Assembly (NCBI GenBank): GCA_026195255.1
Contig: JAPHSS010000002.1
Coordinates: forward strand, 62,001 to 126,000
Length of the DNA: 64,000 nucleotides
Source: Gammaproteobacteria bacterium
GTDB lineage: Bacteria > Pseudomonadota > Gammaproteobacteria > SZUA-229
Direction: 5' to 3'
How positions within the stretch are numbered: the first letter of the stretch is position 1; each line of letters opens with the position of its first letter. The notes under the pieces were generated by a model, which ran no database searches, was not told the origin of the DNA, and saw only the letters and a list, made by a program, of their open reading frames with translations. Position numbers and translations under genes: made by a program. Below are positions 1-64,000 of this stretch, one piece after another.

Positions 1-356
1 GAATCCCAGAAAATATGCGCCTGAGGTGAAATTGGCGCTTCTATATCAAGAGAGCCGGCGGGAATTATTACTGCATTTAATTCAGGTACCACACGTGGCA
101 TTGGACTGCCGCAGTTCTGGCAGAAACAGTTATAAAACCTTTCAGCTTCCGGTACTTTGTAACGAGAAAGACTTTCTTCGCCCTGTGACCACTTGATACT
201 CGTCCCAGGAGTAATTAATAAATTACTGGCATGGCCTGTTCCCGTGGCTTTTCGACAGCGTTGGCAGTGGCAGTGATAAAAATGTTTAGCTTTTCCAGTA
301 ACAGTATATTTAACTGAACCGCATAAGCAAGAACCGGTAACGCTAACATCTGTCAT
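1..356 (-). CDS. GFA/CENP-V family protein (partial, 3' end outside window)
   Basis: Reading the minus strand from an ATG at 356 gives an uninterrupted frame that runs off the window edge, 118 codons visible. The cysteine pattern is that of the GFA (glutathione-dependent formaldehyde-activating enzyme-like) fold: SCLCGSVKY near residues 9-17, CHCQRCRKATG near 29-39 and CQNCGSPMP near 78-86, which together bind zinc in this family. AAGGA lies upstream of the start. Most family members have no proven substrate, so a formaldehyde role should not be assumed. It is transcribed divergently from tmcA. Confidence 0.85.
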   Translation of the reverse strand, partial: MTDVSVTGSCLCGSVKYTVTGKAKHFYHCHCQRCRKATGTGHASNLLITPGTSIKWSQGEESLSRYKVPEAERFYNCFCQNCGSPMPRVVPELNAVIIPAGSLDIEAPISPQAHIFWD

Positions 357-523
357 GAAATTATATCCTTATTTTGATTTTTTTATAAGTCTAATTTAAA
401 AGACAATTGAGTTATCGTATTTATTATATACTAGGCAAGAATACCTGTAATAACAAGGTATTCAGTTAAGTGCAAACACACGTTAGATTGATTAAAAATT
501 AAATATCTCCAGGGTCTATCCAT

Positions 524-2617
524 TTGTATAAAAGTATTGCTTCGTTTTTGAGGGCGCATATTAGTAAGTTGCAAAATTCGCAGCAACGCATAGCTGTGGT
601 TTTGCATGTCTTAGAAAATGATAAAAAATTTGACAATTTTTTAAATGATCTACCCTATAGTAGAAAATTGATTATCTCGCCTGTGATTGAAGGCGCTTTA
701 ATTGCATCGCGGTCAGCTGAAAAACTGGGTGAAGAGTATGATCTAGTTGTATTTGATGCGCGTGAAATATTTAATCCAGATGCGCTGGGTGTTGTCTCAG
801 GTGTGCTTTGTGGCGGAGGCTGTTTGCTTTTGTTGCTGCCCGAAGAAAAAAAATGGTTTTCTAATAGCAGTCTTTTTTTAAGTCATGTAAAGAACTTAAT
901 CAGTAATCAGACGGGTGTTTATTACTTTAACAATAGTGATTCTGTACCAGATAAAATCACAATTGTTAAAGGTCCAGTCGCGTCAGAAAGAAATATACTG
1001 CCTTATAAAACATTAGATCAGAAGAAAGCTGTTGAATTGGTTGTTGAGTCATTGCAGAGCAATGAAGACTTTTGTGCTGTATTAACATCAGGCAGAGGTA
1101 GAGGAAAATCTTCAGCTCTGGGTTTTATCTCGTCTCACTTATTAAAGCAGGATGGCTATACGATTTTGATAAGTGCGCCAAAATTATCAGTTTCAAATCC
1201 TGTTTTTAAACATTTGCAGGAACAGTGCTCACAGGGAAAGATGAGTAGAGGCGAGTTTTTATATAATAATGCCTCTATACGATTTATTGCTCCCGACCTG
1301 CTACTGGAAAAAAAACCGCAAGCTGATGTTTTGTTTATTGATGAAGCAGCCGCTATACCTCTTTCAATGCTGCAGGAATTATTAAGCACCTATAAACGAA
1401 TTGTATTTTCTACTACTACCCATGGTTATGAAGGAACAGGTCGAGGTTTTATACTTAAATTTTATCAGTTACTTAATGATGAGAAACCGGGCTGGTATAA
1501 AATTGAATTGCATCAGCCTATTCGCTGGTCAAGAAGTGACCCGTTGGAGAAATGGATTGAAGACGTCTTGTTTCTTAATGTGAAACTCGATACTAAACCT
1601 GATTTACCAAATAATATTTCAGACTGCAAAGTGCTGGAAATTGACAGGTCTTCTCTGTTAAAAAATAAAGAAAAAATTGATGCGCTATTCTCGTTACTCG
1701 TATTTGCCCATTATCGCACTAGCCCTTCAGATTTTAAATATTTATTAGATGATGAGAAAATTAGAATTTATAGTCTTGAATATAAAGACAAGGTATTAGG
1801 TGTGGCCGTTATCAATCAGGAGGGTGATTTTGACGCTTCATTATCAACAGCCATTTATAGAGGAGAGCGCAGGCCGAAGGGGCATTTGCTAGCACAAACA
1901 CTGTGTTTTCACGGGGGCTGTGAAAAGGCAGCTATGTTGAAATACGGCAGAGTAATGCGTATTGCTATTCATCCAGAAATACAGAAAAACGGCTTGGGAA
2001 GTTATTTGCTTAAACAGATTCTGATAAAAGAAAAGAGTTTAGGAATGGATGTATTAGGCAGCAGTTTTTCTGCCACTGCTGGGTTACTTAATTTCTGGAA
2101 TCGAGCTGGTTTGTGTTTGTTACGTGTGGGCTTCAGTCGTGATCACGTCAGCGCTTCTCATTCTGCTGTTGTCGCGAAAGCGTTAACGCCGAAAGGTGAA
2201 AAGGTAATAAATAGTTTATTTTTAAAATTTAAACGAAATATTGTCTTTTGGTTAAAAGGCCCATTAATGGACGTGTCGACTGAAATCAAATCGTATATAT
2301 CAGCACTTGCTTTAGAGCAGAGAGTTGTGCAGTTAAATAAATCTGATTTAGACGATGTGCTGTCTTATGCGAGATTTAATCGAAACTACGAAACTTGCAT
2401 GCCTGCGATAAATCGATATATTAATAGTCTTTTACCTTTTTCTAATATGATTAAAGATAGTCTGAGTGAAAACGAGTTACTCATTATTCGTCTTAGTCTT
2501 CAGTTTATGAATAACTGGAAAGTCATTGTTGATTCTATGAATATTAGTGGTAAGGCGCAGGCAGATTCTATGTTGCGCTCAGCTTTAGATCATTTGTTAG
2601 AATTAGATGGATATTAG
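524..2617 (+). CDS. tmcA: tRNA(Met) cytidine acetyltransferase TmcA
   Basis: Makes N4-acetylcytidine at the wobble position of elongator tRNA-Met, using ATP and acetyl-CoA in the cytoplasm. The 697-residue product has the family layout: an N-terminal DUF1726-type region, an RNA-helicase-like ATPase with Walker A GRGRGKS (about 190-196) and Walker B FIDEAAAIP (about 272-280), then a GNAT acetyltransferase domain with the acetyl-CoA loop HPEIQKNGLGSYLL near 487-500, and a C-terminal tRNA-binding tail. The start is TTG at 524; no better ATG precedes the conserved region, and only a weak AGGG stands upstream. It appears monocistronic. Confidence 0.95.
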   Translation: MYKSIASFLRAHISKLQNSQQRIAVVLHVLENDKKFDNFLNDLPYSRKLIISPVIEGALIASRSAEKLGEEYDLVVFDAREIFNPDALGVVSGVLCGGGCLLLLLPEEKKWFSNSSLFLSHVKNLISNQTGVYYFNNSDSVPDKITIVKGPVASERNILPYKTLDQKKAVELVVESLQSNEDFCAVLTSGRGRGKSSALGFISSHLLKQDGYTILISAPKLSVSNPVFKHLQEQCSQGKMSRGEFLYNNASIRFIAPDLLLEKKPQADVLFIDEAAAIPLSMLQELLSTYKRIVFSTTTHGYEGTGRGFILKFYQLLNDEKPGWYKIELHQPIRWSRSDPLEKWIEDVLFLNVKLDTKPDLPNNISDCKVLEIDRSSLLKNKEKIDALFSLLVFAHYRTSPSDFKYLLDDEKIRIYSLEYKDKVLGVAVINQEGDFDASLSTAIYRGERRPKGHLLAQTLCFHGGCEKAAMLKYGRVMRIAIHPEIQKNGLGSYLLKQILIKEKSLGMDVLGSSFSATAGLLNFWNRAGLCLLRVGFSRDHVSASHSAVVAKALTPKGEKVINSLFLKFKRNIVFWLKGPLMDVSTEIKSYISALALEQRVVQLNKSDLDDVLSYARFNRNYETCMPAINRYINSLLPFSNMIKDSLSENELLIIRLSLQFMNNWKVIVDSMNISGKAQADSMLRSALDHLLELDGY

Positions 2618-2721
2618 TTAGTATTTTCAGTCGCTTGTTATTAATTTGTGGCTGGTAGTAGTTTAATCTGCTATACAATGATGTGATTATAAAAATAATA
2701 AATAATAATATGGAGATAAAC

Positions 2722-3477
2722 ATGTCTAATGCATATGAAGCACCGGAATCAAATTTAGTAAATGAAAACTTATCTACAGGCGACTATGGCTCGGTTGAAA
2801 AAGCGATTCGTGGTGAGTATGAGTTTTCAATTGGAAGTGTGTTAAGTGAAGCCTGGGCAAAAACCAGTGGCAGCAAATGGCCAATTCACCTTGGTTTCTT
2901 TTATTACTTTTTAGTTGTAATAGCTGTTATGTTTGGCCTGGGTATTGTTATGGCTGGTTTGATGGCTGTTACAGAAGATGCCAGTGTCATAGTATTAGTG
3001 CAGATTGTGATTCAATTAGGAGTTAATCTGATTGTTATGCCAATGGTTATGGGTATTGTCATGATGGGTATAAAACGATCAGTTGATGCACCTATTAATG
3101 CCAGTATGGTATTTAATAACTTTTCAAAAATGCTGCCTTTATTTGCCACTGTTATTCTTATGTATATAATGATATTAATTGGCTTTATTTTGCTGGTTAT
3201 TCCAGGTATATATCTCATGATTGCTTATTATATGGCGATGCCGCTTGTGGTAGAAAAAGGTATGAGTCCATGGCAGGCAATGGAAACCTCACGTAAGGCT
3301 ATTACTCATCGCTGGTTTTCGGTATTTGGTTTGTTTATTGTTATGGCTATAATATTAACGATATCAATGATTCCACTAGGTTTAGGAATGATCTGGACAT
3401 TACCAATGATGATGATTGCTTACGGTATACTTTATCGAAATATGTTTGGTGTGGAAGCATCAACAGTTGCTGAATAA
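2722..3477 (+). CDS. Polytopic membrane protein of unknown function
   Basis: 251 residues from the ATG at 2722, chosen over an in-frame start at 2683 because GGAG sits just upstream (2712-2715). The first ~45 residues are soluble and contain AYEAPESNL; five to six hydrophobic segments follow (roughly 58-85, 95-120, 135-165, 190-215 and 220-240). The segment IPGIYLMIAYYMAMPLV, followed by a helix beginning MSPWQAMETSRKAI, resembles the general pattern of YciC-like membrane proteins, but I do not assign it to that family. The next gene, a cytochrome lipoprotein, starts 11 bp after the stop, so the two are probably cotranscribed. Confidence 0.75.
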   Translation: MSNAYEAPESNLVNENLSTGDYGSVEKAIRGEYEFSIGSVLSEAWAKTSGSKWPIHLGFFYYFLVVIAVMFGLGIVMAGLMAVTEDASVIVLVQIVIQLGVNLIVMPMVMGIVMMGIKRSVDAPINASMVFNNFSKMLPLFATVILMYIMILIGFILLVIPGIYLMIAYYMAMPLVVEKGMSPWQAMETSRKAITHRWFSVFGLFIVMAIILTISMIPLGLGMIWTLPMMMIAYGILYRNMFGVEASTVAE

Positions 3478-3488
3478 CAGGAGTTTGT

Positions 3489-3947
3489 ATGAATAAATTA
3501 TTACTAGTTTTACCTTTTTGCATGTTGATGGTCGTTGCCTGTGATTCCAGTCAGGATTCACAGAGTTCTAAAGCAGAAAAAACAGTAACGTCTGTTGAAC
3601 CTGCTGAATTAGCTATAGAAAAAGATGTGGCCCCTGAAGCAGAGGTTAAAACTGAAGCTGTCGTTGAGGTTGAGACAGTAAAACCCGAAGTTAAAGTTGC
3701 CATGAGTGGTGAGCAGATTTACAAAAGATCATGCCAGTCCTGTCATGCTTCTGGTGCTGCCGGGGCTCCAAAATTAGGAGATACGGCTGCCTGGAAGGCA
3801 AGAGTTGCTAAAGGTACAGATGTTCTGTATTTATCGGCATTAAAAGGTATTCCGGGAACAGCCATGATGGCAAAAGGCACCTGTGGAACGTGTAGTGAAG
3901 AAGAGTTAAACGCTGCAGTTGATTATATGGTTTCAAAAATTAACTAA
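3489..3947 (+). CDS. Cytochrome c5-like lipoprotein (class I c-type cytochrome)
   Basis: 152 residues. A lipobox (VVAC, Cys18) after a hydrophobic signal indicates a lipid anchor on the periplasmic side. An acidic, Ala/Val/Glu-rich linker (about 25-70) leads into a class I cytochrome c domain with one haem-binding CQSCH at 82-86. The core (SGAAGAPKLGD, AWKARVAKG, KGIPGTAMM, then CGTCSEEEL and AAVDYMV) follows the cytochrome c5 pattern, including the second cysteine pair that forms a disulfide in that family. It probably carries electrons at the membrane surface; its partners are not shown. GGAG stands about 7 nt before the ATG. Confidence 0.85.
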   Translation: MNKLLLVLPFCMLMVVACDSSQDSQSSKAEKTVTSVEPAELAIEKDVAPEAEVKTEAVVEVETVKPEVKVAMSGEQIYKRSCQSCHASGAAGAPKLGDTAAWKARVAKGTDVLYLSALKGIPGTAMMAKGTCGTCSEEELNAAVDYMVSKIN

Positions 3948-4001
3948 TATTTTTTAGTTAAGAAAGTAGTAATAACTATTACCCTTTATACTGGAGGCAC
4001 A

Positions 4002-4030
4002 TACAGAGAAAGATATTATTTTTCTCTGTA
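4002..4030. repeat. Perfect 10-bp inverted repeat between two genes
   Basis: TACAGAGAAA (4002-4011) and its complement TTTCTCTGTA (4021-4030) are separated by 9 nt. No T-run follows the second arm, so it is a weak terminator candidate for the cytochrome gene. The next reading frame is open through the hairpin (from 3962), and a GGAGG lies at 3993-3997 just before it, so it could instead sit in the leader of the downstream methyltransferase gene. Confidence 0.5.
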
Positions 4031-4051
4031 TGTTCTGATCACAAATATGCT

Positions 4052-4846
4052 GTGCCTTTAGTTGATATTGAATTTAAAATAAGTGTTCTAATTTACATGG
4101 CATTAGTCTGGAGCAAACAAGTTTCTGGTGTTGGTTACGAAGTACGCTCTGCGGGTAGTAGCAAACGACTATATACCGATGGTGTTTTTCATAGTCAATA
4201 TAACCCTAAACAACTGTTAACGGGTCATGTGTGGGATTTATTAATGATTCCTGCGTTTTTTTATCCTCAAAATACAATTAAAAGAGTACTGGTTTTAGGT
4301 GTGGGCGGAGGTGCTGTTATGCATATGCTGCGTTATTTTATTTCACCTGACAAAATATTGGGTATTGAGTTAAACCCGATTCATATATCAGTAGCACGTC
4401 GTTTTTTTAATTTAAAACACAAATCATTTGAATTAATTGAGGCTGATGCTATTACCTGGCTAGAAAACTATCGAGGCGAACAGTTTGATATGATTATTGA
4501 TGACCTGTTTGCTGAGCAGGACGGCGAACCTGTTTCAGTGGTAAATGCAAACGGCAGGTGGTTTTCATGTATGTTGAAACAGCTGAATAAAAATGGCGTT
4601 ATAGTTAGAAATTTTGTTAGTAAAGAAGAACTACTCGATTCAGCGGGTATTAGCAATCAAGCTATTAGTAATCGATTTGCTTGTGTTTTTCAGTTGAGTA
4701 ATGACCTCAATGAAAATTTTGTAGGTGTTTATTCAAGAGCTGATGTGAACAGTAATCAGTTACGTAAAAATTTAATTAAAACACCAAAGTTAAATCCTGC
4801 TCTTAAAACGAGTCGTTTGAAGTATCGAATTCGTAAGGTCATTTAG
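4052..4846 (+). CDS. Spermidine synthase-like (PABS fold) methyltransferase
   Basis: 264 residues if GTG 4052 is the start; ATG 4097 gives 249. Neither has a convincing ribosome site. The core is a Rossmann nucleotide-binding fold of the spermidine synthase type: VLVLGVGGGAVMHML (SAM/decarboxy-SAM loop), an acidic end of strand 2 (GIELNP), then DAITWL and DMIIDDLF. N-terminal residues YEVRSAG and YNPKQLLTGHVW fit the small beta domain of these enzymes. No S-adenosylmethionine decarboxylase gene is nearby, so true aminopropyl transfer is unproven; many orphan relatives have unknown substrates. Confidence 0.75.
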   Translation: MPLVDIEFKISVLIYMALVWSKQVSGVGYEVRSAGSSKRLYTDGVFHSQYNPKQLLTGHVWDLLMIPAFFYPQNTIKRVLVLGVGGGAVMHMLRYFISPDKILGIELNPIHISVARRFFNLKHKSFELIEADAITWLENYRGEQFDMIIDDLFAEQDGEPVSVVNANGRWFSCMLKQLNKNGVIVRNFVSKEELLDSAGISNQAISNRFACVFQLSNDLNENFVGVYSRADVNSNQLRKNLIKTPKLNPALKTSRLKYRIRKVI

Positions 4847-5101
4847 ACACTAATAACCAGGCCCGTGATATTTGTGTTTGGAATGAAGGTTTGTATTACA
4901 AATATAACCAGTGCTCATGAGGTCCTCGCTAATCCGCCTCATCTATTGTTTGAATAATATAATTCCTGTAAAAAATGCGGTTCAGATGTCTATGTGGTTA
5001 CCTGTCATTTTTTGAAATTAGCTATCTGATCTAACAGGTTTTCCATCTCATTAATAAACTATTTAATATTTTTAGATTTCTTACTGACACCTAACGACTC
5101 A

Positions 5102-5431
5102 TTATGCTGCGATACTCTTAAGGGCCTGTAGTTGTGCACAGAAATTAAGTAATTTTCCAGACCATTGATAGTCATCATTATCGCCTGAATCAACAGGTGT
5201 AATTAATTCATTTAGTTGATATAGCTGGGCAGTTGTTTGCTGGGCTTCAGGGCGTATTTCTTCCAGGCATAAGCTATCATGGATAGATTTAAGTTCATAA
5301 CTAAGGTGTTGACTGAATAAATCGCAGGCATGTTTAAAATCAACATCTGCAGGGTTTTCTGTATGACTTACAATATCACCAAAACTTAGAATTTCCTGTT
5401 GTAACTCTTGCAGTTTGTTTGTTATTTCCAT
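5102..5431 (-). CDS. Hypothetical protein, 109 residues
   Basis: I do not recognise a family. The start ATG at 5431 is preferred over an in-frame ATG at 5452 because GAGGGCGAG precedes it directly. The product is acidic, mostly helical in composition (ITNKLQELQQEIL, then HACDLFSQHL and LSYELKSIHDSL) and has no signal or membrane segment. An 18-bp perfect palindrome lies about 85 bp upstream. It is transcribed on the opposite strand to its left neighbour; the next minus-strand gene upstream is another hypothetical. Confidence 0.6.
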   Translation of the reverse strand: MEITNKLQELQQEILSFGDIVSHTENPADVDFKHACDLFSQHLSYELKSIHDSLCLEEIRPEAQQTTAQLYQLNELITPVDSGDNDDYQWSGKLLNFCAQLQALKSIAA

Positions 5432-5516
5432 CTCGCCCTCACTTTTTAACATTTTTGTTTGAGGGTATTTTAATGTGTTATTGAGGCTTCGGGTTGTTAT
5501 TCAGGCTGAAATACAT

Positions 5517-5534
5517 GTCAGAATAATCTGACAC
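5517..5534. promoter_or_regulatory. 18-bp palindrome upstream of a hypothetical gene
   Basis: TGTCAGA-ATAA-TCTGACA is a perfect 7-bp dyad with a 4-nt centre, in the 242-bp gap between two minus-strand hypothetical genes. Size and position suit either a dimeric regulator site or a small hairpin; no T-run follows it on the minus strand. Confidence 0.35.
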
Positions 5535-5673
5535 ACGTTTGGGGGATATAAAGGATAAAAACGCAATAAATCGATATAAATTAATGAGTTACGCTTGTTT
5601 TGTTGTGTCTTTTAGATGTTTTTGGCGTGTTAAAAATGTGAGCTATTACACAGATTGTTCTAGAAATTCGTGT

Positions 5674-6015
5674 TTAGTCATTAAATTGTGTGCGAATTTT
5701 TAATCCTTGAGCCATGAGTGTTTCTGCCATGCGAGCCAGGTTATCTTCATTTGCAAATACCGCATCACCATGGCCTTCTGCCTGAAGGATAGTTTTTAGT
5801 GTTTTTGGATTTACAACTGTGAGTTGCCAGGTGTTATTATCTAATTTATGTCTCTTGATTTTTAATTTGCTGCTACCAAATCCCCATTGAGGGCTGTTGT
5901 TAAGAATGCCAGTGGTATATTTCTGTAAGTCAGACAGGCCAGCTGAGTCAGCAACCGGTATATAGGCTTCAAGTTGACTTGAATGGGTATTCTGGGGGTT
6001 ATTGGTTTTTTTCAT
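5674..6015 (-). CDS. Hypothetical protein, 113 residues
   Basis: Family not recognised. A GTG start at 6045 would add ten residues (TINANKKIV), but ATG 6015 is the more usual choice. The first ~20 residues are polar (KKTNNPQNTHSSQ); the rest looks like a compact alpha/beta domain with WGFGSSKLKIKRHKL, WQLTVVNPKTLKTIL and a C-terminal helix (NLARMAETLMAQGL). No signal peptide, membrane segment or metal motif is visible. It is read away from purE across a 450-bp gap. Confidence 0.6.
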   Translation of the reverse strand: MKKTNNPQNTHSSQLEAYIPVADSAGLSDLQKYTTGILNNSPQWGFGSSKLKIKRHKLDNNTWQLTVVNPKTLKTILQAEGHGDAVFANEDNLARMAETLMAQGLKIRTQFND

Positions 6016-6045
6016 AACTATTTTCTTATTAGCATTTATTGTCAC

Positions 6046-6501
6046 ATCGCATTTTAATTAGGTATAAGTAATTAAAATACCAGAATTAAATAAATTTGTG
6101 AACAAATCTACAATTTAACCGCCGAACGGAGCGGTATTTCATGATTTTAATAAATAATAATATTTTGTAAGATGCTGAATTATAGAGATATTTACTAAAA
6201 TCGGTAAGATTTTAGTAAATATTTAAAATTTCAAATAGGAGGTCGATTATTTTAATAATGATATGAAGTGTATATAGAAGAAAAATACGCAATATTAAAT
6301 AGTTCACAGACTCATCAGGATCGGCGTATGATTTTATAAGATATTGGCGGTTTTAGTCTGTTTATGTATAACCCGGAGACGGTTAAATCTATTCATCTTG
6401 ATAATATCCATCTATCAAATTAAGTGTTATAGGCTTCGACAAGACAGACAAATATCTATAAAATTGCCGGTTTTCTCCGTTTCAGCACCCGAAGGTGATG
6501 T
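6046..6501. other. Intergenic region before purE (about 450 bp)
   Basis: AT-rich and without a credible coding frame. It holds a small hairpin (ACCGC-GCGGT around 6118-6135), a long perfect inverted repeat at 6188-6222 (separate entry) and a purE leader in the last ~150 bp. I looked for a purine-type riboswitch or an E. coli-type PurR box and did not see either. Confidence 0.6.
6188..6222. repeat. 15-bp perfect inverted repeat with 5-nt spacer
   Basis: The left arm ATATTTACTAAAATC (6188-6202) and right arm GATTTTAGTAAATAT (6208-6222) are exact complements around GGTAA. It lies about 175 bp upstream of the minus-strand hypothetical gene and 280 bp upstream of purE. It has no GC-rich stem or clear T-tract, so it is not a classic intrinsic terminator; an operator is possible. 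Confidence 0.6.
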
Positions 6502-6993
6502 ATGAATAAGAAGGTTGGTGTAGTGATGGGCAGTACAAGTGACTGGCCTGTTATGCAACATGCTGTACAGCAATTAGAAGCGTTTGGTATTGATTATGAA
6601 ACGCGGGTCGTATCTGCTCATCGTACACCGGATTTATTGTTCGAGTATGCAGCCACGGCACGTGATAGAGGGCTTGCCTGTATTATTGCGGGTGCCGGCG
6701 GAGCAGCACATCTGCCGGGTATGTTAGCGTCTAAAACTACCTTGCCTATATTGGGTGTGCCGGTTAATTCAAAGTACCTGAAAGGAATGGACTCATTATT
6801 GTCTATTGTACAAATGCCTAAAGGTATTCCGGTTGCAACATTTGCAATTGGTGAGGCTGGGGCAGCTAATGCCGGTTTATATGCGGTTTCCATATTAGCC
6901 AATCAGGATGCAGTATTAGCTGAAAAACTGGCTGATTTTCGTGCAAATCAGCAAGAAGCCGTGCTTGCTATGCAGCTCCCGCCAGAAGGCTAA
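6502..6993 (+). CDS. purE: N5-carboxyaminoimidazole ribonucleotide mutase PurE
   Basis: Converts N5-CAIR to CAIR in de novo purine synthesis. The 163-residue length is that of class I PurE. The active-site loop [10 protein letters not shown] (9-18) and SAHRTPD (38-44, catalytic His40) are intact, as are GGAAHLPGM and GVPVNS. AAGGTGA stands 8 nt before the ATG. The purK gene that makes its substrate begins 2 bp after the stop, so they form an operon. Confidence 0.97.
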
Positions 6994-6995
6994 AT

Positions 6996-8138
6996 ATGCC
7001 ATCTTCAACAAATTCTGTTCCATTATTGCCGGGAGCTACTCTGGGTGTATTAGGTGGTGGCCAACTAGGGCGTATGTTCTGTATGGCAGCTCGTAATATG
7101 GGGTATCACACAGTTGTGTTAGACCCTGATGTTAATAGCCCCGCAGCCGGAGTAGCAGACCATCATTTACAGGCTGATTATACTGATGTTGATTCGTTGG
7201 CGAAGATGGCATCGATGTGTGATGCGATTACCACTGAATTTGAAAATGTGCCTGCTGAGAGTTTAAAGTTTCTGTCTTCTCATAAACCAGTGCACCCTTC
7301 GGCTGAGGCGGTTGCAATAGCCCGTCACAGAATTCAGGAAAAAGACTACGCCAGAAATTCGGGACTTAACCCGGCTCCTTACGCATTAATCATTACAGCT
7401 GCTGATTTTGATGCGGCTATAGCTGTAACCGGGTTACCAGGCATTATTAAAACCACTACATTAGGTTATGATGGTAAAGGTCAGCAAATCATTAATGATA
7501 AAAGTCAGCTTGAGTCTGCTTTTAATGATCTGGGGCAGGTTGAGTGTGTTTTAGAGAAGAAAATGGATCTTGCGCTGGAAATTTCAGTGTTACTGGCGCG
7601 TAATGTTGAGGGTGAAGTAGCCTGTTATCCACCAGCTGAAAATGAGCATGTTAATGGTATTTTACATAAGAGCATTGTACCGGCGAGGATAAATAAGGAT
7701 ATCGCTGAAAAAGCACGACAACAGGCTATTGGCCTTGCCAATAAAATTAATTATGTAGGTGTATTGGCTGTTGAGTTCTTTATTACTTCGGATGACCAGC
7801 TTATTTTTAATGAAATGGCTCCACGTCCACATAATAGCGGGCATTACACAATGGATGCCTCAGTTGTTTCCCAGTTTGAGCAGCAGGTTCGTGTGATATG
7901 TGGTTTAACACCAGGTGATGCGAGACTCACCAGCCCAGTAGTGATGATTAATCTGTTAGGCGACCTTTGGCCGGTTAACTGGTTAAACTGTCTTGCAGAT
8001 CCAGCGCTTAAGCTTCATCTTTATGGAAAACATGAAGCAAGAGCGGGTCGCAAAATGGGGCATTTTAATCTCTTATCAGAAGACATAGGCCAGGCATTAG
8101 AGGCTGCTGACAAAATATTCAATAAGCTTAAAAGTTAA
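6996..8138 (+). CDS. purK: N5-carboxyaminoimidazole ribonucleotide synthetase PurK
   Basis: ATP-grasp ligase that makes N5-CAIR from AIR, bicarbonate and ATP, feeding PurE. 380 residues, close to the usual length. The N-terminal pre-ATP-grasp domain shows LGGGQLGRM (19-27); the ATP-grasp core has GIIKTTTLGYDGKGQ and the metal-binding FNEMAPRPHNSGH. It is translationally close to purE. A two-layer hairpin lies just after the stop. Confidence 0.97.
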   Translation: MPSSTNSVPLLPGATLGVLGGGQLGRMFCMAARNMGYHTVVLDPDVNSPAAGVADHHLQADYTDVDSLAKMASMCDAITTEFENVPAESLKFLSSHKPVHPSAEAVAIARHRIQEKDYARNSGLNPAPYALIITAADFDAAIAVTGLPGIIKTTTLGYDGKGQQIINDKSQLESAFNDLGQVECVLEKKMDLALEISVLLARNVEGEVACYPPAENEHVNGILHKSIVPARINKDIAEKARQQAIGLANKINYVGVLAVEFFITSDDQLIFNEMAPRPHNSGHYTMDASVVSQFEQQVRVICGLTPGDARLTSPVVMINLLGDLWPVNWLNCLADPALKLHLYGKHEARAGRKMGHFNLLSEDIGQALEAADKIFNKLKS

Positions 8139-8155
8139 TATTGTTGATTTATCTA

Positions 8156-8189
8156 GTGGTTAGTCGCCTTTTTACAAGGCTCTAACCAC
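8156..8189 (+). terminator. Possible terminator after purK
   Basis: The outer stem GTGGTTAG (8156-8163)/CTAACCAC (8182-8189) encloses an inner GCCTT/AAGGC stem. It lies 17 bp after the purK stop. The T-tract after it is poor, so termination is inferred from structure and position. Confidence 0.4.
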
Positions 8190-8349
8190 CTCGTTTCATA
8201 CATTAAATTTATTATAACAAACTTGAACCAGCTCTCACTTCAATCAATAAATTATCTACTGGATTGATGTTTACTCCGGCTCTGTCATAATCATACTAAT
8301 ATTATAATTAAAGCGCATAAATAAAAAAAGTGCGAAACAGGTGTGTGTT

Positions 8350-8787
8350 ATGAGTTTATCTGAACCGGTACAAGAATTTCATGGACAGCTGGGGCGTCCT
8401 GAGAATGAGCAGATGATTGGCTTTCTTAAGCAATATCAGCCTTCGGCTCATGCGGATATAGTGCAGCTGCTTGTTGAGTCTACCAGTGATCTGGAAAGCA
8501 TAAAATTCTACTGTCCAGACACCGATAATCATGCTTATTATTTAGCACATACGCCTGATGGGGTTATTTTTGCTGCGGCAATTGGTATGAGTGCTTTGAT
8601 GTATCGCTTACCAAAGCAGTCAATGTCGGGTGCGCTGGTAAAGGGAGGAGAAATTTTTAAGGAAATTGGTGAACCGTGGGTGAGCTTCAATCCTTTCTGG
8701 CCAGATGATGACGAAAAGAAAAATAAAGTGAATATGCCCGAGATGAAGCAGTGGGCCAAACTTGCCTATCTACACGCGCTATCCTGA
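8350..8787 (+). CDS. Hypothetical protein, 145 residues
   Basis: Not assigned to a family. An ATG at 8350 with AGG about 9 nt upstream is preferred over GTG at 8341. The product is soluble: an N-terminal helical part (ENEQMIGFLKQY), a beta-rich middle (IKFYCPDTDNHAYYLAHTPDGVIFAAAIGM) and a charged tail (FWPDDDEKKNK, MKQWAKLAYLHAL). It lacks a signal peptide. The next gene, a two-TM protein, starts 3 bp after the stop, so the two are probably translated from one mRNA. Confidence 0.65.
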   Translation: MSLSEPVQEFHGQLGRPENEQMIGFLKQYQPSAHADIVQLLVESTSDLESIKFYCPDTDNHAYYLAHTPDGVIFAAAIGMSALMYRLPKQSMSGALVKGGEIFKEIGEPWVSFNPFWPDDDEKKNKVNMPEMKQWAKLAYLHALS

Positions 8788-8790
8788 ATT

Positions 8791-9294
8791 ATGACCACTA
8801 ATCAATCTTCAGCTATTCGTTTCTATAAAATATGTGCGCTCGTTGGTACATTAATTATCCTTGCGGATATTAGTTTTTCCTGGTCTCGCATACAGGCATT
8901 TGAAGATACGGTAGCCAATGTATTTGAAAGTATGGTAACCAACCAAATGGAACTTGATGGTTTGCAACAGGAGTTAACACATATTGATAAAGTGTTAAAT
9001 CTGGCAAAAGATATTGGTGAGGCGCCGGTTAAGGTTGATGATGTTGAATATACGCCATATGAAATTGAGCGTTTGAAAAATGAAGAAGCAAGCATCAGGT
9101 TGCATATGCAGGAAAAGCAGCTGGACCTGGTTGGATCAAGCAGTGAAAAAAAATTTATAATGAATGAAGTGCGCATTCTATTTCTAGGGTCGTTAGTGTT
9201 TCTTGTGCTAGGCACCCTGTTATCCGCGTTTGGTTATCTTGCCTGGTATTTTAAAATAGAATTATTTGAAGATAGACGTAAAGCGCCCAGATAA
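8791..9294 (+). CDS. Small membrane protein with two TM helices and coiled coil
   Basis: 167 residues, no family recognised. A TM helix near 11-30 and another near 129-152 flank a ~95-residue extramembrane segment rich in charged helix (MVTNQMELDGLQQELTHIDK and YEIERLKNEEASIRLHMQEK), likely coiled coil. The C-terminal ~15 residues are basic (DRRKAPR), suggesting a cytoplasmic tail and a periplasmic helical loop. It overlaps no other frame and sits 3 bp after the previous hypothetical gene. Confidence 0.65.
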   Translation: MTTNQSSAIRFYKICALVGTLIILADISFSWSRIQAFEDTVANVFESMVTNQMELDGLQQELTHIDKVLNLAKDIGEAPVKVDDVEYTPYEIERLKNEEASIRLHMQEKQLDLVGSSSEKKFIMNEVRILFLGSLVFLVLGTLLSAFGYLAWYFKIELFEDRRKAPR

Positions 9295-9843
9295 ATAACT
9301 CCATATAGAGAACTTCGGATAAAAACTTAAAAATATTGACGCAGAGGCGCAGAGTTTATTATTTTTATTCGCAATGCTTCTTAAGCAAAACCTGACAGCT
9401 TAAAATATTAAAAAATCTTCTTAAGTAATTAAATTTTCTCTCAGCGACTCTGTACATCTGCGTCAAAAATTATGTGCTTTACAGAAAAAATTTTATATAA
9501 AAAAGAAGTTTAGTAGCAGGTTTTGCATTAAGCGATACAAAGATGCAGCGTTGTTTGTCTATATTTGAGTTATTTTTTAGTCAAGTCTGACGGTTTAAAA
9601 GTCAAAGTATTTAGCAATTCATATTTAATAAATCAAGTTTTTCGGCGGCCCTGTATTTTTGCGTTAAAAATAATGTGTTTTTTTGAATGAAAATTTGAAA
9701 AACTGCGGGGAAGATATAGCGTGAAATTAGACGCTTTTTGCTGACAGCGAACCCCCAAAATAGCACTACGCAAAAATGAAGTAAAGACATTTGTTTTATT
9801 TTGTGATGATTTTATTAAAATATTGTTTTTATTAGCTTTTTTC
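9295..9843. other. Intergenic region with degenerate repeats, no gene seen
   Basis: About 550 bp, AT-rich, no credible frame. It contains an inverted-repeat unit (9337-9465) and a further diverged copy of its right end around 9650-9677. Between them only AT-rich sequence is visible. Confidence 0.6.
9337..9465. repeat. Short element with GACGCAGAGGCGCAGAG-type inverted ends
   Basis: TGACGCAGAGGCGCAGAG (9337-9354) and CTCTGTACATCTGCGTCA (9448-9465) are inverted, matching at 15 of 18 positions, ~130 bp apart. The right end plus its flank (AAAAATTATGTG) recurs in diverged form at 9650-9677. Similar ends occur at 12.24, 45.17 and 63.10 kb, so this looks like a dispersed non-coding repeat family. 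Confidence 0.5.
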
Positions 9844-9872
9844 TTGACCTGTTAATATCGATCCACTATAAA
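9844..9872 (+). promoter_or_regulatory. Sigma-70-like promoter for phoH
   Basis: TTGACC (9844-9849) and TATAAA (9867-9872) are separated by exactly 17 bp, giving a near-consensus promoter with a predicted start around 9879. The leader to phoH would be about 120 nt. Confidence 0.6.
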
Positions 9873-9880
9873 ATTAGTTA

Positions 9881-9913
9881 ATGAAAAGTTTCAAGCCTAA
9901 GGAGGTGATCTAG
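9881..9913 (+). other. phoH leader: 10-codon frame with an extended anti-SD complement
   Basis: Right at the predicted transcription start, ATG 9881 opens a frame of ten codons (MKSFKPKEVI) that stops at TAG 9911-9913. Inside it, 9898-9910 reads TAAGGAGGTGATC, complementary over 13 nt to the 3' tail of 16S rRNA, yet no start codon follows at usable spacing. Whether the mini-frame is translated is unknown; the sequence match itself is direct. Confidence 0.45.
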
Positions 9914-10000
9914 CTAAATCTAATATAGAGACCTGGAAAATAGTTTTTTGACAAACAGAATTTCTGATTTGCATTGTTTAACTAAATCAAAAGGTGCCAT

Positions 10001-10753
10001 ATGCCAAGACGTTCAGCCTCACAAAAAAGAGCTGCGAAACAAGCAAGAAAACGTATCTCTAACCCATCGGTTGTTGTTGATATCAAATCACGCAACTCAT
10101 TTATCGAAACAAAAAGCATCACAGCAAAAGCCGCGCCACCACTTCAGGCAAAAACCTTATCTCAGGGCCACTACATCACCGCAATAAAATCACATAAGCT
10201 CACTTTTGGAACGGGGCCTGCGGGTACCGGAAAAAGTTATGTGGCAGGTGCTATTGCTGCAGAAGAGCTGGAAGCACGACGAATTGAAAAAATAATCATT
10301 ACTCGTCCAGCAGTTGAGGCAGGTGAGAATATGGGGTTCTTGCCCGGTGATTTACATGAAAAATTTGATCCTTATTTTGATGCGTTTCGTGATTGTTTAA
10401 ATGATCGTTTAGGCAAAGGAGCCGTTGAGTGTGGATTAAAAAATGATCGCATCGTTGTTTCACCTCTGGCATATTTGAGAGGTAAAACATTTAATGATGC
10501 ATTTGTTGTTTTAGATGAAGCTCAAAACTGTACTAAGGCACAGTTAAAAATGTTTTTAACCCGAATCGGTGAAAACTGTCGCGTAGTTGTGAATGGTGAT
10601 ATTCGTCAATCAGATATTGGAAATCAGTCAGGGTTACAGGATGCGATTAATCGATTGGGGCATCTTAATTCGGTTTATGTTCATACATTTGAGCATGATG
10701 ATATTGTGCGAAGTGGTCTGGTGAAAGATATTATTGAATGTTATGAGAAATAA
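10001..10753 (+). CDS. phoH: PhoH-family ATPase
   Basis: 250-residue P-loop ATPase resembling E. coli PhoH rather than YbeZ. A basic N-terminus (RRSASQKRAAKQARKR) is followed by Walker A GPAGTGKS at 72-79, IIITRPAVEAGENMGFLPGD, Walker B VVLDEAQN with DEAQN at 172-176, then MKMFLTRIGE-like and NGDIRQSD motifs, all typical. The cellular role of the family is unsettled (phosphate-starvation regulated in E. coli; RNA helicase/nuclease-linked elsewhere). AAGGTG lies about 5 nt upstream of the ATG. A strong terminator follows, so it is a single-gene unit. Confidence 0.9.
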   Translation: MPRRSASQKRAAKQARKRISNPSVVVDIKSRNSFIETKSITAKAAPPLQAKTLSQGHYITAIKSHKLTFGTGPAGTGKSYVAGAIAAEELEARRIEKIIITRPAVEAGENMGFLPGDLHEKFDPYFDAFRDCLNDRLGKGAVECGLKNDRIVVSPLAYLRGKTFNDAFVVLDEAQNCTKAQLKMFLTRIGENCRVVVNGDIRQSDIGNQSGLQDAINRLGHLNSVYVHTFEHDDIVRSGLVKDIIECYEK

Positions 10754-10787
10754 CTGATATCGTATAATCATAAAGTTAGCATATATA

Positions 10788-10814
10788 AGGGGCGCGTTTT
10801 GCGCCCTTTTTTTT
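10788..10814 (+). terminator. Intrinsic terminator after phoH
   Basis: The stem GGGCGC (10790-10795)/GCGCCC (10801-10806) has a 5-nt loop and is followed by eight T. It is placed 35 bp after the phoH stop. Confidence 0.9.
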
Positions 10815-11129
10815 CACAGAGATGCAGGCAAAAAATGAAAATATTATGTGTGTGAATTGCTCATGTACCTGAGTCAGTTGAGTTCTAAATGATCTCCTGA
10901 TTATGCTATATGTTCATGTCAAATTTAACTCTAAATCTAATAAATAAAACTTATAATACGTGAAATAGAATAAGTATAATTAATATGTTATGGTGTCTAA
11001 AAAATAGCAGAAAATTAGAATAATAGATGTTTATTAATTAGCTCTCCCTATCAGTTCTATACCTGGCTTGGCATTCAATAATAATTAGTATTTGTGTAAA
11101 ACGCTAATTATCAAACAGGATTTGATTAA
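10815..11129. other. Intergenic region before the repeat lipoprotein gene
   Basis: About 315 bp, strongly AT-rich. A fragment resembling the CACAGAG-type repeat ends lies at 10815-10830. No frame, RNA gene or clear promoter could be supported. Confidence 0.5.
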
Positions 11130-12173
11130 ATGAATAACAAATTGATTGTAACTCTCCCTGTTACATTATTATGTAGTTTTATGCTTTATTCTTGTGGCTC
11201 TAGTGTTGATAGTACCGACACAACAAATAGCACGGCTGCACTCGCGGGTAACTGGAGCTTTCACTCTCTTCGTTCCGGGGTATCTCCTCGCTGGCGTTAC
11301 GGTAATGATCAAATTGATGCCAATGGTAATGCGACACGTATTAATATAACACGTAGTAGTAACAATCAGGATATAGGTGAAGCTTATACATTATCGGTAG
11401 ATACAAATAATACTATATTAAAAAGTGGTGTAGACACTTACCATGGCACACTGTCAAATGATGATCTGATCGTAAATACTCGAAGCAGAAATTCAGGTAG
11501 TGCATACCGCCTACAATTTTTACAAAAACAAAGTGATAACTATTCCCTTAGCGATTTGCAAGGTGACTGGCACTTTCATACACTAAGTTCAGGCAGTACA
11601 AATGACTGGCGACATGGAGAAGAGCAAATTGATGCCAGTGGTAATGTAACCAGGGTTTCTGTTGTTAATAGTGATAATAGTGTAATTGTAGGTGGTGATT
11701 ATACTTTAGGTATAGATGCGCAGGGTAATATTACACGCACAGATGTAGCCAGTTATCATGGTTCTATTTCTGATGATAAAACTTTAATGATTAATACCCG
11801 TTCTAAAGAATCGGGCACAACATTTCGTATTAAGATTTTACAGAAAAAAGGTGGTAGTTTTACAACAGCTGATTTGGCTGGAACCTGGGTTTTTCATAAT
11901 CTTGTCAGTGGTGCCGGTGCCAGTTGGACTTATGGTGTGGACACCATTGATGCTAATGGCATAGTAATTAATACTTCAAGATTCAATAATTCTGGTGACA
12001 CAACCACAAGAGCAGGTATACAAACATTAACATTGGATGCTAATGGCGTTATTAGACGTTCTGATAGTCCATCGTATCATGGTGTGATGTCAGCTGATAA
12101 AAACTATATGATTGTGACTACAGATGCGGGTGCTGGCGCTTATCGTTTAAAGGTATTTCAGCGTCGCAATTAA
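11130..12173 (+). CDS. Lipoprotein built of three ~100-residue repeats
   Basis: 347 residues with a lipoprotein signal (lipobox LYSC, Cys22). After a Ser/Thr-rich linker, three homologous units occupy about 38-134, 141-238 and 245-347. Each begins LxGxWxFHxLxSG, continues with a Trp, YG or HG, IDAxGxxxR, a middle TLxxDxxG, the motif YHGxxSxD and ends with YRLxxxQ or FRIKILQK. The pattern suggests beta-strand rich domains, perhaps small barrels. I know no named family with this signature. It is flanked by terminators, so it is transcribed alone and probably localises to the cell envelope. Confidence 0.8.
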   Translation: MNNKLIVTLPVTLLCSFMLYSCGSSVDSTDTTNSTAALAGNWSFHSLRSGVSPRWRYGNDQIDANGNATRINITRSSNNQDIGEAYTLSVDTNNTILKSGVDTYHGTLSNDDLIVNTRSRNSGSAYRLQFLQKQSDNYSLSDLQGDWHFHTLSSGSTNDWRHGEEQIDASGNVTRVSVVNSDNSVIVGGDYTLGIDAQGNITRTDVASYHGSISDDKTLMINTRSKESGTTFRIKILQKKGGSFTTADLAGTWVFHNLVSGAGASWTYGVDTIDANGIVINTSRFNNSGDTTTRAGIQTLTLDANGVIRRSDSPSYHGVMSADKNYMIVTTDAGAGAYRLKVFQRRN

Positions 12174-12215
12174 TAAAGCATGATGTGTAAGGAAACATAT
12201 TATTCATATAATTGT

Positions 12216-12240
12216 GGGGCGCATTTTGCGCCCCTTTTTT
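12216..12240 (+). terminator. Intrinsic terminator after the repeat lipoprotein
   Basis: GGGGCGC (12216-12222), loop ATTTT and GCGCCCC (12228-12234) are followed by six T. The loop and stem are nearly identical to the phoH terminator at 10788. Confidence 0.9.
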
Positions 12241-12333
12241 GCCACTGAGGCACAGGGAAAAGTATAATATTGTTATCGGGCGCGTAACACCTGATAACAA
12301 TATAACTCTGTAACTTCTGCGCCTACGTGGCAA
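12239..12333. repeat. 95-bp palindromic element in the greB upstream region
   Basis: Outer arms: TTGCCACTGAGGCACAG (12239-12255) against CTGCGCCTACGTGGCAA (12317-12333), imperfect. Inner arms: ATATTGTTATC (12267-12277) and GATAACAATAT (12293-12303), perfect. It begins on the preceding T-tract and ends 29 bp before the greB ATG, so it lies in the greB promoter or leader. Its ends resemble those at 9337, 45167 and 63103. Confidence 0.65.
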
Positions 12334-12362
12334 AAGTAATTTAAAAAAAGTTAATATTCATT

Positions 12363-12866
12363 ATGGGCAGATACAGAGCACCGGCCAAAAAAGGCTCTCC
12401 TTATATCACTGCTGAAGGTATGGCAGCGCTTGAGAAGGAGATGGATTACCTGTGGAACAAACGTCGGCCGTTAGTTGTAAAGGCATTATCAACTGCGGCT
12501 GCAGAAGGCGATCGTTCTGAAAATGCCGAGTATATTTATAGAAAAAAAGAATTAGGTGAAATAGATCGTCGAGTTCGGTTTTTATCAAAACGGGTTGATG
12601 AAGTAAAAGTTGTCAGCGAAACACCTAAAAAAACTGATCAGATATTTTTTGGTGCCTGGGTTGAGTTAGAAGATGATGAGGGCACAATGATTCAATATAG
12701 AATAGTAGGCCCTGATGAGTTTGATTCTGAAAAGGGTTTTATTAGCATGGATTCACCGGTAGCTAAGGCATTAATGAAAAAGCTTGAGGGGGACGATGTA
12801 ACGGTTAAAACCCCTGGTGGTGTTATCAATTATTATATTAACCGTGTGCAGTATCAGTCTTTTTGA
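12363..12866 (+). CDS. greB: Transcription elongation factor GreB
   Basis: Rescues backtracked RNA polymerase by stimulating cleavage of the nascent transcript. 167 residues, the usual size. The N-terminal coiled coil carries the acidic tip AAAEGDRSENAEYIY (about 46-60, with the paired acidic residues that hold Mg2+), followed by the FKBP-like domain (WVELEDDEGTMIQYRIVGPDEFD). The opening GRYRAPAKKGSPYITAEG is typical of GreB rather than GreA. It begins 29 bp after a palindromic repeat; no strong ribosome site is visible. A copy of the main repeat family lies downstream. Confidence 0.95.
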   Translation: MGRYRAPAKKGSPYITAEGMAALEKEMDYLWNKRRPLVVKALSTAAAEGDRSENAEYIYRKKELGEIDRRVRFLSKRVDEVKVVSETPKKTDQIFFGAWVELEDDEGTMIQYRIVGPDEFDSEKGFISMDSPVAKALMKKLEGDDVTVKTPGGVINYYINRVQYQSF

Positions 12867-12914
12867 TGCTGTGTCCGTATCGGGTAATACACTATCGCAA
12901 CTTTTTCAGATTGC

Positions 12915-13127
12915 TAAACTGGTGAGGGCATGCACTGCTTAGGTACATACCCCTCGGGGAAAGAGCATCTTTCCCGCTCTGTCCCCTGTTTGATGCCATC
13001 AAGAGTTTTACGGAGTCTGCTCCCTACACTAACAGCTCTTGGTGGTATGGGTTAAGAGGACAGGACTCAAAAAGCGAGACCTTTCCCCGATGGGTATGAG
13101 CCTAAACAGGGTAGCTTCACCAGTTTA
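12915..13127 (-). repeat. Nested inverted-repeat element, copy A
   Basis: The outer ends TAAACTGGT (12915) and ACCAGTTTA (to 13127) are inverted, then the ACATACCCCTCGGGGAAAG-type arm is matched by CTTTCCCCGATGGGTATG, then TCTGTCCCCTG is matched by AGAGGACAGGA, then GATGCCATCAAGAG by CTCTTGGTGG. It is the same element as copies B-E; A and E lie in the orientation opposite to B, C and D. It carries no reading frame. It fills the gap between greB and the MotY-like gene. Confidence 0.85.
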
Positions 13128-13203
13128 CAACTCTGTAAAATGCTGGCTCTGACTAACGGTAGTCATAAATCAATTCATTAAAGTTTTCCAGATATCTGAC
13201 GCT

Positions 13204-14091
13204 ATGTCTAATATGCCTAATAATGTTCTATCCAGCTCCAGATTATTAATCACCTTGCTGTTTTTGATACTTTCATTCAGCCTGCATGCTGCGCAGCGTT
13301 ATCAGGCGCCGGTAGCTGATTCAAGCTGGCATGTACACAGTAGTCCTATTCAATGTGAGTTGATTCATGATATTGATCACTATGGTCAGGGGCGATTTAT
13401 CTATTCTTCGGGTGGTGAGCTGGCTTTTCAGTTGCATTCGAGAGAAGCGGCAAGAAGAAATAGTGTAGCTAGTTTATATTCATTTGCGCCTTTCTGGCGA
13501 GAACCTGAAGAAAAAGAGCTGGCTCAATTGACTATAACAAAAGGTAATATGCCTTTTTATATAGGTGGTGATCTTGCCTATCGAATGTTATATGAGCTGC
13601 TGGCAGGTCGGCACCCGACTTTCCATTATAAAGATTGGGCTGGGTTTGAGGATGATGTTTACGTTTCTGTGTCGTCGGTAAAATTCCATCAACACTATGA
13701 TGATTTTACTATTTGTATTAGTAATGCGCTTGATTACGGTTCTGATCAGGTTAAGGATACCGCTTTATATTTTGGTACTGATCAATCCAGCTTAAGTGAG
13801 CAGGAGAAAGCCAAACTCAGGGAGATTGCCTTGTTTGCGCGTATTGATAAAGGCATGAAAATCCAGTTAAAAGGCCATGCAGATGGACGAGGCCGACGTA
13901 TTTATAATAAAAAACTGTCTTCGCGTCGTACAGCTTCAGTTGAGAAATACCTGGTCTCGAAAGGCGTGCCAGAAACGCAAATTAGTCAACTGGCGCTGGG
14001 TGAAAGCAGGCCTTTAGCAAGTAACCGTAGCTCTCGAGGCCGTAAGAGTAACCGGCGGGTTGATGTGTTTATTAAGCATGATAGTGATTAA
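13204..14091 (+). CDS. MotY-like flagellar motor protein with OmpA-type C-terminal domain
   Basis: 295 residues with a signal peptide ending near LHAA (residues 27-30). The N-terminal domain contains CELIHDIDHYGQGRF, ELAFQL, FAPFWREPE and DLAYRMLYELLAGRHPTFHYKDW, the pattern of the MotY N-domain that attaches the T-ring around the flagellar basal body. From about 185 comes an OmpA/MotB-type peptidoglycan-binding domain (LYFGTDQSSLS, LKGHADGRGRRIYNKKLSSRR, GESRPLASN, RRVDVFI). MotY works with PomAB-type stators in Vibrio and MotCD in Pseudomonas. No other flagellar gene is in the window, which is usual for motY. Confidence 0.75.
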   Translation: MSNMPNNVLSSSRLLITLLFLILSFSLHAAQRYQAPVADSSWHVHSSPIQCELIHDIDHYGQGRFIYSSGGELAFQLHSREAARRNSVASLYSFAPFWREPEEKELAQLTITKGNMPFYIGGDLAYRMLYELLAGRHPTFHYKDWAGFEDDVYVSVSSVKFHQHYDDFTICISNALDYGSDQVKDTALYFGTDQSSLSEQEKAKLREIALFARIDKGMKIQLKGHADGRGRRIYNKKLSSRRTASVEKYLVSKGVPETQISQLALGESRPLASNRSSRGRKSNRRVDVFIKHDSD

Positions 14092-14182
14092 TTGAGAATG
14101 ATGAATAAGAATAACGCCAGTTGTACCTTTAAATTCAATAGAAAAAAGCTTCAAAAGCCCCCCACGAAAGTCTTTCCTACGG

Positions 14183-14188
14183 TATAAT
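14183..14188 (+). promoter_or_regulatory. Likely -10 box of the argG promoter
   Basis: TATAAT preceded by GG and followed by GC lies 30 bp before the argG ATG. The matching -35 is weak. No clear ARG box was recognised. Confidence 0.45.
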
Positions 14189-14218
14189 GCCAGCCCTTTT
14201 AAAGTGCGCGGAGCAGAT

Positions 14219-15433
14219 ATGTCCAAGGTAAATAAAGTCGTTTTAGCCTATTCAGGCGGTCTTGATACATCCATTATTCTTAAATGGCTGGAAGATACCT
14301 ACGATTGTGAAGTAGTGACATTTACCGCTGATATCGGTCAGGGAGAAGAGGTCGAGCCGGCGCGTGCTAAAGCTAAAGCGATGGGTATCAAGGAAATCTA
14401 CATTGAAGATTTACGCGAAGAGTTTGTGCGTGATTATGTTTTTCCTATGTTTCGTGCTAATGCTATTTATGAAGGTGAATATCTATTAGGCACGTCTATT
14501 GCGCGTCCATTAATTGCTAAACGTTTAATTGAAATTGCTAATGAGACTGGCGCTGACGCCATATCGCATGGCGCAACGGGTAAAGGTAATGACCAGGTTC
14601 GTTTCGAGTTGGGTGCATATGCATTAAAACCGGGCGTTCAGGTAATTGCGCCCTGGCGTGAATGGGATTTAAGCTCGCGTGAGTCTTTGATGAATTATGC
14701 AGAAGAGCATGGTATAGAAGTTGACTTCGCGAAAAATAAGAAAAAATCACCTTATTCTATGGATGCTAATCTCCTGCATATTTCATATGAGGGGGATATT
14801 CTTGAAGATCCATGGGCTGAAGCTGAAGATGATATGTGGCGTTGGTCTGTATCACCCGAAAATGCTCCAGATAAAGCAACTTACATTGAACTCACCTATG
14901 AAAAGGGAGATATCGTTGCAATTGATGGTACAGCTATGACACCTGCTACAGTATTAGAAACCTTGAATAAACTAGGTGGAGATAATGGCATCGGTCGCCT
15001 GGATATTGTTGAAAATCGCTATGTGGGCATGAAATCACGTGGTTGTTATGAAACACCAGGTGGCACCATAATGTTGAAAGCGCATCGAGCGATTGAGTCT
15101 CTTACGCTGGATCGTGAAGTCGCCCACCTTAAAGATTCGTTAATGCCAAAATATGCCGAGTTAATTTATAACGGTTACTGGTGGAGCCCTGAGCGTGAAA
15201 TGATGCAGAAGATGATAGATGAATCACAAATCTACGTTAATGGTGATGTACGTCTTAAATTATATAAAGGCTCTGTATCTGTTGTTGGTCGACGCTCTGA
15301 AAATGATTCATTATTTGATGAAAAAATTGCCACATTTGAAGACGATGATGGTGCTTATGATCAAAAAGATGCTGCGGGTTTCATTAAGTTAAATGCCCTG
15401 CGTTTGAGAATAGCCGCTAAACGTAACAAATAA
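14219..15433 (+). CDS. argG: Argininosuccinate synthase ArgG
   Basis: Joins citrulline and aspartate with ATP in arginine synthesis. 404 residues from ATG 14219; an in-frame GTG at 14204 would add five residues, but GGAG falls between them at the right spacing for the ATG. The PP-loop AYSGGLDTS (10-18) is intact, as are [23 protein letters not shown] and [14 protein letters not shown]. It has its own promoter and terminator. Confidence 0.97.
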
Positions 15434-15477
15434 ATACGTTCTATCTCCTGCATTATTTAATTTTTAAAATCAAAAAA

Positions 15478-15503
15478 CCCTGTATTCCACTAGTTATACA
15501 GGG
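15478..15503 (+). terminator. Probable terminator after argG
   Basis: CCCTGTAT (15478-15485) and ATACAGGG (15496-15503) form a perfect 8-bp stem preceded by six A. The downstream T-run is short, so it may work better on the minus strand. Confidence 0.55.
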
Positions 15504-15635
15504 GGCTTTCTGCCAATTTATCAAAATTCTTACATAATCTTAATTTCCTGTAACTTCAATTATATTCAACTCTCAGACGCCTGCACATAGTCTATACTCA
15601 GATTAGTGAAATTCTCAAAAAAAGGAAGAGTAGAC

Positions 15636-16048
15636 TTGTCTTCAAAATCAGTTGTCTTTAAAGCACTTTGTCATTTAATACGGCCTGTTTTAATTATTTT
15701 TAGTCTAAATGTTTCTGTTAATGAGGCCGGTGCCTGATGGTTGATATTCACTGGTTAGTAGAGCTTTAGAACGAGCAAAATACTAAAATAATAGATGTGT
15801 CTAACAAAGAGAAATTTGTAAAAAGTTATATTTACAGAGCTGTAAATGTTCCAGTGAAAGATGCCTGTAATTCTTAAAGAATACTGCCAGGCTTGATAAT
15901 TTAAAGAACATTAGTGAATTATTTAGTAACCCGGGCATTAAAAAAGAACAGGCTATTATTGTACATGACTGTAATACATATGTTGAGGCAGTTGGGACAT
16001 GAAGTGGCTCGTCATGACGAGGCATGGCATGAATGGGGTAATGATTAA
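15636..16048 (+). pseudogene. Decayed rhodanese-family gene
   Basis: No single frame is open, but pieces of one protein follow in order across three frames. TTG 15636 (AGGA upstream) starts a signal-peptide-like stretch ending VNEAGA then TGA. One frame over, MVDIHWLVEL, a stop, then TKIIDVSNKEKFVKSYIYRAVNVP reads like the rhodanese strand DVR...F..GHI.GA.NVP. After another stop and shift comes NISELFSNPGIKKEQAIIVH with DCN, the position of the catalytic loop, and a last frame gives MLRQLGHEVARHDEAWHEW, the usual C-terminal helix and strand. At least two frameshifts and two stops imply loss of function. Confidence 0.65.
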
Positions 16049-16092
16049 AAATTACTGATATCAAAATAAAAATATAATTAATTAAATAAAAT

Positions 16093-18678
16093 ATGTCTTT
16101 AAATTTAAAAAATATGCCAATTAAATATAAATTGACCTTGTCTGTTTATATAGTGTCGTTTTTAGTTATTGTTGCAAGTTTTGGTATTATGATATATCAG
16201 GAAATAAGTCATCGGCAGAGTGAATTAATTGTCGAAGCAAAAGCTTTTGATAATTTACTCGCTCAGGATTTGGTGTCTATTGTTGCTCGGGGGGAGCCTG
16301 ATAAAGCTTCAGATGTTACATCAAGGTTGGCAGCCTTAAATAAAGTTGAGGCACTAACGGTATACAATAAAAATAAACAAGCTGTATATACATATGGACA
16401 GGAAAACATCGAAGCGATTTCAACAATGTCAGAAAATTGGCAGCAAAAATATGAGCTGGCTGACAATTCATTGTTTTATTATGAAACATTAAAATATCGT
16501 GATAATGAATACGGATATATTTTTATTCAACTTTCAGCTGCAGAAATAAATGAAACAATTAATAATAGAATTAAACAGGCCATAATTGTTTTATTTGTAT
16601 TGCTAATCACATCATTTTTTCTTGCCTGGTTAATTCAGTGGCATTTTTCTAGCCCAATTCAACAGCTTGTTAAAGCATTACGTAAAACGGTATCTGAACA
16701 TGATTATTCTTCACGGTTACCAGTTGATCGTGAAGATGAAATAGGCGAATTGTTTAATGGTTTTAATGAGCTTCAAGATCAGATAGAAGAAGAGAAAAAA
16801 GCATTACATGACCAGCAGTTTGCATTTGATCAACATAATATTGTAGGTATCACCGATGTAAAAGGCACGATAATGTATGCAAACGATATGTTTGTTAAAA
16901 TTAGTGGCTATAGCAGAGAGGAATTAATTGGAAAAAACCATAGTATATTAAACTCTGCATACCATGATGAACAATTTTTTAAAAATATGTACCAAACTAT
17001 ATCGGCTGGAAGAGTGTGGCGAGGCGATATTTGTAACAAGTCAAAAGCCGGCATTGAATATTGGGTCGCTACAACTATTGTTCCATTTATGGGGGAGAAT
17101 AAAAAACCTATAAGTTATATGGCAATGACGACGGACATAACAGAACAGAAAAGTACCAAGTCTAATTTAACTCGAGCTCAAAAAATGGTGCATATCGGGA
17201 GTTGGGAGTACGATTTAATAAGAAATAAGCTACATTGGTCAAATGAGATATTTAAAATTTTTGAAATTGATGAAGATGAATTTTCAGTCACCTATGAAAT
17301 GTTTGTTGATGTTATACATCCAGATGATCGAGCAATGGTTGAAAAAGCATATAAAAATTCAGTTAAATCCGGGGTGCCTTATGAAATAGAGCATCGTTTA
17401 TTAATGAAGGATGGGCGAGTTAAAATAGTTAGAGAGCAATGTGAGACGTATTATGATGAAAACGGAAAGCCATTAAGATCAATGGGTGTCGTTCATGATA
17501 TTACGCAAAGTAAACATACTGAAGAAGCCTTGAGACGCTCACAAAAAATGGATGCAGTAGGGCAGCTAACCGGTGGCATTGCACATGATTTCAATAATAT
17601 TATGGGAATTATTTTAGGTAATATTGAATTGCTTGAATTACAGAGTATTCAAGATGAAAAAATTACCAAACGTATGCACCCAATTAAGAAATCTGCTGAA
17701 CGTGCTGTTAATTTAACCAGACAGTTATTATCTTTTTCACGCCGCAAAGCTGATCAGTTAAGCGTTGTAAATATTAATGACCAGCTTTCTGAAATGAAAA
17801 GTTTAATTGAACATTCTATTACGCCTGAGATAGAGGTTGTTTATCAATTTGGTGAAAATCTGTGGATTACTAAAATAGACCCGGGTGATTTTCAGGACGC
17901 AGTAATAAATATTGTTATTAATGCTAGAGATGCCATGGATAGATCAGGGCATCTGACTATAGAGAGTAGCAATTGCCATTTAGATGAAAAATACTGTTTA
18001 CGCAATCCTGATGTTAAACAAGGGGATTATGTTCAGCTTATTATTAGTGATAATGGCAAAGGTATGTCAATTAAGCAACAGGAACGGGTATTTGAGCCAT
18101 TTTATACAACCAAAGCAGAGGGCAGTGGTACGGGGCTGGGCCTGGCAATGGTGTTTGGTTTTATAGAGCGTTCAGAGGGGCATATAAAAGTTTATTCGGA
18201 AATCGGTATAGGCACCACGTTTAGAATATATTTACCCAGAGCTTATAAAACAGACGATTTAGTAATAGAGTCTGCTGAGGAGGATAGTGAGTCATTACTT
18301 CGGGGTAATGAAACTATCCTGGTTGTAGATGATGAAGAAGGCTTACGTGAACTGGCTCGTGATACTTTAGAGTATTTAGGCTATAAAGTATTAATAAGCA
18401 GTAATGGCAAAAAAGCTTTGCAGGTATTAGAAGCGAATCCGCATATAAATTTAGTATTTAGTGATATTGTAATGCCAGGTGGGATTAATGGCTATGAACT
18501 AGCAGAGCAGGTAGCTGAAAAGTACCCACAGTTAAAAATATTATTAACATCAGGTTATACTCAGAAGGCTGTTGCCAGGAATGGTCAGGCCCGATTTGCT
18601 GTCAATTTGCTGAGTAAACCTTATAGCCGACAGGAACTTGCGAAAAGAATAAGGGATATGCTTGAAGAGGCTGAATAG
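16093..18678 (+). CDS. Hybrid sensor histidine kinase (HAMP-PAS-PAS-HisKA-HATPase-REC)
   Basis: 861 residues. TM helices near 14-36 and 162-184 enclose a ~125-residue periplasmic sensor domain; then HAMP (about 184-235), PAS (about 245-350), a second PAS with PAC motif (about 365-475), HisKA with QLTGGIAHDFNN (phospho-acceptor His498), HATPase (NARDAMD, DNGKGM, GSGTGLGLAMVFGF) and a C-terminal receiver (VVDDEEG, SDIVMPGG, LSKPYS). Signal unknown. The next gene, a receiver-EAL protein, starts around its stop, and a third signalling gene follows, so the three form an operon and probably a phosphorelay that controls c-di-GMP. Confidence 0.93.
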   Translation: MSLNLKNMPIKYKLTLSVYIVSFLVIVASFGIMIYQEISHRQSELIVEAKAFDNLLAQDLVSIVARGEPDKASDVTSRLAALNKVEALTVYNKNKQAVYTYGQENIEAISTMSENWQQKYELADNSLFYYETLKYRDNEYGYIFIQLSAAEINETINNRIKQAIIVLFVLLITSFFLAWLIQWHFSSPIQQLVKALRKTVSEHDYSSRLPVDREDEIGELFNGFNELQDQIEEEKKALHDQQFAFDQHNIVGITDVKGTIMYANDMFVKISGYSREELIGKNHSILNSAYHDEQFFKNMYQTISAGRVWRGDICNKSKAGIEYWVATTIVPFMGENKKPISYMAMTTDITEQKSTKSNLTRAQKMVHIGSWEYDLIRNKLHWSNEIFKIFEIDEDEFSVTYEMFVDVIHPDDRAMVEKAYKNSVKSGVPYEIEHRLLMKDGRVKIVREQCETYYDENGKPLRSMGVVHDITQSKHTEEALRRSQKMDAVGQLTGGIAHDFNNIMGIILGNIELLELQSIQDEKITKRMHPIKKSAERAVNLTRQLLSFSRRKADQLSVVNINDQLSEMKSLIEHSITPEIEVVYQFGENLWITKIDPGDFQDAVINIVINARDAMDRSGHLTIESSNCHLDEKYCLRNPDVKQGDYVQLIISDNGKGMSIKQQERVFEPFYTTKAEGSGTGLGLAMVFGFIERSEGHIKVYSEIGIGTTFRIYLPRAYKTDDLVIESAEEDSESLLRGNETILVVDDEEGLRELARDTLEYLGYKVLISSNGKKALQVLEANPHINLVFSDIVMPGGINGYELAEQVAEKYPQLKILLTSGYTQKAVARNGQARFAVNLLSKPYSRQELAKRIRDMLEEAE

Positions 18679-18682
18679 TATT

Positions 18683-19870
18683 ATGCAATTACCCAATACA
18701 GTGTATTTGATTGATGATGAAGCAGAGATGGTTGAGCTGCTTTCTGAACTTATTGAATTAATTGGTTTCGAAGCAAAAGGTTTTACTCAGGCGAGTGTTT
18801 TTTTTGAGCAGGTGCAAGTGTTTGCTGCGGGGTCAGTGTTGATTCTGGATTTAAATATGCCAGAAATGGATGGTATTCAAGTTATGCGTCGCCTGGCTGG
18901 TATGCTTAATCCACCAGCATTGATACTGGTAAGCGGGCATGATGCGGGTGTATTGAATTCTGCAGAGAAATTATGCGAAGCTCATAAGTTAGAATTAATA
19001 GCATCTTTAGGCAAACCGCTAGCGCTGGATACTGTTCGAACCCTGATAAGAAAACATATGAATCGGTCTTTGTCAGATGAAAGTCTGCAGGCTAATTCAA
19101 ATATTATAAATATTGAACCACATGAAATTGAACTGGCTATAGAAAAAAATGAGTTAGTTTTACATTTTCAGCCGCAGATTGCAGTCGCAACTGGTATGTT
19201 AACTGGTGTTGAGGCTCTCGTTCGTTGGTTGCATCCAGTGCATGGCTTGATCTACCCGAATAGTTTTATTGAAATTGCTGAAAGGCATGGAACAATTGAC
19301 TTATTAACTCAGTGGGTTATCAAAGCGGTTGTGAATCAGGAAAAAGAATGGTTGTCGAAGGGACTGACAATTACGGTATCTGTGAATATTTCTGCAGAAA
19401 ATATTACAAGTTTGACCCTACCAGAACAATTAAGCAAATTATTAGAAGACAACAAACTCGATCCTACGCGTTTAATTTTAGAAGTGACTGAAAGCGCATT
19501 AATGGGTGAACTGGTAACGTCTCTAGATATTCTAACGCGTCTTAGACTTAAAGGCTTGCAGTTGTCGATTGATGACTTTGGTACGGGCTACTCATCTTTG
19601 TCACAGCTTCACAAAGTACCTTTTACAGAATTGAAAGTAGACAAGAGTTTTGTCGGAAAAATATCTGTAGATGATGAAGCCAGGGCTATTGTAAAGACGT
19701 GTATTATGCTGGGTCATGAACTTAATATGAAAGTTGTGGCAGAGGGTGTAGAGGACGAAGAAACGCTTGAATATTTACGTCTTATGGGATGTGATGTTGC
19801 ACAGGGGTATTTTATTAGTCGACCGGTACCTGAGGATGAGCTTCTAAACTGGTTAAGGTCAAGGCCTTAA
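18683..19870 (+). CDS. Response regulator with EAL c-di-GMP phosphodiesterase domain
   Basis: 395 residues from ATG 18683; a TTG at 18662 overlapping the kinase end is an alternative. The receiver (about 6-120) has DDE near the start, phospho-acceptor in LILDLNMPEMDG and LVSGHD. The EAL domain (from about 140) keeps the catalytic set: GVEALVRW, NISAEN, EVTESALM, DDFGTGYSSL, ELKVDKSF and AEGVEDEE, so hydrolysis of c-di-GMP to pGpG is expected. No GGDEF domain. The stop overlaps the start of the next gene by one base (TAATG), tight coupling. Confidence 0.9.
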   Translation: MQLPNTVYLIDDEAEMVELLSELIELIGFEAKGFTQASVFFEQVQVFAAGSVLILDLNMPEMDGIQVMRRLAGMLNPPALILVSGHDAGVLNSAEKLCEAHKLELIASLGKPLALDTVRTLIRKHMNRSLSDESLQANSNIINIEPHEIELAIEKNELVLHFQPQIAVATGMLTGVEALVRWLHPVHGLIYPNSFIEIAERHGTIDLLTQWVIKAVVNQEKEWLSKGLTITVSVNISAENITSLTLPEQLSKLLEDNKLDPTRLILEVTESALMGELVTSLDILTRLRLKGLQLSIDDFGTGYSSLSQLHKVPFTELKVDKSFVGKISVDDEARAIVKTCIMLGHELNMKVVAEGVEDEETLEYLRLMGCDVAQGYFISRPVPEDELLNWLRSRP

Positions 19871-20904
19871 TGGATCATCAAAAAAATAAATTAATATATA
19901 CTTTCTTAGAAAGCATAAGTCATGAAGTTCGAACTCAATTGACGGCGGTTTTAGGTTATTCAGAATTGCTGCTGGATAATAAACAAACTGAAGCTGAACG
20001 TAATAATTCAATTAAAACTATCATTAGCAGTAGTCGAAATCTTCAAACTCTGTTTAATGAAATTCTTGAAGTATCAAAAATACAATCGGATCCACTATTG
20101 TTTCAAGGTGCAGATGTTTCAGAGTTTGGGCTACAGGAAAGTGAAAGATGTGCAATAAAAAATGATGAGTTATTAATGCATGAATTAATAACTCAAAAGG
20201 TTGTTGTTAATACATATAGTAACATTGTTACCGGAAAGGTATTGCTTGCAGAAAATAATATTGATAGTAAGGAATTGATATGTCTTTATGCAGGAACCGC
20301 CGGCGCAGCAGTGGATATTGCTGTAAGCGGAGAGCAGGCGGTAGAAATGGCATTAGAGAATAATTATGATTTACTTTTAATAAATATAAATATACCTGTT
20401 ATGGGTGGCCAGGAAGTGATTAGGGCTTTGCAATCAAAGAAATATAGAACTCCTATAGTTGCCCTTACAGCTAATGCAGTTTTAGATATGCCAGATAGAA
20501 GCATCGAAGGTGGCTGTAGTGACTATTTGACTAAACCAATAGATAAAAAGCGTTTTTATGATATTTTACGCCAATATTTACAGCCATCATCAGCAGAAAT
20601 CATTCCTCTAAGATCGAGTCTTTTAAATCATGAGCCTGAGTTACATGAGTTGGTGAATAAATATATCAATAAATATCCCGATATGATTAAAGAGCTTAGA
20701 ATGGCATTTGAAAATACAGATCTTAGTTTATTTGAAATGTTACTACACGATATTAAATCAACGGGTGGGAATTATGGATTTATGCTGATAACTGATTTGG
20801 CTATCATGATTAAAACACATCTGAATAATCATAATATTAATGCAATTAAACCACTGCTTGATGAGCTTGAGTTATTACATCCGAGAATGTTGCTGGCATT
20901 GTGA
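19870..20904 (+). CDS. HisKA - degenerate receiver - Hpt protein without ATPase domain
   Basis: 344 residues. An N-terminal HisKA-like dimerisation helix pair has SHEVRTQL (His18; the usual Pro after RT is Gln). Only ~45 residues separate it from the next domain, so the HATPase domain is missing. The receiver (about 122-238) ends with the conserved Lys (YLTKPIDKKRF), but the phospho-acceptor Asp is Asn172 (LLLININIPVMGG) and the acidic pair is EN rather than ED or DD. The C-terminal Hpt (about 250-340) has an intact LLHDIKSTGGNYGF (His293). It could be a phosphotransfer shuttle or a scaffold for the two preceding gene products. Not a recognised named family. Confidence 0.8.
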   Translation: MDHQKNKLIYTFLESISHEVRTQLTAVLGYSELLLDNKQTEAERNNSIKTIISSSRNLQTLFNEILEVSKIQSDPLLFQGADVSEFGLQESERCAIKNDELLMHELITQKVVVNTYSNIVTGKVLLAENNIDSKELICLYAGTAGAAVDIAVSGEQAVEMALENNYDLLLININIPVMGGQEVIRALQSKKYRTPIVALTANAVLDMPDRSIEGGCSDYLTKPIDKKRFYDILRQYLQPSSAEIIPLRSSLLNHEPELHELVNKYINKYPDMIKELRMAFENTDLSLFEMLLHDIKSTGGNYGFMLITDLAIMIKTHLNNHNINAIKPLLDELELLHPRMLLAL

Positions 20905-20987
20905 TTTATTTATAGATAATTTTGTAATCTATTCTTGAATATTTTTTATCAATACAGGGTCAGTCTTAATTGTCTGTAAGGTACCGG

Positions 20988-21020
20988 ATGAACATGAGTT
21001 AGTAGTTAACCCATGTTCAT
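20988..21020. terminator. Hairpin between convergent genes
   Basis: ATGAACATG (20988-20996) and CATGTTCAT (21012-21020) form a 9-bp stem between the phosphorelay operon and thrC, which converge here. It has no T-tract on either side, so function as a bidirectional terminator is only suggested by position. Confidence 0.35.
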
Positions 21021-21025
21021 TAAGA

Positions 21026-22495
21026 TTAAAGAAAAGACAAAATTTCTGATTCTATGTCTTCTTTATCAATAACGGTCTTCTGAGTAATCTCTTTTTCGAA
21101 TAAATCACTAATTACCTGTGGTATCTCGATATTTGCTTCTTTAGCAATTGAATTTAATGCTTCCAGATCGTGGGCATCCATTTCTCCGGTTAAAGCGTTA
21201 GCGATCACTGGTGAGAATTTTGTCCATTCTGCCGTAGAATATACAATGGTTTTCAACGCTTTATCACGGCAGGTATCATATGCTTTAAAACATGTTGCTG
21301 TATGCGGGTCCATTAAATAACCTTTAGCAAAAGCGTCTTTGATATATTTTTTTCCTTCTTCATCGCTGCAATAATCAGCCATAAAAATATTTTGTATCAT
21401 ATCTAATTCACTATCAGTTAGTTGGTAATGATTTTCATCGTCTAACTGTTGCATGAGTTCTTTTGTGCGAGCTTCACCAAATAAATCAAATAAAATACGT
21501 TCGATATTAGAGGATTTTAAAATATCCATCGCAGGAGAAGTGGTCGCGATAACAGATTTATTGCGTAAGTCATAAGCGCCGGTTTTAATTAACTGGGTTA
21601 GTATATTATTGTTATTAGAAGCGATTAATATCTTTTCTACTGGCAGTCCCATTTTCATTGCGTAGTAACCGCCTAAAGCATTACCGAAATTTCCACTAGG
21701 CACATTAAGGTATACTGATTCACCCAGTGTGATAGCTTTCTGACGGACAAGTTCTAGATATGAATGAATATGGTATATAATTTGAAAAATAATACGCCCA
21801 AAGTTAACTGAATTTGCAGCAGACAGAAAAATATTTTTTTCCTGTAACTTTTGCTTAAATGTCGCAGAGCCTAGTAATTGCTTGAGCGCTTTTTGTGCAT
21901 CATCAAAATCACCGTGTATGCCTATTACTTTAAGGTTAGGGGCGTCTTCGGTTACCATTTGTAATCGTTGTACGTCTGAGGTGCCGCCATCAGGGTATAA
22001 ACAGGCAACTCGAACATTGTCGCGATTTTTAAATGTTTCTAATGCAGCAGGGCCGGTGTCACCAGATGTGGCAGCAAGTATCAGGTAATTTTCATTACGT
22101 TTTTGAGCCAGCGCTGATAACACAATACCAAACGGCTGTAGGGCCATGTCTTTAAATGCACGGGTAGGGCCGTGGTATAACTCACTTACATATAAATCAT
22201 CGTAAACTTTATTGACGGGAACCGGATTATTACTGTCATCAAAATCATCGTATAAATTTAGTGCTTGTTCTATAACGTCCTGATCAATATCAATTTCAAA
22301 CGCTGCAAGTAAGGCGCGGGCCAGGGTTTTGTAATCGGAGTTCAGGTGATTTTGTAGAAAGTCCGGCCCAGGCACGGGTAATGATTCCGGCGAGTATATG
22401 CCACCAAAAGATGAAATAGGCCCTAGAATAGCTTCAGAAAAATTAACATGAGTTGGACGTTGTCCATCGTTGCCACGGGTTTCAATAAATTTCAT
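21026..22495 (-). CDS. thrC: Threonine synthase ThrC
   Basis: PLP enzyme converting O-phosphohomoserine to threonine. 489 residues, in the range of the longer threonine synthase class. The N-terminal block KFIETRGNDGQRPTHVNFSEA and GGIYSPESLP are typical; the PLP lysine is in RAFKDMALQ (Lys115). The glycine-rich phosphate loop is SGNFGNALGGYYA and the substrate region is LAATSGDTGPAALE. It stands alone: hom and thrB are not adjacent and mgtE upstream is 148 bp away. Confidence 0.95.
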   Translation of the reverse strand: MKFIETRGNDGQRPTHVNFSEAILGPISSFGGIYSPESLPVPGPDFLQNHLNSDYKTLARALLAAFEIDIDQDVIEQALNLYDDFDDSNNPVPVNKVYDDLYVSELYHGPTRAFKDMALQPFGIVLSALAQKRNENYLILAATSGDTGPAALETFKNRDNVRVACLYPDGGTSDVQRLQMVTEDAPNLKVIGIHGDFDDAQKALKQLLGSATFKQKLQEKNIFLSAANSVNFGRIIFQIIYHIHSYLELVRQKAITLGESVYLNVPSGNFGNALGGYYAMKMGLPVEKILIASNNNNILTQLIKTGAYDLRNKSVIATTSPAMDILKSSNIERILFDLFGEARTKELMQQLDDENHYQLTDSELDMIQNIFMADYCSDEEGKKYIKDAFAKGYLMDPHTATCFKAYDTCRDKALKTIVYSTAEWTKFSPVIANALTGEMDAHDLEALNSIAKEANIEIPQVISDLFEKEITQKTVIDKEDIESEILSFL

Positions 22496-22643
22496 AAGAT
22501 CGAGAATGCATTATATAAGGAGTTGTGGATTATAACGAAAAATATCTTCTATTTCATATTGTTTCGCATAAGCTTTAGAGAAAGCCTGATTAGCAGGGTG
22601 TTTTATTAGTAATGTGTTAATTCCCCACTGCTACCTGCCTGCT

Positions 22644-24005
22644 TTAGAGAAGAAAAATTGTCGCCAGGCCAAGAAAAGCAAATAACCCTACAATATCAGT
22701 AATAGTGGTTAAAATCACACTGCCTGCAATTGCCGGATCTATATGAAACTTCTTTAAAATGATGGGTATAGCTACCCCGGAAGCAGCAGCAAAGATTAAA
22801 TTTATTATAAGCGCAGCTGCTATAACCAGGCCTACCGAGTAGTCTTTAAACCAGATGCTGGCGATAAGTGCGACAACAACAGCCCAGATTACGCCATTAA
22901 ATAAGCCGACGAGGACTTCTTTATTGAAAACCCATAAGCGGTTACTACGGCTAAATTGCCCTAATGCCATACTGCGTATAACCAGCGTGATTGTTTGACT
23001 GCCGGCAATACCCCCCATACTGGCAACGACGTTCATTAATATTGCGACCGTGACAACTTTTTCCAGTGTGGTTTCAAAATTACTGACGACCCAGGATGCA
23101 AGAAATGCAGTTATCAGGTTAATACCTAACCAGATGGTCCGGCGACGTGAGCTTGATAAAGCGGGCGCAAACAGATCTTCCTCATCATTCAAACCCGCCA
23201 TACTTAATACAGAGTGGTCTGCTTCATCACGAATAACGTCTACTACATCGTCAACTGTAATGCGCCCTAATAACATGTTATTACCATCAACTACAGGCGC
23301 AGAAATTAGATCAAGGTCTTCGAACAGCATTGCAACATCGTTGTCTTCCATATCGGATGGTATCGCCGTTACATTGCTATCCATAATATCCTCAACCGTA
23401 CTGTCGGGTTCATTTATGAGTAGTTGTGATAATGGCAGAATACCAAGGTAGCGGTTTTCCCTGTCAACAACAATTAAATGATCTGTTGGTTCTGGAATGT
23501 CGCCTAATAAACGTAAGTAGCGTAATACGACATCCAGTGTCACCTCCGGGCGCACCGTGATGGTGTCCGTGTTCATCATGCCACCAGCACTATCTTCCGG
23601 GAAAGAGAGTACAGATTCGAGCAGTTTTCGATGCTGACTATCAAGCGAATGTAACACCTGATCGATTATGGTATCTGGTAGTGATTGTACAAAGTCAGCT
23701 GAGTCATCAACCTCAAGATCCTCAGCAACCTGTACCAGCTGCTGTGGAGACATATCTTTAATTAAACCATTACGAATTTCATCGCCGACATTGATTAGAA
23801 CTTTTGCTTTTAGATCTTTTGTAACCAGCGGCCAGATAACGAGTCGTTCATGTGATGGTAGTGATTCTAAAAGGTGAGCTATTTCAGCAGGGTGAAGGGC
23901 ATTAAGCATGCCTCGCGCGTGGTGAAATGTGCCTGATTCAAGCGCGTCAGATAAAGCCTTTAATTGATGTTCGGTTTTTTCAGTGGTGTCTGTGCTGTCT
24001 ACCAT
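22644..24005 (-). CDS. mgtE: Magnesium transporter MgtE
   Basis: Mg2+-gated Mg2+ channel of the inner membrane. 453 residues in family order: an N-terminal MgtE_N superhelix (about 15-130, with HPAEIAHLLESLP), two CBS domains (about 135-260, LGRITVDDVVDVIRDEADHS) and a five-helix MgtE pore (about 285-450, with the conserved GGIAGSQT near 330 and AIAGSVILTTITDIVGL). It is the last gene of the ptsI-side cluster, with 163 bp between it and ptsI. mgtE next to PTS/hprK genes is a recurring arrangement in proteobacteria. Confidence 0.95.
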   Translation of the reverse strand: MVDSTDTTEKTEHQLKALSDALESGTFHHARGMLNALHPAEIAHLLESLPSHERLVIWPLVTKDLKAKVLINVGDEIRNGLIKDMSPQQLVQVAEDLEVDDSADFVQSLPDTIIDQVLHSLDSQHRKLLESVLSFPEDSAGGMMNTDTITVRPEVTLDVVLRYLRLLGDIPEPTDHLIVVDRENRYLGILPLSQLLINEPDSTVEDIMDSNVTAIPSDMEDNDVAMLFEDLDLISAPVVDGNNMLLGRITVDDVVDVIRDEADHSVLSMAGLNDEEDLFAPALSSSRRRTIWLGINLITAFLASWVVSNFETTLEKVVTVAILMNVVASMGGIAGSQTITLVIRSMALGQFSRSNRLWVFNKEVLVGLFNGVIWAVVVALIASIWFKDYSVGLVIAAALIINLIFAAASGVAIPIILKKFHIDPAIAGSVILTTITDIVGLFAFLGLATIFLL

Positions 24006-24168
24006 GTTTAATCAGCCCGGTGCATGGTTTTATTTATAGTAGGCAGTTTAACGAAGTATTGCTTATAAACATAGTCATAAGTTTTAAGTTAAAAACAAAA
24101 AGCTGACTCTCGGCAGGTGAGTTTATTTTAAGCCTTGAGTTTTGTTGCTAAGCTAATTAATTCATGAT

Positions 24169-25935
24169 TCAGGAGAAGCATCTATTTAATTCATCAACCG
24201 CAAGATTAATTTCAGTTGGGTCTGTTAACTTCATTATTTCTTCTGTTAGCGGCCGCAGTTTGGCTATCTCGCTGTTATTTATAATGTGTTTTATGTCTAA
24301 CAGGCTATTCGCCTGCACACTGAAACATTGCAGACCCATGCCTAATAACAGGCGAGTATATAAAGTGTCGGAGGCCATTTCACCGCACATAGAAACACGA
24401 ATACCTTGCGTTTCACCTGCATTAAGTGTCATTTGAATGAGTTTTAAAACAGCCGGGTGTAATGGGTTGTACAGATAACTTACCTCATCATCAATGCGAT
24501 CAAAAGCCAGTGTGTACTGAATCAAATCATTAGTGCCTATGGATAAAAAGTCTAATTTTTTTGCCAGTGTATCAGCTACGAGTGCTGCCGATGGAACCTC
24601 TATCATGGCTCCAATTTTAATATTCTGATCAAACCTTATACGGCGTGATTTTAATTCTGATTTTGCCTGTTCAATTAGTTCAAGTGTCTGCTCTAATTCT
24701 GAAATGCAGCTAATCATGGGAATCATCATACAGGCAGGTCCGTAACCTGCTGTGCGTAGTATAGCTTTAACCTGTGGCAAAAAGATTGACGGGTCTTTTA
24801 AACACCGTCGAATGGCACGTAAACCTAATGCCGGATTATGTACCAGTGGGCCGTGTTGTGTTGTGTCAGCAAGTTCTTTGTCTGCGCCCAGATCTGTTGT
24901 GCGTATTGTTAGAGGGTGGCCTTTAAGGGAGCGTAATGCGCGACGATATGTTTCAAACTGTTCATCTTCACCGGGCATGCCATTATGTTCAATAAATAAC
25001 ATTTCTGTACGATATAAACCTACACCAGTATGGTCAAACTGACGCAAAACACGAACATCGGCAGGTCTGTCAATATTGCCATGTAAATTGATTTTTAAAC
25101 CATCTTCAGTTTTTGCAGGTTTATTTTTTAAATCGAATAAAAGTTTGCGGCGTTTATTTTCATCACGGATTAAACTTTTGAAATGAGTAACATCTTTTTT
25201 TGCAGGTGCAATATGAATTTTTCCGGTATTACCGTCCAGAACAATTTGATCATTAGCCTGTATAAGATGTTTGGCATTATGCACACCAACAATAGCGGGT
25301 ATGCCTAAATTTCGTGCGAGTATTGCGGTATGTGATAATGGTCCGCCATATTCGGTTATAAAACCGGCAATTTTCTGGTGTTGCATTAAGAGTGTGTCAG
25401 CAGGTGTTAAGTCGTCGGCTACAATAATTCTATCTTTTAAATGGCTGCCGAATTTTCCTGTATCCAGTTTGTCTTCACTGTGATTAACTTCGGGCTCATT
25501 CATTAAGCAGCGTTGAATGCGTTCTGTCACATGAATGATGTCATCCTTACGTGTTTTTAAATAAGGATCATCCATGTCATCGAATATTTTTACTATTCTT
25601 TCAACCTGTACTTGCAGTGCCCATTCTGCGTTACATAAACGGGCATGAATGTGACTGACCGTGTCTTCATATAAAACGGGATCATCAAGCATCAGTAAAT
25701 GGGTGTCGATAAATAAAGTTATATCATGTGGTGTGTCATTGGAAAGAGTGTTTTTAATATTGTTTAACTGTCGTTGTGCCTCAACCCTGGCATCTTCAAA
25801 GCGTTTAACTTCATCGTCTGCTGCATATTTAGAAATGGCATACTCTAAAACTTCAGGTAGCTCGCGGTAATATACGTAAGCAGGGCCTATGGCTATGCCT
25901 TTTGAAACGCCGATACCTTGTAGCACGGAAGTCAT
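24169..25935 (-). CDS. ptsI: PTS enzyme I (phosphoenolpyruvate-protein phosphotransferase)
   Basis: Takes phosphate from PEP and passes it to HPr in the cytoplasm. 588 residues, standard for ptsI and lacking the N-terminal GAF of PtsP. Conserved parts: GIGVSKGIAIGPA, the active-site block GGPLSHTAILARNLGIPAIVG (phospho-His202), GVGLYRTEMLF, and the PEP-binding SIGTNDLIQYTLA and CGEMASD. It follows HPr by 4 bp. No sugar-specific EIIB or EIIC is in the cluster, so phosphoryl flow probably serves regulation. Confidence 0.96.
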   Translation of the reverse strand: MTSVLQGIGVSKGIAIGPAYVYYRELPEVLEYAISKYAADDEVKRFEDARVEAQRQLNNIKNTLSNDTPHDITLFIDTHLLMLDDPVLYEDTVSHIHARLCNAEWALQVQVERIVKIFDDMDDPYLKTRKDDIIHVTERIQRCLMNEPEVNHSEDKLDTGKFGSHLKDRIIVADDLTPADTLLMQHQKIAGFITEYGGPLSHTAILARNLGIPAIVGVHNAKHLIQANDQIVLDGNTGKIHIAPAKKDVTHFKSLIRDENKRRKLLFDLKNKPAKTEDGLKINLHGNIDRPADVRVLRQFDHTGVGLYRTEMLFIEHNGMPGEDEQFETYRRALRSLKGHPLTIRTTDLGADKELADTTQHGPLVHNPALGLRAIRRCLKDPSIFLPQVKAILRTAGYGPACMMIPMISCISELEQTLELIEQAKSELKSRRIRFDQNIKIGAMIEVPSAALVADTLAKKLDFLSIGTNDLIQYTLAFDRIDDEVSYLYNPLHPAVLKLIQMTLNAGETQGIRVSMCGEMASDTLYTRLLLGMGLQCFSVQANSLLDIKHIINNSEIAKLRPLTEEIMKLTDPTEINLAVDELNRCFS

Positions 25936-25939
25936 TTAA

Positions 25940-26215
25940 TTATTCATCCTCATCGAAACGGTTGATAATTAAATTTTCAAGAGCGGTGGCACAATCGTCA
26001 GAGTCATCGCCATCAATGTGTAGTGTTATAAGGCTTCCCTTACCAGCAGCTAACATCATGACACCCATAATGCTTTTACCGTTTACGCGTTGACCATTTT
26101 TTTCTACATCTACATGGCTGTTAAAACCTGAGGCAATCTTAACGAACTTTGCAGCAGCTCGTGCGTGCATTCCTAACTTATTTATAATTTCAATAGTTTT
26201 GCTTATCTGTTGCAT
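25940..26215 (-). CDS. HPr phosphocarrier protein
   Basis: 91 residues from ATG 26215; a longer frame starting at 26269 only adds residues overlapping EIIA. It has the active-site His17 in KLGMHARAAAKF and the regulatory Ser48 in GKSIMGVMML, the HprK target. HprK is encoded three genes upstream in the same cluster, supporting Ser phosphorylation. The start overlaps the EIIA stop region (TAATATG), implying coupled translation. In E. coli terms it could be called ptsH or ptsO (NPr); the presence of HprK and EI favours one shared HPr. Confidence 0.93.
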   Translation of the reverse strand: MQQISKTIEIINKLGMHARAAAKFVKIASGFNSHVDVEKNGQRVNGKSIMGVMMLAAGKGSLITLHIDGDDSDDCATALENLIINRFDEDE

Positions 26216-26216
26216 A

Positions 26217-26621
26217 TTATTTTTCTGTAATCTGACAGTCGCATAATAAAATTCCGTCGTGGCCACCACTAACTGCTTTTAATGCCATGCTTGCCATATT
26301 AAGTTGTGGATAATTTAGTATGCGCACTAACATCGGCAAGTTAATGCCAGCAACCAGTGTACAGTTAAAGTCATCACAAAGCTGCTTTCCAATATTAGCG
26401 GGTGTAGAACCATAAATATCTGTAAGGATTAGTACACCATTTCCGGTATCAAGGATGTTTATATGTTCTTTTGCCTGTGTTAGTACATCTGCAACCGGAA
26501 AGTCTAGTGGTACTTCTAATGTCCGAGTTGCTAATGGACAGGTATCGAGCATTTGTCTGGCAGTATTTAAAAGACTAGATGCTATGTTATTGTGGGTGAT
26601 AAGTAATAATCCGACGCTCAT
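26217..26621 (-). CDS. PTS mannose-family EIIA component
   Basis: 134 residues with the EIIA-Man fold signature: VGLLLITHNNIASSLL (phospho-His10), GNGVLILTDIYGSTPANI (GVL.LtDl.ggtP pattern) and AGINLPMLVRIL. Normally transfers phosphate from HPr to EIIB, but no EIIB, EIIC or EIID is present, so it is probably a regulatory acceptor. It lies between rapZ and HPr and is translationally coupled to HPr. Confidence 0.92.
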   Translation of the reverse strand: MSVGLLLITHNNIASSLLNTARQMLDTCPLATRTLEVPLDFPVADVLTQAKEHINILDTGNGVLILTDIYGSTPANIGKQLCDDFNCTLVAGINLPMLVRILNYPQLNMASMALKAVSGGHDGILLCDCQITEK

Positions 26622-26720
26622 GTTTTATCTATTATCTCTATACCTGTTGGGCTTTTTGGTTTTAGTTCGTATGGAGTGACCCTGTCGCTGACTACCTCTA
26701 TTCCACGATTTCAGTGTCTA

Positions 26721-27578
26721 CTATTCCATTTCTCTATGTCGTAATGAGACACCTGAATATTTTTTTCGAAAATAATCATTTAACTGTTCGGCGATATATA
26801 CGGAGCGATGCTGACCTCCGGTACAGCCGATTGATATAGTTAAATAGTAACGGCTTTGTTCTGCGAACTTGGGAATCCAGTGTTCCATAAAATTTCGAAT
26901 ATGACTGTACATATCAATCACATCATTCTGGTTTTTGAAAAACTCCTGAACTTCTGGATCCTGTCCTGTGAGTGGACGAAGTGCAGGCTCCCAATGAGGA
27001 TTTGGCAGGCAGCGCACATCAAAAACAAAATCAGAGTCAGTAGGTGTATTGTGTTTAAAGCCAAATGACTGAATTAGAATTGATAGTTCCTGATTAGGCC
27101 GGGAGATAATGCGGTCTTTTACCAGTGCCCGGAGTTGATGTACGTTGGTATGACTGGTATCCAGGCAAAGGTCGGCATCCTGGGAAATTGGCAGTAATAA
27201 ATTACGTTCGATATCAATTGCTTCTGCTAATGGTATGCCTTTTCGTGTTAACGGGTGACGACGACGGGTGTCGCTAAAACGTTTGATTAATTCGTTAATT
27301 TCAGCCTGAAAATAAATGACTTCTGTTTCAATGTCTTTTTCTTTAATTGATTGAATTATCTTGTTGAAGCATTTTAGGTCATTTGCACCACTACGCGCAT
27401 CTATGCCAACAGCGACGTCTTCATAAATGTGGATTTGCTGGTTTTTAATATGATCAGCAAAACTGGATAACAGACCTAAAGGGAAATTATCGACACAATA
27501 AAATCCCTCATCCTCTAAAGTATGTAGGGCAACTGTTTTTCCTGATCCTGAGAGTCCGCTTATTATTATTAGTTTCAT
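26721..27578 (-). CDS. rapZ: RNase adapter protein RapZ
   Basis: P-loop protein that in enterobacteria guides RNase E to the small RNA GlmZ and so controls glucosamine-6-phosphate synthase. 285 residues, full length. Walker A GLSGSGKT (8-15), the acidic GIDARSG, RRRHPLT, and the C-terminal block STIGCTGGQHRSV-type (here SIGCTGGQHRSVYIAE) are intact. It stands between hprK and EIIA, as in many ptsN clusters. GlmZ-type sRNA is not evident in the window. Confidence 0.95.
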   Translation of the reverse strand: MKLIIISGLSGSGKTVALHTLEDEGFYCVDNFPLGLLSSFADHIKNQQIHIYEDVAVGIDARSGANDLKCFNKIIQSIKEKDIETEVIYFQAEINELIKRFSDTRRRHPLTRKGIPLAEAIDIERNLLLPISQDADLCLDTSHTNVHQLRALVKDRIISRPNQELSILIQSFGFKHNTPTDSDFVFDVRCLPNPHWEPALRPLTGQDPEVQEFFKNQNDVIDMYSHIRNFMEHWIPKFAEQSRYYLTISIGCTGGQHRSVYIAEQLNDYFRKKYSGVSLRHREME

Positions 27579-27668
27579 TTTTTTTAAGTTAGTTTATGTT
27601 AAGTAGATAGTTATACAGTGAATTAGTTTAGTGCCTCTATCTTAATGCTTATCTTAACCCGCGATTAA

Positions 27669-28610
27669 TCATTTATTGAGATTCATTTGTTGTTGCTGGC
27701 GCAAAATAAACTCATCACTTGCATTGTGCCCACTTTCTAGGAGTATATGGTTACGTACAGCTGCTTCAACCATTACTGCTAAATTTCGTCCTGATGCAAC
27801 AGGTAGTTTCATTTCCGTGACAGGTACTTCTAATATGGTCTTGATTGAGCGGGAACCATATAACCTGTCTAACTGTTGCTGGTCATCGGGTGTCATGCGC
27901 TCTAGATGAATAACCAGTCTCAGATGTTTGTTTGGCTTAATGGCATTTTCACCATACATGGCTCGAATATTAAGTACGCCTAACCCCCTGACTTCCATAA
28001 AGTCTTTTAATACGGGTGGGCAGCTACCATCTAGCAGGTTAGGGCCTATGCGAGTAAACACCGGGGCGTCATCGGCAATTAAACGGTGGCCACGGGTGAT
28101 TAACTCCAGTGCAAGCTCGCTTTTGCCTACACTGCTTTCCCCGGTAATTAATACACCACTTCCCATTACTTCCATAAATACACCGTGTAAGGTTATTTTT
28201 TCAGCAAGTAAATCGGACAGGTAAAAGCGAATTGAATCAATAAAATCACCACTGTCTAAATCAGTTTGAAACAGGGGTGTCATTTTTTCATTAGCAAGCT
28301 TAATTAACTCTTGCGGAACGCTCTGACCATTAGAAAAAACGATGCCAGCGGTACGTCTTGAAAAAATTTCATTTAAAGAACGGTTTGATTGTTGTTTTAG
28401 TTTATTGAGGTAGTGCCACTCTTTTTTACCAATGACCTGAATTCTATTAGGGTGAATTAAGTTAAGGTGACCTACCAGTGTTGATTGCTGGTTAAGGTGT
28501 AAAGCTCTTTTTATGGGTCGGGAGCTATGCGTTTTGCCGGCAAGCCATTTAATGTCTATATTTTTTTGCAGGTAATGGAATACATCCTGAGGAGTCAATT
28601 GTTCGACCAT
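27669..28610 (-). CDS. hprK: HPr kinase/phosphorylase HprK
   Basis: Phosphorylates and dephosphorylates the regulatory serine of HPr. 313 residues. The N-terminal HprK_N domain (about 1-130) precedes the kinase domain with Walker A GESSVGKS at 157-164, the following GHRLIADDAP, and the HprK signature EVRGLGVLNIRAMYGE. A C-terminal phosphorylase loop (VASGRNLAVMVEAAVRNH) is present. In proteobacteria HprK usually occurs with an incomplete PTS, as here. It overlaps neither neighbour and is 16 bp after ptsN. Confidence 0.95.
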   Translation of the reverse strand: MVEQLTPQDVFHYLQKNIDIKWLAGKTHSSRPIKRALHLNQQSTLVGHLNLIHPNRIQVIGKKEWHYLNKLKQQSNRSLNEIFSRRTAGIVFSNGQSVPQELIKLANEKMTPLFQTDLDSGDFIDSIRFYLSDLLAEKITLHGVFMEVMGSGVLITGESSVGKSELALELITRGHRLIADDAPVFTRIGPNLLDGSCPPVLKDFMEVRGLGVLNIRAMYGENAIKPNKHLRLVIHLERMTPDDQQQLDRLYGSRSIKTILEVPVTEMKLPVASGRNLAVMVEAAVRNHILLESGHNASDEFILRQQQQMNLNK

Positions 28611-28626
28611 GCTAGTTAACCCGTGT

Positions 28627-29151
28627 TCAGGATGCGCCCTGATGTGATTGTTTCCAGCCGGCTAGTTGTGTATAGAGCTCATCGTTTGACTGGCAGTTAC
28701 GAAGTAAATCACAAAATTGAGTGTCACTGAACATTTTTGCAAGTGTAGCTAACACCTGTAGGTGCTCATCGGTGCAGTTTTCAGGGACCAGTAGCCCAAA
28801 TATTAGATCAGCTGGTTTTGCATCGGGGCTATCAAAATCAACGCCCTTATCCAGTTTTATAAAAGAACCCAGGGTCATCGCCTGTATTAAAGTCGGATCA
28901 AACTGTGCGTCACCGGAATCATCCTGTTGTATAGTCGATTTTAATCGACCATGTGGTAGAGCCACGCCATGGCCTAACCCTGTAGAGCCAAGGCGTTCGC
29001 GCTCGATTAACTGGTGAAAAATATCAGTAGGGTCAACGCCAGCTGCGCCTGATCCAAGAAGCTGACTGATCGCTTCAAGGGCACGCTTCTTGCTGTTAAT
29101 GCCGCTTAGGCATTGAACTCTATCAGGCGTAATGAGCTGGTTGATTTCCAT
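28627..29151 (-). CDS. ptsN: Nitrogen-regulatory PTS EIIA (PtsN)
   Basis: Phosphate acceptor of the nitrogen PTS; regulates potassium, carbon and nitrogen responses in other bacteria. 174 residues, slightly longer than E. coli PtsN. The active site is GLGHGVALPHGRL (phospho-His67), and FGLLVPE and HLQVLATLAKMFSD are typical. It starts 2 bp after the hpf stop, an operon arrangement conserved from rpoN onward. Confidence 0.95.
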   Translation of the reverse strand: MEINQLITPDRVQCLSGINSKKRALEAISQLLGSGAAGVDPTDIFHQLIERERLGSTGLGHGVALPHGRLKSTIQQDDSGDAQFDPTLIQAMTLGSFIKLDKGVDFDSPDAKPADLIFGLLVPENCTDEHLQVLATLAKMFSDTQFCDLLRNCQSNDELYTQLAGWKQSHQGAS

Positions 29152-29153
29152 CG

Positions 29154-29483
29154 CTATTCTTCGTCCAGATCCATCGGTTGAATACTTTCTTTCTGGTGAT
29201 GGTCAGTTATTTTTTCCTTATGTTTCTTAACTTGTCGGTCAAGTTTATCTGTCAGGCTATCAATAGCCGCGTACATATTATCTTCAGTGCTTTCAGCAAA
29301 TATATTATTGCCGCGCATATTGATAGTTGCTTCCGCTTTGTGTCGCACACTTTCAACGGTAAGAATCACATGGGTATTTGTGACCTTGTCAAAGTGACGC
29401 TCAATGCGTTCCATTTTTTCATTTACATAGCTGCGAAGTGAATCGGTAATCTCTATGTGGTGTCCAGTTAAGTTGAGTTGCAT
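29154..29483 (-). CDS. hpf: Short ribosome hibernation promoting factor
   Basis: 109 residues, the short HPF/YfiA fold (beta-alpha-beta-beta-beta-alpha): LNLTGHHIEITDSLRSYV, KMERIERHFDKVTNTHVIL, IFAESTEDNMYAAIDSLTDKL and the basic QVKKHKEK. Lacks the dimerising C-terminal domain of the long form. Binds the 30S decoding channel in stationary phase. Next to rpoN, the usual place. Confidence 0.94.
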   Translation of the reverse strand: MQLNLTGHHIEITDSLRSYVNEKMERIERHFDKVTNTHVILTVESVRHKAEATINMRGNNIFAESTEDNMYAAIDSLTDKLDRQVKKHKEKITDHHQKESIQPMDLDEE

Positions 29484-29503
29484 AAGGACTCCTTAGTGCA
29501 TGC

Positions 29504-31033
29504 CTAAGCTAGGCGTTTACGTTCATTTGAGGGTGGTATCATCATGGCTTCTCTATATTTAGCCACAGTTCTACGCGCCACATTAATTCCCTGATCAACC
29601 AGTAAGTTAGCAATTTTATTGTCACTTAATGGCTTTCTGGGTTCTTCACCTTCTATCAGCTTTTTAATCATGGCTCGAATGGCCGTAGCTGAACATTCCC
29701 CGCCATCTGAGGTACCCACATGGCTGGAAAAGAAGTATTTGAATTCGAATACACCTTTGGGTGTATGCATATATTTTTGTGTAGTTACTCTGGATATGGT
29801 GGATTCGTGCAGTTCAAGCTCTTCTGCAATCTCACGTAAGACCAGTGGTTTCATGCCCTCTTCACCGTAATCCAGGAAGGTGCGCTGGTGTTCTACGATA
29901 GAGGTTGCTACACGCATGAGTGTTTCATTACGGCTTTGTAAGCTTTTAATAAACCAGCGGGCTTCTTGCATATTGTTTTTCATAAAAGTGTTGTCGTCAC
30001 TTTGTTTGCCGCGTTGTATATAAGATGCATATGTTGGGTTGATGCGTAATTTTGGTGCAGTTTCACCGTTTAGTCTGACGTTCCAGCGACCTTCAATCTT
30101 TGTTACAAATACATCAGGCACTACATATTGAGTAGATGACTGGCTAATATTTCCACCGGGTTTTGGATTCAGGGCTTGTACGAATCGAATAATACCAGCT
30201 AATTCATCATCATTAATACGATTATAACGTTTGAGTTTGGCATAGTCATGATTACCCAGTAAATCAAGATGATCTTTTATGATTTGTCGAGCTTTTTTGA
30301 CTACCGGGTACTCTTCAATATTGAACTGCTCCATTTGCAGCATCAGGCACTCTTTTAAGTCCCGAGCAGCCACTCCGAGTGGATCGAAATGTTGAATTAG
30401 ATGCAAAACAGCTTCAACTTCGTCAAGTTCAATCTCCAGTTCGTCAACCAGACCAGAATGAATCTCTTCTATAGACTCCTGTAGGTAACCGTCTTCATTG
30501 ATACTATCAATAATTGCCATTCCAATGGCTCTATCTATATCACTCAGGTTGGTGACAAGTAACTGGTCTAAAAGGTGTTCGATGAGTTTTCCTGAGCTGC
30601 TACTCTGGTTTTCAAGAAATTCACGGGCTTTATCATCATCACCGGCAGAGGAGGTGGTGGCCAGGGATGGCTCATAAACGTCATCCCACTGGGAATCTAC
30701 AGGTAAGTCGTCTGGCATGTTGTCCTGTGAATTCATATCCACATCTTGTGCAGAGGCATCACTTTGTAAGTCTGTAACCTCTATGCCATCAACACTTTCC
30801 TGATCATTGCCATTTATATCAGTATTTTTATCGTCCGTTTTTTGCTTACTATCTTCGAGAGGGTCAGAAGAAGCACTTTCTTCTTCTATCTCAAGCATAG
30901 GGTTGGATTCCAGTACTTCCTGGATTTCAGTTTGTAACTCCAGTGTTGATAATTGCAGCAGGCGGATAGCCTGTTGCAGCTGTGGAGTCATAGTCAACGA
31001 TTGACCAACGCGTAATTGTAGGGATTGCTTCAT
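29504..31033 (-). CDS. rpoN: RNA polymerase sigma-54 factor RpoN
   Basis: Recognises -24/-12 promoters and needs enhancer-binding ATPases. 509 residues. Region I at the N-terminus (LQLRVGQSLTMTPQLQQAIRLLQLSTLEL), an acidic region II (about 50-135, many D and S), the core-binding domain (about 150-290), the helix-turn-helix (LHESTISRVTTQKYMHTPKG) and the RpoN box ARRTVAKYREAMMIPPS close to the C-terminus are all present. It is 171 bp after lptB, so it may have its own promoter within the cluster. Confidence 0.97.
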   Translation of the reverse strand: MKQSLQLRVGQSLTMTPQLQQAIRLLQLSTLELQTEIQEVLESNPMLEIEEESASSDPLEDSKQKTDDKNTDINGNDQESVDGIEVTDLQSDASAQDVDMNSQDNMPDDLPVDSQWDDVYEPSLATTSSAGDDDKAREFLENQSSSSGKLIEHLLDQLLVTNLSDIDRAIGMAIIDSINEDGYLQESIEEIHSGLVDELEIELDEVEAVLHLIQHFDPLGVAARDLKECLMLQMEQFNIEEYPVVKKARQIIKDHLDLLGNHDYAKLKRYNRINDDELAGIIRFVQALNPKPGGNISQSSTQYVVPDVFVTKIEGRWNVRLNGETAPKLRINPTYASYIQRGKQSDDNTFMKNNMQEARWFIKSLQSRNETLMRVATSIVEHQRTFLDYGEEGMKPLVLREIAEELELHESTISRVTTQKYMHTPKGVFEFKYFFSSHVGTSDGGECSATAIRAMIKKLIEGEEPRKPLSDNKIANLLVDQGINVARRTVAKYREAMMIPPSNERKRLA

Positions 31034-31204
31034 TCTTTTAGATAAAACTTCTTAATGTTTTCCTACAGTGTACTTCAAATTTCAACGTTATGCAGAAGTT
31101 GTGCCATAAATTTTATTAATCAAAAGTGGCAAGTCTTTAATTGATTATGCTAGAAGTATTTTGCCAATCAATCCGCTTTAATAACAACTGCAGTATACCT
31201 GTAT

Positions 31205-31930
31205 TTATAGACTAAAATTTTGACCTAGATAAACATCTTTCACTTGTTGGTCTTCTAAAACAACTTGAGGGCTACCCTCTGCGATGACTTCTCCAGAGCT
31301 TAAAATGTAGGCCCGTTCGCATATGCCCAGTGTTTCACGCACATTATGGTCGGTAATTAACACACCAATGTTTTTTTCAGTTAATTGTTTAATAATTCGT
31401 TGAATTTCCAATACTGAGATTGGGTCGACCCCGGCAAAGGGTTCGTCGAGCAGAATAAACTCGGGTTCTGTCGCTAACGCCCTGGCGATTTCAACACGGC
31501 GGCGCTCACCACCGGACAGGCTAATACCGGTATTGTCTCGAATATGCTCAATTTGTAACTCATCTAGCAGGTTTTGCAACATTAACTCGCGTTGTTTGCT
31601 ATTGAGCTCAGGGCGTATTTGTAAAATAGACAAAATGTTTTCAGCAACCGTCAGTTTGCGAAAAACAGATGCTTCCTGGGGAAGGTAACCTATGCCCCGT
31701 TTGGCACGACTGTGCATTGGTAGTCGAGTGATATCCTGCTGGTTTAATGAGATAACGCCTTCGTCAACAGGAATTAAGCCGACCATCATATAAAAGCTGG
31801 TTGTTTTACCCGCGCCATTTGGGCCGAGTAAACCAACTACTTCACCACTTTGAACAGATATTGATACGTTATTAACAACAGTGCGCTTACTGAAGCGTTT
31901 AACCATATTTTCGGCACGAAGAATATTCAT
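31205..31930 (-). CDS. lptB: LPS export ATPase LptB
   Basis: Cytoplasmic ATPase of LptB2FGC, powering LPS extraction from the inner membrane. 241 residues. Walker A GPNGAGKT (36-43), Q-loop region [13 protein letters not shown], signature [15 protein letters not shown], Walker [14 protein letters not shown] and the H-loop [10 protein letters not shown] are intact. Starts 9 bp after the lptA stop; lptF and lptG are elsewhere, as usual. Confidence 0.97.
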
Positions 31931-31939
31931 AAAATTTAA

Positions 31940-32461
31940 TTATTTTGCAGTGTCACTGCTTTGTGGTTCAGGATGTATTGTTATTTTAACTCTTGGCGTT
32001 TCCTGTGAGTCAGGTATTTTGTGGTTGCCCGCTTTCACAATATCATCGAGGGTATTATAAATAATATGCTCACTACTGAACTGGTTTTTGTTTTTTAATA
32101 ATAAAGCTTTTTGCTTTAACTCCAGTATGCCTGTTTCTGATTTATAGTCCATAACGTAACTTTCGGCGCTTACCACTTCATCGAGATCATTTAATTGATA
32201 AAAAGTAGCGGGTTTCCCCTTGATATGTATGCTATGGAGGCGGCCATCTTTGTTTTTGATAATGATTTTATCACCAGAAATTTTCATAGTACCTTTGGTA
32301 ATTTTTACATGACCATTGTAGATGCTCACGCTGTCTTTTTCGCGTATCTCAAGTTGGTCAGCTTCAATATGTAGCGGCGCTTCCTTGTCTGTCGATTTTG
32401 CAAAGGCATTAAGGGTGAATAACAGTGCAAAAAGAAACATGAAATTAGTTAGCGGCTTCAT
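31940..32461 (-). CDS. lptA: LPS transport periplasmic protein LptA
   Basis: Forms the periplasmic beta-jellyroll bridge between LptC and LptD. 173 residues with a signal peptide (FMFLFALLFTLNAFA, cleavage after about residue 21). The OstA-type repeats EADQLEIREKDSVSIYNGHVKITKGTMKISGDKIIIKN-like (read 33-70) and LKQKALLLKNKNQ follow. Overlaps the end of lptC by 17 nt, so the two are coupled. Confidence 0.92.
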   Translation of the reverse strand: MKPLTNFMFLFALLFTLNAFAKSTDKEAPLHIEADQLEIREKDSVSIYNGHVKITKGTMKISGDKIIIKNKDGRLHSIHIKGKPATFYQLNDLDEVVSAESYVMDYKSETGILELKQKALLLKNKNQFSSEHIIYNTLDDIVKAGNHKIPDSQETPRVKITIHPEPQSSDTAK

Positions 32462-33002
32462 AAATCCCCTTTACCTGTGATTGTAATATTACCGTACCCT
32501 GCATATTATCTAACTTTAGGCCGATGGTATTCAATTCTGCCTCAGGGGTTTTGACCCTGGCGGCTAAATGAGTTTCGGCAACGTGTGATTTTGTATCTAC
32601 CTTTAGATAGTCCGTAAAGATAGAAAGTTCAGTTTGTGTTTTAGTGGCAGCTCGATGAATGATCACTTTGTCATGTAAGTATATGGTGTTTTCCTGTTGT
32701 AGGAAAACCGCCCGTGATGCGCGTAGTGTAATATCGTTATCTGATTGTTTGATACTTAGAAATGGCTGGTCGAGTTCGGCTTTATTATCATCCGAGTAGT
32801 GCAGCATTTTTGTGGCTTTAAGAATGTATTCTGGTTGTCCTAGAGGGTCGAGGCTTGTTATAGAAAAATTTTCCATAAAATAATCAGGAAAGGGGCTATC
32901 AGTCGTTATATCAGAAACGGGCTCTTCAGTTAAGTTTTGTAAAAACCAGAAACTGCCTACGGCAATAGTTATAAATATGGCTAGCGTGATAAAGGTTCGC
33001 AT
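32445..33002 (-). CDS. lptC: LPS export protein LptC
   Basis: Bitopic inner-membrane protein of the LPS transport complex. 185 residues: one TM helix (about 5-22), then a periplasmic jellyroll with PFPDYFMENFSITSLD, YILKATKMLHYSDD, ITLRASRAVFLQQENTIYLH and a VAETHLAARVKTPEAEL block. This is the expected size and place between kdsC and lptA. Confidence 0.92.
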   Translation of the reverse strand: MRTFITLAIFITIAVGSFWFLQNLTEEPVSDITTDSPFPDYFMENFSITSLDPLGQPEYILKATKMLHYSDDNKAELDQPFLSIKQSDNDITLRASRAVFLQQENTIYLHDKVIIHRAATKTQTELSIFTDYLKVDTKSHVAETHLAARVKTPEAELNTIGLKLDNMQGTVILQSQVKGIYEAAN

Positions 33003-33042
33003 ATGTCTCTAATAAGTGAGTCTATAGAACTGTATCTATTTA

Positions 33043-33570
33043 TTAAGCTTTGATATATGACTGCAACATATTATGCAGGTTGCCCTGTGCCTCTAAAATC
33101 ATTTCACACACATCACGTCCTGCGCCGCAGCCGCCGTTATTTTCGGTAATCCAGTGTGAATGCTGTTTTACAAATGAATGACCATCTTGTACACAAATGG
33201 CCAGGCCTACTTTGCACATTACCGGAAGGTCAACAACATCATCTCCAACATAGGCAATTTGTTCGTGATTTAAACCTGTTTCTTTTATGAGTTCTTCATA
33301 GGCCGGCAGTTTTTCTCTTTTGCCCTGATAAATTCGAGTAATGCCCAGGTCTTTTGCACGGTGAGCAACAACGTTAGATGTGCGGCCGGTAATAATTGCC
33401 ACTTCAACACCGCTATCCTGCAACATGCGCAGTCCGTGCCCGTCTTTAGAGTGGAATGCTTTATATTCCTGCCCATCGTCACCAATAAAAAGTGCGCCAG
33501 TAGTTAAAACGCCGTCGATATCAAAAATAACCAGTTTAATTTTTTTTGCTTTTTCTGTTATATCTTGCAT
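33043..33570 (-). CDS. kdsC: KDO 8-phosphate phosphatase KdsC
   Basis: HAD-family phosphatase that releases KDO for LPS core synthesis. 175 residues, typical of the tetrameric C0 HAD subclass. Motif I DIDGVLT (nucleophile Asp17, acid Asp19), motif II TGRTS, and motif III GDDVVDLPVM are intact. It follows kdsD by 70 bp and precedes lptC by 40 bp. Confidence 0.96.
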   Translation of the reverse strand: MQDITEKAKKIKLVIFDIDGVLTTGALFIGDDGQEYKAFHSKDGHGLRMLQDSGVEVAIITGRTSNVVAHRAKDLGITRIYQGKREKLPAYEELIKETGLNHEQIAYVGDDVVDLPVMCKVGLAICVQDGHSFVKQHSHWITENNGGCGAGRDVCEMILEAQGNLHNMLQSYIKA

Positions 33571-33640
33571 TATAGAGAATCCTGTTTTCTAATCTCGAGC
33601 GTTTATAGATGTGACTGCTATTTAATATTAATAATTATGC

Positions 33641-34639
33641 TTACACCACACCAGCGCGTAATAAATCATGCATATTAAATGCACCAACTAATTTTTCGTT
33701 TTCATCGGCTACTAACATTGCGCTAATTTTGTTCTGCTGCATTGCTGTTAAAGCTTCAGCAGCCAGAATATGGGCCTTAGTCGTTTTACAGTTTTTTGTC
33801 ATTACATCTTTAATGAGTGCTTTATGCACGTCAATATTCTTATCCAGAGTGCGCCGCAAATCGCCATCGGTGTAGATGCCTAAGATATTTTGATTATCAT
33901 CTACTATGCCGGTCATGCCCAGACCTTTTTCAGTCATAACCAGCAGGGCATCACGTAATGTATCGTTTTCATGCACCTGTGGAATTTGCTCACCCGTGTG
34001 CATAATATCTTTGACGTGTAATAACAGGCGCCGACCCAGGCTGCCACCGGGGTGAGAAAGTGCAAAATCTTCTTCGGTAAAACCTCTGGCATCCAGGAGA
34101 GCAATAGCTAAAGCGTCACCGAGTACCAGTGCTGCGGTTGTGCTTGAGGTTGGTGCCAAACCTAATGGACAGGCTTCTTTTTCAACACCCGCATGTAGAT
34201 CAATATCTGCCTCGGTGGAAAGAGTTGAATCAGCTCTACCGGTTATACTAATCATGGGAACAGATAAACGTTTGAGAATCGGGATAATAGTAAGAATCTC
34301 ATTTGTCTCGCCGGAATTAGATAAAGCAAGCACCACGTCTTTCGGGGTTATCATGCCTAAATCACCATGGCTGGCTTCCCCCGGGTGTACAAAAAAAGCC
34401 GGAGTGCCGGTACTAGCCATGGTTGCTGCTATCTTATTAGCAATATGTCCAGACTTGCCCATGCCGATGACAACAACACGGCCTTCACAGTTTATAATCA
34501 ACTCACAGGCTTTAGCAAAACCATCATTAATTGTTGATTTAAGTGCCTCTACGGCAGAAATTTCTGTTTCAATGACCGCCAGACCAAGTTTTTTGATCTG
34601 TTCCGGGTTTATCTGGGTTTGACTGGGTTTCTGATTCAC
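33641..34639 (-). CDS. kdsD: D-arabinose 5-phosphate isomerase KdsD
   Basis: Converts ribulose 5-phosphate to arabinose 5-phosphate, the first step to KDO. 332 residues: a SIS domain (about 40-185, VVIGMGKSGHIANKIAATMASTGTPA, catalytic-region HPGEASHGD) and two CBS domains (about 210-330, IMHTGEQIP, GIYTDGDLRRTL). Starts 15 bp after the exchanger gene. Confidence 0.96.
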   Translation of the reverse strand: MNQKPSQTQINPEQIKKLGLAVIETEISAVEALKSTINDGFAKACELIINCEGRVVVIGMGKSGHIANKIAATMASTGTPAFFVHPGEASHGDLGMITPKDVVLALSNSGETNEILTIIPILKRLSVPMISITGRADSTLSTEADIDLHAGVEKEACPLGLAPTSSTTAALVLGDALAIALLDARGFTEEDFALSHPGGSLGRRLLLHVKDIMHTGEQIPQVHENDTLRDALLVMTEKGLGMTGIVDDNQNILGIYTDGDLRRTLDKNIDVHKALIKDVMTKNCKTTKAHILAAEALTAMQQNKISAMLVADENEKLVGAFNMHDLLRAGVV

Positions 34640-34654
34640 TGATGTGTCCGTTTT

Positions 34655-35659
34655 TTATTGTGTAGCACTAAAATACAATACAACTTCGTAGGCGACAAAT
34701 ATTGCCAGTAAGAGAAAACCCTCAAAGCGCGTAATCTGTCCTGTGCTGCTTCGACGACCAAATGCCATAATAAACATAATCACAGTCAGGGTCACCATTA
34801 ATGGTAGGTCACGACTTAATACACCTGATGCTAATTCAGCAGGATATACGATGGCCGTGATGCCTAATACACCAAGTGAATTAAACATATTTGAACCAAT
34901 GACATTACCCAGCGCTATATCATGTTCACCTTTGCGAGCGCTCACAATGGAAGCGGCTAGTTCAGGCAGGCTGGTGCCAATGGCAACAATAGTTAAACCG
35001 ATAATTAAATCACTAACGCCGAAAGCGGTGGCGATGTTTATTGCTCCCCATACAAGTAACTTGGAGCTAATAAGCAATAACACTAAACCTGACAGTAATA
35101 ACCATATAGCCTTGCTCATTGGCATATCATCGGGAATTACCTGATCAAATTCAGAGCTCAAAGGGTCTACTTCACATTCATTATTGGTGACGCATTTTCT
35201 CTGTTGTAAGGCCTGACGTACAATCCAGGCCATTAAGATAAAGAGCAGCGCCATCATTAATAAACCGTCGATTAAGCTTAATGAATTGTCCGTTGCCATT
35301 AATATAACAGCCAGTAAAGTGGCGATAATTAATAAAGGGTATTCACGTTTAAGTATGCTTGAATGCACAGTTAACGGCACAATAACCGCCGTGGCACCTA
35401 ACACCAGGGCTATATTGGTAATATTAGAGCCAATGGCATTACCCACAGCTAAACCCGGGTTGCCCCCATAAGCGGCGATACTGGCTACCAGCATTTCCGG
35501 GGCTGAAGTACCAAAGCCAACTATGGTCAGGCCTATAACGAGTGGCGAAACACCTAAATTACGCGCGGTGGCAGAAGCGCCCATGACAAAAAGGTCGGCG
35601 CTCCAGATTAGCAGGGCAAAACCTGCGAGAATAGCGATAAAATCGATTAAAATAGGCAC
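34655..35659 (-). CDS. Calcium/sodium antiporter, CaCA family (YrbG-like)
   Basis: Inner-membrane cation exchanger. 334 residues with about ten TM helices in two inverted halves. Each half has an alpha-repeat: GLTIVGFGTSAPEMLVA with GNAIGSNITNIALV in the first, GLTIVAIGTSLPELAAS with GNVIGSNMFNSLGV in the second, the ion-binding motifs of the family. It opens the cluster, as yrbG opens yrbG-kdsD-kdsC-lptCAB in E. coli. Its start codon lies 31 bp from that of the divergent gene. Confidence 0.94.
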   Translation of the reverse strand: MPILIDFIAILAGFALLIWSADLFVMGASATARNLGVSPLVIGLTIVGFGTSAPEMLVASIAAYGGNPGLAVGNAIGSNITNIALVLGATAVIVPLTVHSSILKREYPLLIIATLLAVILMATDNSLSLIDGLLMMALLFILMAWIVRQALQQRKCVTNNECEVDPLSSEFDQVIPDDMPMSKAIWLLLSGLVLLLISSKLLVWGAINIATAFGVSDLIIGLTIVAIGTSLPELAASIVSARKGEHDIALGNVIGSNMFNSLGVLGITAIVYPAELASGVLSRDLPLMVTLTVIMFIMAFGRRSSTGQITRFEGFLLLAIFVAYEVVLYFSATQ

Positions 35660-35689
35660 AAGTATTTTCAGTAGTCATAAAAGAGCGCA

Positions 35690-36154
35690 ATGATACACGA
35701 TAATTTAATAAGAGTGGGAGCATATGGCTGGGATCAATTGCTTTGGCAGGGCACTTTCTTTCCGGATGATTTACCGATTGACTGGCGCTTGAGTTATTAT
35801 GCTAACGAGTTTTCAGCGGTTTTAGTGCCCGAAATTAAGTGGCGTGAGGCGGCTGATGAAATTGAGAGCTGGGCTGATGATGTGCCAGATGACTTTCGGT
35901 TTTATTTTTTAAATTCTCATATTAAAAGTAATGATCATTTAGCTCATGTAACGTTAGGCAATAAATTCGGAGGTTTTGTTGATCCCCAGGCAAATACCTC
36001 GGTAGCGCTAATTAACGTTGGTACTAAATCATTGCGAGAGTGGAAAGACTGGTTACAGGTGAGGGAGTTCGAGGCGATATTTTTAATGGATGATGGATTA
36101 AGGGCTAATCAATTATTAGATTTTAAGGCTTTATTAGAGTTAATGAATTTGTAA
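35690..36154 (+). CDS. DUF72 (YecE)-like protein, about half the usual length
   Basis: 154 residues. The opening IRVGAYGWDQLLWQGTFFPDDLP, then LSYYANEFSAV, IKWREAADEIESWADDVPDDFRFYF matches the N-terminal half of the DUF72 TIM-barrel (IRVGTSGWSYxxWxGxFYP ... LxYYAxxF). The C-terminal half of a normal ~250-residue DUF72 is missing; the last ~60 residues (ALINVGTKSLREWKDWLQV, FEAIFLMDDG) are shorter. It could be a genuine compact relative. Function of the family is unknown. Divergent from the CaCA exchanger. Confidence 0.55.
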   Translation: MIHDNLIRVGAYGWDQLLWQGTFFPDDLPIDWRLSYYANEFSAVLVPEIKWREAADEIESWADDVPDDFRFYFLNSHIKSNDHLAHVTLGNKFGGFVDPQANTSVALINVGTKSLREWKDWLQVREFEAIFLMDDGLRANQLLDFKALLELMNL

Positions 36155-36187
36155 ATTAATCATGGAAGGTTAAGTGCGGTTGTTAGC

Positions 36188-36212
36188 AAAAAAAACCGCT
36201 TTAAAAAGCGGT
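36188..36212 (-). terminator. Intrinsic terminator for the 37-codon microprotein gene
   Basis: The stem ACCGCTTT (36195-36202)/AAAGCGGT (36205-36212), read on the minus strand, is followed by eight T. It lies about 30 bp downstream of the small minus-strand frame at 36244-36357. Confidence 0.8.
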
Positions 36213-36243
36213 ATATTGTTTGCTGAGAAGCAAGTGTTTTGAG

Positions 36244-36357
36244 TTATATCATCTGTGCCCAGATTAAAATTGCAATTGAGGCTAATGCAATAATTGAAAC
36301 TGCTATAACACCACAAAATGTACATGCACCGGTAAAGCCTTTTACAGTATTGCTCAT
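36244..36357 (-). CDS. 37-residue membrane microprotein with CxxC
   Basis: A short minus-strand frame from ATG 36357 to TAA at 36244. AGAGGG lies 7 nt before the ATG and an excellent terminator follows the stop. The product begins MSNTVKGFTGACTFCGVIA: a short polar N-terminus, Cys12 and Cys15 as CTFC, then one hydrophobic helix (about 16-33, GVIAVSIIALASIAILIW) and the end AQMI. This is the size and design of single-pass membrane microproteins. No named family is assigned. Strong start and stop signals make it more credible than a chance frame. Confidence 0.65.
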   Translation of the reverse strand: MSNTVKGFTGACTFCGVIAVSIIALASIAILIWAQMI

Positions 36358-37089
36358 AATTATACCCTCTAAAGTTTTATCATTTAGTTTAAAAAGCAAG
36401 TTCCCTTAAATATCAGCTACATCAACCATGACAGTTATAAGGTTTGTGATTTATAACAAATAAATAATCTATATTCAATGTATTTAATTTTATTGCGCTA
36501 ATAATAATAGTTTATGGTCTTGAGGCTCTAAAATAAGATAATATTAATCAACGAGTTACGATTACTTACCGGTATCATATTGTTTCTGATATCTATCTTT
36601 TATGCGTGATTGAGTTAGAGATTAATAGAGGTTTAGTTGTTTATTCTTGGTTTTATTTTAATTTAAGTTCGTATCTGGCCAAATTAATTTAATATGGCGG
36701 CTATTATCAGCTTGCAGAGATTTTATTGGCCTACAAGCTGGTCGAAAGTCGCTATGACTTTTTCATTAAATATTAACTCAGCAGTTTGTTTGCTTGCCGC
36801 TTACTATCCGCAAAATAGCTTAGTCGACCCTTTAATATATATTGTGGTGTAAATTATGGCCCCATATTTATAGCGGACTTCGATTTTAGTGAAGTTATAT
36901 TCATAAAATATAGTTTTTTATTGAGATCGGACATTTTTTTATAATAAAAAATTTATTGAAAGCTGAATTTACATCTTTTGGGCTTGTCGTAACATTAATC
37001 AGAACTACCCCTAATCAGAACTACCATAGGGAAACAGACTTGTATATAGTGTCGACTAGATCTTAATTGAGGTTATAAGGAACAAAGTT
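36358..37089. other. Intergenic region upstream of mlaF
   Basis: About 730 bp, very AT-rich. On the minus strand it must hold the promoter of the microprotein gene. Near its right end a 14-bp direct repeat (36996-37025) and AAGGA (37077-37081) precede mlaF. I see no other gene or RNA. Confidence 0.5.
36996..37025 (+). repeat. Tandem 14-bp direct repeat upstream of mlaF
   Basis: TAATCAGAACTACC occurs at 36996-37009 and again at 37012-37025, period 16 bp, about 65 bp before the mlaF start. It could be a pair of regulator sites on one face of the helix or a small duplication. Confidence 0.45.
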
Positions 37090-37920
37090 ATCTCGGATTC
37101 TTCTTCAAATACTCTTATAGAAATACGCGGTTTGAGTTACTCCCGTGGTAAAAAAATGATCTTCGATAATATCGATATGGATATTGAGCGAGGTAAGGTC
37201 ACGGCGATAATGGGGCCAAGTGGCTCAGGTAAAACCACCTTGTTAAAGCTTATCGGCGGGCAGCTTAAGCCCGATAGCGGTTCAGTTATTGTAGATGGTG
37301 AAAATGTACACCAGTTAAGCCAGTCGGCGCTTTATGATTTACGCCGACGAACAATGGGAATGTTATTTCAAAGTGGTGCATTGTTAACTGATCTTTCAGT
37401 TTATGACAATGTGGCTTTTCCTCTTCGGGAGCATACAACGTTACCTGAAGAAGCGATTCATCACCTGATTCTACTTAAACTTGAAGCGGTGGGTTTACGA
37501 GGCGCACGGCATTTAATGCCTGCAGAACTTTCAGGGGGTATGGCTCGCAGGGTGGCACTGGCACGTGCTATTGCACTTGATCCGCAAATGATTATGTTTG
37601 ATGAGCCGTTTACAGGTCAGGACCCTATATCAATGGGGGTGCTGGTTAAATTAATTCATGATATGAATCAGGCCCTCGGTATGACTGCAGTGGTGGTATC
37701 ACATGATGTGAACGAAACAGCGAGCATCTCTGATTATATTTATGTGATTTCAGATGGCAAAGTCGTTCAAAGTGGAAGCCCGGATGCACTAAAACACTCG
37801 GATTCAGCCTGGGTGAAACAGTTTCTAGATGGTGATGCGGATGGCCCGGTGCCTTTTCACTATGCAGCAGAGCCATTAATAGATGACTTAATGGGCGGTA
37901 TTAAGAGTGTTAGGTCATGA
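37090..37920 (+). CDS. mlaF: Phospholipid ABC transporter ATPase MlaF (apparent AUC start)
   Basis: ATPase of the MlaFEDB complex that moves phospholipids between the envelope membranes. Conserved: SYSRGKKMIFDNI, Walker A GPSGSGKT, Q-loop MLFQSGALLTDLSV, signature LSGGMARRVALARAI, Walker B MIMFDEPFTGQDP and H-loop VVVSHDVNET. The frame is open upstream of TTG 37132, and family members have ~14-17 residues before the SYSRG motif. The only position that restores this is ATC at 37090 (ATC TCG GAT; AAGGA 8 nt upstream), where ATG would be expected. Either the gene starts at a rare AUC, at TTG 37132, or the base is an error. Ends with ATGA overlap into mlaE. Confidence 0.9.
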   Translation: MSDSSSNTLIEIRGLSYSRGKKMIFDNIDMDIERGKVTAIMGPSGSGKTTLLKLIGGQLKPDSGSVIVDGENVHQLSQSALYDLRRRTMGMLFQSGALLTDLSVYDNVAFPLREHTTLPEEAIHHLILLKLEAVGLRGARHLMPAELSGGMARRVALARAIALDPQMIMFDEPFTGQDPISMGVLVKLIHDMNQALGMTAVVVSHDVNETASISDYIYVISDGKVVQSGSPDALKHSDSAWVKQFLDGDADGPVPFHYAAEPLIDDLMGGIKSVRS

Positions 37921-38711
37921 TCGCAGATAAGGTTTTGAATAAGTTACAGCAAGTTGGTTATAAAACACTCAGTCGATTCAGCAGGGTGGGCCGTGCAAGT
38001 TTGTTCTTATGGCAGGTTTTGCTCAGTTTACCTTATGTTATTCAGCGCCCACGGTTACTGGTTCGCCAGTTATATTATGTGGGTGTGCAAACCCTGTTAA
38101 TTATTCTGGTGGCGGGTTTATTTGTTGGTATGGTACTGGCGTTACAGGCTTATATTGTACTGGTCGATTTTGGTGCAGAAGAATCGATTAGTTTAATGGT
38201 GTCATTAAGTATTTTACGTGAACTTGGTCCGGTGTTTACCGGCCTGTTGTTTGCCGGGCGGGCCGGTTCGGCATTAACCGCAGAAATCGGTTTAATGAAA
38301 AGTACTGAGCAGTTATCAGGTATGGAGATGATGGCTGTAAATCCGATGAAATATATTATTGCGCCGAGGTTCCTGGCAGGAGTAATTGCGGTGCCGCTGT
38401 TAACCAGTATCTTTATGGCGATTGCAATCCTGGGTGGTTATTTTGTGGCGACAGAAATGTTAGGCATCTACGAAGGTGTTTTCTGGTCACAGATGCAGAA
38501 TAATGTCGATTTTTATGACGACGTTATAAACGGCATGATTAAAAGCCTGGTTTTTGGTTTTGTTGTGGTGTGGATTGCGGTATTTGAAGGGCATGACTGT
38601 ATGCCAACCTCAGAAGGTTTAGGGCAGGCAACGACCCGTACCGTGGTGCATGGTTCGTTAGCAGTATTAGGACTGGACTTTATATTGACTGCATTGATGT
38701 TTAATGTGTAA
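37917..38711 (+). CDS. mlaE: Phospholipid ABC transporter permease MlaE
   Basis: 264-residue inner-membrane permease of the MlaE/YrbE family. Hydrophobic helices include VQTLLIILVAGLFVGMVLALQ, a RELGPVFTGLLFAGRAGSALTAEIGLMK core (the conserved EIG coupling region) and MEMMAVNPMKYIIAPR. Overlaps the mlaF stop by 4 nt (ATGA), so the pair is coupled. Confidence 0.95.
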   Translation: MIADKVLNKLQQVGYKTLSRFSRVGRASLFLWQVLLSLPYVIQRPRLLVRQLYYVGVQTLLIILVAGLFVGMVLALQAYIVLVDFGAEESISLMVSLSILRELGPVFTGLLFAGRAGSALTAEIGLMKSTEQLSGMEMMAVNPMKYIIAPRFLAGVIAVPLLTSIFMAIAILGGYFVATEMLGIYEGVFWSQMQNNVDFYDDVINGMIKSLVFGFVVVWIAVFEGHDCMPTSEGLGQATTRTVVHGSLAVLGLDFILTALMFNV

Positions 38712-38795
38712 GGCTAAAAAGCGTATTAATTTAGTTCGCAAATATGCGCAAATTTGTTTGTGCAGCTGCGGTGCATAAAATTAGTAATAATGTTT

Positions 38796-38827
38796 TTTTG
38801 CGTTCATTCGCGTGTATTGGCGACTAA
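38796..38827. repeat. TTTGCGTTCATTCGCGTG-type dispersed sequence
   Basis: In the 144-bp gap between mlaE and mlaD lies TTGCGTTCATTCGCGTGTA followed by TTGGCGACTA. The form resembles a short sequence seen between genes in many bacterial chromosomes, often paired as an imperfect palindrome. Similar CGCATTTACGCATAA fragments lie around 40020 and 40168 either side of the mlaC-mlaB gap. Family assignment is by memory of the pattern only. Confidence 0.3.
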
Positions 38828-38855
38828 ATGCATTTAATCTTTTCAGGAATAGAGA

Positions 38856-39317
38856 ATGAATACTCGGAATATTGAAATTTTAGTTGGTGCCTTTGTTGTG
38901 CTGGCGATTATCGCAATGGTTATGCTTTCGTTAAAAGTGAGTAATCTGGCAAGTTATGGCGGTGATGATGATGGCTATGAAATACAGGCGCAGTTTGAGA
39001 ATATTGGTGGATTAAAAGAGCGTTCACCCGTCAGTGCGGGGGGTGTTCGAGTGGGTAAGGTATCTGCGATAACTTATAACAATAAACAGTTCACAGCCGT
39101 CGTGACGTTACAGATTGAAGGTAAATACCAGTTTCCTGTTGACACCTCTGCAAGTATTTTGACCGCCGGTCTTCTGGGTGAGCAGTATGTGGGTTTATCG
39201 CCAGGCGGTGATGAAGAAAATCTTGTAGCAGGGGGAGAGATTGATATTACTCAGTCAGCATTAGTGCTTGAGCAGGTTATTGGGCAGTTTTTGTATTCTA
39301 AAGCCCAGGAAGAATAA
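38856..39317 (+). CDS. mlaD: Phospholipid-binding MCE protein MlaD
   Basis: 153 residues. One TM helix (about 8-28, VGAFVVLAIIAMVMLSLKV), then a single MCE domain (about 38-118, YEIQAQFENIGGLKERSPVSAGGVRVGKV, LLGEQYVGLSPGG) that forms a hexameric ring in the periplasm. Length is slightly under E. coli MlaD (183), the C-terminal tail being short. Confidence 0.94.
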   Translation: MNTRNIEILVGAFVVLAIIAMVMLSLKVSNLASYGGDDDGYEIQAQFENIGGLKERSPVSAGGVRVGKVSAITYNNKQFTAVVTLQIEGKYQFPVDTSASILTAGLLGEQYVGLSPGGDEENLVAGGEIDITQSALVLEQVIGQFLYSKAQEE

Positions 39318-39394
39318 ACCCGAGAAGAAAAAATCCGGGATGAATACACAGGGAAGAATAAATAGATTATCGATCACTTGATTTGGAAATTAAT

Positions 39395-40003
39395 ATGAAG
39401 ATATATTTACAGCTATTGTTGAGTTTATTTATTAGTTTGGGGGCGTCGAGTGGTTTTGCAGCTAATATTGGCCCGGATGAACTAATTAAACAAACATCCG
39501 AAAAAGTCTTAAGCGCACTCGACTTGAATAAAGAAAAGTATGAGTCTGAACCCGAAGAGCTGTTTAAATTAGTAAATGATATTATTCTGCCGCACCTGGA
39601 TTTTCGTGCAATGAGTAAATTGGCCTTAGGTAAACACTGGCGTAATGCTAATGATGAGCAGCAGTTAAGGTTTACTGATGCTTTCAAGGACATGCTCATT
39701 CGCACCTATAGTAAATCGCTGACTGAATATGCGGGGCAGGAAATTAAGTTTTTACCCTACCACCCGCCAGCTGAAGGCAAACGAACAACCCAGGTGAAAA
39801 CGGTTATTGATCAGGGAACGGGGCCCGATATACCTATTATTTATAGTTTGCGTATAAAAAATGATATCTGGAAGGTGTATGACATAAAAATTGATGGTAT
39901 TAGTCTGGTGACGAACTATCGAAATAGTTTTGCATCAGATATACGAAAAGTCGGTATTGATGGCCTGATTGACAAGTTGCAGGCCAAGTCTGATAACGCT
40001 TAA
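39395..40003 (+). CDS. mlaC: Periplasmic phospholipid carrier MlaC
   Basis: Shuttles phospholipid between the outer-membrane MlaA and MlaFEDB. 202 residues from ATG 39395 (GGA upstream); TTG 39383 is an in-frame alternative. Signal peptide ending SGFAA (about residue 22). The MlaC/Ttg2D fold shows ILPHLDFRAMSKLALGKHWRNA, FKDMLIRTYSKSLTEYAGQEI and WKVYDIKIDGISLVTNYRNSF. Confidence 0.94.
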   Translation: MKIYLQLLLSLFISLGASSGFAANIGPDELIKQTSEKVLSALDLNKEKYESEPEELFKLVNDIILPHLDFRAMSKLALGKHWRNANDEQQLRFTDAFKDMLIRTYSKSLTEYAGQEIKFLPYHPPAEGKRTTQVKTVIDQGTGPDIPIIYSLRIKNDIWKVYDIKIDGISLVTNYRNSFASDIRKVGIDGLIDKLQAKSDNA

Positions 40004-40221
40004 CAGCCATTGCTCGCGAAATACGCATAAAATGCAAAGTTTAAGTTTTCAGAACCCGTTACTCTGCTGATTACTCTTTGCATACTAGAGTATATGATTT
40101 GATGAGTATGCATGCCTGGTTTTGTGGGTGGCAGGGCGGGAAGGCGTATTTAATTGCCTTCATTTGTGCGCATTTACGCATAAATTGCTTTCTCTTTTGA
40201 ATTTATAGGTCAAAATAATGT

Positions 40222-40524
40222 ATGTTTAAACTCGAGCAGAAAAAAAATCAGGTAAAACTCATCGGTCAGCTTAATTTTGATACTGTTGCACAGTTACTTA
40301 ATAACGCTGAAATTGATTTTGATAATGCCGAAAATGGCGAAATCGAGGTCGATTTATCTCAAATTAGCCGTTTTAATAGCGCTTCTTTAGCACTTTTAAT
40401 CGAATGGATGAAAAAGGCTGATCAAAAAGGTCTGCAAATCAAGTATCATAACGCCCCTGAACAACTCGTGAATATTGCGCAAGCCTATGGCTTCCATGAA
40501 GAGTTGCCATTAATCTCAACCTGA
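40222..40524 (+). CDS. mlaB: STAS-domain protein MlaB
   Basis: Small cytoplasmic partner that stabilises MlaF. 100 residues, one STAS domain with EIEVDLSQISRFNSASLALLIEWMKKA, the conserved Ser/Thr helix cap, and LVNIAQAYGFHEELPL. Placed after mlaC and 27 bp before murA; the bolA-like ibaG gene that often stands here is absent. Confidence 0.9.
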   Translation: MFKLEQKKNQVKLIGQLNFDTVAQLLNNAEIDFDNAENGEIEVDLSQISRFNSASLALLIEWMKKADQKGLQIKYHNAPEQLVNIAQAYGFHEELPLIST

Positions 40525-40551
40525 ACTCAGGTTTAAAATTTAGAAAATTGA

Positions 40552-41811
<1,260 letters not shown>

Positions 41812-41913
41812 AAAAGAAAACCAGTGGCAGTTACTTCTATAGTGAATAACATTGGCTTTTTTGACTTAAGACATAAATTTAAAATTAACGAAAATTAAAT
41901 ACGTAAAAAAATC

Positions 41914-42546
41914 ATGAGCAATAACATAACCATCGCCCTGTCAAAGGGACGCATATTTAAAGAAACCTTACCGTTGTTAAAAGCAGCAGGTATCATTCCT
42001 AAAGATGACCCGGAAAAAAGCCGTAAGTTAATTCTTGATACAAATCAGGATGACGTGAAACTGGTTATTATCCGTGCCACAGATGTACCAACTTATGTGC
42101 AATATGGCGCAGCTGATATTGGTGTTGCCGGTAAAGATGTATTGATGGAGCATGGTGGTGATGGTTTGTATGAGTTGCTTGATTTACAAATCGCCAAATG
42201 TAAATTAATGACAGCGGGTATGGTTGACTATAAACCTCATGGTGGTCGATTAAGAGTTGCAACTAAATTTGTAAATGTGGCACGTCAGTATTTTGCCGAG
42301 CAGGGGCAACAGGTAGAAGTCATTAAACTATATGGTTCTATGGAACTTGGGCCCATTGTGGGGTTGTCTGATTTGATTGTTGATGTAGTTGATACAGGTA
42401 ACACGCTTAAAGCCAATGGACTGAAACCGATGGATCATATTGCCGATGTGAGTTCGCGTTTAATAGTCAATAAAGCATCACTGAAAGTGAAACATGATCG
42501 TATTCAGGAAATGGTCGAGCAGATGAAAAAGGCTGTAAACTCATGA
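41914..42546 (+). CDS. hisG: ATP phosphoribosyltransferase HisG, short form
   Basis: First step of histidine synthesis. 210 residues, so the short form that lacks the C-terminal regulatory domain and needs HisZ (a HisRS paralogue) for activity. hisZ is not in the window. Conserved: [40 protein letters not shown] and [27 protein letters not shown]. Overlaps hisD by 4 nt (ATGA). Confidence 0.96.
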
Positions 42547-43844
42547 TCGATATAGTTCAATTAAATACAAAACAAGATGATTTCTGGCAGCAATTAGATG
42601 CGGCACTTGCCTGGGAATCGGTATCAGATGAGCAGGTATTTAATACAGTAAATACAATTTTAAACGATGTTAAAAAACGTGGTGATTCTGCGGTAATTGA
42701 ATATACGAATAAATTTGACCGTGTTTCAACTACAAACATGTCTGAATTAGAAATACCGCTATCACGTTTAGAAGAATCACTTAATAAAATTCCTGCTGAT
42801 CAGCGGCAAGCATTAGAAAAAGCAGCTGCCAGAGTGCGTGCTTACGCGCAACATCAGATTGTAGAATCATGGTCATATACTGAAGAAGACGGCACGCTGT
42901 TAGGCCAACAGGTTACCCCAATGGACCGTGCCGGATTATATGTACCCGGTGGGAAAGCTGCTTATCCGTCTTCGGTAATTATGAATGCTATACCCGCTAA
43001 AGTAGCAGGTGTAGGAGAATTAATTATGGTCGTGCCTACACCTGATGGCGAGGTAAATGATCTGGTTTTTGCAGCGGCAGCGATTGCCGGAGTAGATAGA
43101 GTTTTTGCAATAGGTGGCGCGCAAGCTATAGCTGCCTTAGCTTATGGAACTGAAACCATTCCAAAGGTCGATGTGATTGTCGGCCCCGGTAATATTTATG
43201 TGGCGACGGCTAAACGTATGGTGTTTGGTGCAGCAGGTATAGATATGATTGCCGGGCCTTCAGAAATATGCGTGGTTTGTGATGGTAAAACTAATGCAGA
43301 CTGGATAGCTATGGATTTATTTTCTCAGGCGGAGCATGACGAAGATGCTCAATCTATTTTAGTTTGTCCGGATGAAACTTATATCGAGCAGGTAAAAGAA
43401 AGCATTAATAAACTGATTAAAGAAATGCCAAGAGCAGAAATTATTAAAAAGTCACTTACCGAGCGTGGTATTTTTATAACTGTAGACGATATTGATGAAG
43501 CAATTAAGGTTGCAAATTATATTGCACCAGAGCATCTGGAGTTATCAATAGAAAATGCACGTGAAAGATCTAAAGAAATTCGACACGCGGGTGCTATCTT
43601 TATAGGGCGTTACACAGCGGAGGCATTAGGCGATTATTGTGCCGGCCCAAATCACGTATTACCTACGTCACGCACTGCACGTTTTTCATCACCTTTGGGT
43701 GTATATGATTTTCAGAAGCGCACAAGTTTAATTGACTGTTCTGCTGAAGGCGCATCCGAATTAGCTAAAACCGCATCGATATTAGCACATGGTGAAGGTT
43801 TAACTGCGCATGCACGTTCTGCTGAGTATCGGATTAAAGATTAA
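42543..43844 (+). CDS. hisD: Histidinol dehydrogenase HisD
   Basis: NAD+ and Zn-dependent oxidation of histidinol to histidine. 433 residues, full length. Visible motifs: [68 protein letters not shown] (Zn ligands and catalytic region) and [17 protein letters not shown]. Coupled to hisG; a repeat copy follows the stop. Confidence 0.97.
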
Positions 43845-43860
43845 AGCTATATTTGCGCTA

Positions 43861-44082
43861 TGTTATGGAGTATATCCATCGGGGAAAGACCGCCGCTGTT
43901 TGGCGCTCTGTCCCCTTAGCCCATACCACCAGGAGCTGACAGTGTAGCCAGGTGGCTCCGTAAAACTCTTAATCCATGTCACTAAGAGCTGAAAGTGTAG
44001 TTATCCGACTCCGTAAAGCTCTTGGTGGCATTACAACAGGGGACAGAGCTAAAGATTTGTCCCCGAGTATGTCAAGCATATG
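43861..44082 (+). repeat. Nested inverted-repeat element, copy B, with internal duplication
   Basis: Ends: TATATCCATCGGGGAAAG at the left, TCCCCGAGTATG at the right (the right outer arm is worn). Next layer CTCTGTCCCCTTAG against ACAGGGGACAGAG. The core is doubled: a 53-bp unit at 43921-43973 (starting CCATACCACCAGGAGCTGAC) is followed by a diverged second copy at 43974-44026 (starting CCATGTCACTAAGAGCTGAA), making this copy ~50 bp longer than the others. No reading frame. Confidence 0.85.
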
Positions 44083-44102
44083 TTTATTTTATAAATTAGA
44101 GT

Positions 44103-44297
44103 GTGAAAATCGTGGGTGATGTTGTTCAGTTTAAGAAAATTAAAGTTTCTGATAAACATAAGGGAAAATTATTATGCAAACGCGGTTTTCATAAGTGGGA
44201 AATTGATAAGGAAAAGCAGTTTGATGTAAAACAGGGAAGATTAGTCACGGTTTATAAATGCAAACGCTGCGGTAAAATAAAAACCGAAGCGAAATAA
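44103..44297 (+). CDS. Small zinc-ribbon protein, 64 residues
   Basis: A basic protein with LLCKRGFHKWEI in the middle and YKCKRCGKIKTEAK at the end. Cys and His positions (C-x4-H and C-x2-C) suggest a small zinc site of the kind seen in phage-type DUF1660 proteins; I only note the resemblance. GTG 44103 is the earliest start; GTG 44112 is possible. A strong terminator follows at once. The gene is bracketed by copies B and C of the repeat family in the same orientation. Confidence 0.55.
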   Translation: MKIVGDVVQFKKIKVSDKHKGKLLCKRGFHKWEIDKEKQFDVKQGRLVTVYKCKRCGKIKTEAK

Positions 44298-44301
44298 AAA
44301 A

Positions 44302-44327
44302 GGCTCGAATTAGTTCGAGCCTTTTTT
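44302..44327 (+). terminator. Intrinsic terminator after the zinc-ribbon gene
   Basis: GGCTCGAA (44302-44309), loop TTAG, TTCGAGCC (44314-44321), then six T. Starts 5 bp after the stop codon, evidence that the small frame is a real gene. Confidence 0.92.
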
Positions 44328-44334
44328 ATTTTGT

Positions 44335-44508
44335 TATGGTACATATCCATCGGGGAAAGGTCTCGTTTTTTGAGCCCTGTCCCCTTAACCTATACCACCA
44401 AGAGCTGACGGTGCAATGATCCGGCTTCGCAAAACTCTTGATGGCATCACAACAGGGGACAGGGCGCCAAAAAGCGGCGACCTTTCCCCGATGGATATGT
44501 GCCTGAAC
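44335..44508 (+). repeat. Nested inverted-repeat element, copy C
   Basis: The best-preserved copy. ACATATCCATCGGGGAAAGG (44341-44360) is matched by the exact complement at 44481-44500; inside it CCTGTCCCC against GGGGACAGG; inside that ACCACCAAGAG against CTCTTGATGG. The left flank reads TATGGT and the right flank GCCTGAAC, as in the other copies. Length about 174 bp, no frame. Confidence 0.9.
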
Positions 44509-44547
44509 AGATTTGCTTTCTTTCGTGTGAAGCAAGTGTATTTGTTG

Positions 44548-44985
44548 TTAATTCACAGCTATCTTTCTGGGTTTAACCGCTTCCTGTTTTGGAATAATTA
44601 CAGTTATTACTCCGTTGTTGCTTTTTGCATCAATTGCATCCGGGTTAACCCCTTCAGGCATGGTAAATCGACGATAAAAAACACCGTGTTTTCTTTCAAT
44701 TCGTTTAAAACCTTCGTGTTCAGTTTTTAACTCTGAATTTCTTTCCCCTTTAATTGTGAGAACGCCGTTTTCCATATGGATATCAATATCTTTTGGGTCT
44801 ACGCCAGGAATGTCTGCAATTAAAAGATACTGGTTGTCTTCTTCTTTAATATCAACAGCGGGTGCCCAGTCGCTAGTGACCACATTACCATTGTCTTCAG
44901 CTCTATGATTATGACTCTGTGCACGATTCATTTCATGTTGAAGTTGGTCGAAAAGATTCCAGGGATTGTATTGTGTCATGCTCAT
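44548..44985 (-). CDS. Small heat-shock protein, Hsp20/alpha-crystallin family
   Basis: ATP-independent holdase that keeps unfolded proteins soluble. 145 residues from ATG 44985 with GGAG 6 nt upstream (a TTG at 44997 is unlikely). Short N-terminal arm (YNPWNLFDQLQHEMNRA), alpha-crystallin domain from about 42 (WAPAVDIKEEDNQYLLIADIPGVDPKDIDI, VLTIKGERNSE, ERKHGVFYRRFTMPEGV, NGVITVIIPK) and a C-terminal IxV-like extension (RKIAVN). No ROSE or CIRCE element was recognised upstream. Confidence 0.93.
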   Translation of the reverse strand: MSMTQYNPWNLFDQLQHEMNRAQSHNHRAEDNGNVVTSDWAPAVDIKEEDNQYLLIADIPGVDPKDIDIHMENGVLTIKGERNSELKTEHEGFKRIERKHGVFYRRFTMPEGVNPDAIDAKSNNGVITVIIPKQEAVKPRKIAVN

Positions 44986-45166
44986 GTTTTTCTCCAAAAT
45001 AATTTAATAAATCTTGCCATTTATGTTGGCTTGAATAGTAGATGGAGTTAGAAATATATTTTTCAAGTTAGAAATAAAAAAATTACAAAGAGTTATATAA
45101 AACTCTGAAATAATTCACGCAAGTATTGTTCGCCATGCACACTGTAATACTTGAAAACTCGGTGTT

Positions 45167-45185
45167 CTCAGTGTCTCTGTGGCAA
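45167..45185 (+). repeat. Single end of the CTCTGTGGC repeat family
   Basis: CTCAGTGTCTCTGTGGCAA, 45 bp before hisC. It resembles the right arms at 9448, 12317 and 63103. No matching left arm is visible nearby, so it is a solo end or remnant. Confidence 0.4.
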
Positions 45186-45230
45186 TGTTTTTGTGTTATT
45201 ATTCGTCTGCAGAAATTTTAGAGTGAAATC

Positions 45231-46328
45231 ATGCCAGATATAAGAAAAAATTTAATTCGCGAAGAGATACAGGCGTTAAATGCTTATCATGTTCCTGATC
45301 CGGGAACTATGATTAAGCTGGATGCAATGGAAAACCCATATCATATGCCAGAGGCTATGATGGATGAATGGTTAGGGTTCATTAAACATGCAGAAATAAA
45401 CCGCTACCCTGATCCCGCAGCAACTAAACTTTCTGCCGTTCTTAAAACGTACATGGGGGTGCCGGATAATAATTCAAGTGTCAATGGGTGCGTGAATTCA
45501 ATTATTCTCGGGAACGGTTCGGATGAATTAATTCAAATTATGGCCATGGCTGTCACCAAAGCCGGGCGCAAGATTCTTGCACCTGAACCGGGCTTTGTTA
45601 TGTATAACATGATTGCCACTTTTACTGGTTTAGAGTATCTAGGGGTGCCCCTGAATGAAGATTTTTCATTAGATATGCCGCTTATGCTCGATGCAATTAA
45701 AACCCATCAGCCGGCTTTGATTTTTCTGGCTTACCCAAACAACCCAACCGGCAATTTATTTGCGGATAGTGATATTGAACAAATATTAAATGCAGCCGAA
45801 GGTCTGGTTGTGGTTGATGAGGCTTATCATCCATTTGCCTGCTGCAGTTTTATGCCGCGATTAGGTGAGTTTGATAACTTGCTGGTGATGCGCACAGTTT
45901 CTAAAATGGGATTAGCCGGGTTACGTCTGGGATTGTTAGCGGGGCCTGAAAAGTTGATTTCAGAATTTGATAAAATTCGTTTGCCTTATAATATAAATAT
46001 ACTAACTCAGCTTACCGCAGAGTTTGCACTCAAACATGCAGAGGTGTTCGAACAACAGGCGGCAAAAATTAGAGAGCAGCGTGAATGGTTATTTAGTGCA
46101 TTAAGTTCTTTCTCGCAGTTTGAGGTTTTTCCCAGTCGCGCTAACTTTATTTTGTTAAGAGTTCTGCAAGGTGATGCTTCACTTATATTTGAAGGCTTGA
46201 AAAAACGCGGTGTATTAATTAAAAACTCACATTCTGCCGGTGGCGTATTAACGCAATGTTTACGTATTACAGTAGGCAAACCTGAAGAGAATAAGTTATT
46301 AATTGGCGCGCTTAAAGAATGCCTCTAA
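45231..46328 (+). CDS. hisC: Histidinol-phosphate aminotransferase HisC
   Basis: PLP transaminase making histidinol phosphate from imidazole acetol phosphate. 365 residues, fold type I. Motifs: LDAMENPYHMPEAM, GNGSDELIQI, YPNNPTGNLF, VVVDEAYHPF and the PLP lysine in RTVSKMGLAGLRLG. It is separated from hisG-hisD by the repeat/hsp20 insertion of ~1.4 kb, whereas these genes are contiguous in pseudomonads. Confidence 0.95.
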   Translation: MPDIRKNLIREEIQALNAYHVPDPGTMIKLDAMENPYHMPEAMMDEWLGFIKHAEINRYPDPAATKLSAVLKTYMGVPDNNSSVNGCVNSIILGNGSDELIQIMAMAVTKAGRKILAPEPGFVMYNMIATFTGLEYLGVPLNEDFSLDMPLMLDAIKTHQPALIFLAYPNNPTGNLFADSDIEQILNAAEGLVVVDEAYHPFACCSFMPRLGEFDNLLVMRTVSKMGLAGLRLGLLAGPEKLISEFDKIRLPYNINILTQLTAEFALKHAEVFEQQAAKIREQREWLFSALSSFSQFEVFPSRANFILLRVLQGDASLIFEGLKKRGVLIKNSHSAGGVLTQCLRITVGKPEENKLLIGALKECL

Positions 46329-46370
46329 TTTAACATCAGTCATACGGTTATCGCATGACTGACTTTAGAT

Positions 46371-47465
46371 TTACTCTTTTGGTCTTTGTTCTAAAATGGC
46401 CTGTGTCACAAAACTTTGGCGTTCACGAATTCCGCTTATCTGAATTTTGTCACCAGGTCTACCATCAGCTATGGCATTTAAAACGTCACGGGTATCGCGA
46501 ATAATGTTTTTATCAATGTGCGTGATAATGTCTCCCACTCTTACTCCCGCCATTTCTGCAGGGCCGCGATCGAATACATCGGTTATTAAAACGCCCTGAA
46601 TATCAGGTAAACCAATACGTTGTAACATTTGTTTGTTTAAGTCTACGCCTTCTACGCCTAACCAGCCGCGAATAACTTCACCATGCTCTATTATTTGTTG
46701 TACTACATCCGTCACCAGGTTGATAGGTATAGCAAAACTTATACCGAGGTAATTTCCTGTTTGGCTATATATAGCTGAGTTGATGCCGAGAATTTCTCCC
46801 TGGGTATTAATCAATGCACCACCTGAGTTCCCTCTATTTATTGCCGCATCGGTTTGTATGAAATTTTCATAAGTATTTAAGCCGACTCTATCGCGTCCTG
46901 TTGCGCTGATTATGCCCTGAGTAACGGTCTGACCAATTCCGAAGGGGTTGCCTATTGCAAGTACGATATCACCCACTTGTGTTTTATTGCTGTCGGCAAT
47001 GGTTACTGCTGGCAACTGTTTTAATTGCGTGCTGATAACGGCGATATCTGTGCCTGGGTCTAAACCGATTATTTGTGCTTCTAACTTGCGCCCATCATGC
47101 AGAACGACTTCAATTCTTTGTGCGCCCTCTACAACATGATTGTTGGTTACGATGTAACCTTTTGAGCTAATGATAACGCCGGAGCCCTTGTTGGGTCTTA
47201 TTTTAGATTTTACTTTATCTTTTCGTGAGGAGGACTGGTTCTCCGGTAATAAGTTTTGTTTTTCTTTTACCAGGTGGTATGCGTTTATACTCACTACCGA
47301 GATTGAAGCTTTATTTACAGCATCGGCATAACTATGAGGATTCTTTTTTGGTGGACTGCTTAAACTGTCAATATCAAGAGTAGAAAACGCAATAATACCG
47401 CCGCCTATTAACAGCCCAATAACGGCCCAGCCTAAAAGAAAACGTGTAGAATGTGATTTATTCAT
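46371..47465 (-). CDS. DegS/AlgW-like periplasmic serine protease
   Basis: Membrane-anchored HtrA protease, the class that starts sigma-E activation by cutting RseA/MucA after sensing misfolded porins. 364 residues: one N-terminal TM helix (about 9-27), trypsin-like domain with catalytic His110 (TNNHVV), Asp140 (GTDIAVI) and Ser214 (RGNSGGAL), then one PDZ domain (about 265-355, GVLITDVFDRGPAEMAGVRVGDIITHI). A single PDZ and TM anchor favour DegS/AlgW over DegP. Its position next to hisC matches algW. Confidence 0.92.
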   Translation of the reverse strand: MNKSHSTRFLLGWAVIGLLIGGGIIAFSTLDIDSLSSPPKKNPHSYADAVNKASISVVSINAYHLVKEKQNLLPENQSSSRKDKVKSKIRPNKGSGVIISSKGYIVTNNHVVEGAQRIEVVLHDGRKLEAQIIGLDPGTDIAVISTQLKQLPAVTIADSNKTQVGDIVLAIGNPFGIGQTVTQGIISATGRDRVGLNTYENFIQTDAAINRGNSGGALINTQGEILGINSAIYSQTGNYLGISFAIPINLVTDVVQQIIEHGEVIRGWLGVEGVDLNKQMLQRIGLPDIQGVLITDVFDRGPAEMAGVRVGDIITHIDKNIIRDTRDVLNAIADGRPGDKIQISGIRERQSFVTQAILEQRPKE

Positions 47466-47518
47466 ATTTTAAAAAAATTCCAGTTAAATTTTTTCGAGTT
47501 TTTATCCGAGGAACGTAA

Positions 47519-48280
47519 ATGACGCAACTTAATACAATTGTAGAGTATTGTAATGACCTGTTACGAATTAATGAGTTCAAAGATTATTGCCCAAATGGTC
47601 TACAGGTTGAAGGAGTTAATGAGGTAAGTCGAATTATTTGTGGTGTTACTGCCTGTCAGGCTTTGATCGAATCAGCAATTGAGAAGCGCGCTGATATACT
47701 TCTAGTGCATCACGGTTACTTCTGGAAAAATGAAAATGCCGTGATTACGGGAATTAAGCGTAAGCGAATTCAACGTTTACTTGAACATGATATAAGTTTG
47801 CTGGCTTACCACCTGCCGCTGGATGCCCACCCCGAGGTAGGCAACAATAAAACCCTGGCAGATGTTTTAGGTATTAAAATTAATGGCTGTGTTGAGCAGG
47901 GCGACTCAAAAGGCTTATTATGGAATGGTGAGTTGCAATCGGCGGTTAATGCAAATGATTTATCAAGCCTCATTGAAAGCCGTTTGCATCGTAAACCTTT
48001 GCATCTGAAGGATTTCTCAGATAAAAAGATTAAAACCATTGGCTGGTGTACAGGTGGGGCGCAGCATTATATAGAAGACGCTGCAGCGATGGGTTTAGAT
48101 GCGTTTATTAGTGGTGAAGTATCAGAGCAGACGTTTCATTTGGCTAAAGAGCTCGATATACATTATTTTGCTGCCGGACATCATGCAACAGAGTCATATG
48201 GGGTACAGGCATTAGCTGAACATTTATCATCAAAATTTACTATCAGTAGTGAATTTGTGGATATACCTAACCCTGTATAA
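47519..48280 (+). CDS. Nif3-like dinuclear metal-centre protein (YbgI family)
   Basis: 253 residues. The family's metal ligands are visible: LLVHHGYFWK (two His), AYHLPLDAHPEVGNN, and near the end AAGHHATESYG. Forms hexameric toroids with a dinuclear site; the cellular reaction is unknown, although some members are annotated as GTP cyclohydrolase I type 2. GAGGAA precedes the ATG. Transcribed divergently from the DegS-like gene. Confidence 0.92.
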   Translation: MTQLNTIVEYCNDLLRINEFKDYCPNGLQVEGVNEVSRIICGVTACQALIESAIEKRADILLVHHGYFWKNENAVITGIKRKRIQRLLEHDISLLAYHLPLDAHPEVGNNKTLADVLGIKINGCVEQGDSKGLLWNGELQSAVNANDLSSLIESRLHRKPLHLKDFSDKKIKTIGWCTGGAQHYIEDAAAMGLDAFISGEVSEQTFHLAKELDIHYFAAGHHATESYGVQALAEHLSSKFTISSEFVDIPNPV

Positions 48281-48546
48281 GTGCTGATATTTTAGAGTGC
48301 TCTGAATTTAGTCCTTAAGAGATGTAATACCTTGCTTTACTAATTGAGTTAACTTATTGATATACATCATTTTTATGATTTAGCCCTTGGATAAAATCAG
48401 TAAATGAAGTATGATACTGCGGCAAATTTTTCGTGCCCCCACTTAGCTATTATAAGGTCAAGGGAGGGCGTAATTTAATACTGTTTTTTGACTATAGATG
48501 GGTCAGAAAACTGAATTTCAATCAAATTAGTCTAAGAGAGGTACTC

Positions 48547-49143
48547 ATGACTACAGACGGCGCAGATTTAGCCAAACGCCGCTTTCTGACAAACACCACT
48601 GCTGTAATTGGTGCTGTTGGAGCTGGTTTTGTAGCTGTACCCTTCCTTTCTTCCTGGGCTCCAAGTGAGCGCGCCAAAACTGCAGGCGCGCCTGTAGAAG
48701 TGGATATCAGCAAGTTAGTTGAAGGTCAATTGTTAACAGTTGAATGGCGTGGTAAGCCAGTATGGATAATCAAACGTACCGAGCAAAATTTGAGTGACCT
48801 GCCTACATTAGATGATGCGCTTCGTGATCCTGCATCTGAGAATGATCAGCAGCCAACTTATGCACAGAATGCAACACGTTCGATTAAACCTCATGTTGCT
48901 GTTATGGTTGGAATTTGTACTCACCTGGGTTGTTCTCCAACCTACCGTCCTGAAATGGGTGCGGCTGATTTAGGTGGTGCTGACTGGAAAGGCGGTTTCT
49001 TCTGCCCATGTCATGGTTCTACATTTGATCTGGCAGGTCGTGTTTATTCAGGCGTACCTGCGCCACTTAATCTTGAAATACCGCCTCACTTCTATAAGAG
49101 TGAGCGTACAATTCTGATTGGTGAAGATGGAGGAGCGGCATAA
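48547..49143 (+). CDS. petA: Ubiquinol-cytochrome c reductase Rieske iron-sulfur subunit
   Basis: Rieske subunit of the bc1 complex. 198 residues from ATG 48547, where AGAGAGGT precedes; the longer frame from 48433 is upstream noise. Twin-arginine signal-anchor AKRRFLTNTTAVIGAVGAGF, then the 2Fe-2S domain with CTHLGC and CPCHGS. First gene of petABC; overlaps petB by one base (TAATG). The ribosomal rplM-rpsI pair that often stands just upstream is absent. Confidence 0.96.
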   Translation: MTTDGADLAKRRFLTNTTAVIGAVGAGFVAVPFLSSWAPSERAKTAGAPVEVDISKLVEGQLLTVEWRGKPVWIIKRTEQNLSDLPTLDDALRDPASENDQQPTYAQNATRSIKPHVAVMVGICTHLGCSPTYRPEMGAADLGGADWKGGFFCPCHGSTFDLAGRVYSGVPAPLNLEIPPHFYKSERTILIGEDGGAA

Positions 49144-50357
49144 TGTTTAAAAGTTTAATGACCTGGGTTGATGATCGCTTCCCGGCCACAAAAATGTGGA
49201 ATGAGCATCTTGCTGAATACTATGCACCAAAAAACTTTAACTTTTGGTACTTCTTCGGTTCACTTGCATTACTAGTATTAGTTATCCAGATTATATCGGG
49301 TATTTTTCTAACAATGCATTACAAGCCAGACGGCGCTATGGCGTTTGCTTCTGTAGAATACATCATGCGTGATGTACCTTACGGCTGGTTAATTCGTTAC
49401 ATCCACTCTACGGGTGCAACTGCCTTCTTCGTTGTGGTTTACTTACATATGTTCCGTGGTTTGATGTACGGCTCATTTAAGAAACCCCGAGAGTTAGTCT
49501 GGCTTTTCGGTATGTTTATCTACCTTGCCTTGATGGCTGAAGCATTCATGGGTTATCTGCTGCCCTGGGGTCAGATGTCTTTCTGGGGTGCACAGGTAAT
49601 TATTTCATTGTTTGGTGCCTTACCAATTATCGGTGAGCCATTAACACTGTGGATTCGTGGTGACTTCGTTATATCCGATGCTACGTTAAATCGTTTCTTC
49701 GCATTACACGTTATCGCATTGCCAATCGTCTTGTTAGGTCTGGTTGTGGCGCACATCATCGCATTACATGAAGTGGGTTCAAATAATCCTGAAGGCGTTG
49801 AAATTAAGAAACACAAAGATGAAAATGGTATTCCTTTAGACGGTATTCCTTTCCATCCATACTATTCTGTTAAAGATATAGTGGGCGTCATTGTATTTTT
49901 GATGTTCTTTAGTCTGGTTCTGTTCTTTGCACCAGAAGGTGGCGGTTACTTATTAGAGCACGCTAACTTTATTCCTTCTGATCCATTGAAAACGCCTGAG
50001 CATATTGCACCGGTTTGGTATTTCACACCGTTCTACGCAATTTTACGTGCGGTACCTGATAAATTAATGGGTGTTATTGCAATGGGTGCGGCAATTGTTG
50101 TGTTATTCCTGTTGCCCTGGATTGATCAGTGTAAGGTTAAATCGGTTCGTTACCGTGGTCTAAGTTTTAAGATCTTACTGACTGTATTCATAATTTCATT
50201 TATCGCTCTAGGTCGTTTAGGTATGTTGCCTGCAACACCTTTCTTAACCCTGTTATCGCAAATTTTTAGTGTTTTGTACTTTGGTTTCTTCATTGCCCTG
50301 TACTTCACATCTAAGAACGAAAAAACGAAACCTGTACCAGAGAGGATCACGAAATGA
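49143..50357 (+). CDS. petB: Cytochrome b of the bc1 complex
   Basis: 404 residues, eight TM helices. Haem ligands in the first half are seen as RYIHSTGATAFFVVVYLHMFR and the paired FALHVIALPIVLLGLVVAHI; the Qo-site PEW-like motif is present as PVWYFTPFYAILRAVPDK. Oxidises ubiquinol at the Qo site and reduces quinone at Qi. Overlaps petC by 4 nt (ATGA). Confidence 0.97.
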   Translation: MFKSLMTWVDDRFPATKMWNEHLAEYYAPKNFNFWYFFGSLALLVLVIQIISGIFLTMHYKPDGAMAFASVEYIMRDVPYGWLIRYIHSTGATAFFVVVYLHMFRGLMYGSFKKPRELVWLFGMFIYLALMAEAFMGYLLPWGQMSFWGAQVIISLFGALPIIGEPLTLWIRGDFVISDATLNRFFALHVIALPIVLLGLVVAHIIALHEVGSNNPEGVEIKKHKDENGIPLDGIPFHPYYSVKDIVGVIVFLMFFSLVLFFAPEGGGYLLEHANFIPSDPLKTPEHIAPVWYFTPFYAILRAVPDKLMGVIAMGAAIVVLFLLPWIDQCKVKSVRYRGLSFKILLTVFIISFIALGRLGMLPATPFLTLLSQIFSVLYFGFFIALYFTSKNEKTKPVPERITK

Positions 50358-51121
50358 GAAATTTACCAAGTGTAATCCTGCTTTCAATAGTATTGGGTTT
50401 TTCAGGCTCAGTTATGGCAGCTGGCGGCAACGTCCATCTTGATAAAGCGCCTGGCGACCTAACCGATACAGAGTCATTGAAGCGTGGCGCACAGGCTTTT
50501 GCAGATAACTGCTTAAGCTGTCATGCTGCCGACTACATGCGTTATAATCGCATTGGTCGCGACCTTGGCTGGACTGATCTTGAAGTAACTGAAAAATTAA
50601 TTAACACACGTGGCGCGGATGGTGAAAAAACCAAAGTGGGTGAGTTAATGAAAATTGCAATGGACAATGACTATTCAAGTGTTGCCTTTGGCACAAAGAT
50701 TCCCGGTTTAACGGTAACTGCTCGTGCTAAAGGTGCTGACTGGTTGTATACCTATTTACGTACTTTCTATCTAGATGATTCACGTCCTACAGGCATGAAT
50801 AATCTGGCGTTTGCTGATGTTGGTATGCCTCACGTGTTATGGGAAAAGCAGGGTTTACAAAAAGCTATTTTCAAAACAGAAAAAGGCGAAGACGGCAACG
50901 ATAAGCATATATTTGAGAAGATGGAAATAGTACAAGCTGGTACTATGTCTGTTGAAGAGTATGATGCTTATGTTGGCGATCTGGTTAACTTCATGGTTTA
51001 CATGGGTGAACCAATGCAGCTAGAGCGTAAGAGTCTTGGAATCAAGGTGCTTATCTTCCTGTTCATCTTCGCTATTGTTGCTTACATGCTGAAGAAAGAA
51101 TACTGGAAAGACGTTCACTAA
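50354..51121 (+). CDS. petC: Cytochrome c1 of the bc1 complex
   Basis: 255 residues. Signal peptide ending VMAAG (about residue 22-24), haem c motif CLSCH (53-57), and a C-terminal TM helix (VLIFLFIFAIVAYML, about 233-247) that anchors the periplasmic domain. The family block ADWLYTYLRTFYLDDSRPTGMNNLAF is clear. Passes electrons to a soluble or membrane cytochrome c. Confidence 0.96.
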   Translation: MRNLPSVILLSIVLGFSGSVMAAGGNVHLDKAPGDLTDTESLKRGAQAFADNCLSCHAADYMRYNRIGRDLGWTDLEVTEKLINTRGADGEKTKVGELMKIAMDNDYSSVAFGTKIPGLTVTARAKGADWLYTYLRTFYLDDSRPTGMNNLAFADVGMPHVLWEKQGLQKAIFKTEKGEDGNDKHIFEKMEIVQAGTMSVEEYDAYVGDLVNFMVYMGEPMQLERKSLGIKVLIFLFIFAIVAYMLKKEYWKDVH

Positions 51122-51127
51122 AAAATA

Positions 51128-51231
51128 GTCGTAAATCGTAAGTCGTAAGTCATAAGTTTAAAGCGGGGCAGTATTGCCACTTTTGCTTTTTACTTGGGCT
51201 TGCGACTTCTGACTTCTGACTTATAAGTTTT
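51128..51231. repeat. Inverted arrays of AAGTC heptamers between petC and sspA
   Basis: The left array CGTAAATCGTAAGTCGTAAG (from 51130) followed by TCATAAG has 7-bp periods; the right array (51200-51231) reads TGCGACTTCTGACTTCTGAC then TTATAAG, the inverse. Between them GGCAGTATTGCC is a small dyad. The arms can pair in several registers. This kind of sequence is seen between genes of many bacteria. Confidence 0.55.
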
Positions 51232-51248
51232 TATCGAGGTTTAAAATT

Positions 51249-51881
51249 ATGGCGTCTAATACACTCGCCAATCGCAGATCGGTTATGAATCTGTTTACAT
51301 CACCATCTTGTCCTTACTGTCATCTTGCGCGTATCGTCCTGGCGGAGAAAGACATTACTTTTGAAGCAATTGATGTTGATATAAATAATCCGCCAGAAGA
51401 TTTATCAGAACTGAATCCATACAACACTGTGCCAACATTAATAGATCGTGATCTGGTGCTTTATGATTCGCGCGTTATTGTTGAGTATTTAGATGAGCGT
51501 TTTCCGCATCCGCCTTTGATGCCGGTTGACCCTGTTTCTCGCGCAAAAACGCGTTTAGCTTTACACCGTGTTGAAAAAGACTGGTTTCCACTGATGAATG
51601 ATATTTTGACAAAGGGTGAAAAAACGGCTGCAAAAGCACGTAAGATGTTGCGTGAAAGCATTATTTCATCGAATGAACTGTTTAAAGTGTTGCCATTTTT
51701 TCTAAGTGAAGATTATAGTCTTGTTGATGTGACTATCGCGCCTTTATTATGGCGTTTGCCTGTAATGGGTATTGAACTTCCTGAAGAGGCTAAATCAGTT
51801 ACCGATTATGCAGAGCGTATATTCGAGCGTGAAGCATTTCAGATAAGCCTGTCTGAGGCTGAACGAGAAATGCGTCTCTAG
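51249..51881 (+). CDS. sspA: Stringent starvation protein A
   Basis: Glutathione-S-transferase fold protein that binds RNA polymerase and alters promoter choice under stress. 210 residues. The thioredoxin-like N-domain has NLFTSPSCPYCHLARIVLAEKDI and NPYNTVPTLIDRDLVLYDSRVIVEYLDERFPHPPLMP, as in E. coli SspA. Followed 16 bp later by sspB, the normal pair. Confidence 0.94.
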   Translation: MASNTLANRRSVMNLFTSPSCPYCHLARIVLAEKDITFEAIDVDINNPPEDLSELNPYNTVPTLIDRDLVLYDSRVIVEYLDERFPHPPLMPVDPVSRAKTRLALHRVEKDWFPLMNDILTKGEKTAAKARKMLRESIISSNELFKVLPFFLSEDYSLVDVTIAPLLWRLPVMGIELPEEAKSVTDYAERIFEREAFQISLSEAEREMRL

Positions 51882-51902
51882 CGTTATTATTTTAGAGTGA
51901 AA

Positions 51903-52298
51903 ATGATGGAGAAAATGACATCCAGTCGTCCTTATCTAATAAGATCATTGTATCAATGGATTGTAGATAATGGTGTAACACCCTATGTATTAGTTGATGC
52001 ACTAGTTGATGGTGTGGATGTTCCAGAACAGCATATTCAGGACAATAAAATTGTTCTGAATATTGCACCAATGGCTGTTCAGGGTTTAACGCTGGGTGAT
52101 GATGCAATTAGTTTCAGTGCGCGCTTTAGTGGTAAATCGTTAAATCTTTTAGTGCCAACAGAAGCTGTATTGGCTATATATGCTAGAGAAAATGGTCAGG
52201 GCATGATGTTTAACGAAGAACCCGGTTCAACCACACCACCGGATGACACAACGCCACCTGACGACAAACCTAAACCTTCCCTGCGAGTTGTTAAATAG
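51903..52298 (+). CDS. sspB: ClpXP protease specificity-enhancing factor SspB
   Basis: Delivers ssrA-tagged proteins to ClpXP. 131 residues from ATG 51903; starts at 51897 (GTG), 51906 or 51915 are also possible, the last having GGAG just before it. The globular part RPYLIRSLYQWIVDNGVTPYVLVD and IVLNIAPMAVQGLTLGDDAISFSARF and AVLAIYAREN is typical. After a proline/aspartate-rich tether comes the C-terminal LRVVK, identical to the ClpX-docking tail of E. coli SspB. Confidence 0.95.
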   Translation: MMEKMTSSRPYLIRSLYQWIVDNGVTPYVLVDALVDGVDVPEQHIQDNKIVLNIAPMAVQGLTLGDDAISFSARFSGKSLNLLVPTEAVLAIYARENGQGMMFNEEPGSTTPPDDTTPPDDKPKPSLRVVK

Positions 52299-52301
52299 TT
52301 T

Positions 52302-52853
52302 TTATTCTTTAACCGGGCGTTTCTGTAGTTTTCTTTGTAATGTTCTTCTGTGCATTCCCAATGCCCTGGCGGTAGCTGAAACGTTTCCATTATTATCCAG
52401 TAATACTTTTTGTAGATGTTCCCATTCCAGGCGTTTTGGTGACAAGGGGTGCTCTGCAGGTGTAACAGATTCATTGGCAGAATCTTTATTAAAGCTGGCA
52501 ATTATTTCATCGGCATCAGCTGGTTTGGTCAGGTATTGTTTCGCTCCAAGTTTTATTGCCTGTACAGCAGTAGCAATACTGGCGTAACCGGTTAACATTA
52601 CGATGTTTATATGTGGATTTATTTCAACCAGGTTCTCTACAAGTAACAAGCCCGACTCTTCGCCAATTCTTAAGTCAACAACCGCATAAGCAGGTTTATG
52701 CAATTGTGCTAATTTTATAGCTTCAGCTGAATTTGTAGCCGTTAAAGCGCTGTAACCACGTCGTTCAATGGCATTATATAAAACAAGACAAAAAGTTTCA
52801 TCGTCATCGACTATAAGTATATCTATATCGGCGTTGGAGTTATCACTGGTCAT
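52302..52853 (-). CDS. regA: Redox response regulator RegA (PrrA/RoxR type)
   Basis: DNA-binding response regulator of the RegB/RegA global redox system. 183 residues: a receiver with LIVDDDETF, phospho-acceptor Asp in YAVVDLRIGEESGL and LTGYASIATAV, then a Fis-type helix-turn-helix at the end (NVSATARALGMHRRTLQRKLQKRPV) that closely follows the RegA HTH. Overlaps regB by 11 nt. Controls photosynthesis, respiration and nitrogen or carbon fixation genes in other proteobacteria; here it lies beside petABC-sspAB. Confidence 0.93.
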   Translation of the reverse strand: MTSDNSNADIDILIVDDDETFCLVLYNAIERRGYSALTATNSAEAIKLAQLHKPAYAVVDLRIGEESGLLLVENLVEINPHINIVMLTGYASIATAVQAIKLGAKQYLTKPADADEIIASFNKDSANESVTPAEHPLSPKRLEWEHLQKVLLDNNGNVSATARALGMHRRTLQRKLQKRPVKE

Positions 52854-54147
52854 TACGAACCTCAGTATTGCTTTGAGTTAGAGGTAAGATTACTTTAACA
52901 CTAGCGCCACCCTGTTGCCTGTTGGAAAGATAGATTTTCCCGCCAAGGCGTTCAATTGAAGCGTAAGCGAGAAATAAGCCTAACCCCAGGCCCTGGTCTT
53001 TACTTGTATAGGTTTGTTTGCCTGCATGTGTCTGTATCATTGAGTCAAGCCCCGCTCCATTGTCCATAACAGTGATTGTGATTTGCTCTTCCTGTTGTTC
53101 AACTATAAGAATAATTCTATCAGGTGATGCATCAGCGGCATTATTAAGAATATTAATAAGCGCTTGTGTCATGGTTTGTTCGGCTAGAATTTGAGCATTA
53201 ATGTTGTTTAAATCGCTGGTTAATTCGAGCTTAGTGGAAGGTCGTTGAAGTTGCCATTGTTCAATTATCTCTAAAATGTATTCCTGAACAGTTAACATTT
53301 TACCACCGGTTATGAGTTCTTCACCAGCAGATTGAGAAAGTGTAGTTAATGCAGATTTACAGCGATCGACCTGTTCACGAATTATTTTCAAATAGTCGCT
53401 AGACGATTCTAATTCTTTCATGTCCTGCATTTCTTTTACAATAATGGCAATAGTCGATAGAGGAGTGCCCAGTTCATGCGCTGTTCCTGCTGCGAGAGTA
53501 CCAAGCGCAACCAGTCGTTCGTCCCTTAATGCGTTTTCGCGAGCCTGTGCAAGATCATGGTCTCTATCGCGTAAACTATTAGCCATGCGTGCCACTACAT
53601 AAGCAACCAGAAAAGCAGTCACCATATAACCTAACCACATGCCTATAATATGTTCATGAAAACCTGAGTTCTGTGGCATCATGTGCATATCATGAGGTGA
53701 GTTATCCATGATGGGTTTATAGAAAAACATTAGCGAGGTGTAACCAAGCATGCTCAGCCCGGTGATAAGCCATATTGCTTTACCAGGAAGTAATGTCGCT
53801 GCAATAAATATCGGAACCAGATAAAACCAGCCAAATGGGTTGCTTGCACCACCTGTAAAATAAAGAACACTGGTAAAGGCGGCTACATCAATTATAAGTT
53901 GTAATGTGAGAATCTTATCTGTTATCGGTTTTTTGCGATATAACCACCATCCGGTCATTATATTAATAAATAACAGTGCGCCTAAGATGACAGATATTGA
54001 AAATATTGGTAGTGCAAGTTCATTAAATGATGCATAAATTATGAATAAAAATGCAGCAGTAATTAAAAAATTACGTAACATAAAAAGGCGATACAGATTA
54101 TGTGCCTGAGTATTTTTGTGTTCAAAAAAATGTGGGAATCGAATCAT
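52843..54147 (-). CDS. regB: Redox sensor histidine kinase RegB (PrrB/RoxS type)
   Basis: 434 residues, six predicted TM helices up to about 190. It has the quinone-binding heptapeptide GGASNPF (99-105), the H-box GTAHELGTPLS (His224) and the redox-active cysteine in QVDRCKSALTTLS (Cys263), the same layout as Rhodobacter RegB. HATPase motifs NILNNAADASP, DNGAGLD and GLGLGLFLA follow. Between TM helices a loop rich in His and Met (about 147-167, NSPHDMHMMPQNSGFHEH) is unusual. Kinase and regulator form one operon, regB first. Confidence 0.94.
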   Translation of the reverse strand: MIRFPHFFEHKNTQAHNLYRLFMLRNFLITAAFLFIIYASFNELALPIFSISVILGALLFINIMTGWWLYRKKPITDKILTLQLIIDVAAFTSVLYFTGGASNPFGWFYLVPIFIAATLLPGKAIWLITGLSMLGYTSLMFFYKPIMDNSPHDMHMMPQNSGFHEHIIGMWLGYMVTAFLVAYVVARMANSLRDRDHDLAQARENALRDERLVALGTLAAGTAHELGTPLSTIAIIVKEMQDMKELESSSDYLKIIREQVDRCKSALTTLSQSAGEELITGGKMLTVQEYILEIIEQWQLQRPSTKLELTSDLNNINAQILAEQTMTQALINILNNAADASPDRIILIVEQQEEQITITVMDNGAGLDSMIQTHAGKQTYTSKDQGLGLGLFLAYASIERLGGKIYLSNRQQGGASVKVILPLTQSNTEVRNDQ

Positions 54148-54518
54148 AGTAAAATTAATCTATACCGGGATGTTATTTTGATTTATTAGTTAAACAGAAA
54201 AATATAAATGATATATAAAGCATAGTGATATTCCCGATTAGCAGCAGTTTAGCTATTTTTTGTTAATAACGATATGATATTTTACTTTATATATCATATT
54301 TTTCACCTGCGACATTCTGTCGCATTATGGCTTTTATGTTTGTATATTAGACTGTGAATACAGTCCAGACCATATGGTGTTGGAATAATGATTGAAAAAA
54401 TAAATCTACACAATTATCGGCTGGTTTGGCATTTAGTGTTCAGAAGTTTGAGAGCAAGTTAATGTGTGAAGATTGCTCGGATAGACAGGATTGCAATGAA
54501 CTGTTGGATAAATCAATC
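54148..54518. other. Upstream region of regBA
   Basis: About 370 bp, AT-rich. It contains the RegR-type box at 54309-54323 (separate entry). Two tiny plus-strand frames (ATG 54388, 24 codons; ATG 54462, 20 codons with CEDCSDRQDC) overlap stop-to-start, but neither has supporting signals beyond that. Confidence 0.45.
54309..54323 (+). promoter_or_regulatory. Candidate RegA/RegR binding box upstream of regBA
   Basis: GCGACATTCTGTCGC fits every fixed position of the RegR box known from Bradyrhizobium (GNGRCRTTNNGNCGC), RegR being a RegA-family regulator with a near-identical HTH. It is also a dyad (TGCGACA/TGTCGCA). It lies 162 bp upstream of the regB start, in the only gap whose downstream genes are regB-regA, so it suggests autoregulation. 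Confidence 0.5.
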
Positions 54519-54694
54519 GTATGATTCATCAAATTCGGGGAAAGGTCGACGTTTTTTTGCGCCCTGTCCCCTTAACCCAAACCACTAAGAGTTGACAGTG
54601 TAGCGAGTCGACTCTGTAAAACTCTTGATGGCATCACAACAGGGGGACAGAGCGGGAAACAAGCTCAGTCCCCGATGGAGATGTTCCTGAGCAG
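54519..54694 (+). repeat. Nested inverted-repeat element, copy D
   Basis: The left end is worn (TATGATTCATCAAATTCGGGG), the right end is intact (CCCCGATGGAGATGTTCC). Inner layers: GCCCTGTCCCC against GGGGACAGAGC, AACCACTAAGAG against CTCTTGATGG. Same orientation as B and C. It lies between regB's upstream region and the 3' end of the glcD-like gene. Confidence 0.85.
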
Positions 54695-54730
54695 TGACAT
54701 TTCTTTCAGCTCATGAAAATTTGTCGTTTC

Positions 54731-54760
54731 ATCTCGTTCCCACGGTCCACTGTGACAATG
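54731..54760 (+). repeat. Degenerate copy of the CTCGTTCCCACGG palindrome
   Basis: ATCTCGTTCCCACGGTCC matches the element at 63001 base for base, but the second arm (ACTGTGACAATG) has changes that break most of the stem. It lies immediately before the stop codon of the glcD-like gene. Confidence 0.5.
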
Positions 54761-54762
54761 TT

Positions 54763-56142
54763 TTATAAATCAGGTAATGTTTTCCCAGGATTTAATATAT
54801 TATTTTTATCAAACACATGTTTAATCTGATGCATTAAACTGATTTCATTTATACCTAATTCTTTAGAAATATAATCACGCTTTTCAATGCCTACCCCATG
54901 TTCTCCAGATAAACTTCCATTTAGGCTTAACACCAGATCAAAAACTTCATTAAGGCATCGTGCTGCTGCTTTCATCTCAGTTTCATTGTCAGGATTAACG
55001 AGTAAATTAACATGAATGTTGCCATTTCCTGCATGGCCAAAATTTACAATTTTTATATTGTGAGTTTTACTTAGTTCATCAAGCCCATTAATCAGGGCAG
55101 GAATATTTGAAACGGGTACAACTACATCTTCATTTATTTTTTTAGGTGCAATCTTTCTTAATGAAGGTGAAAGAGCCTTACGTGTTTTCCAGAGAGCTGC
55201 GGCTTCTGCTTTAGTTTCTGCTAGTTGTATTTCAATGTATCCGTCTACTTTGCAGGCTGCAATAACCGATTTTGATTCAATCTGAATAGTGTCTGCATGA
55301 CCATCTACTTCAATCATAAGCATGGCTGCTGCATTCTCTGGTAATGGTGTTGTCGAATAATCGCGTACCATATCAAGTGCGTTTTTATCCATGAATTCTA
55401 AAGCACAGGGGGTGACGGCCTGCGACATAATGTTTGAAACGGCACGTGCCGCTGCATTAATGCTTTTATAAGTTGCTTTTAATGTATGTTTAGCCGGCGG
55501 TAGTGGAAGCAGCTTAAGTGTGGCTTCTGTGATGAGAGCTAAATTACCTTCTGAACCAATAATAAGCCGAGTCAGGTCATAACCAACAACGCCTTTAGTT
55601 GTGTAGGTGCCACATTTTATAATATCACCGTTACCTGTAATGGCGCGTAGGCCTAATGTGTTTTCACGACAAGTGCCGTATTTTACAGCGCGAGGACCAG
55701 CTGAATTGTATGCGAGGTTGCCGCCAACAGAACAGAAGGCCGCACTTGTTGGGTCTGGGGCCCAGAATAAACCGTGTTCCGTAGCACATTTTTGTACTTC
55801 AAGATTAGTGACACCAGGTTGAACACTAATGCAGCGATTTTCTGCATCCATATTTATGATTTTATTCATGCGTTCAAAAGAAATGATAATGCCGCCACTT
55901 ATAGGGACGGTAGCACCTGTGGTGCCGGTTCCTCGCCCGCGAGCTATTAAAGGTGTTTTGTATTGATTACAAACGCATATAATCTGTTGAACCTGATCTT
56001 CAGTTTCGGGGAAAACAACTGCCAGTGGCTGTGCATGACGCCGGCTATTATCATAACCATAAGCCAGGCATTCAGAAATATTTGTTAAAATATTTCTGGC
56101 AGATAATATTTTTTGTAACTGATTTAGAAGCGGTTTACTCAT
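54763..56142 (-). CDS. FAD-binding oxidoreductase, GlcD/D-lactate dehydrogenase family
   Basis: 459 residues of the FAD-linked oxidase family: the PCMH-type FAD domain (about 35-215, PLIARGRGTGTTGATVPISGGI, then GGNLAYNSAGPRAVKYGTCRENTLG, and LIIGSEGNLALITEATL) and a C-terminal cap with IVNFGHAGNGNIHVNLL and GSLSGEHGVGIEKRDYI. Oxidises a 2-hydroxy acid such as D-lactate or glycolate to the keto acid; the exact substrate cannot be read from the sequence. No GlcE or GlcF is next to it, which favours a single-subunit D-lactate dehydrogenase type. Confidence 0.85.
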   Translation of the reverse strand: MSKPLLNQLQKILSARNILTNISECLAYGYDNSRRHAQPLAVVFPETEDQVQQIICVCNQYKTPLIARGRGTGTTGATVPISGGIIISFERMNKIINMDAENRCISVQPGVTNLEVQKCATEHGLFWAPDPTSAAFCSVGGNLAYNSAGPRAVKYGTCRENTLGLRAITGNGDIIKCGTYTTKGVVGYDLTRLIIGSEGNLALITEATLKLLPLPPAKHTLKATYKSINAAARAVSNIMSQAVTPCALEFMDKNALDMVRDYSTTPLPENAAAMLMIEVDGHADTIQIESKSVIAACKVDGYIEIQLAETKAEAAALWKTRKALSPSLRKIAPKKINEDVVVPVSNIPALINGLDELSKTHNIKIVNFGHAGNGNIHVNLLVNPDNETEMKAAARCLNEVFDLVLSLNGSLSGEHGVGIEKRDYISKELGINEISLMHQIKHVFDKNNILNPGKTLPDL

Positions 56143-56154
56143 ATCTTATTAATT

Positions 56155-56757
56155 TTAATGTTGGTTGGGATTAGTGCCCATTAATTGAGAATCAACAAGA
56201 TCACCCAGGCAATGAATAATAAGTAAGTGTGTTTCCTGGATGCGAATTGGCGTATCGGAATCAACCCGAATTTCTACATCATCATGCGCTAGTCGCGAAC
56301 TGACTTCGCCACCACTTTGTCCTGTTAAGGCGATGACTTTCATTTTTCGTTCGTGAGCCATATCTAATGCACTAACAATGTTTCCAGAATTACCACTGGT
56401 AGTGATAATTAATAAAAGATCTGTTTCCTGGCCGAGAGCTGCAACCTGACGAGAAAAAATCTGGTCATAATTATAATCGTTTGCTATTGAGGTGAGTATT
56501 GATGTATCGGTAGATAGTGCAATGGCTGGAAGGCCGGGGCGTTCCATTTGAAATCGATTTAACATCTTCGATGAAAATAGTTGGGCCTCGCCAGCTGAAC
56601 CACCATTTCCACAAGATAAAATTTTACCTCCGGATAAGAGGCTGTGAGTCATAAGTTGGGCACCCAGTGCAATTGAGTTTTTTGCTTTTTCTAAAGTGCG
56701 TTGTTTTGTTGCTATGTTTTCTGCAAAGTTGTGTTCAATAATTTCTATAAGATTCAT
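56155..56757 (-). CDS. diaA: DnaA initiator-associating protein DiaA (SIS domain)
   Basis: 200 residues, one SIS domain with ILSCGNGGSAGEAQLFSSKML, NDYNYDQIFSRQV and LLLIITTSGNSGNIVSAL, resembling GmhA as well. The neighbours yraN, lpoA and rsmI, in the same order as E. coli, favour DiaA, which tetramerises and helps DnaA load at oriC. A GmhA (phosphoheptose isomerase) activity cannot be excluded. Confidence 0.85.
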   Translation of the reverse strand: MNLIEIIEHNFAENIATKQRTLEKAKNSIALGAQLMTHSLLSGGKILSCGNGGSAGEAQLFSSKMLNRFQMERPGLPAIALSTDTSILTSIANDYNYDQIFSRQVAALGQETDLLLIITTSGNSGNIVSALDMAHERKMKVIALTGQSGGEVSSRLAHDDVEIRVDSDTPIRIQETHLLIIHCLGDLVDSQLMGTNPNQH

Positions 56758-56797
56758 AGTTAATCAGTTGTATGTTTTTAGAGTGACGGGGTCCAGT

Positions 56798-57166
56798 TTA
56801 AAATGCGTTTTTAATCCATTCAATTGTCAGGTTGCTGTATTCACCGCTGATTGCTATTACATCAAAACGAGCGTTCATTTCACGGCCTTTTTTTTGCATA
56901 TAGTAAAGAGCTGTTTTTTGTATTTTGTTTTGTTTAGTGGGTGTTACACTGGCTTTCGCTCCGCCATAATCCTCATTTTTCCTGTAACGAACTTCTATAA
57001 AGACAACCGCATTCTGATGCTGCATTATTAAGTCTATTTCACCATAACGGCTATTAAAATTTTTTTCGATCAGTTTCAAACCATTTTTTGTTAAATAGTT
57101 TAAGGCAAAATTTTCGCAGGTTTTGCCTTTAGTTGATCGGCTGCTGAATGGCTTGAGTTTTATCAA
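56798..57166 (-). CDS. yraN: UPF0102 nuclease-fold protein YraN
   Basis: 122 residues, a restriction-endonuclease-like fold: GKTCENFALNYLTKNGLKLIEKNF, SRYGEIDLIMQHQNAVVFIEVRYRKNEDYGGA with the E-x-D...E-x-R/K metal-site pattern. Function unproven; often linked to Holliday-junction-like or natural transformation roles. Overlaps the end of lpoA by 38 nt in a different frame, so its start may be read by coupling. Confidence 0.92.
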   Translation of the reverse strand: MIKLKPFSSRSTKGKTCENFALNYLTKNGLKLIEKNFNSRYGEIDLIMQHQNAVVFIEVRYRKNEDYGGAKASVTPTKQNKIQKTALYYMQKKGREMNARFDVIAISGEYSNLTIEWIKNAF

Positions 57167-59033
57167 TAGTTAAGTTCACCGGTAGTGTATTAATGTCAAT
57201 TAACGTCGGTATGCCACGTATAAACTGAGCTGATAATAGTTCTCTGTGGATACGGTTAAATGGATCAAGGTACAGATTACCCGTTTGACCGGAGAATCGC
57301 TCATAACTTTTACCCTGTAAGCGACCCAGAAATGGAATTAAATTATAGGCATCTACACCGAGTGCAAAAAAACGAGTGTAACGTTGCTGTTCTGGCCAGT
57401 AATTTATAAGTGACTGTTTAGGTTTTGTTGGCGCATTGAGTATCCAGGGCATATCTAAAAAGTTTAGATCATCAATGTCGCGGTCAGCCTGCTTGTTAAG
57501 TTGCCCGGTAAATGCATGTGATGTGGCATATACGGGAATTTCACCTGCATAGTGAAATTTAAATTGAGGTTTTAGTTGCCGGGCATCTTTGGGTGTGGCA
57601 GCCATAAAAATCATGCCCACATCCTGGCGACGGTAGGGGGTGAATTTCATTTTTGTGCGCATAACATTCTGGATGCTGCGGTACCGACTATAACTTTGTT
57701 TTATATTTAACATGTTTTGAATCGGTTTCTTAAAGTCGTTTTTATTGGGAGTATAAGTTTGTGTGCTGACTACTATTCCGCCTAACTCTTCAAAGCGTAA
57801 CTGGAAGGCATTGCGTAAACGTTCACCCCAGGGGCCTTCAGGAACCAGTACCGCAGCGTGAGTGTGTGCTTGTCGAAAGGCCATTTCTGCAGATTGGCGG
57901 GCTTCATCTTCTGGCAGTAGGCCAAACTGAAAAAGTTTTTCGCTAGTTTTAAACTGGGTGCTGGCATAGTTAAGGGTCAGGGTGGGTATATTGATCTCTT
58001 CCGCTCGAGCAAGAATGTCTACAGCTGATTTAAGGAAGGGGCCTATTATAAAGTCAGCTCCCTGGTCAGAGGCTTTTTTATAGTAATTCCAGATTGCGGC
58101 CTGATTATCACTGGTGTCTATAAAGCTAATTTTGGGTTGAAATGATTTGTCCGGGTGTTGATAGTAGGAGGACATGATTCCATCACGAATTGCAGCGGCT
58201 ACCTGAGCATATTTTCCATTTAGGGGAAGGAGTATGGCTATATGTTTTGGTTGTTCAATTAATTCGATTTGTTTGTCACCAAACTCTTTAATAAATATTT
58301 TTGCTGCTGGGTGTTCTGGGTACTCTTTACGCCATGAGTAAATTCCGTCCTGTAGGTGTTGCCAGTCAACCTGACCACGTTTGGCTATTTTCGCTAATTC
58401 GACCCAACCAAGAAAATCGGCATTAAGGGGTGCGCTGCTAAGTTGTTGCAGGCTTGTTTTTGGTAACAGGGAAAGAGCTTCCCATATTGCCTGATGGTTA
58501 AGTTCCTGATCAAACTGATCGGTCAGTAATTTATCCATTTGAACACGCGTTTTAGCTGATTCTAAAGGATAACCGGCATCCAGAAAGGCTCTTGCTCGTA
58601 AGCGCATTAATCGAATTTGCTTTTCTGTTGATAAAATTTTTGAAATATTTAGCAGTTTTAGCGCAAACCGGGCATCACCTCGACTTAACTCAATCTCTGC
58701 TTGCAGTAAATTGTAATCTATTGATTCTTCTCGCCCCAGCAACTCAAGGTTTAAGGATGAAAGTTGCTGCTCGGCCAGATCGAACTGTTTTTGAAGGAGA
58801 AGAATTTCTGCTGCTCTTAATAAGTGTCTGTTTCTATCAGCCCCGCTAGAAAGCGCTGCCAGCTCCATGTATTTGCCCGCTGTTTCAGTGGGATCAAGAA
58901 GTTCAGTTCCGTCTAAAGCTGAAGGATCTATTTGGTCTAATGGCTTATCGGTGATGATGCGGTCTTTTGGCGCACACCCGTAAAAGCTGAGGGCGATGAG
59001 TAAGAGTAAAGTTGTGCGAATAAATAATGTCAT
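57129..59033 (-). CDS. lpoA: Outer-membrane lipoprotein LpoA (penicillin-binding protein activator)
   Basis: 634 residues with a lipobox FYGC (Cys20). TPR-rich N-domain (about 40-250) and a periplasmic-binding-protein-like C-domain (about 260-620, HIAILLPLNGKYAQVAAAIRDGIMSSYY, VLVPEGPWGERLRNAFQLRFEELGG, GMIFMAATPKDARQLKPQFKFHYA). In E. coli it reaches through the wall to stimulate PBP1a. Its 5' end overlaps the rsmI long frame on the other strand; rsmI is transcribed divergently. Confidence 0.94.
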   Translation of the reverse strand: MTLFIRTTLLLLIALSFYGCAPKDRIITDKPLDQIDPSALDGTELLDPTETAGKYMELAALSSGADRNRHLLRAAEILLLQKQFDLAEQQLSSLNLELLGREESIDYNLLQAEIELSRGDARFALKLLNISKILSTEKQIRLMRLRARAFLDAGYPLESAKTRVQMDKLLTDQFDQELNHQAIWEALSLLPKTSLQQLSSAPLNADFLGWVELAKIAKRGQVDWQHLQDGIYSWRKEYPEHPAAKIFIKEFGDKQIELIEQPKHIAILLPLNGKYAQVAAAIRDGIMSSYYQHPDKSFQPKISFIDTSDNQAAIWNYYKKASDQGADFIIGPFLKSAVDILARAEEINIPTLTLNYASTQFKTSEKLFQFGLLPEDEARQSAEMAFRQAHTHAAVLVPEGPWGERLRNAFQLRFEELGGIVVSTQTYTPNKNDFKKPIQNMLNIKQSYSRYRSIQNVMRTKMKFTPYRRQDVGMIFMAATPKDARQLKPQFKFHYAGEIPVYATSHAFTGQLNKQADRDIDDLNFLDMPWILNAPTKPKQSLINYWPEQQRYTRFFALGVDAYNLIPFLGRLQGKSYERFSGQTGNLYLDPFNRIHRELLSAQFIRGIPTLIDINTLPVNLTIDKTQAIQQPIN

Positions 59034-59101
59034 TATCTAATGTGTGTCAGCTGATGTTATTATGGCAAACGAGAGTATCTGTTTTGGAGTCCCAACTGTC
59101 A

Positions 59102-59941
59102 ATGAATCAGGGCACACTTTATGTAATCGCTACCCCAATAGGTAATCGTGCTGATATGGGTGAGCGTGCAATTTCGGTATTAAAACAAGTTGATCTGATT
59201 GCTGCTGAGGACACGCGGCACAGTAAAAATTTAATGCAACATTATAACATTGCTACACCAATGCAGGCTTATCATGAGCATAATGAGGAGCAGGCGACAC
59301 CGAAATTAATACAACGATTGCTTGCAGGTGAGAATATCGCTTTAATTTCTGACGCGGGCACGCCTTTATTAAGTGATCCGGGTTATCGCTTAGTTAAAGC
59401 AGCGCATGAAGCAGCGCTAAAAGTTAGCCCAATACCCGGTGCATGCGCTGCTATAGCGGCGCTTTCTGTATCCGGGCTGGCGACAGATCGATTTATGTTT
59501 GCGGGTTTTCCGCCTCATAAGCAGGGAGCCAGACAAAATTTTTATCGAGAATTTGAGAATCAGTCGGTTACACTGGTATTTTATGAATCTAGTCATCGAA
59601 TCGTCGCATCTGTAAATGATATGCTGCAAATTTTTGGTGAAAATAGACGGGTTGTCCTGGCAAGAGAGATAACGAAGCTATTTGAAACGGTGCATAGCAC
59701 TGAACTAGGTGACTTACTAGAGTGGCTACAGGCAGATTCAAATCAACAGAAAGGTGAGTTTGTACTTGTTGTAGAGGGTGCAGAACAACAGATTAATCCA
59801 CAATCAGCTGAGCTCGGCATGGTATTGAAGGTGCTGCTGGAAGAGTTACCAGTAAAGCAGGCAAGCCAGATGGCTGCTAAAATCACAGGGCAGAAGAAAA
59901 ACCAGGTATATAAACTGGCACTTGAATTGACTGGTAAGTAA
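59102..59941 (+). CDS. rsmI: 16S rRNA (cytidine1402-2'-O)-methyltransferase RsmI
   Basis: Methylates the ribose of C1402 in 16S rRNA with SAM. 279 residues from ATG 59102, matching the usual ~280; the longer frame from 59027 overlaps lpoA. Tetrapyrrole-methylase fold: LYVIATPIGNRADM, AAEDTRHSKNLMQHY, LISDAGTPLLSDPGYRLV, PIPGACAAIAALSVSGL, FAGFPPHKQGAR, and FYESSHRI. In many gammaproteobacteria it is followed directly by rnpB; here three TPR-like genes and a repeat intervene. Confidence 0.95.
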   Translation: MNQGTLYVIATPIGNRADMGERAISVLKQVDLIAAEDTRHSKNLMQHYNIATPMQAYHEHNEEQATPKLIQRLLAGENIALISDAGTPLLSDPGYRLVKAAHEAALKVSPIPGACAAIAALSVSGLATDRFMFAGFPPHKQGARQNFYREFENQSVTLVFYESSHRIVASVNDMLQIFGENRRVVLAREITKLFETVHSTELGDLLEWLQADSNQQKGEFVLVVEGAEQQINPQSAELGMVLKVLLEELPVKQASQMAAKITGQKKNQVYKLALELTGK

Positions 59942-60366
59942 CTGATATTTAAGTCATTAGTGTTATAATGTTTAAATGTCATGAGGTGTTTGTCGAGATT
60001 GTTTTCACTTTTTTTTCGTCTAAGTATTTGATATTTATTTAAATATTTTAATCGTCAAAAAATAGCCTGATAACACTATATAACTGTGTCGAATAAGTTT
60101 ACATGCATAGCCGTATTTAGTCGGCTTTATTATTCTAATTTTTTGTAACCAATTGTTTATAATCATATTATAAAAATGGGTATGACCTATGCAATGTAAT
60201 CAGGCAAGGCTTACAGCCATGGTAAAAAACGAACGAAAAGTTAAGCTTAAGTTGCCTAAAATCGCTGGACTGTAAAGCATCTAAATGACAAAAGTTAAAA
60301 TGCCTCGTATTTGAGCAGGAAATCAGCCGGTCAGATACATTTAGATATTTATAGACGGAGTTTCAG
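59942..60366. other. Intergenic region between rsmI and the TPR-like cluster
   Basis: About 425 bp. A 28-codon basic frame (60189-60275, begins MQCNQARLTAMVKNERKVKL) is visible but has only a weak ribosome site and no terminator, so I do not call it. The last ~60 bp must hold the ribosome site of the first TPR-like gene (GACGGAG at 60354-60360). Confidence 0.4.
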
Positions 60367-60846
60367 ATGGCACCATTACAAGCAGTATATGAAGATTTCA
60401 GTGCATGTTGCGACGAATTTGTTGAGGGTGTTTCTTACCTTAAAGATCGTGCAATGCCTAAAGCGGTTAATCGCTTTCAGCAGGCTTATGAGTCTGTTGG
60501 AAGAGCAGATGTATATCATAATAAGTATGCTTCGTATTGCGGGTTGGCACGGGTTTTATCGGGTGATGCAACGGGTTTAGAAATGTGTCGTCACGCTTCT
60601 AAGGGCGAGTTACATGATGGCGATGTATATTTAAATCTAGCAAGAGCCGAATGGTTTTATGAAAATCGAAAAGCGGCAATTATAGCGCTTAAAAAAGGCC
60701 TGCAAATAGATAACCGTCACCCGGGGTTACGTCAGATGCGTGAACAGTTGGGCATTCGGCAGCGTAGCCCATTACCATTTTTACCTCGTACGCATCCTTT
60801 AAATCATGCGCTGGGTAAACTAATGAGGCATGTAACAGCAGTTTAA
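60367..60846 (+). CDS. TPR-like protein 1 of a tandem trio
   Basis: 159 residues, soluble. CC at 14-15 (VYEDFSACCDEFVEGVSYL), TPR-like helix pairs (AVNRFQQAYESV, KYASYCGLARVLSGDATG, GDVYLNLARAEWFYENRKAAIIALKKGLQID), then HPGLRQMREQLGIRQRSPLPFLPRTHPLNHALGKLMRH. The tail motif LPFLxRxxPLNxxLGKLxR recurs in the next two genes. It resembles an uncharacterised gammaproteobacterial TPR family with a C-terminal RRxPxLPFLxRxNPLNRxLGRLRH; that similarity is from memory. A terminator separates it from gene 2. Confidence 0.8.
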   Translation: MAPLQAVYEDFSACCDEFVEGVSYLKDRAMPKAVNRFQQAYESVGRADVYHNKYASYCGLARVLSGDATGLEMCRHASKGELHDGDVYLNLARAEWFYENRKAAIIALKKGLQIDNRHPGLRQMREQLGIRQRSPLPFLPRTHPLNHALGKLMRHVTAV

Positions 60847-60910
60847 GTGTGGTCAGGTAATTTTGAGCAAAAATATATTTGCAGAAAATAAAGAGTATTA
60901 GCGTGGTTGG

Positions 60911-60940
60911 CCACAGGTGTTTCATCTGTGGTTTTTTTTT
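60911..60940 (+). terminator. Intrinsic terminator after TPR-like gene 1
   Basis: CCACAG (60911-60916) and CTGTGG (60926-60931) stem followed by nine T. Suggests that the three paralogues are not one simple operon. Confidence 0.85.
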
Positions 60941-61004
60941 CAGAATTTTTTACATATCCAGATAGATGGTTGGCGGTGCAGGCCAGCTTAAAAGGGAGGT
61001 TGAT

Positions 61005-61472
61005 TTGAGTATACAAAAAGTTACTTACAAAGATTATAGTCTTTGTTGTCCTGATTTTATTAATGGTATCGAGTTTCTGAAGCGTGGAATGATTTCACAA
61101 GCCCGTCACTGTTTCGAGGTGGCGTACGAGCAAACTACTTATAGGGATATTCATTATAATAAATATGCCTCTTTTTGCGGTTATGCGCGGGCGTTAGCAG
61201 GTGACCGTGGTGGTGTGGCAATCTGTCGTGAAGTAGCTCGTAATGAATTATATGATGGAGATGTTTTTTTTAATCTGGCGAAGTCTGAATGGCACTTTAA
61301 AGATCGTAGACGTACCGTTGATTCATTACTTCATGGTATGGAGGTTGACAATATGCACCCGGGTATGCGTGAATTGAGTGCTAAGTTACGAATGCGTAAA
61401 AAAGCCACTATTGGCTTTTTACCAAGAAATAGTGCGTTAAATAATACATTAGGTAAATTATTTAGAAAATAA
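61005..61472 (+). CDS. TPR-like protein 2 of a tandem trio
   Basis: 155 residues from TTG 61005, which GGGAGG precedes at good spacing; ATG 60966 would add 13 residues with no counterpart in the paralogues. With the TTG start, CC falls at 14-15 exactly as in genes 1 and 3, which supports this choice. Middle HYNKYASFCGYARALAGDRGGVAICREVARNELYDGDVFFNLAKSEWHF; end HPGMRELSAKLRMRKKATIGFLPRNSALNNTLGKLFRK. The most diverged of the three at the tail. Confidence 0.8.
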   Translation: MSIQKVTYKDYSLCCPDFINGIEFLKRGMISQARHCFEVAYEQTTYRDIHYNKYASFCGYARALAGDRGGVAICREVARNELYDGDVFFNLAKSEWHFKDRRRTVDSLLHGMEVDNMHPGMRELSAKLRMRKKATIGFLPRNSALNNTLGKLFRK

Positions 61473-61606
61473 TTTATATGTTGTTTTGGGGGTTTTTATT
61501 AAGTAAATGGTTGATAGATATTGACTGTTTTTTTTTGAGTTTATTTGAGGTTTTATATGTAGCGTTTTAATGCAGACTTGATATTAACAAGAACAAGGAG
61601 GTTGTT

Positions 61607-62080
61607 GTGTCTTATATAAAAGCGGTTTATATGGATTTAAATGAATGCTGTAATGATTTTGTAAAAGGCATTGAATTATTAGAACAAAGCTCGATTCACG
61701 ACGCGAGCAATTTTTTTCAACGTGCCTGTCACTCCGTTTCAGCTGATCACCGGTTTTTCTCCAAGTATCATTCGTATTATGGCTTTTCATGTATATTAAG
61801 TGGCAAATATGAAGCAATTGATTTTTGCCGTCATGCGGTTCAAAAAATGCCCTTTGATGGTGATATCTGCATGAATTTAGCAAGAGCTGAAATTTTTTTA
61901 AATAACCGTCTTGAAGCATTAAGTGTAATTAAGACCGGTTTGCAGTACTCGTCAAATCATGGAGGCCTGCAAAAGTTGCAGTCAAATTTAGGCGTACGTA
62001 AACGAAAGCCTCTGCCATTCCTCTCCAGAAATAATCCGATGAGTATTGCATTAGGTAAGCGCATGCGAAAAATGAGGTGA
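61607..62080 (+). CDS. TPR-like protein 3 of a tandem trio
   Basis: 157 residues from GTG 61607 with AAGGAGG 6 nt upstream. CC at 14-15 (VYMDLNECCNDFVKGIELL), then FSKYHSYYGFSCILSGKYEAIDFCRHAVQKMPFDGDICMNLARAE, and the tail LGVRKRKPLPFLSRNNPMSIALGKRMRKMR. Together with genes 1 and 2 it gives conserved C14C15, CR in CRHA/CREVA, DGD and FLxRN/T. Soluble, no catalytic motif recognised. Confidence 0.8.
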   Translation: MSYIKAVYMDLNECCNDFVKGIELLEQSSIHDASNFFQRACHSVSADHRFFSKYHSYYGFSCILSGKYEAIDFCRHAVQKMPFDGDICMNLARAEIFLNNRLEALSVIKTGLQYSSNHGGLQKLQSNLGVRKRKPLPFLSRNNPMSIALGKRMRKMR

Positions 62081-62141
62081 TGGCTGAGAATAGGTAGTAG
62101 TGGGCATTGTTCAGGGTTCTAAACTGGTAGAGCTTTACGTT

Positions 62142-62318
62142 GTTCAGGCACATCTCCCTCGGGGAAAGGTTGACACTTTTTGGCGCCCTGTCCCCTGTTG
62201 TGATGCCATCAAGAGTATTGCGGAGTCGGTTCACGACACTGCCAGCGCATAGTGGTATGGGTTAAGGGGACAGGGCACAAAAAGCAGTGACCTTTCCCCG
62301 AGGGAGATGTTCCATAGC
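62142..62318 (-). repeat. Nested inverted-repeat element, copy E
   Basis: Left arm GTTCAGGCACATCTCCCTC then GGGGAAAGG; right arm CCTTTCCCCGAGGGAGATGT. Inner GCCCTGTCCCCTGTTGTG against TAAGGGGACAGGGC, and GATGCCATCAAGAG against the altered CATAGTGGTATG side. A stretch TAAACTGGT at 62120 just outside matches the outer end of copy A. Same orientation as A. It ends about 60 bp before the rnpB 5' end, overlapping its promoter region. Confidence 0.88.
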
Positions 62319-62368
62319 AAGGTTCGCTAATGTATATAAGCAAACAATTATTATTCATCAACTTATGT

Positions 62369-62374
62369 TATAAT
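62369..62374 (+). promoter_or_regulatory. -10 box of the rnpB promoter
   Basis: TATAAT seven to eight bases before the predicted 5' end of RNase P RNA (near 62382). A convincing -35 was not found at 17 bp upstream (AATTAT). Confidence 0.55.
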
Positions 62375-62381
62375 TAGCGCC

Positions 62382-62746
62382 GAAGTTGGCTGGGCAATCG
62401 CTGTATGATTTTATCATAGAGAGGAAAGTCCGGGCTCCAAAGGGCAGGGTGCCAGGTAACGCCTGGGGGGTGTAATGCCCACGGCTAGTGCAACAGAAAG
62501 ATACCGCCTCCGCCTACTTTTAGTGGGTTGAGGTAAGGGTGAAATGGTGCGGTAAGAGCGCACCGCGTTTACTGGTAACAGTGACGGCAAGGTAAACCCC
62601 ACCTGGAGCAAGACCAAATAGAGAAGCTGAGGCGCGGCCCGTGCTGCTTCTGGGTAGGTCGCTTGAGGCGCATAGTGATGTGCGTCCTAGATGAATGATT
62701 GTCACGACTTCGGTTGTACAGAACCCGGCTTACAGGCCAACTTCCC
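62382..62746 (+). ncRNA. rnpB: RNase P RNA (bacterial type A)
   Basis: Catalytic RNA of ribonuclease P, which matures tRNA 5' ends. The 5' end GAAGTTGGC pairs with GCCAACTTC at 62736-62744 (helix P1), followed by a short T-run. The conserved CR-I GAGGAAAGTCCGGGC (62420-62434), ACAGAAAGATACCGCC, GGTAAGGGTGAAA, GTGACGGCAAGGTAAACCCC, GACCAAATAG and the CR-V part AGATGAATGATTGTCAC match bacterial type A RNase P RNA. Exact ends are to within a few bases. Confidence 0.95.
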
Positions 62747-62756
62747 TTTTTTTCCG

Positions 62757-62877
62757 CTGCTCGCTCAGCTTACGCCTGACGGGTCGCATGGCTTCGTTGG
62801 GCAATGGACATTTACATTTGTAAACTCACATTGCCCGCCTTGCCCTGCAACCCGTCAGACGCAACCTGAACGAGCGC
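62757..62877. repeat. About 120-bp imperfect palindrome after rnpB
   Basis: The left half runs CTGCTCGCTCAGCTTACGCC, TGACGGGTCGCATGGC, GGGCAATG, CATTTACA; the right half mirrors it as TTTGTAAACTC, CATTGCCC, GCAACCCGTCAGACGC, AACCTGAACGAGCGC. It would fold into one long hairpin. It looks like a mobile-type non-autonomous or REP-like element; no transposase is near. Confidence 0.65.
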
Positions 62878-62903
62878 TCTCCTCCGACGTAACTATACCT
62901 GTG

Positions 62904-62953
62904 CTCAGGCTTTGCCTGAGGAACCTTTTTTTAGTTTGCACTTTGTGCAAACT
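62904..62953. repeat. Two adjacent perfect hairpins with TTT loops
   Basis: CTCAGGC-TTT-GCCTGAG (62904-62920) and AGTTTGCAC-TTT-GTGCAAACT (62933-62953). Each is perfect, with a T-run between them (62926-62932). They form part of the structured block after rnpB. Confidence 0.6.
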
Positions 62954-63000
62954 GTCTCGTTCTTGTGATTCTTCTGAGGGAGGGGCAGGCACGTAGATTG

Positions 63001-63033
63001 ATCTCGTTCCCACGGTCCTCCGTGGGAATGCAT
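63001..63033 (+). repeat. CTCGTTCCCACGG palindrome, intact copy
   Basis: TTCCCACGG (63007-63015), TCCT, CCGTGGGAA (63020-63028): a perfect 9-bp stem with 4-nt loop, flanked by ATCTCG and TGCAT. The type CTCGTTCCCACG-CGTGGGAATGC recurs between genes in many bacterial genomes. A degenerate copy lies at 54731. Confidence 0.7.
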
Positions 63034-63102
63034 AGGTAATTTATACGCGAGATTTGAAATGTAATTCGAGCCACATTCTATTTTTTGTCACTTACTTAAA
63101 AT

Positions 63103-63131
63103 CTCAGTGCGCTTTGTGTCTCTGTGGCTTA
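63103..63131 (+). repeat. Single end of the CTCTGTGGC repeat family
   Basis: CTCAGTGCGCTTTGTGTCTCTGTGGCTTA, the arm type seen at 9448, 12317 and 45167, located just after the rhodanese gene's stop (minus strand). Confidence 0.4.
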
Positions 63132-63150
63132 TTTCTATAGTTTAAAGGCC

Positions 63151-63798
63151 TTATTTTGTTTTCTGCATAGGTTTAACCACAGTCAAACCCAGTGACTCCC
63201 AGTTCTGCATGCCGCCCCGGTAATATTTTATGCGCGCTGCCGGGTAGCCGAATTGTAAAAGTATTCTGATGGCTGTTGGGGATTGGCCGCACCATATTCC
63301 GTTACAGTACATAATGATGGTTTTTGCGTTATTGAAATTCAACGCGTTGCCTGTATTGAGTACATTGAATTTATCTTCCATTATTTCAAGCGCGCGTTCT
63401 TCGTTTTTAAACTCTGTGAAAGGTATGTTAATAGTGCCTGGTATAGTGCCGCGTTTTACCCATGCGTCTGTGCGAGAATCGATGATCATTAAATTTTCAT
63501 TACCGCCACTTATTTTCTTTAGGTAATTGATCATTTCTAAACTACCAATGGTTTCTACAGCGTGAGGTTTGAAGGGATGCATGGGCTGTATCTTGCCGCG
63601 GTGTGTTTTCTGGAAGTATTTGCTGATTATGTTATCGCGGTTCTGGTTGCGCTTTATGGTTACTGTTTGTCCATTATGTTTGACGTCTATGCTGTAAAGT
63701 TCATGGTTAATCATGACTTTTTTGGTTTTTTCTTCAGCAAAAACCGTGAAAGTTAAGGTTAATGATATTAATAGGCTGCAAATGATAGTTTTAGGCAT
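63151..63798 (-). CDS. Periplasmic rhodanese-domain protein
   Basis: 215 residues. Signal peptide (TIICSLLISLTLTFTVFA, cleavage about residue 21), a ~60-residue N-terminal extension with beta-strand character (ELYSIDVKHNGQTVTIKRN) and a rhodanese domain: MIIDSRTDAWVKRGTIPGTINIPF, then the catalytic loop MYCNGIWCGQSP (Cys165), and FGYPAARIKYYRGGMQNWESLGL. A second cysteine (170) in the loop is unusual. It probably handles sulfane sulfur or thiosulfate in the periplasm. A second, decayed rhodanese lies at 15636. Confidence 0.88.
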   Translation of the reverse strand: MPKTIICSLLISLTLTFTVFAEEKTKKVMINHELYSIDVKHNGQTVTIKRNQNRDNIISKYFQKTHRGKIQPMHPFKPHAVETIGSLEMINYLKKISGGNENLMIIDSRTDAWVKRGTIPGTINIPFTEFKNEERALEIMEDKFNVLNTGNALNFNNAKTIIMYCNGIWCGQSPTAIRILLQFGYPAARIKYYRGGMQNWESLGLTVVKPMQKTK

Positions 63799-64000
63799 AA
63801 ATGTCTCTTATTTTGCTGGTTATTACACTATTTTATATAGTGTAAATTATCTCTGAATAATAGTGGATTTTGCCATTCCGGGTAAACTTCTAAAAAATAC
63901 CTAAATTTCTTAAATACCATCTTAAGTTAAAGTAATTTATTAAGTTGTCATCCCAACCTGTTGAGTTATCTTTTCTTATTCCGTTTGTCCGCGTGTAAAT

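Follow-up and report, generated by a model that had tools for sequence, protein, structure and literature searches.

A conserved CxxC microprotein gene

The main finding of this study is that a 37-codon frame on the minus strand of the window (the whole 64,000-nucleotide stretch of DNA that was analyzed) is almost certainly a real gene, encoding a small membrane protein with a CxxC motif and belonging to an apparently undescribed protein family. The gene (36244..36357, minus strand) runs from ATG to TAA. Its product, MSNTVKGFTGACTFCGVIAVSIIALASIAILIWAQMI, read from window position 36357 to 36244 and 37 aa long before the TAA stop, comprises, according to translation, homologues, helix analysis, and AlphaFold2, an N-terminal tail, the CxxC motif, a single transmembrane helix, and Trp33. 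A ribosome-binding site, AGAGGG (36365..36370, minus strand), lies 8–13 nt 5' of the ATG, and the CTFC sequence that constitutes the CxxC motif occupies codons 12–15 (36313..36324, minus strand). A terminator scan finds an intrinsic terminator (36187..36212, minus strand) whose 7-bp stem (36212-36195, with four G-C pairs) starts 31 nt past the stop and is followed by TTTTTTT. A preliminary description of this DNA, which had proposed a CxxC single-helix membrane microprotein gene with start and stop signals, a correctly spaced AGAGGG, a CTFC motif, and a terminator about 30 bp past the stop, is confirmed on these points, and the frame is conserved in relatives. At 37 residues, it is too short for most gene finders.

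Upstream of the microgene, about 120 bp (121 nt) from its ATG, there is a sigma-70-like TTGAAT-N17-TATAAA, in which both the candidate -35 (TTGAAT, 36473..36478, minus strand) and the candidate -10 (TATAAA, 36450..36455, minus strand, with TGT directly 5' as an extended -10) are kept in the nearest relative, L002. This stretch is 89.1% identical between the two copies, against 71.5–75.7% in the flanks. It is a better promoter candidate for the microgene than the sigma-E promoter suggested earlier on the strength of a GGAACTT. The consensus for sigma-E is GGAACTT-N16-TCTGA-like, and GGAACTT does exist here, but it has no -10 and reads AGAACTT in L002, on which grounds a sigma-E promoter was rejected. 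Among the copies from family f99, L140, L141, L143, L145, and L146 have a conserved, near-palindromic ACCCTATTGAATATA followed by a TTGTTAATAT-like stretch upstream of the microgene, and L135 has the same arrangement in a less exact form; in several of these copies the stretch appears to resemble the promoter of the microgene studied here. Terminator-like sites within 100 nt past the stop occur in 10 of 40 family members, vs 1.07 expected from shuffles. The best explanation for the layout of the gene is that it is free-standing and monocistronic.

Comparison of relatives shows that the frame at 36244..36357 (minus strand) is under selection in the family. In six of seven comparison groups pN/pS is 0.28, 0.12, 0.51, 0.48, 0.15, and 0.21; the seventh, our copy vs L002, gives 1.48, from only five amino-acid changes and one silent change. 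Between these two copies the frame is 94.6% identical, whereas the upstream, leader, and downstream sequences are 71.5–75.7% identical and the stretch from stop to terminator 87.3%. The CxxC motif is present in 39 of the 40 members compared, a count to be read with the weight of the cysteines in the search profile, which favors the finding of CxxC members; the exception, L029, lacks both Cys. In profile A4, once the rows of a CxWC subgroup (described below) are left out, the most conserved positions are Cys12 (25/25), Cys15 (25/25), Ser/Thr27 (25/25), Trp33 (24/25), and Gly9 (20/25). L029 (1501-1608, minus strand, genome G020), in which the sequence FFVASL replaces both Cys, is a copy that lost the CxxC motif. 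It adjoins a TRAP-transporter-like gene, as do L019–L021.

Distribution of the family

To judge from homologous sequences, the family occurs in several gammaproteobacterial groups whose members are for the most part uncultured. When the sequence by itself was searched against 58 related genomes, matches 89 to 38% identical appeared in seven, our own included, counting rows down to E 0.04; three weaker rows were two chance matches and a second copy in G006. Profile A2 found 18 places in 15 of the 54 genomes of the bacterium's own family (E <= 4e-13), and a search of the order gave the same 54 genomes. In a class draw of 369 genomes, profile A4 matched 10 at E <= 0.001, including our own and G004 as well as G157, which was judged a chance match. 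These class-draw matches place the CxxC type in four other gammaproteobacterial families (G120, G270, G400, and G416), and the CxWC subgroup occurs in G098, G147, G179, and G120. A phylum draw of 398 genomes returned our own genome only, its remaining matches being judged chance. In the order of G270, the microgene is present in 14 of 24 genomes, and some genomes carry two copies (G006, G018, G025, G270, and G120). Relatives at unrelated gene positions, in 15 of the 54 own-family genomes and in no fewer than four further families, mark the frame as a gene rather than a product of chance. The count of 40 leaves out as chance L008, L009, L030–L034, L038, L039, L044, and L129–L132, which lie in other genes or have no proper start (L031 was excluded on scores and frames, L129–L132 on the search table only), and L153, a CxWC type found after the count was made.

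Sequence libraries hold no close counterpart of this protein. Neither Pfam, NCBIfam, PADLOC, nor PDB gave a sequence match of note. The CydX model specifically produced no match in Pfam at E <= 5 and none of note in NCBIfam, and profile A3 found no PDB chain at E <= 10, oxidase small subunits included, in a search that has low power for 37 aa. In PHROGs there were weak, single-member stray matches (best 0.003). We found no published description of the family in the open-access literature searched. This is a real protein family absent from Pfam, NCBIfam, and PADLOC, and its bacteria are known chiefly through metagenome bins.

Predicted structure and orientation

Residues 14–32 form a hydrophobic segment (mean Kyte-Doolittle 2.82), and the AlphaFold2 model consists of one helix (residues 4–36, mean pLDDT 77.9), as expected for the single transmembrane helix proposed in the preliminary description. 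Conservation follows a helical periodicity, with a moment at 100 degrees of p=0.0057 over residues 12–33 and p=0.0048 over residues 16–32, without Cys and Trp. Judging from their spacing, C12, C15, A19, I23, S/T27, and W33 would lie on about one helix face. The N-terminal tail has one Lys, and no charged residue follows the CxxC, which suggests that the N-terminus is in the cytoplasm, an orientation that hinges on one charge. With the N-terminus there, the Cys pair would be at the cytoplasmic membrane face. Two familiar roles for cysteines were considered and rejected: a c-type heme site of the CxxCH kind, because the motif reads CTFCG and His follows the second Cys in none of the 40 members; and a lipoprotein, because the hydrophobic stretch comes after the Cys and not before a lipobox Cys.

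Gene neighborhoods

Flanking the microgene are a DUF72-like gene (35690..36154, plus strand; 154 aa), assigned by a weak match to PF01904 (E 0.0043) and found by locus comparison to be conserved beside yrbG, and an ABC-transporter ATPase gene (ABC_tran family model; 37132..37920, plus strand), which we take to be mlaF, as in the preliminary description. The gap between the two, previously given as 930 bp, measures about 977 bp. On the plus strand, the stem of the microgene terminator has a poorer T tail and still passes the scan, so the terminator could serve both genes. Among the loci compared, the microgene occupies this position only in our own species and in L048/L002 (N1D-Bin_4). In L051, yrbG, the DUF72-like gene, and mlaF are present with no microgene, and about 140 bp separate the last two. 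Elsewhere the microgene adjoins pilU-like, TRAP-transporter, sixA-like, or other genes (named by eye). These other neighbors, together with L051, indicate that the microgene is not tied to Mla or YrbG. Its positions differ between genera, and no fixed partner gene was seen in the 12 own-family neighborhoods compared.

FNR/ANR-like boxes and cytochrome neighbors

Ten of 40 members carry, in the 200 bp upstream of the microgene, a sequence agreeing with the FNR/ANR-type box TTGATnnnnATCAA at 9–10 of its 10 positions, vs 0.99 expected from shuffles. Within our own family, 8 of 19 members have such a box, compared with 9 of 280 control genes and with 6 of 136 when the controls are limited to genes having a gap of 120 bp or more, although the p-values for these boxes (9e-7 and 2e-5) overstate independence because related members share boxes by descent. 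Our own copy has no good FNR box, its best TTGATnnnnATCAA match being 8 of 10 (p=0.23).

The CxWC subgroup lies beside multiheme-cytochrome or cytochrome-b genes in four of four places (L172, L173, L174, and L171, in four genomes of different families). In G098, G147, and G179 the microgene comes first in a row that continues with genes for a 6-heme cytochrome, a cytochrome b561-like protein, and a 3-heme cytochrome, while in G120 it is near 18-heme and cytochrome-b-like genes; the G098 genes were checked with family models, and the others were matched by eye. The subgroup is probably related to the CxxC microproteins, as it matches A2 with E 0.006–0.008 and hhalign gives 94% and 1.4e-7, scores that short hydrophobic profiles inflate. 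In our own family, L158 and L159 adjoin 10-heme genes, that of L158 being of OmcA/MtrC type; L159 also adjoins a NapC/NirT-type 4-heme gene, and L161 a 4-heme gene that is NapC/NirT-like by eye. Of 13 own-family neighborhoods (the 12 and the window), three (L158, L159, and L161) have a multiheme gene within 6.5 kb, vs none of 20 control windows (p=0.05; counting the orthologous places L158 and L159 once gives p=0.13). The 64-kb window has no multiheme gene, nor do the three f99 neighborhoods or G400. The FNR/ANR-like boxes and the cytochrome neighbors of the CxWC subgroup, neither of which comes from our own copy, hint at low-oxygen electron transport.

Possible functions of the microprotein

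Our best explanation, which we put forward tentatively and rate as somewhat short of an even chance, is that the microprotein is a small single-helix accessory or assembly subunit of membrane electron transport, used under low oxygen, like CydX or CcoM. In the mechanism that we propose, the free-standing gene encodes a 37-residue single-pass inner-membrane protein whose N-terminus would be cytoplasmic, and its Cys pair, at the cytoplasmic membrane face, would pack against a partner helix that belongs either to a second copy, giving a homodimer, or to some larger membrane protein. We infer with moderate confidence that the partner would be a membrane electron-transport (cytochrome) complex at low oxygen, to which the microprotein would contribute as a small accessory or assembly subunit, its Cys either switching with redox state or binding a metal. 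A bolder version, which we consider improbable, is that two helices pair and their four Cys build a site for a metal or an iron-sulfur cluster at the membrane face, which would serve cytochrome complexes as an add-on electron relay or as an oxygen/thiol switch in several gammaproteobacterial lineages, with the CxWC branch in multiheme operons. If true, the protein would be among the smallest redox-active membrane subunits.

The main rival of the respiratory-subunit reading, possible if rather doubtful, is a free-standing thiol or metal sensor, in which paired helices would bind metal or form disulfides through four Cys and thereby alter a transporter, protease, or kinase, respiration being the condition of expression only. 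The lack of a fixed partner gene in the 12 own-family neighborhoods, the location of the two Cys in the conserved face of the helix, and a gene that stands alone between a promoter and a terminator of its own would all suit a sensor, but no regulated neighbor was found and in the CxWC subgroup the microgene comes first in a series of cytochrome genes. Small size, hydrophobicity, scattered positions, and the two copies in some genomes also recall a type I toxin, a toxic peptide that would act on the membrane and be silenced by an antisense RNA. This we regard as quite unlikely, since nothing of note was matched among the toxin families of Pfam, NCBIfam, and PADLOC, and type I toxins do not typically show a near-invariant CxxC, ribosome-binding sites of the ordinary kind, or FNR-type boxes such as those seen in relatives.

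Two further readings have hardly any probability. That the locus makes no protein, and is either a small RNA or a fortuitous frame ahead of a terminator, fits the promoter and terminator equally, and the changes between our copy and L002 are mostly amino-acid changing. However, the transcript is no more stably folded than shuffled sequences (z 0.57), which does not favor a structured RNA, and conservation of the protein extends across families whose copies lie at unrelated places, six of the seven groups having pN/pS below 1, by which this reading of the locus is largely refuted. A partnership with the Mla lipid-transport or YrbG neighbors is comparably remote. It would account for the yrbG/DUF72 pair and mlaF flanking the microgene in our own species and in L048, yet L051 has yrbG, the DUF72-like gene, and mlaF with no microgene, L048 alone of 14 named loci checked has a microgene there, and homologues elsewhere adjoin other genes.

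Small bacterial membrane proteins of fewer than 50 aa, YohP among them, are alike in size, and the microprotein differs from these by its CxxC and by the lack of a sequence match in the libraries searched. CcoM, like the microprotein, has a single helix. By the tests made, the microprotein would work most like CydX and CcoM while being a member of neither. CydX is a 37-aa small subunit of cytochrome bd oxidase (PMC4325964) and CcoM a 36-aa subunit of the P. stutzeri cbb3 oxidase with a low-oxygen role (PMC10433244). The microprotein shares with CydX its length, a single hydrophobic helix, few conserved residues, and a tendency to be missed in annotation, and with CcoM its size and a link to oxygen limitation (for the microprotein, through boxes in relatives only). 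Unlike CydX, it has a conserved CxxC and Trp, and its gene is not beside cydAB, having the DUF72-like gene and the ABC ATPase gene (presumed mlaF) as neighbors instead; unlike CcoM, it has no PDB sequence match, and no link to a cbb3 gene was seen. Should its connection to cytochromes hold, a Cys-bearing type would be added to the small set of single-helix respiratory subunits, and a testable question would arise on how low-oxygen electron transport is tuned in such bacteria.

Other features of the window

The DUF72-like gene stands beside yrbG in L048–L051, where its PF01904 match extends up to about 200 columns; our own DUF72-like ORF may be shortened. About 110 bp before mlaF is a 14-nt exact direct repeat, TAATCAGAACTACC (window 36996-37025), in two copies 16 nt apart from start to start. 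Both copies are kept in L002/L048, and among the other loci compared there is a single near match only, in L095; the repeat is a possible operator. Farther along, window 62382-62748 corresponds to a bacterial RNase P RNA of class A.

Follow-up and report, generated by a model that had tools for sequence, protein, structure and literature searches.

In the window, as we call the whole 64,000-nucleotide stretch of gammaproteobacterial DNA analyzed here, the interval between rsmI and rnpB holds three intact paralogous genes, all on the forward strand (Table 1). A first-pass annotation made from the letters alone had described three TPR-like genes between these two neighbors, and that reading held: the open reading frames (ORFs) are intact, and the downstream RNA gene is matched by Rfam model RF00010. 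The TTG and GTG starts that it proposed for the second and third genes each have a purine-rich run upstream, and direct reading gives Shine-Dalgarno-like runs at all three starts (GGAG, GGGAGG, and AGGAGG for copies 1, 2, and 3). Copy 2 has an alternative start in the same ORF, ATG at 60966, and its GGGAGG lies just 5' of the TTG. The strong terminator noted after the first gene is real in form; terminator-like matches in the region are not more numerous than in shuffles, and the stem and T run of this one are long. Identity to copy 1 in the family alignment is 41 to 43% for copies 2 and 3 and 41 to 47% for copies 2 to 4, the fourth paralogue lying in the same genome, outside the window (G000:C67:111430-111903).

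The repeat element that parts copy 3 from rnpB folds far better than shuffled sequences (z of -9), and about 40 sites in the genome hold similar sequences, mostly 75 to 86% identical, which form a MITE-like family. It is probably not part of the TPR gene system. Directly after rnpB, at 62755 to 62880, there is a second palindromic-looking stretch (gctcgctcagcttacgcctgacgggt ... acccgtcagacgcaacctgaacgagc), perhaps another repeat element. A gene for a rhodanese-domain protein (PF00581; 63151 to 63798, reverse strand) is found just 3' of rnpB in the window genus, and at locus L154 a rhodanese-domain gene sits between rnpB and mraZ.

Table 1. Features of the region from rsmI to rnpB, in window coordinates
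Feature	Position	Strand	Description and evidence
Upstream neighbor, rsmI (16S rRNA methyltransferase gene)	59027-59941	+	Position and synteny; name follows established knowledge
Copy 1, TPR family	60367-60846	+	159 aa, ATG start; ORF reading, alignment, AlphaFold2 model
Intrinsic terminator-like hairpin with T run, after copy 1	60909-60933	+	11 pairs, 3-nt loop
Copy 2, TPR family	61005-61472	+	155 aa, TTG start
Copy 3, TPR family	61607-62080	+	157 aa, GTG start, AGGAGG upstream; AlphaFold2 model; closest copy to rnpB
Hairpin repeat element between copy 3 and rnpB	62141-62314	.	Fold compared with shuffles; genome copies
Stretch before rnpB with -10-like TATAAT	62360-62381	+	ttatgttataattagcgcc; direct reading
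rnpB, class A RNase P RNA	62382-62748	+	Rfam RF00010, 329.9 bits, E 2.7e-107

The three genes belong to an undescribed family in Gammaproteobacteria, whose members are free-standing ORFs, in most cases about 155 to 190 aa long. A single-sequence search found relatives in 35 of 369 genomes of a broad class-level gammaproteobacterial sample; at the profile threshold there were 41, the weakest five of which (28 to 34 bits) resemble ordinary TPR proteins. Within the window's own taxonomic family, 39 of 54 genomes have relatives. Carriers thus make up about 10% of the sampled gammaproteobacterial genomes and most have one copy, in agreement with the single-copy relatives in other gammaproteobacteria mentioned in the first-pass annotation. 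A phylum-wide sample, its make-up mostly not itemized, gave no further match beyond the window genome. A dedicated family is absent from Pfam, NCBIfam, PADLOC, and PHROGs, where the sole matches were weak and to generic TPR models. A defense or phage gene was considered and rejected, as the PADLOC and PHROG profiles gave no match. Truncation of one longer protein into several copies was also rejected, since the relatives are free-standing ORFs and no larger homologue was seen in the searches.

AlphaFold2 models of copies 1 and 3 (pLDDT 90 and 89) bear out the TPR-like helices of the first-pass annotation. The fold consists of three TPR hairpins (helices 16-26/30-42, 51-64/69-79, and 85-97/101-114, with pLDDT above 90), followed by a cap helix (119-128), 15 linker residues, and a helix at the C terminus (144-157). 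The unit by which the TPR superfamily is recognized, an antiparallel helix pair of about 34 residues repeated in tandem, is seen in the models; TPR chains in the PDB were found by profile, and the closest PDB fold matches are generic TPR domains, with no Foldseek match passing an E value of 0.001. The window copies do not reach the Pfam TPR gathering scores (at most 17 bits against cut-offs of 23 to 30), and TPR_2, which matches more members than any other model, does so in 14 of the 63 aligned sequences at an E value of 0.001 or less. Despite these subthreshold scores, the fold and profile evidence still supports a TPR fold. Across the 63 sequences F37, R131, R141, and G150 are invariant and C74, R75, N90, E95, R101, and N146 nearly so; the two invariant arginines (131 and 141) lie in the linker, and Asn146 and Gly150 in the basic C-terminal helix. 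The tail of about 38 residues from position 129 is basic in all 63 members, with a net charge of +2 to +14 (median, +7), and the body has a charge of about -1.

The copies are old. In the family tree, each of copies 1, 2, and 3 clusters with its own counterparts from related genera (all three in G401, copies 1 and 3 in g277), which makes the array older than the genus. A recent local duplication was rejected accordingly, the lineages of copies 2 and 3 being older than the split of the window genus from related genera. Copy 1 is the most conserved (95 to 97% identical within the genus), and identities between G000 and G137 are 96, 79, and 73% for copies 1, 2, and 3. Where dS could be estimated, dN/dS was 0.02 to 0.06, 0.07 to 0.11, and 0.10 to 0.20, respectively. 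The family proteins are therefore functional, being under strong purifying selection.

We found that the family is preferentially located directly upstream of rnpB. The two genes share a contig in 54 of the 71 family-bearing genomes sampled, and in all 54 a family gene is upstream of rnpB on the same strand, at a distance of 500 bp or less in 49. The linked pair spans 12 taxonomic families. In some of the 17 genomes counted as unlinked, rnpB was not found or the genes lie at contig ends, so linkage may in truth be more frequent. The first-pass annotation had regarded the genes as inserted between rsmI and rnpB, which is right for the window; over the family as a whole, the linkage is to rnpB and recurs beside prmA, pgi, or glgA. 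The outer neighbors indeed vary, the flanking pairs being rsmI with mraZ/dcw, prmA with mraZ/dcw, prmA with other genes, pgi with miaB, and glgA with miaB or other genes (the names rsmI, mraZ, and dcw follow established knowledge and synteny). On the family tree the minimum number of changes was 6 for the upstream neighbor (29 rows), 5 for the downstream neighbor (30 rows), and 4 for the pair (52 rows), so that per row the pair is steadier than its flanks by only two to three times. A recurrent cluster of small neighboring ORFs (c1), which are antisense ORFs inside rnpB, was a clue to the linkage. A search of the literature on rnpB or RNase P with TPR proteins, accessory proteins, gene neighborhood, or promoter, which covered few subscription papers, gave no report of the linkage.

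The link is not obligatory, since carriers in five taxonomic families (f36, f63, f99, f105, and f118) have the gene away from rnpB; no other Rfam RNA genes were found near these unlinked copies within the regions fetched. Also away from rnpB are the fourth copies in the window genus and the additional copies of G370 and G416. The neighbor of the fourth copies was first taken for miaB and is, by sequence reading, its relative rimO; this position looks incidental. In five other genomes (G396, G373, G376, G083, and G401) insertions of 1.4 to 7 kb separate the gene from rnpB.

Genomes without the family show the empty site. Among 60 rnpB loci drawn from genomes known to lack it, which are for that reason not an independent test, rsmI is the nearest upstream gene in about 33, and no weak family homologues were seen. 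The rsmI-rnpB adjacency expected by the first-pass annotation is thus present in genomes without these genes. In G132, whose genus includes two carriers, rsmI directly precedes rnpB with no family gene between them. Because only about 10% of the sampled genomes carry the gene and G132 does not, RNase P does not need it, and the family gene is dispensable. Of 25 carriers examined for RnpA, 24 have it, among them every one of the 23 of good quality; in the window genome it is a different gene (G000:C5:64416), and a Pfam search found no RnpA (PF00825) match in the window copies. Replacement of RnpA by the family was consequently rejected. Some carriers have the order pgi, family gene, rnpB, and miaB; in G309, a member of their taxonomic family, a predicted methyltransferase gene (PF13649; L193, 2886 to 3539, reverse strand) stands in the place of the family gene, and it has an EPDHQFEWDR stretch that we take to resemble Hen1 RNA methyltransferases. 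The G402 assembly has two rnpB genes, one with a family gene and one without (L152 and L153), possibly through contamination of the assembly.

Many of the linked genes run close to, or into, rnpB. Hexamers resembling the -10-like one of the window were found at 39 of 41 rnpB loci, in most of them about 7 to 9 nt 5' of the RNA gene. The distance from the family stop codon to rnpB, measured in 33 pairs, has a median of 48 nt; it is at most 40 nt in 16 pairs and at most 20 nt in 7. The -10 of rnpB is formed by the final codons and the stop (CTG TTA TAT TAG) in L085, L143, and L152, and the genes of G048 and G292 reach their stop codon only within rnpB. In G156 (L140, reverse strand) the gene is cut to its C-terminal 46 codons, the basic tail only, between rsmI and rnpB, and is either a relic or a tail-only protein. 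As tight pairs leave little space for a terminator, family transcripts probably read into rnpB there; in the window, copy 1 ends in a terminator and the repeat element stands between copy 3 and rnpB.

This overlap raises an explanation for the linkage in which the protein plays no part. If the 3' end of the gene holds part of the rnpB promoter, rearrangements separating the two would be selected against, and the function of the protein could be unrelated to RNase P. Such a lock in cis is quite possible, given the -10-like hexamer that rnpB has of its own in most loci, the short distances from stop codon to rnpB, the -10 formed by final codons, the stops inside rnpB, and the survival of the C-terminal codons alone in G156. 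However, a gene-less close relative has a normal promoter straight after rsmI, insertions of several kilobases are tolerated, many gaps between gene and rnpB exceed 100 nt, and neither the constraint on the whole protein nor that on the distant paralogues is explained. Passive inheritance from an ancestral entry upstream of rnpB, with the order kept by vertical descent and occasional losses and relocations, would account for a linked state that is widespread on the tree (about 7 changes, with several unlinked lineages), and the order rsmI-rnpB-mraZ is conserved also in genomes without the family gene. Yet the pair persists where neither outer neighbor is the same (pgi or glgA with miaB; prmA with other genes), which would require gene and rnpB to have moved or stayed together repeatedly; we consider this explanation unlikely. 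The two are not fully exclusive of each other, and both explain the linkage without a role in RNase P.

As to the protein itself, the first-pass annotation had singled out a double Cys at positions 14 and 15, together with CR and DGD motifs and the tail, and all of these are present in the three window copies. The tail is indeed conserved family-wide; the double Cys is found in the window's subclade only (17 and 15 of 63 sequences at the two positions), and it is altered even in close relatives (CT in copy 2 of G417, CS in copy 1 of G400). The suggestion that it binds metal or haem, or serves redox chemistry or dimerization, has lost its ground: a pair limited to one subclade gives no basis for a cofactor role, and in the copy 1 model it lies at the N-terminal edge, ahead of the first helix. 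The conserved C74 of the CR motif (62 of 63 sequences) is a single Cys inside a TPR helix. Cofactor binding through the double Cys, despite its presence in every window copy, is thus very improbable.

Tentatively, we favor a putative TPR adaptor that would contact RNA and serve RNase P or the processing of tRNA. In this reading a partner protein would dock one of its peptides in the TPR groove, RNA would be contacted through the basic tail, and the protein would help RNase P or tRNA 5' processing, in assembly, stability, localization, or tuning, without being essential. Such a role is favored because the mRNA is made beside rnpB and probably often reads into it. The protein would act beside the normal subunit RnpA, whose presence in carriers makes the family an addition and not a replacement. 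The three window copies may be older, specialized versions, copy 1 forming the conserved core and the other two evolving faster. We counted in favor of an RNase P role the linkage itself across 12 taxonomic families, the maintenance of the pair through changes of neighbors, the constraint, the basic tail, the TPR models, and the presence of RnpA; against it stand a linkage that can be inherited passively, the unlinked families and extra copies, the occurrence in only about 10% of genomes, the absence from G132, the modest steadiness of the pair, and, in the window, the terminator after copy 1 and the repeat element ahead of rnpB. The more specific proposal of a candidate lineage-specific RNase P partner, a basic-tailed TPR adaptor encoded in tandem with rnpB or partly overlapping it and forming a three-member set in some genera, is possible but somewhat doubtful.

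Among known systems, the TPR superfamily (Pfam TPR_2, TPR_14, TPR_16, and TPR_19; the three-TPR domains of HOP, Sgt2, and SycD/PcrH) likewise has three helical hairpins of TPR fold; a minority of family members match Pfam TPR models weakly, and the best PDB fold matches are TPR proteins. However, HOP, Sgt2, and SycD/PcrH show no match to the linker and the basic C-terminal helix conserved in the family, and the family gene differs from those of known TPR proteins in being free-standing and tied to rnpB. LpoA, an activator of penicillin-binding proteins, has a TPR-like N-terminal domain and its gene is next to rsmI here, in the same neighborhood as the family genes; it differs in its length of about 630 aa, and in the regions read for the prmA, pgi, and glgA contexts its gene did not turn up next to the family gene. 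In the RNase P holoenzyme (RnpB RNA plus RnpA, PF00825), it is the gene of the RNA subunit that the family gene adjoins, and the family protein is not RnpA. Even if the protein proves unrelated to the enzyme, a coding gene that runs through the rnpB promoter into the RNA gene is an unusual overlap with an essential ribozyme gene. We know of no TPR-type RNase P subunit in bacteria, and to our knowledge the enzyme is seen there as a single RNA with a single protein, dedicated extra factors being few or absent; a family found beside rnpB in 12 or more gammaproteobacterial families is a concrete, testable candidate for such a factor.
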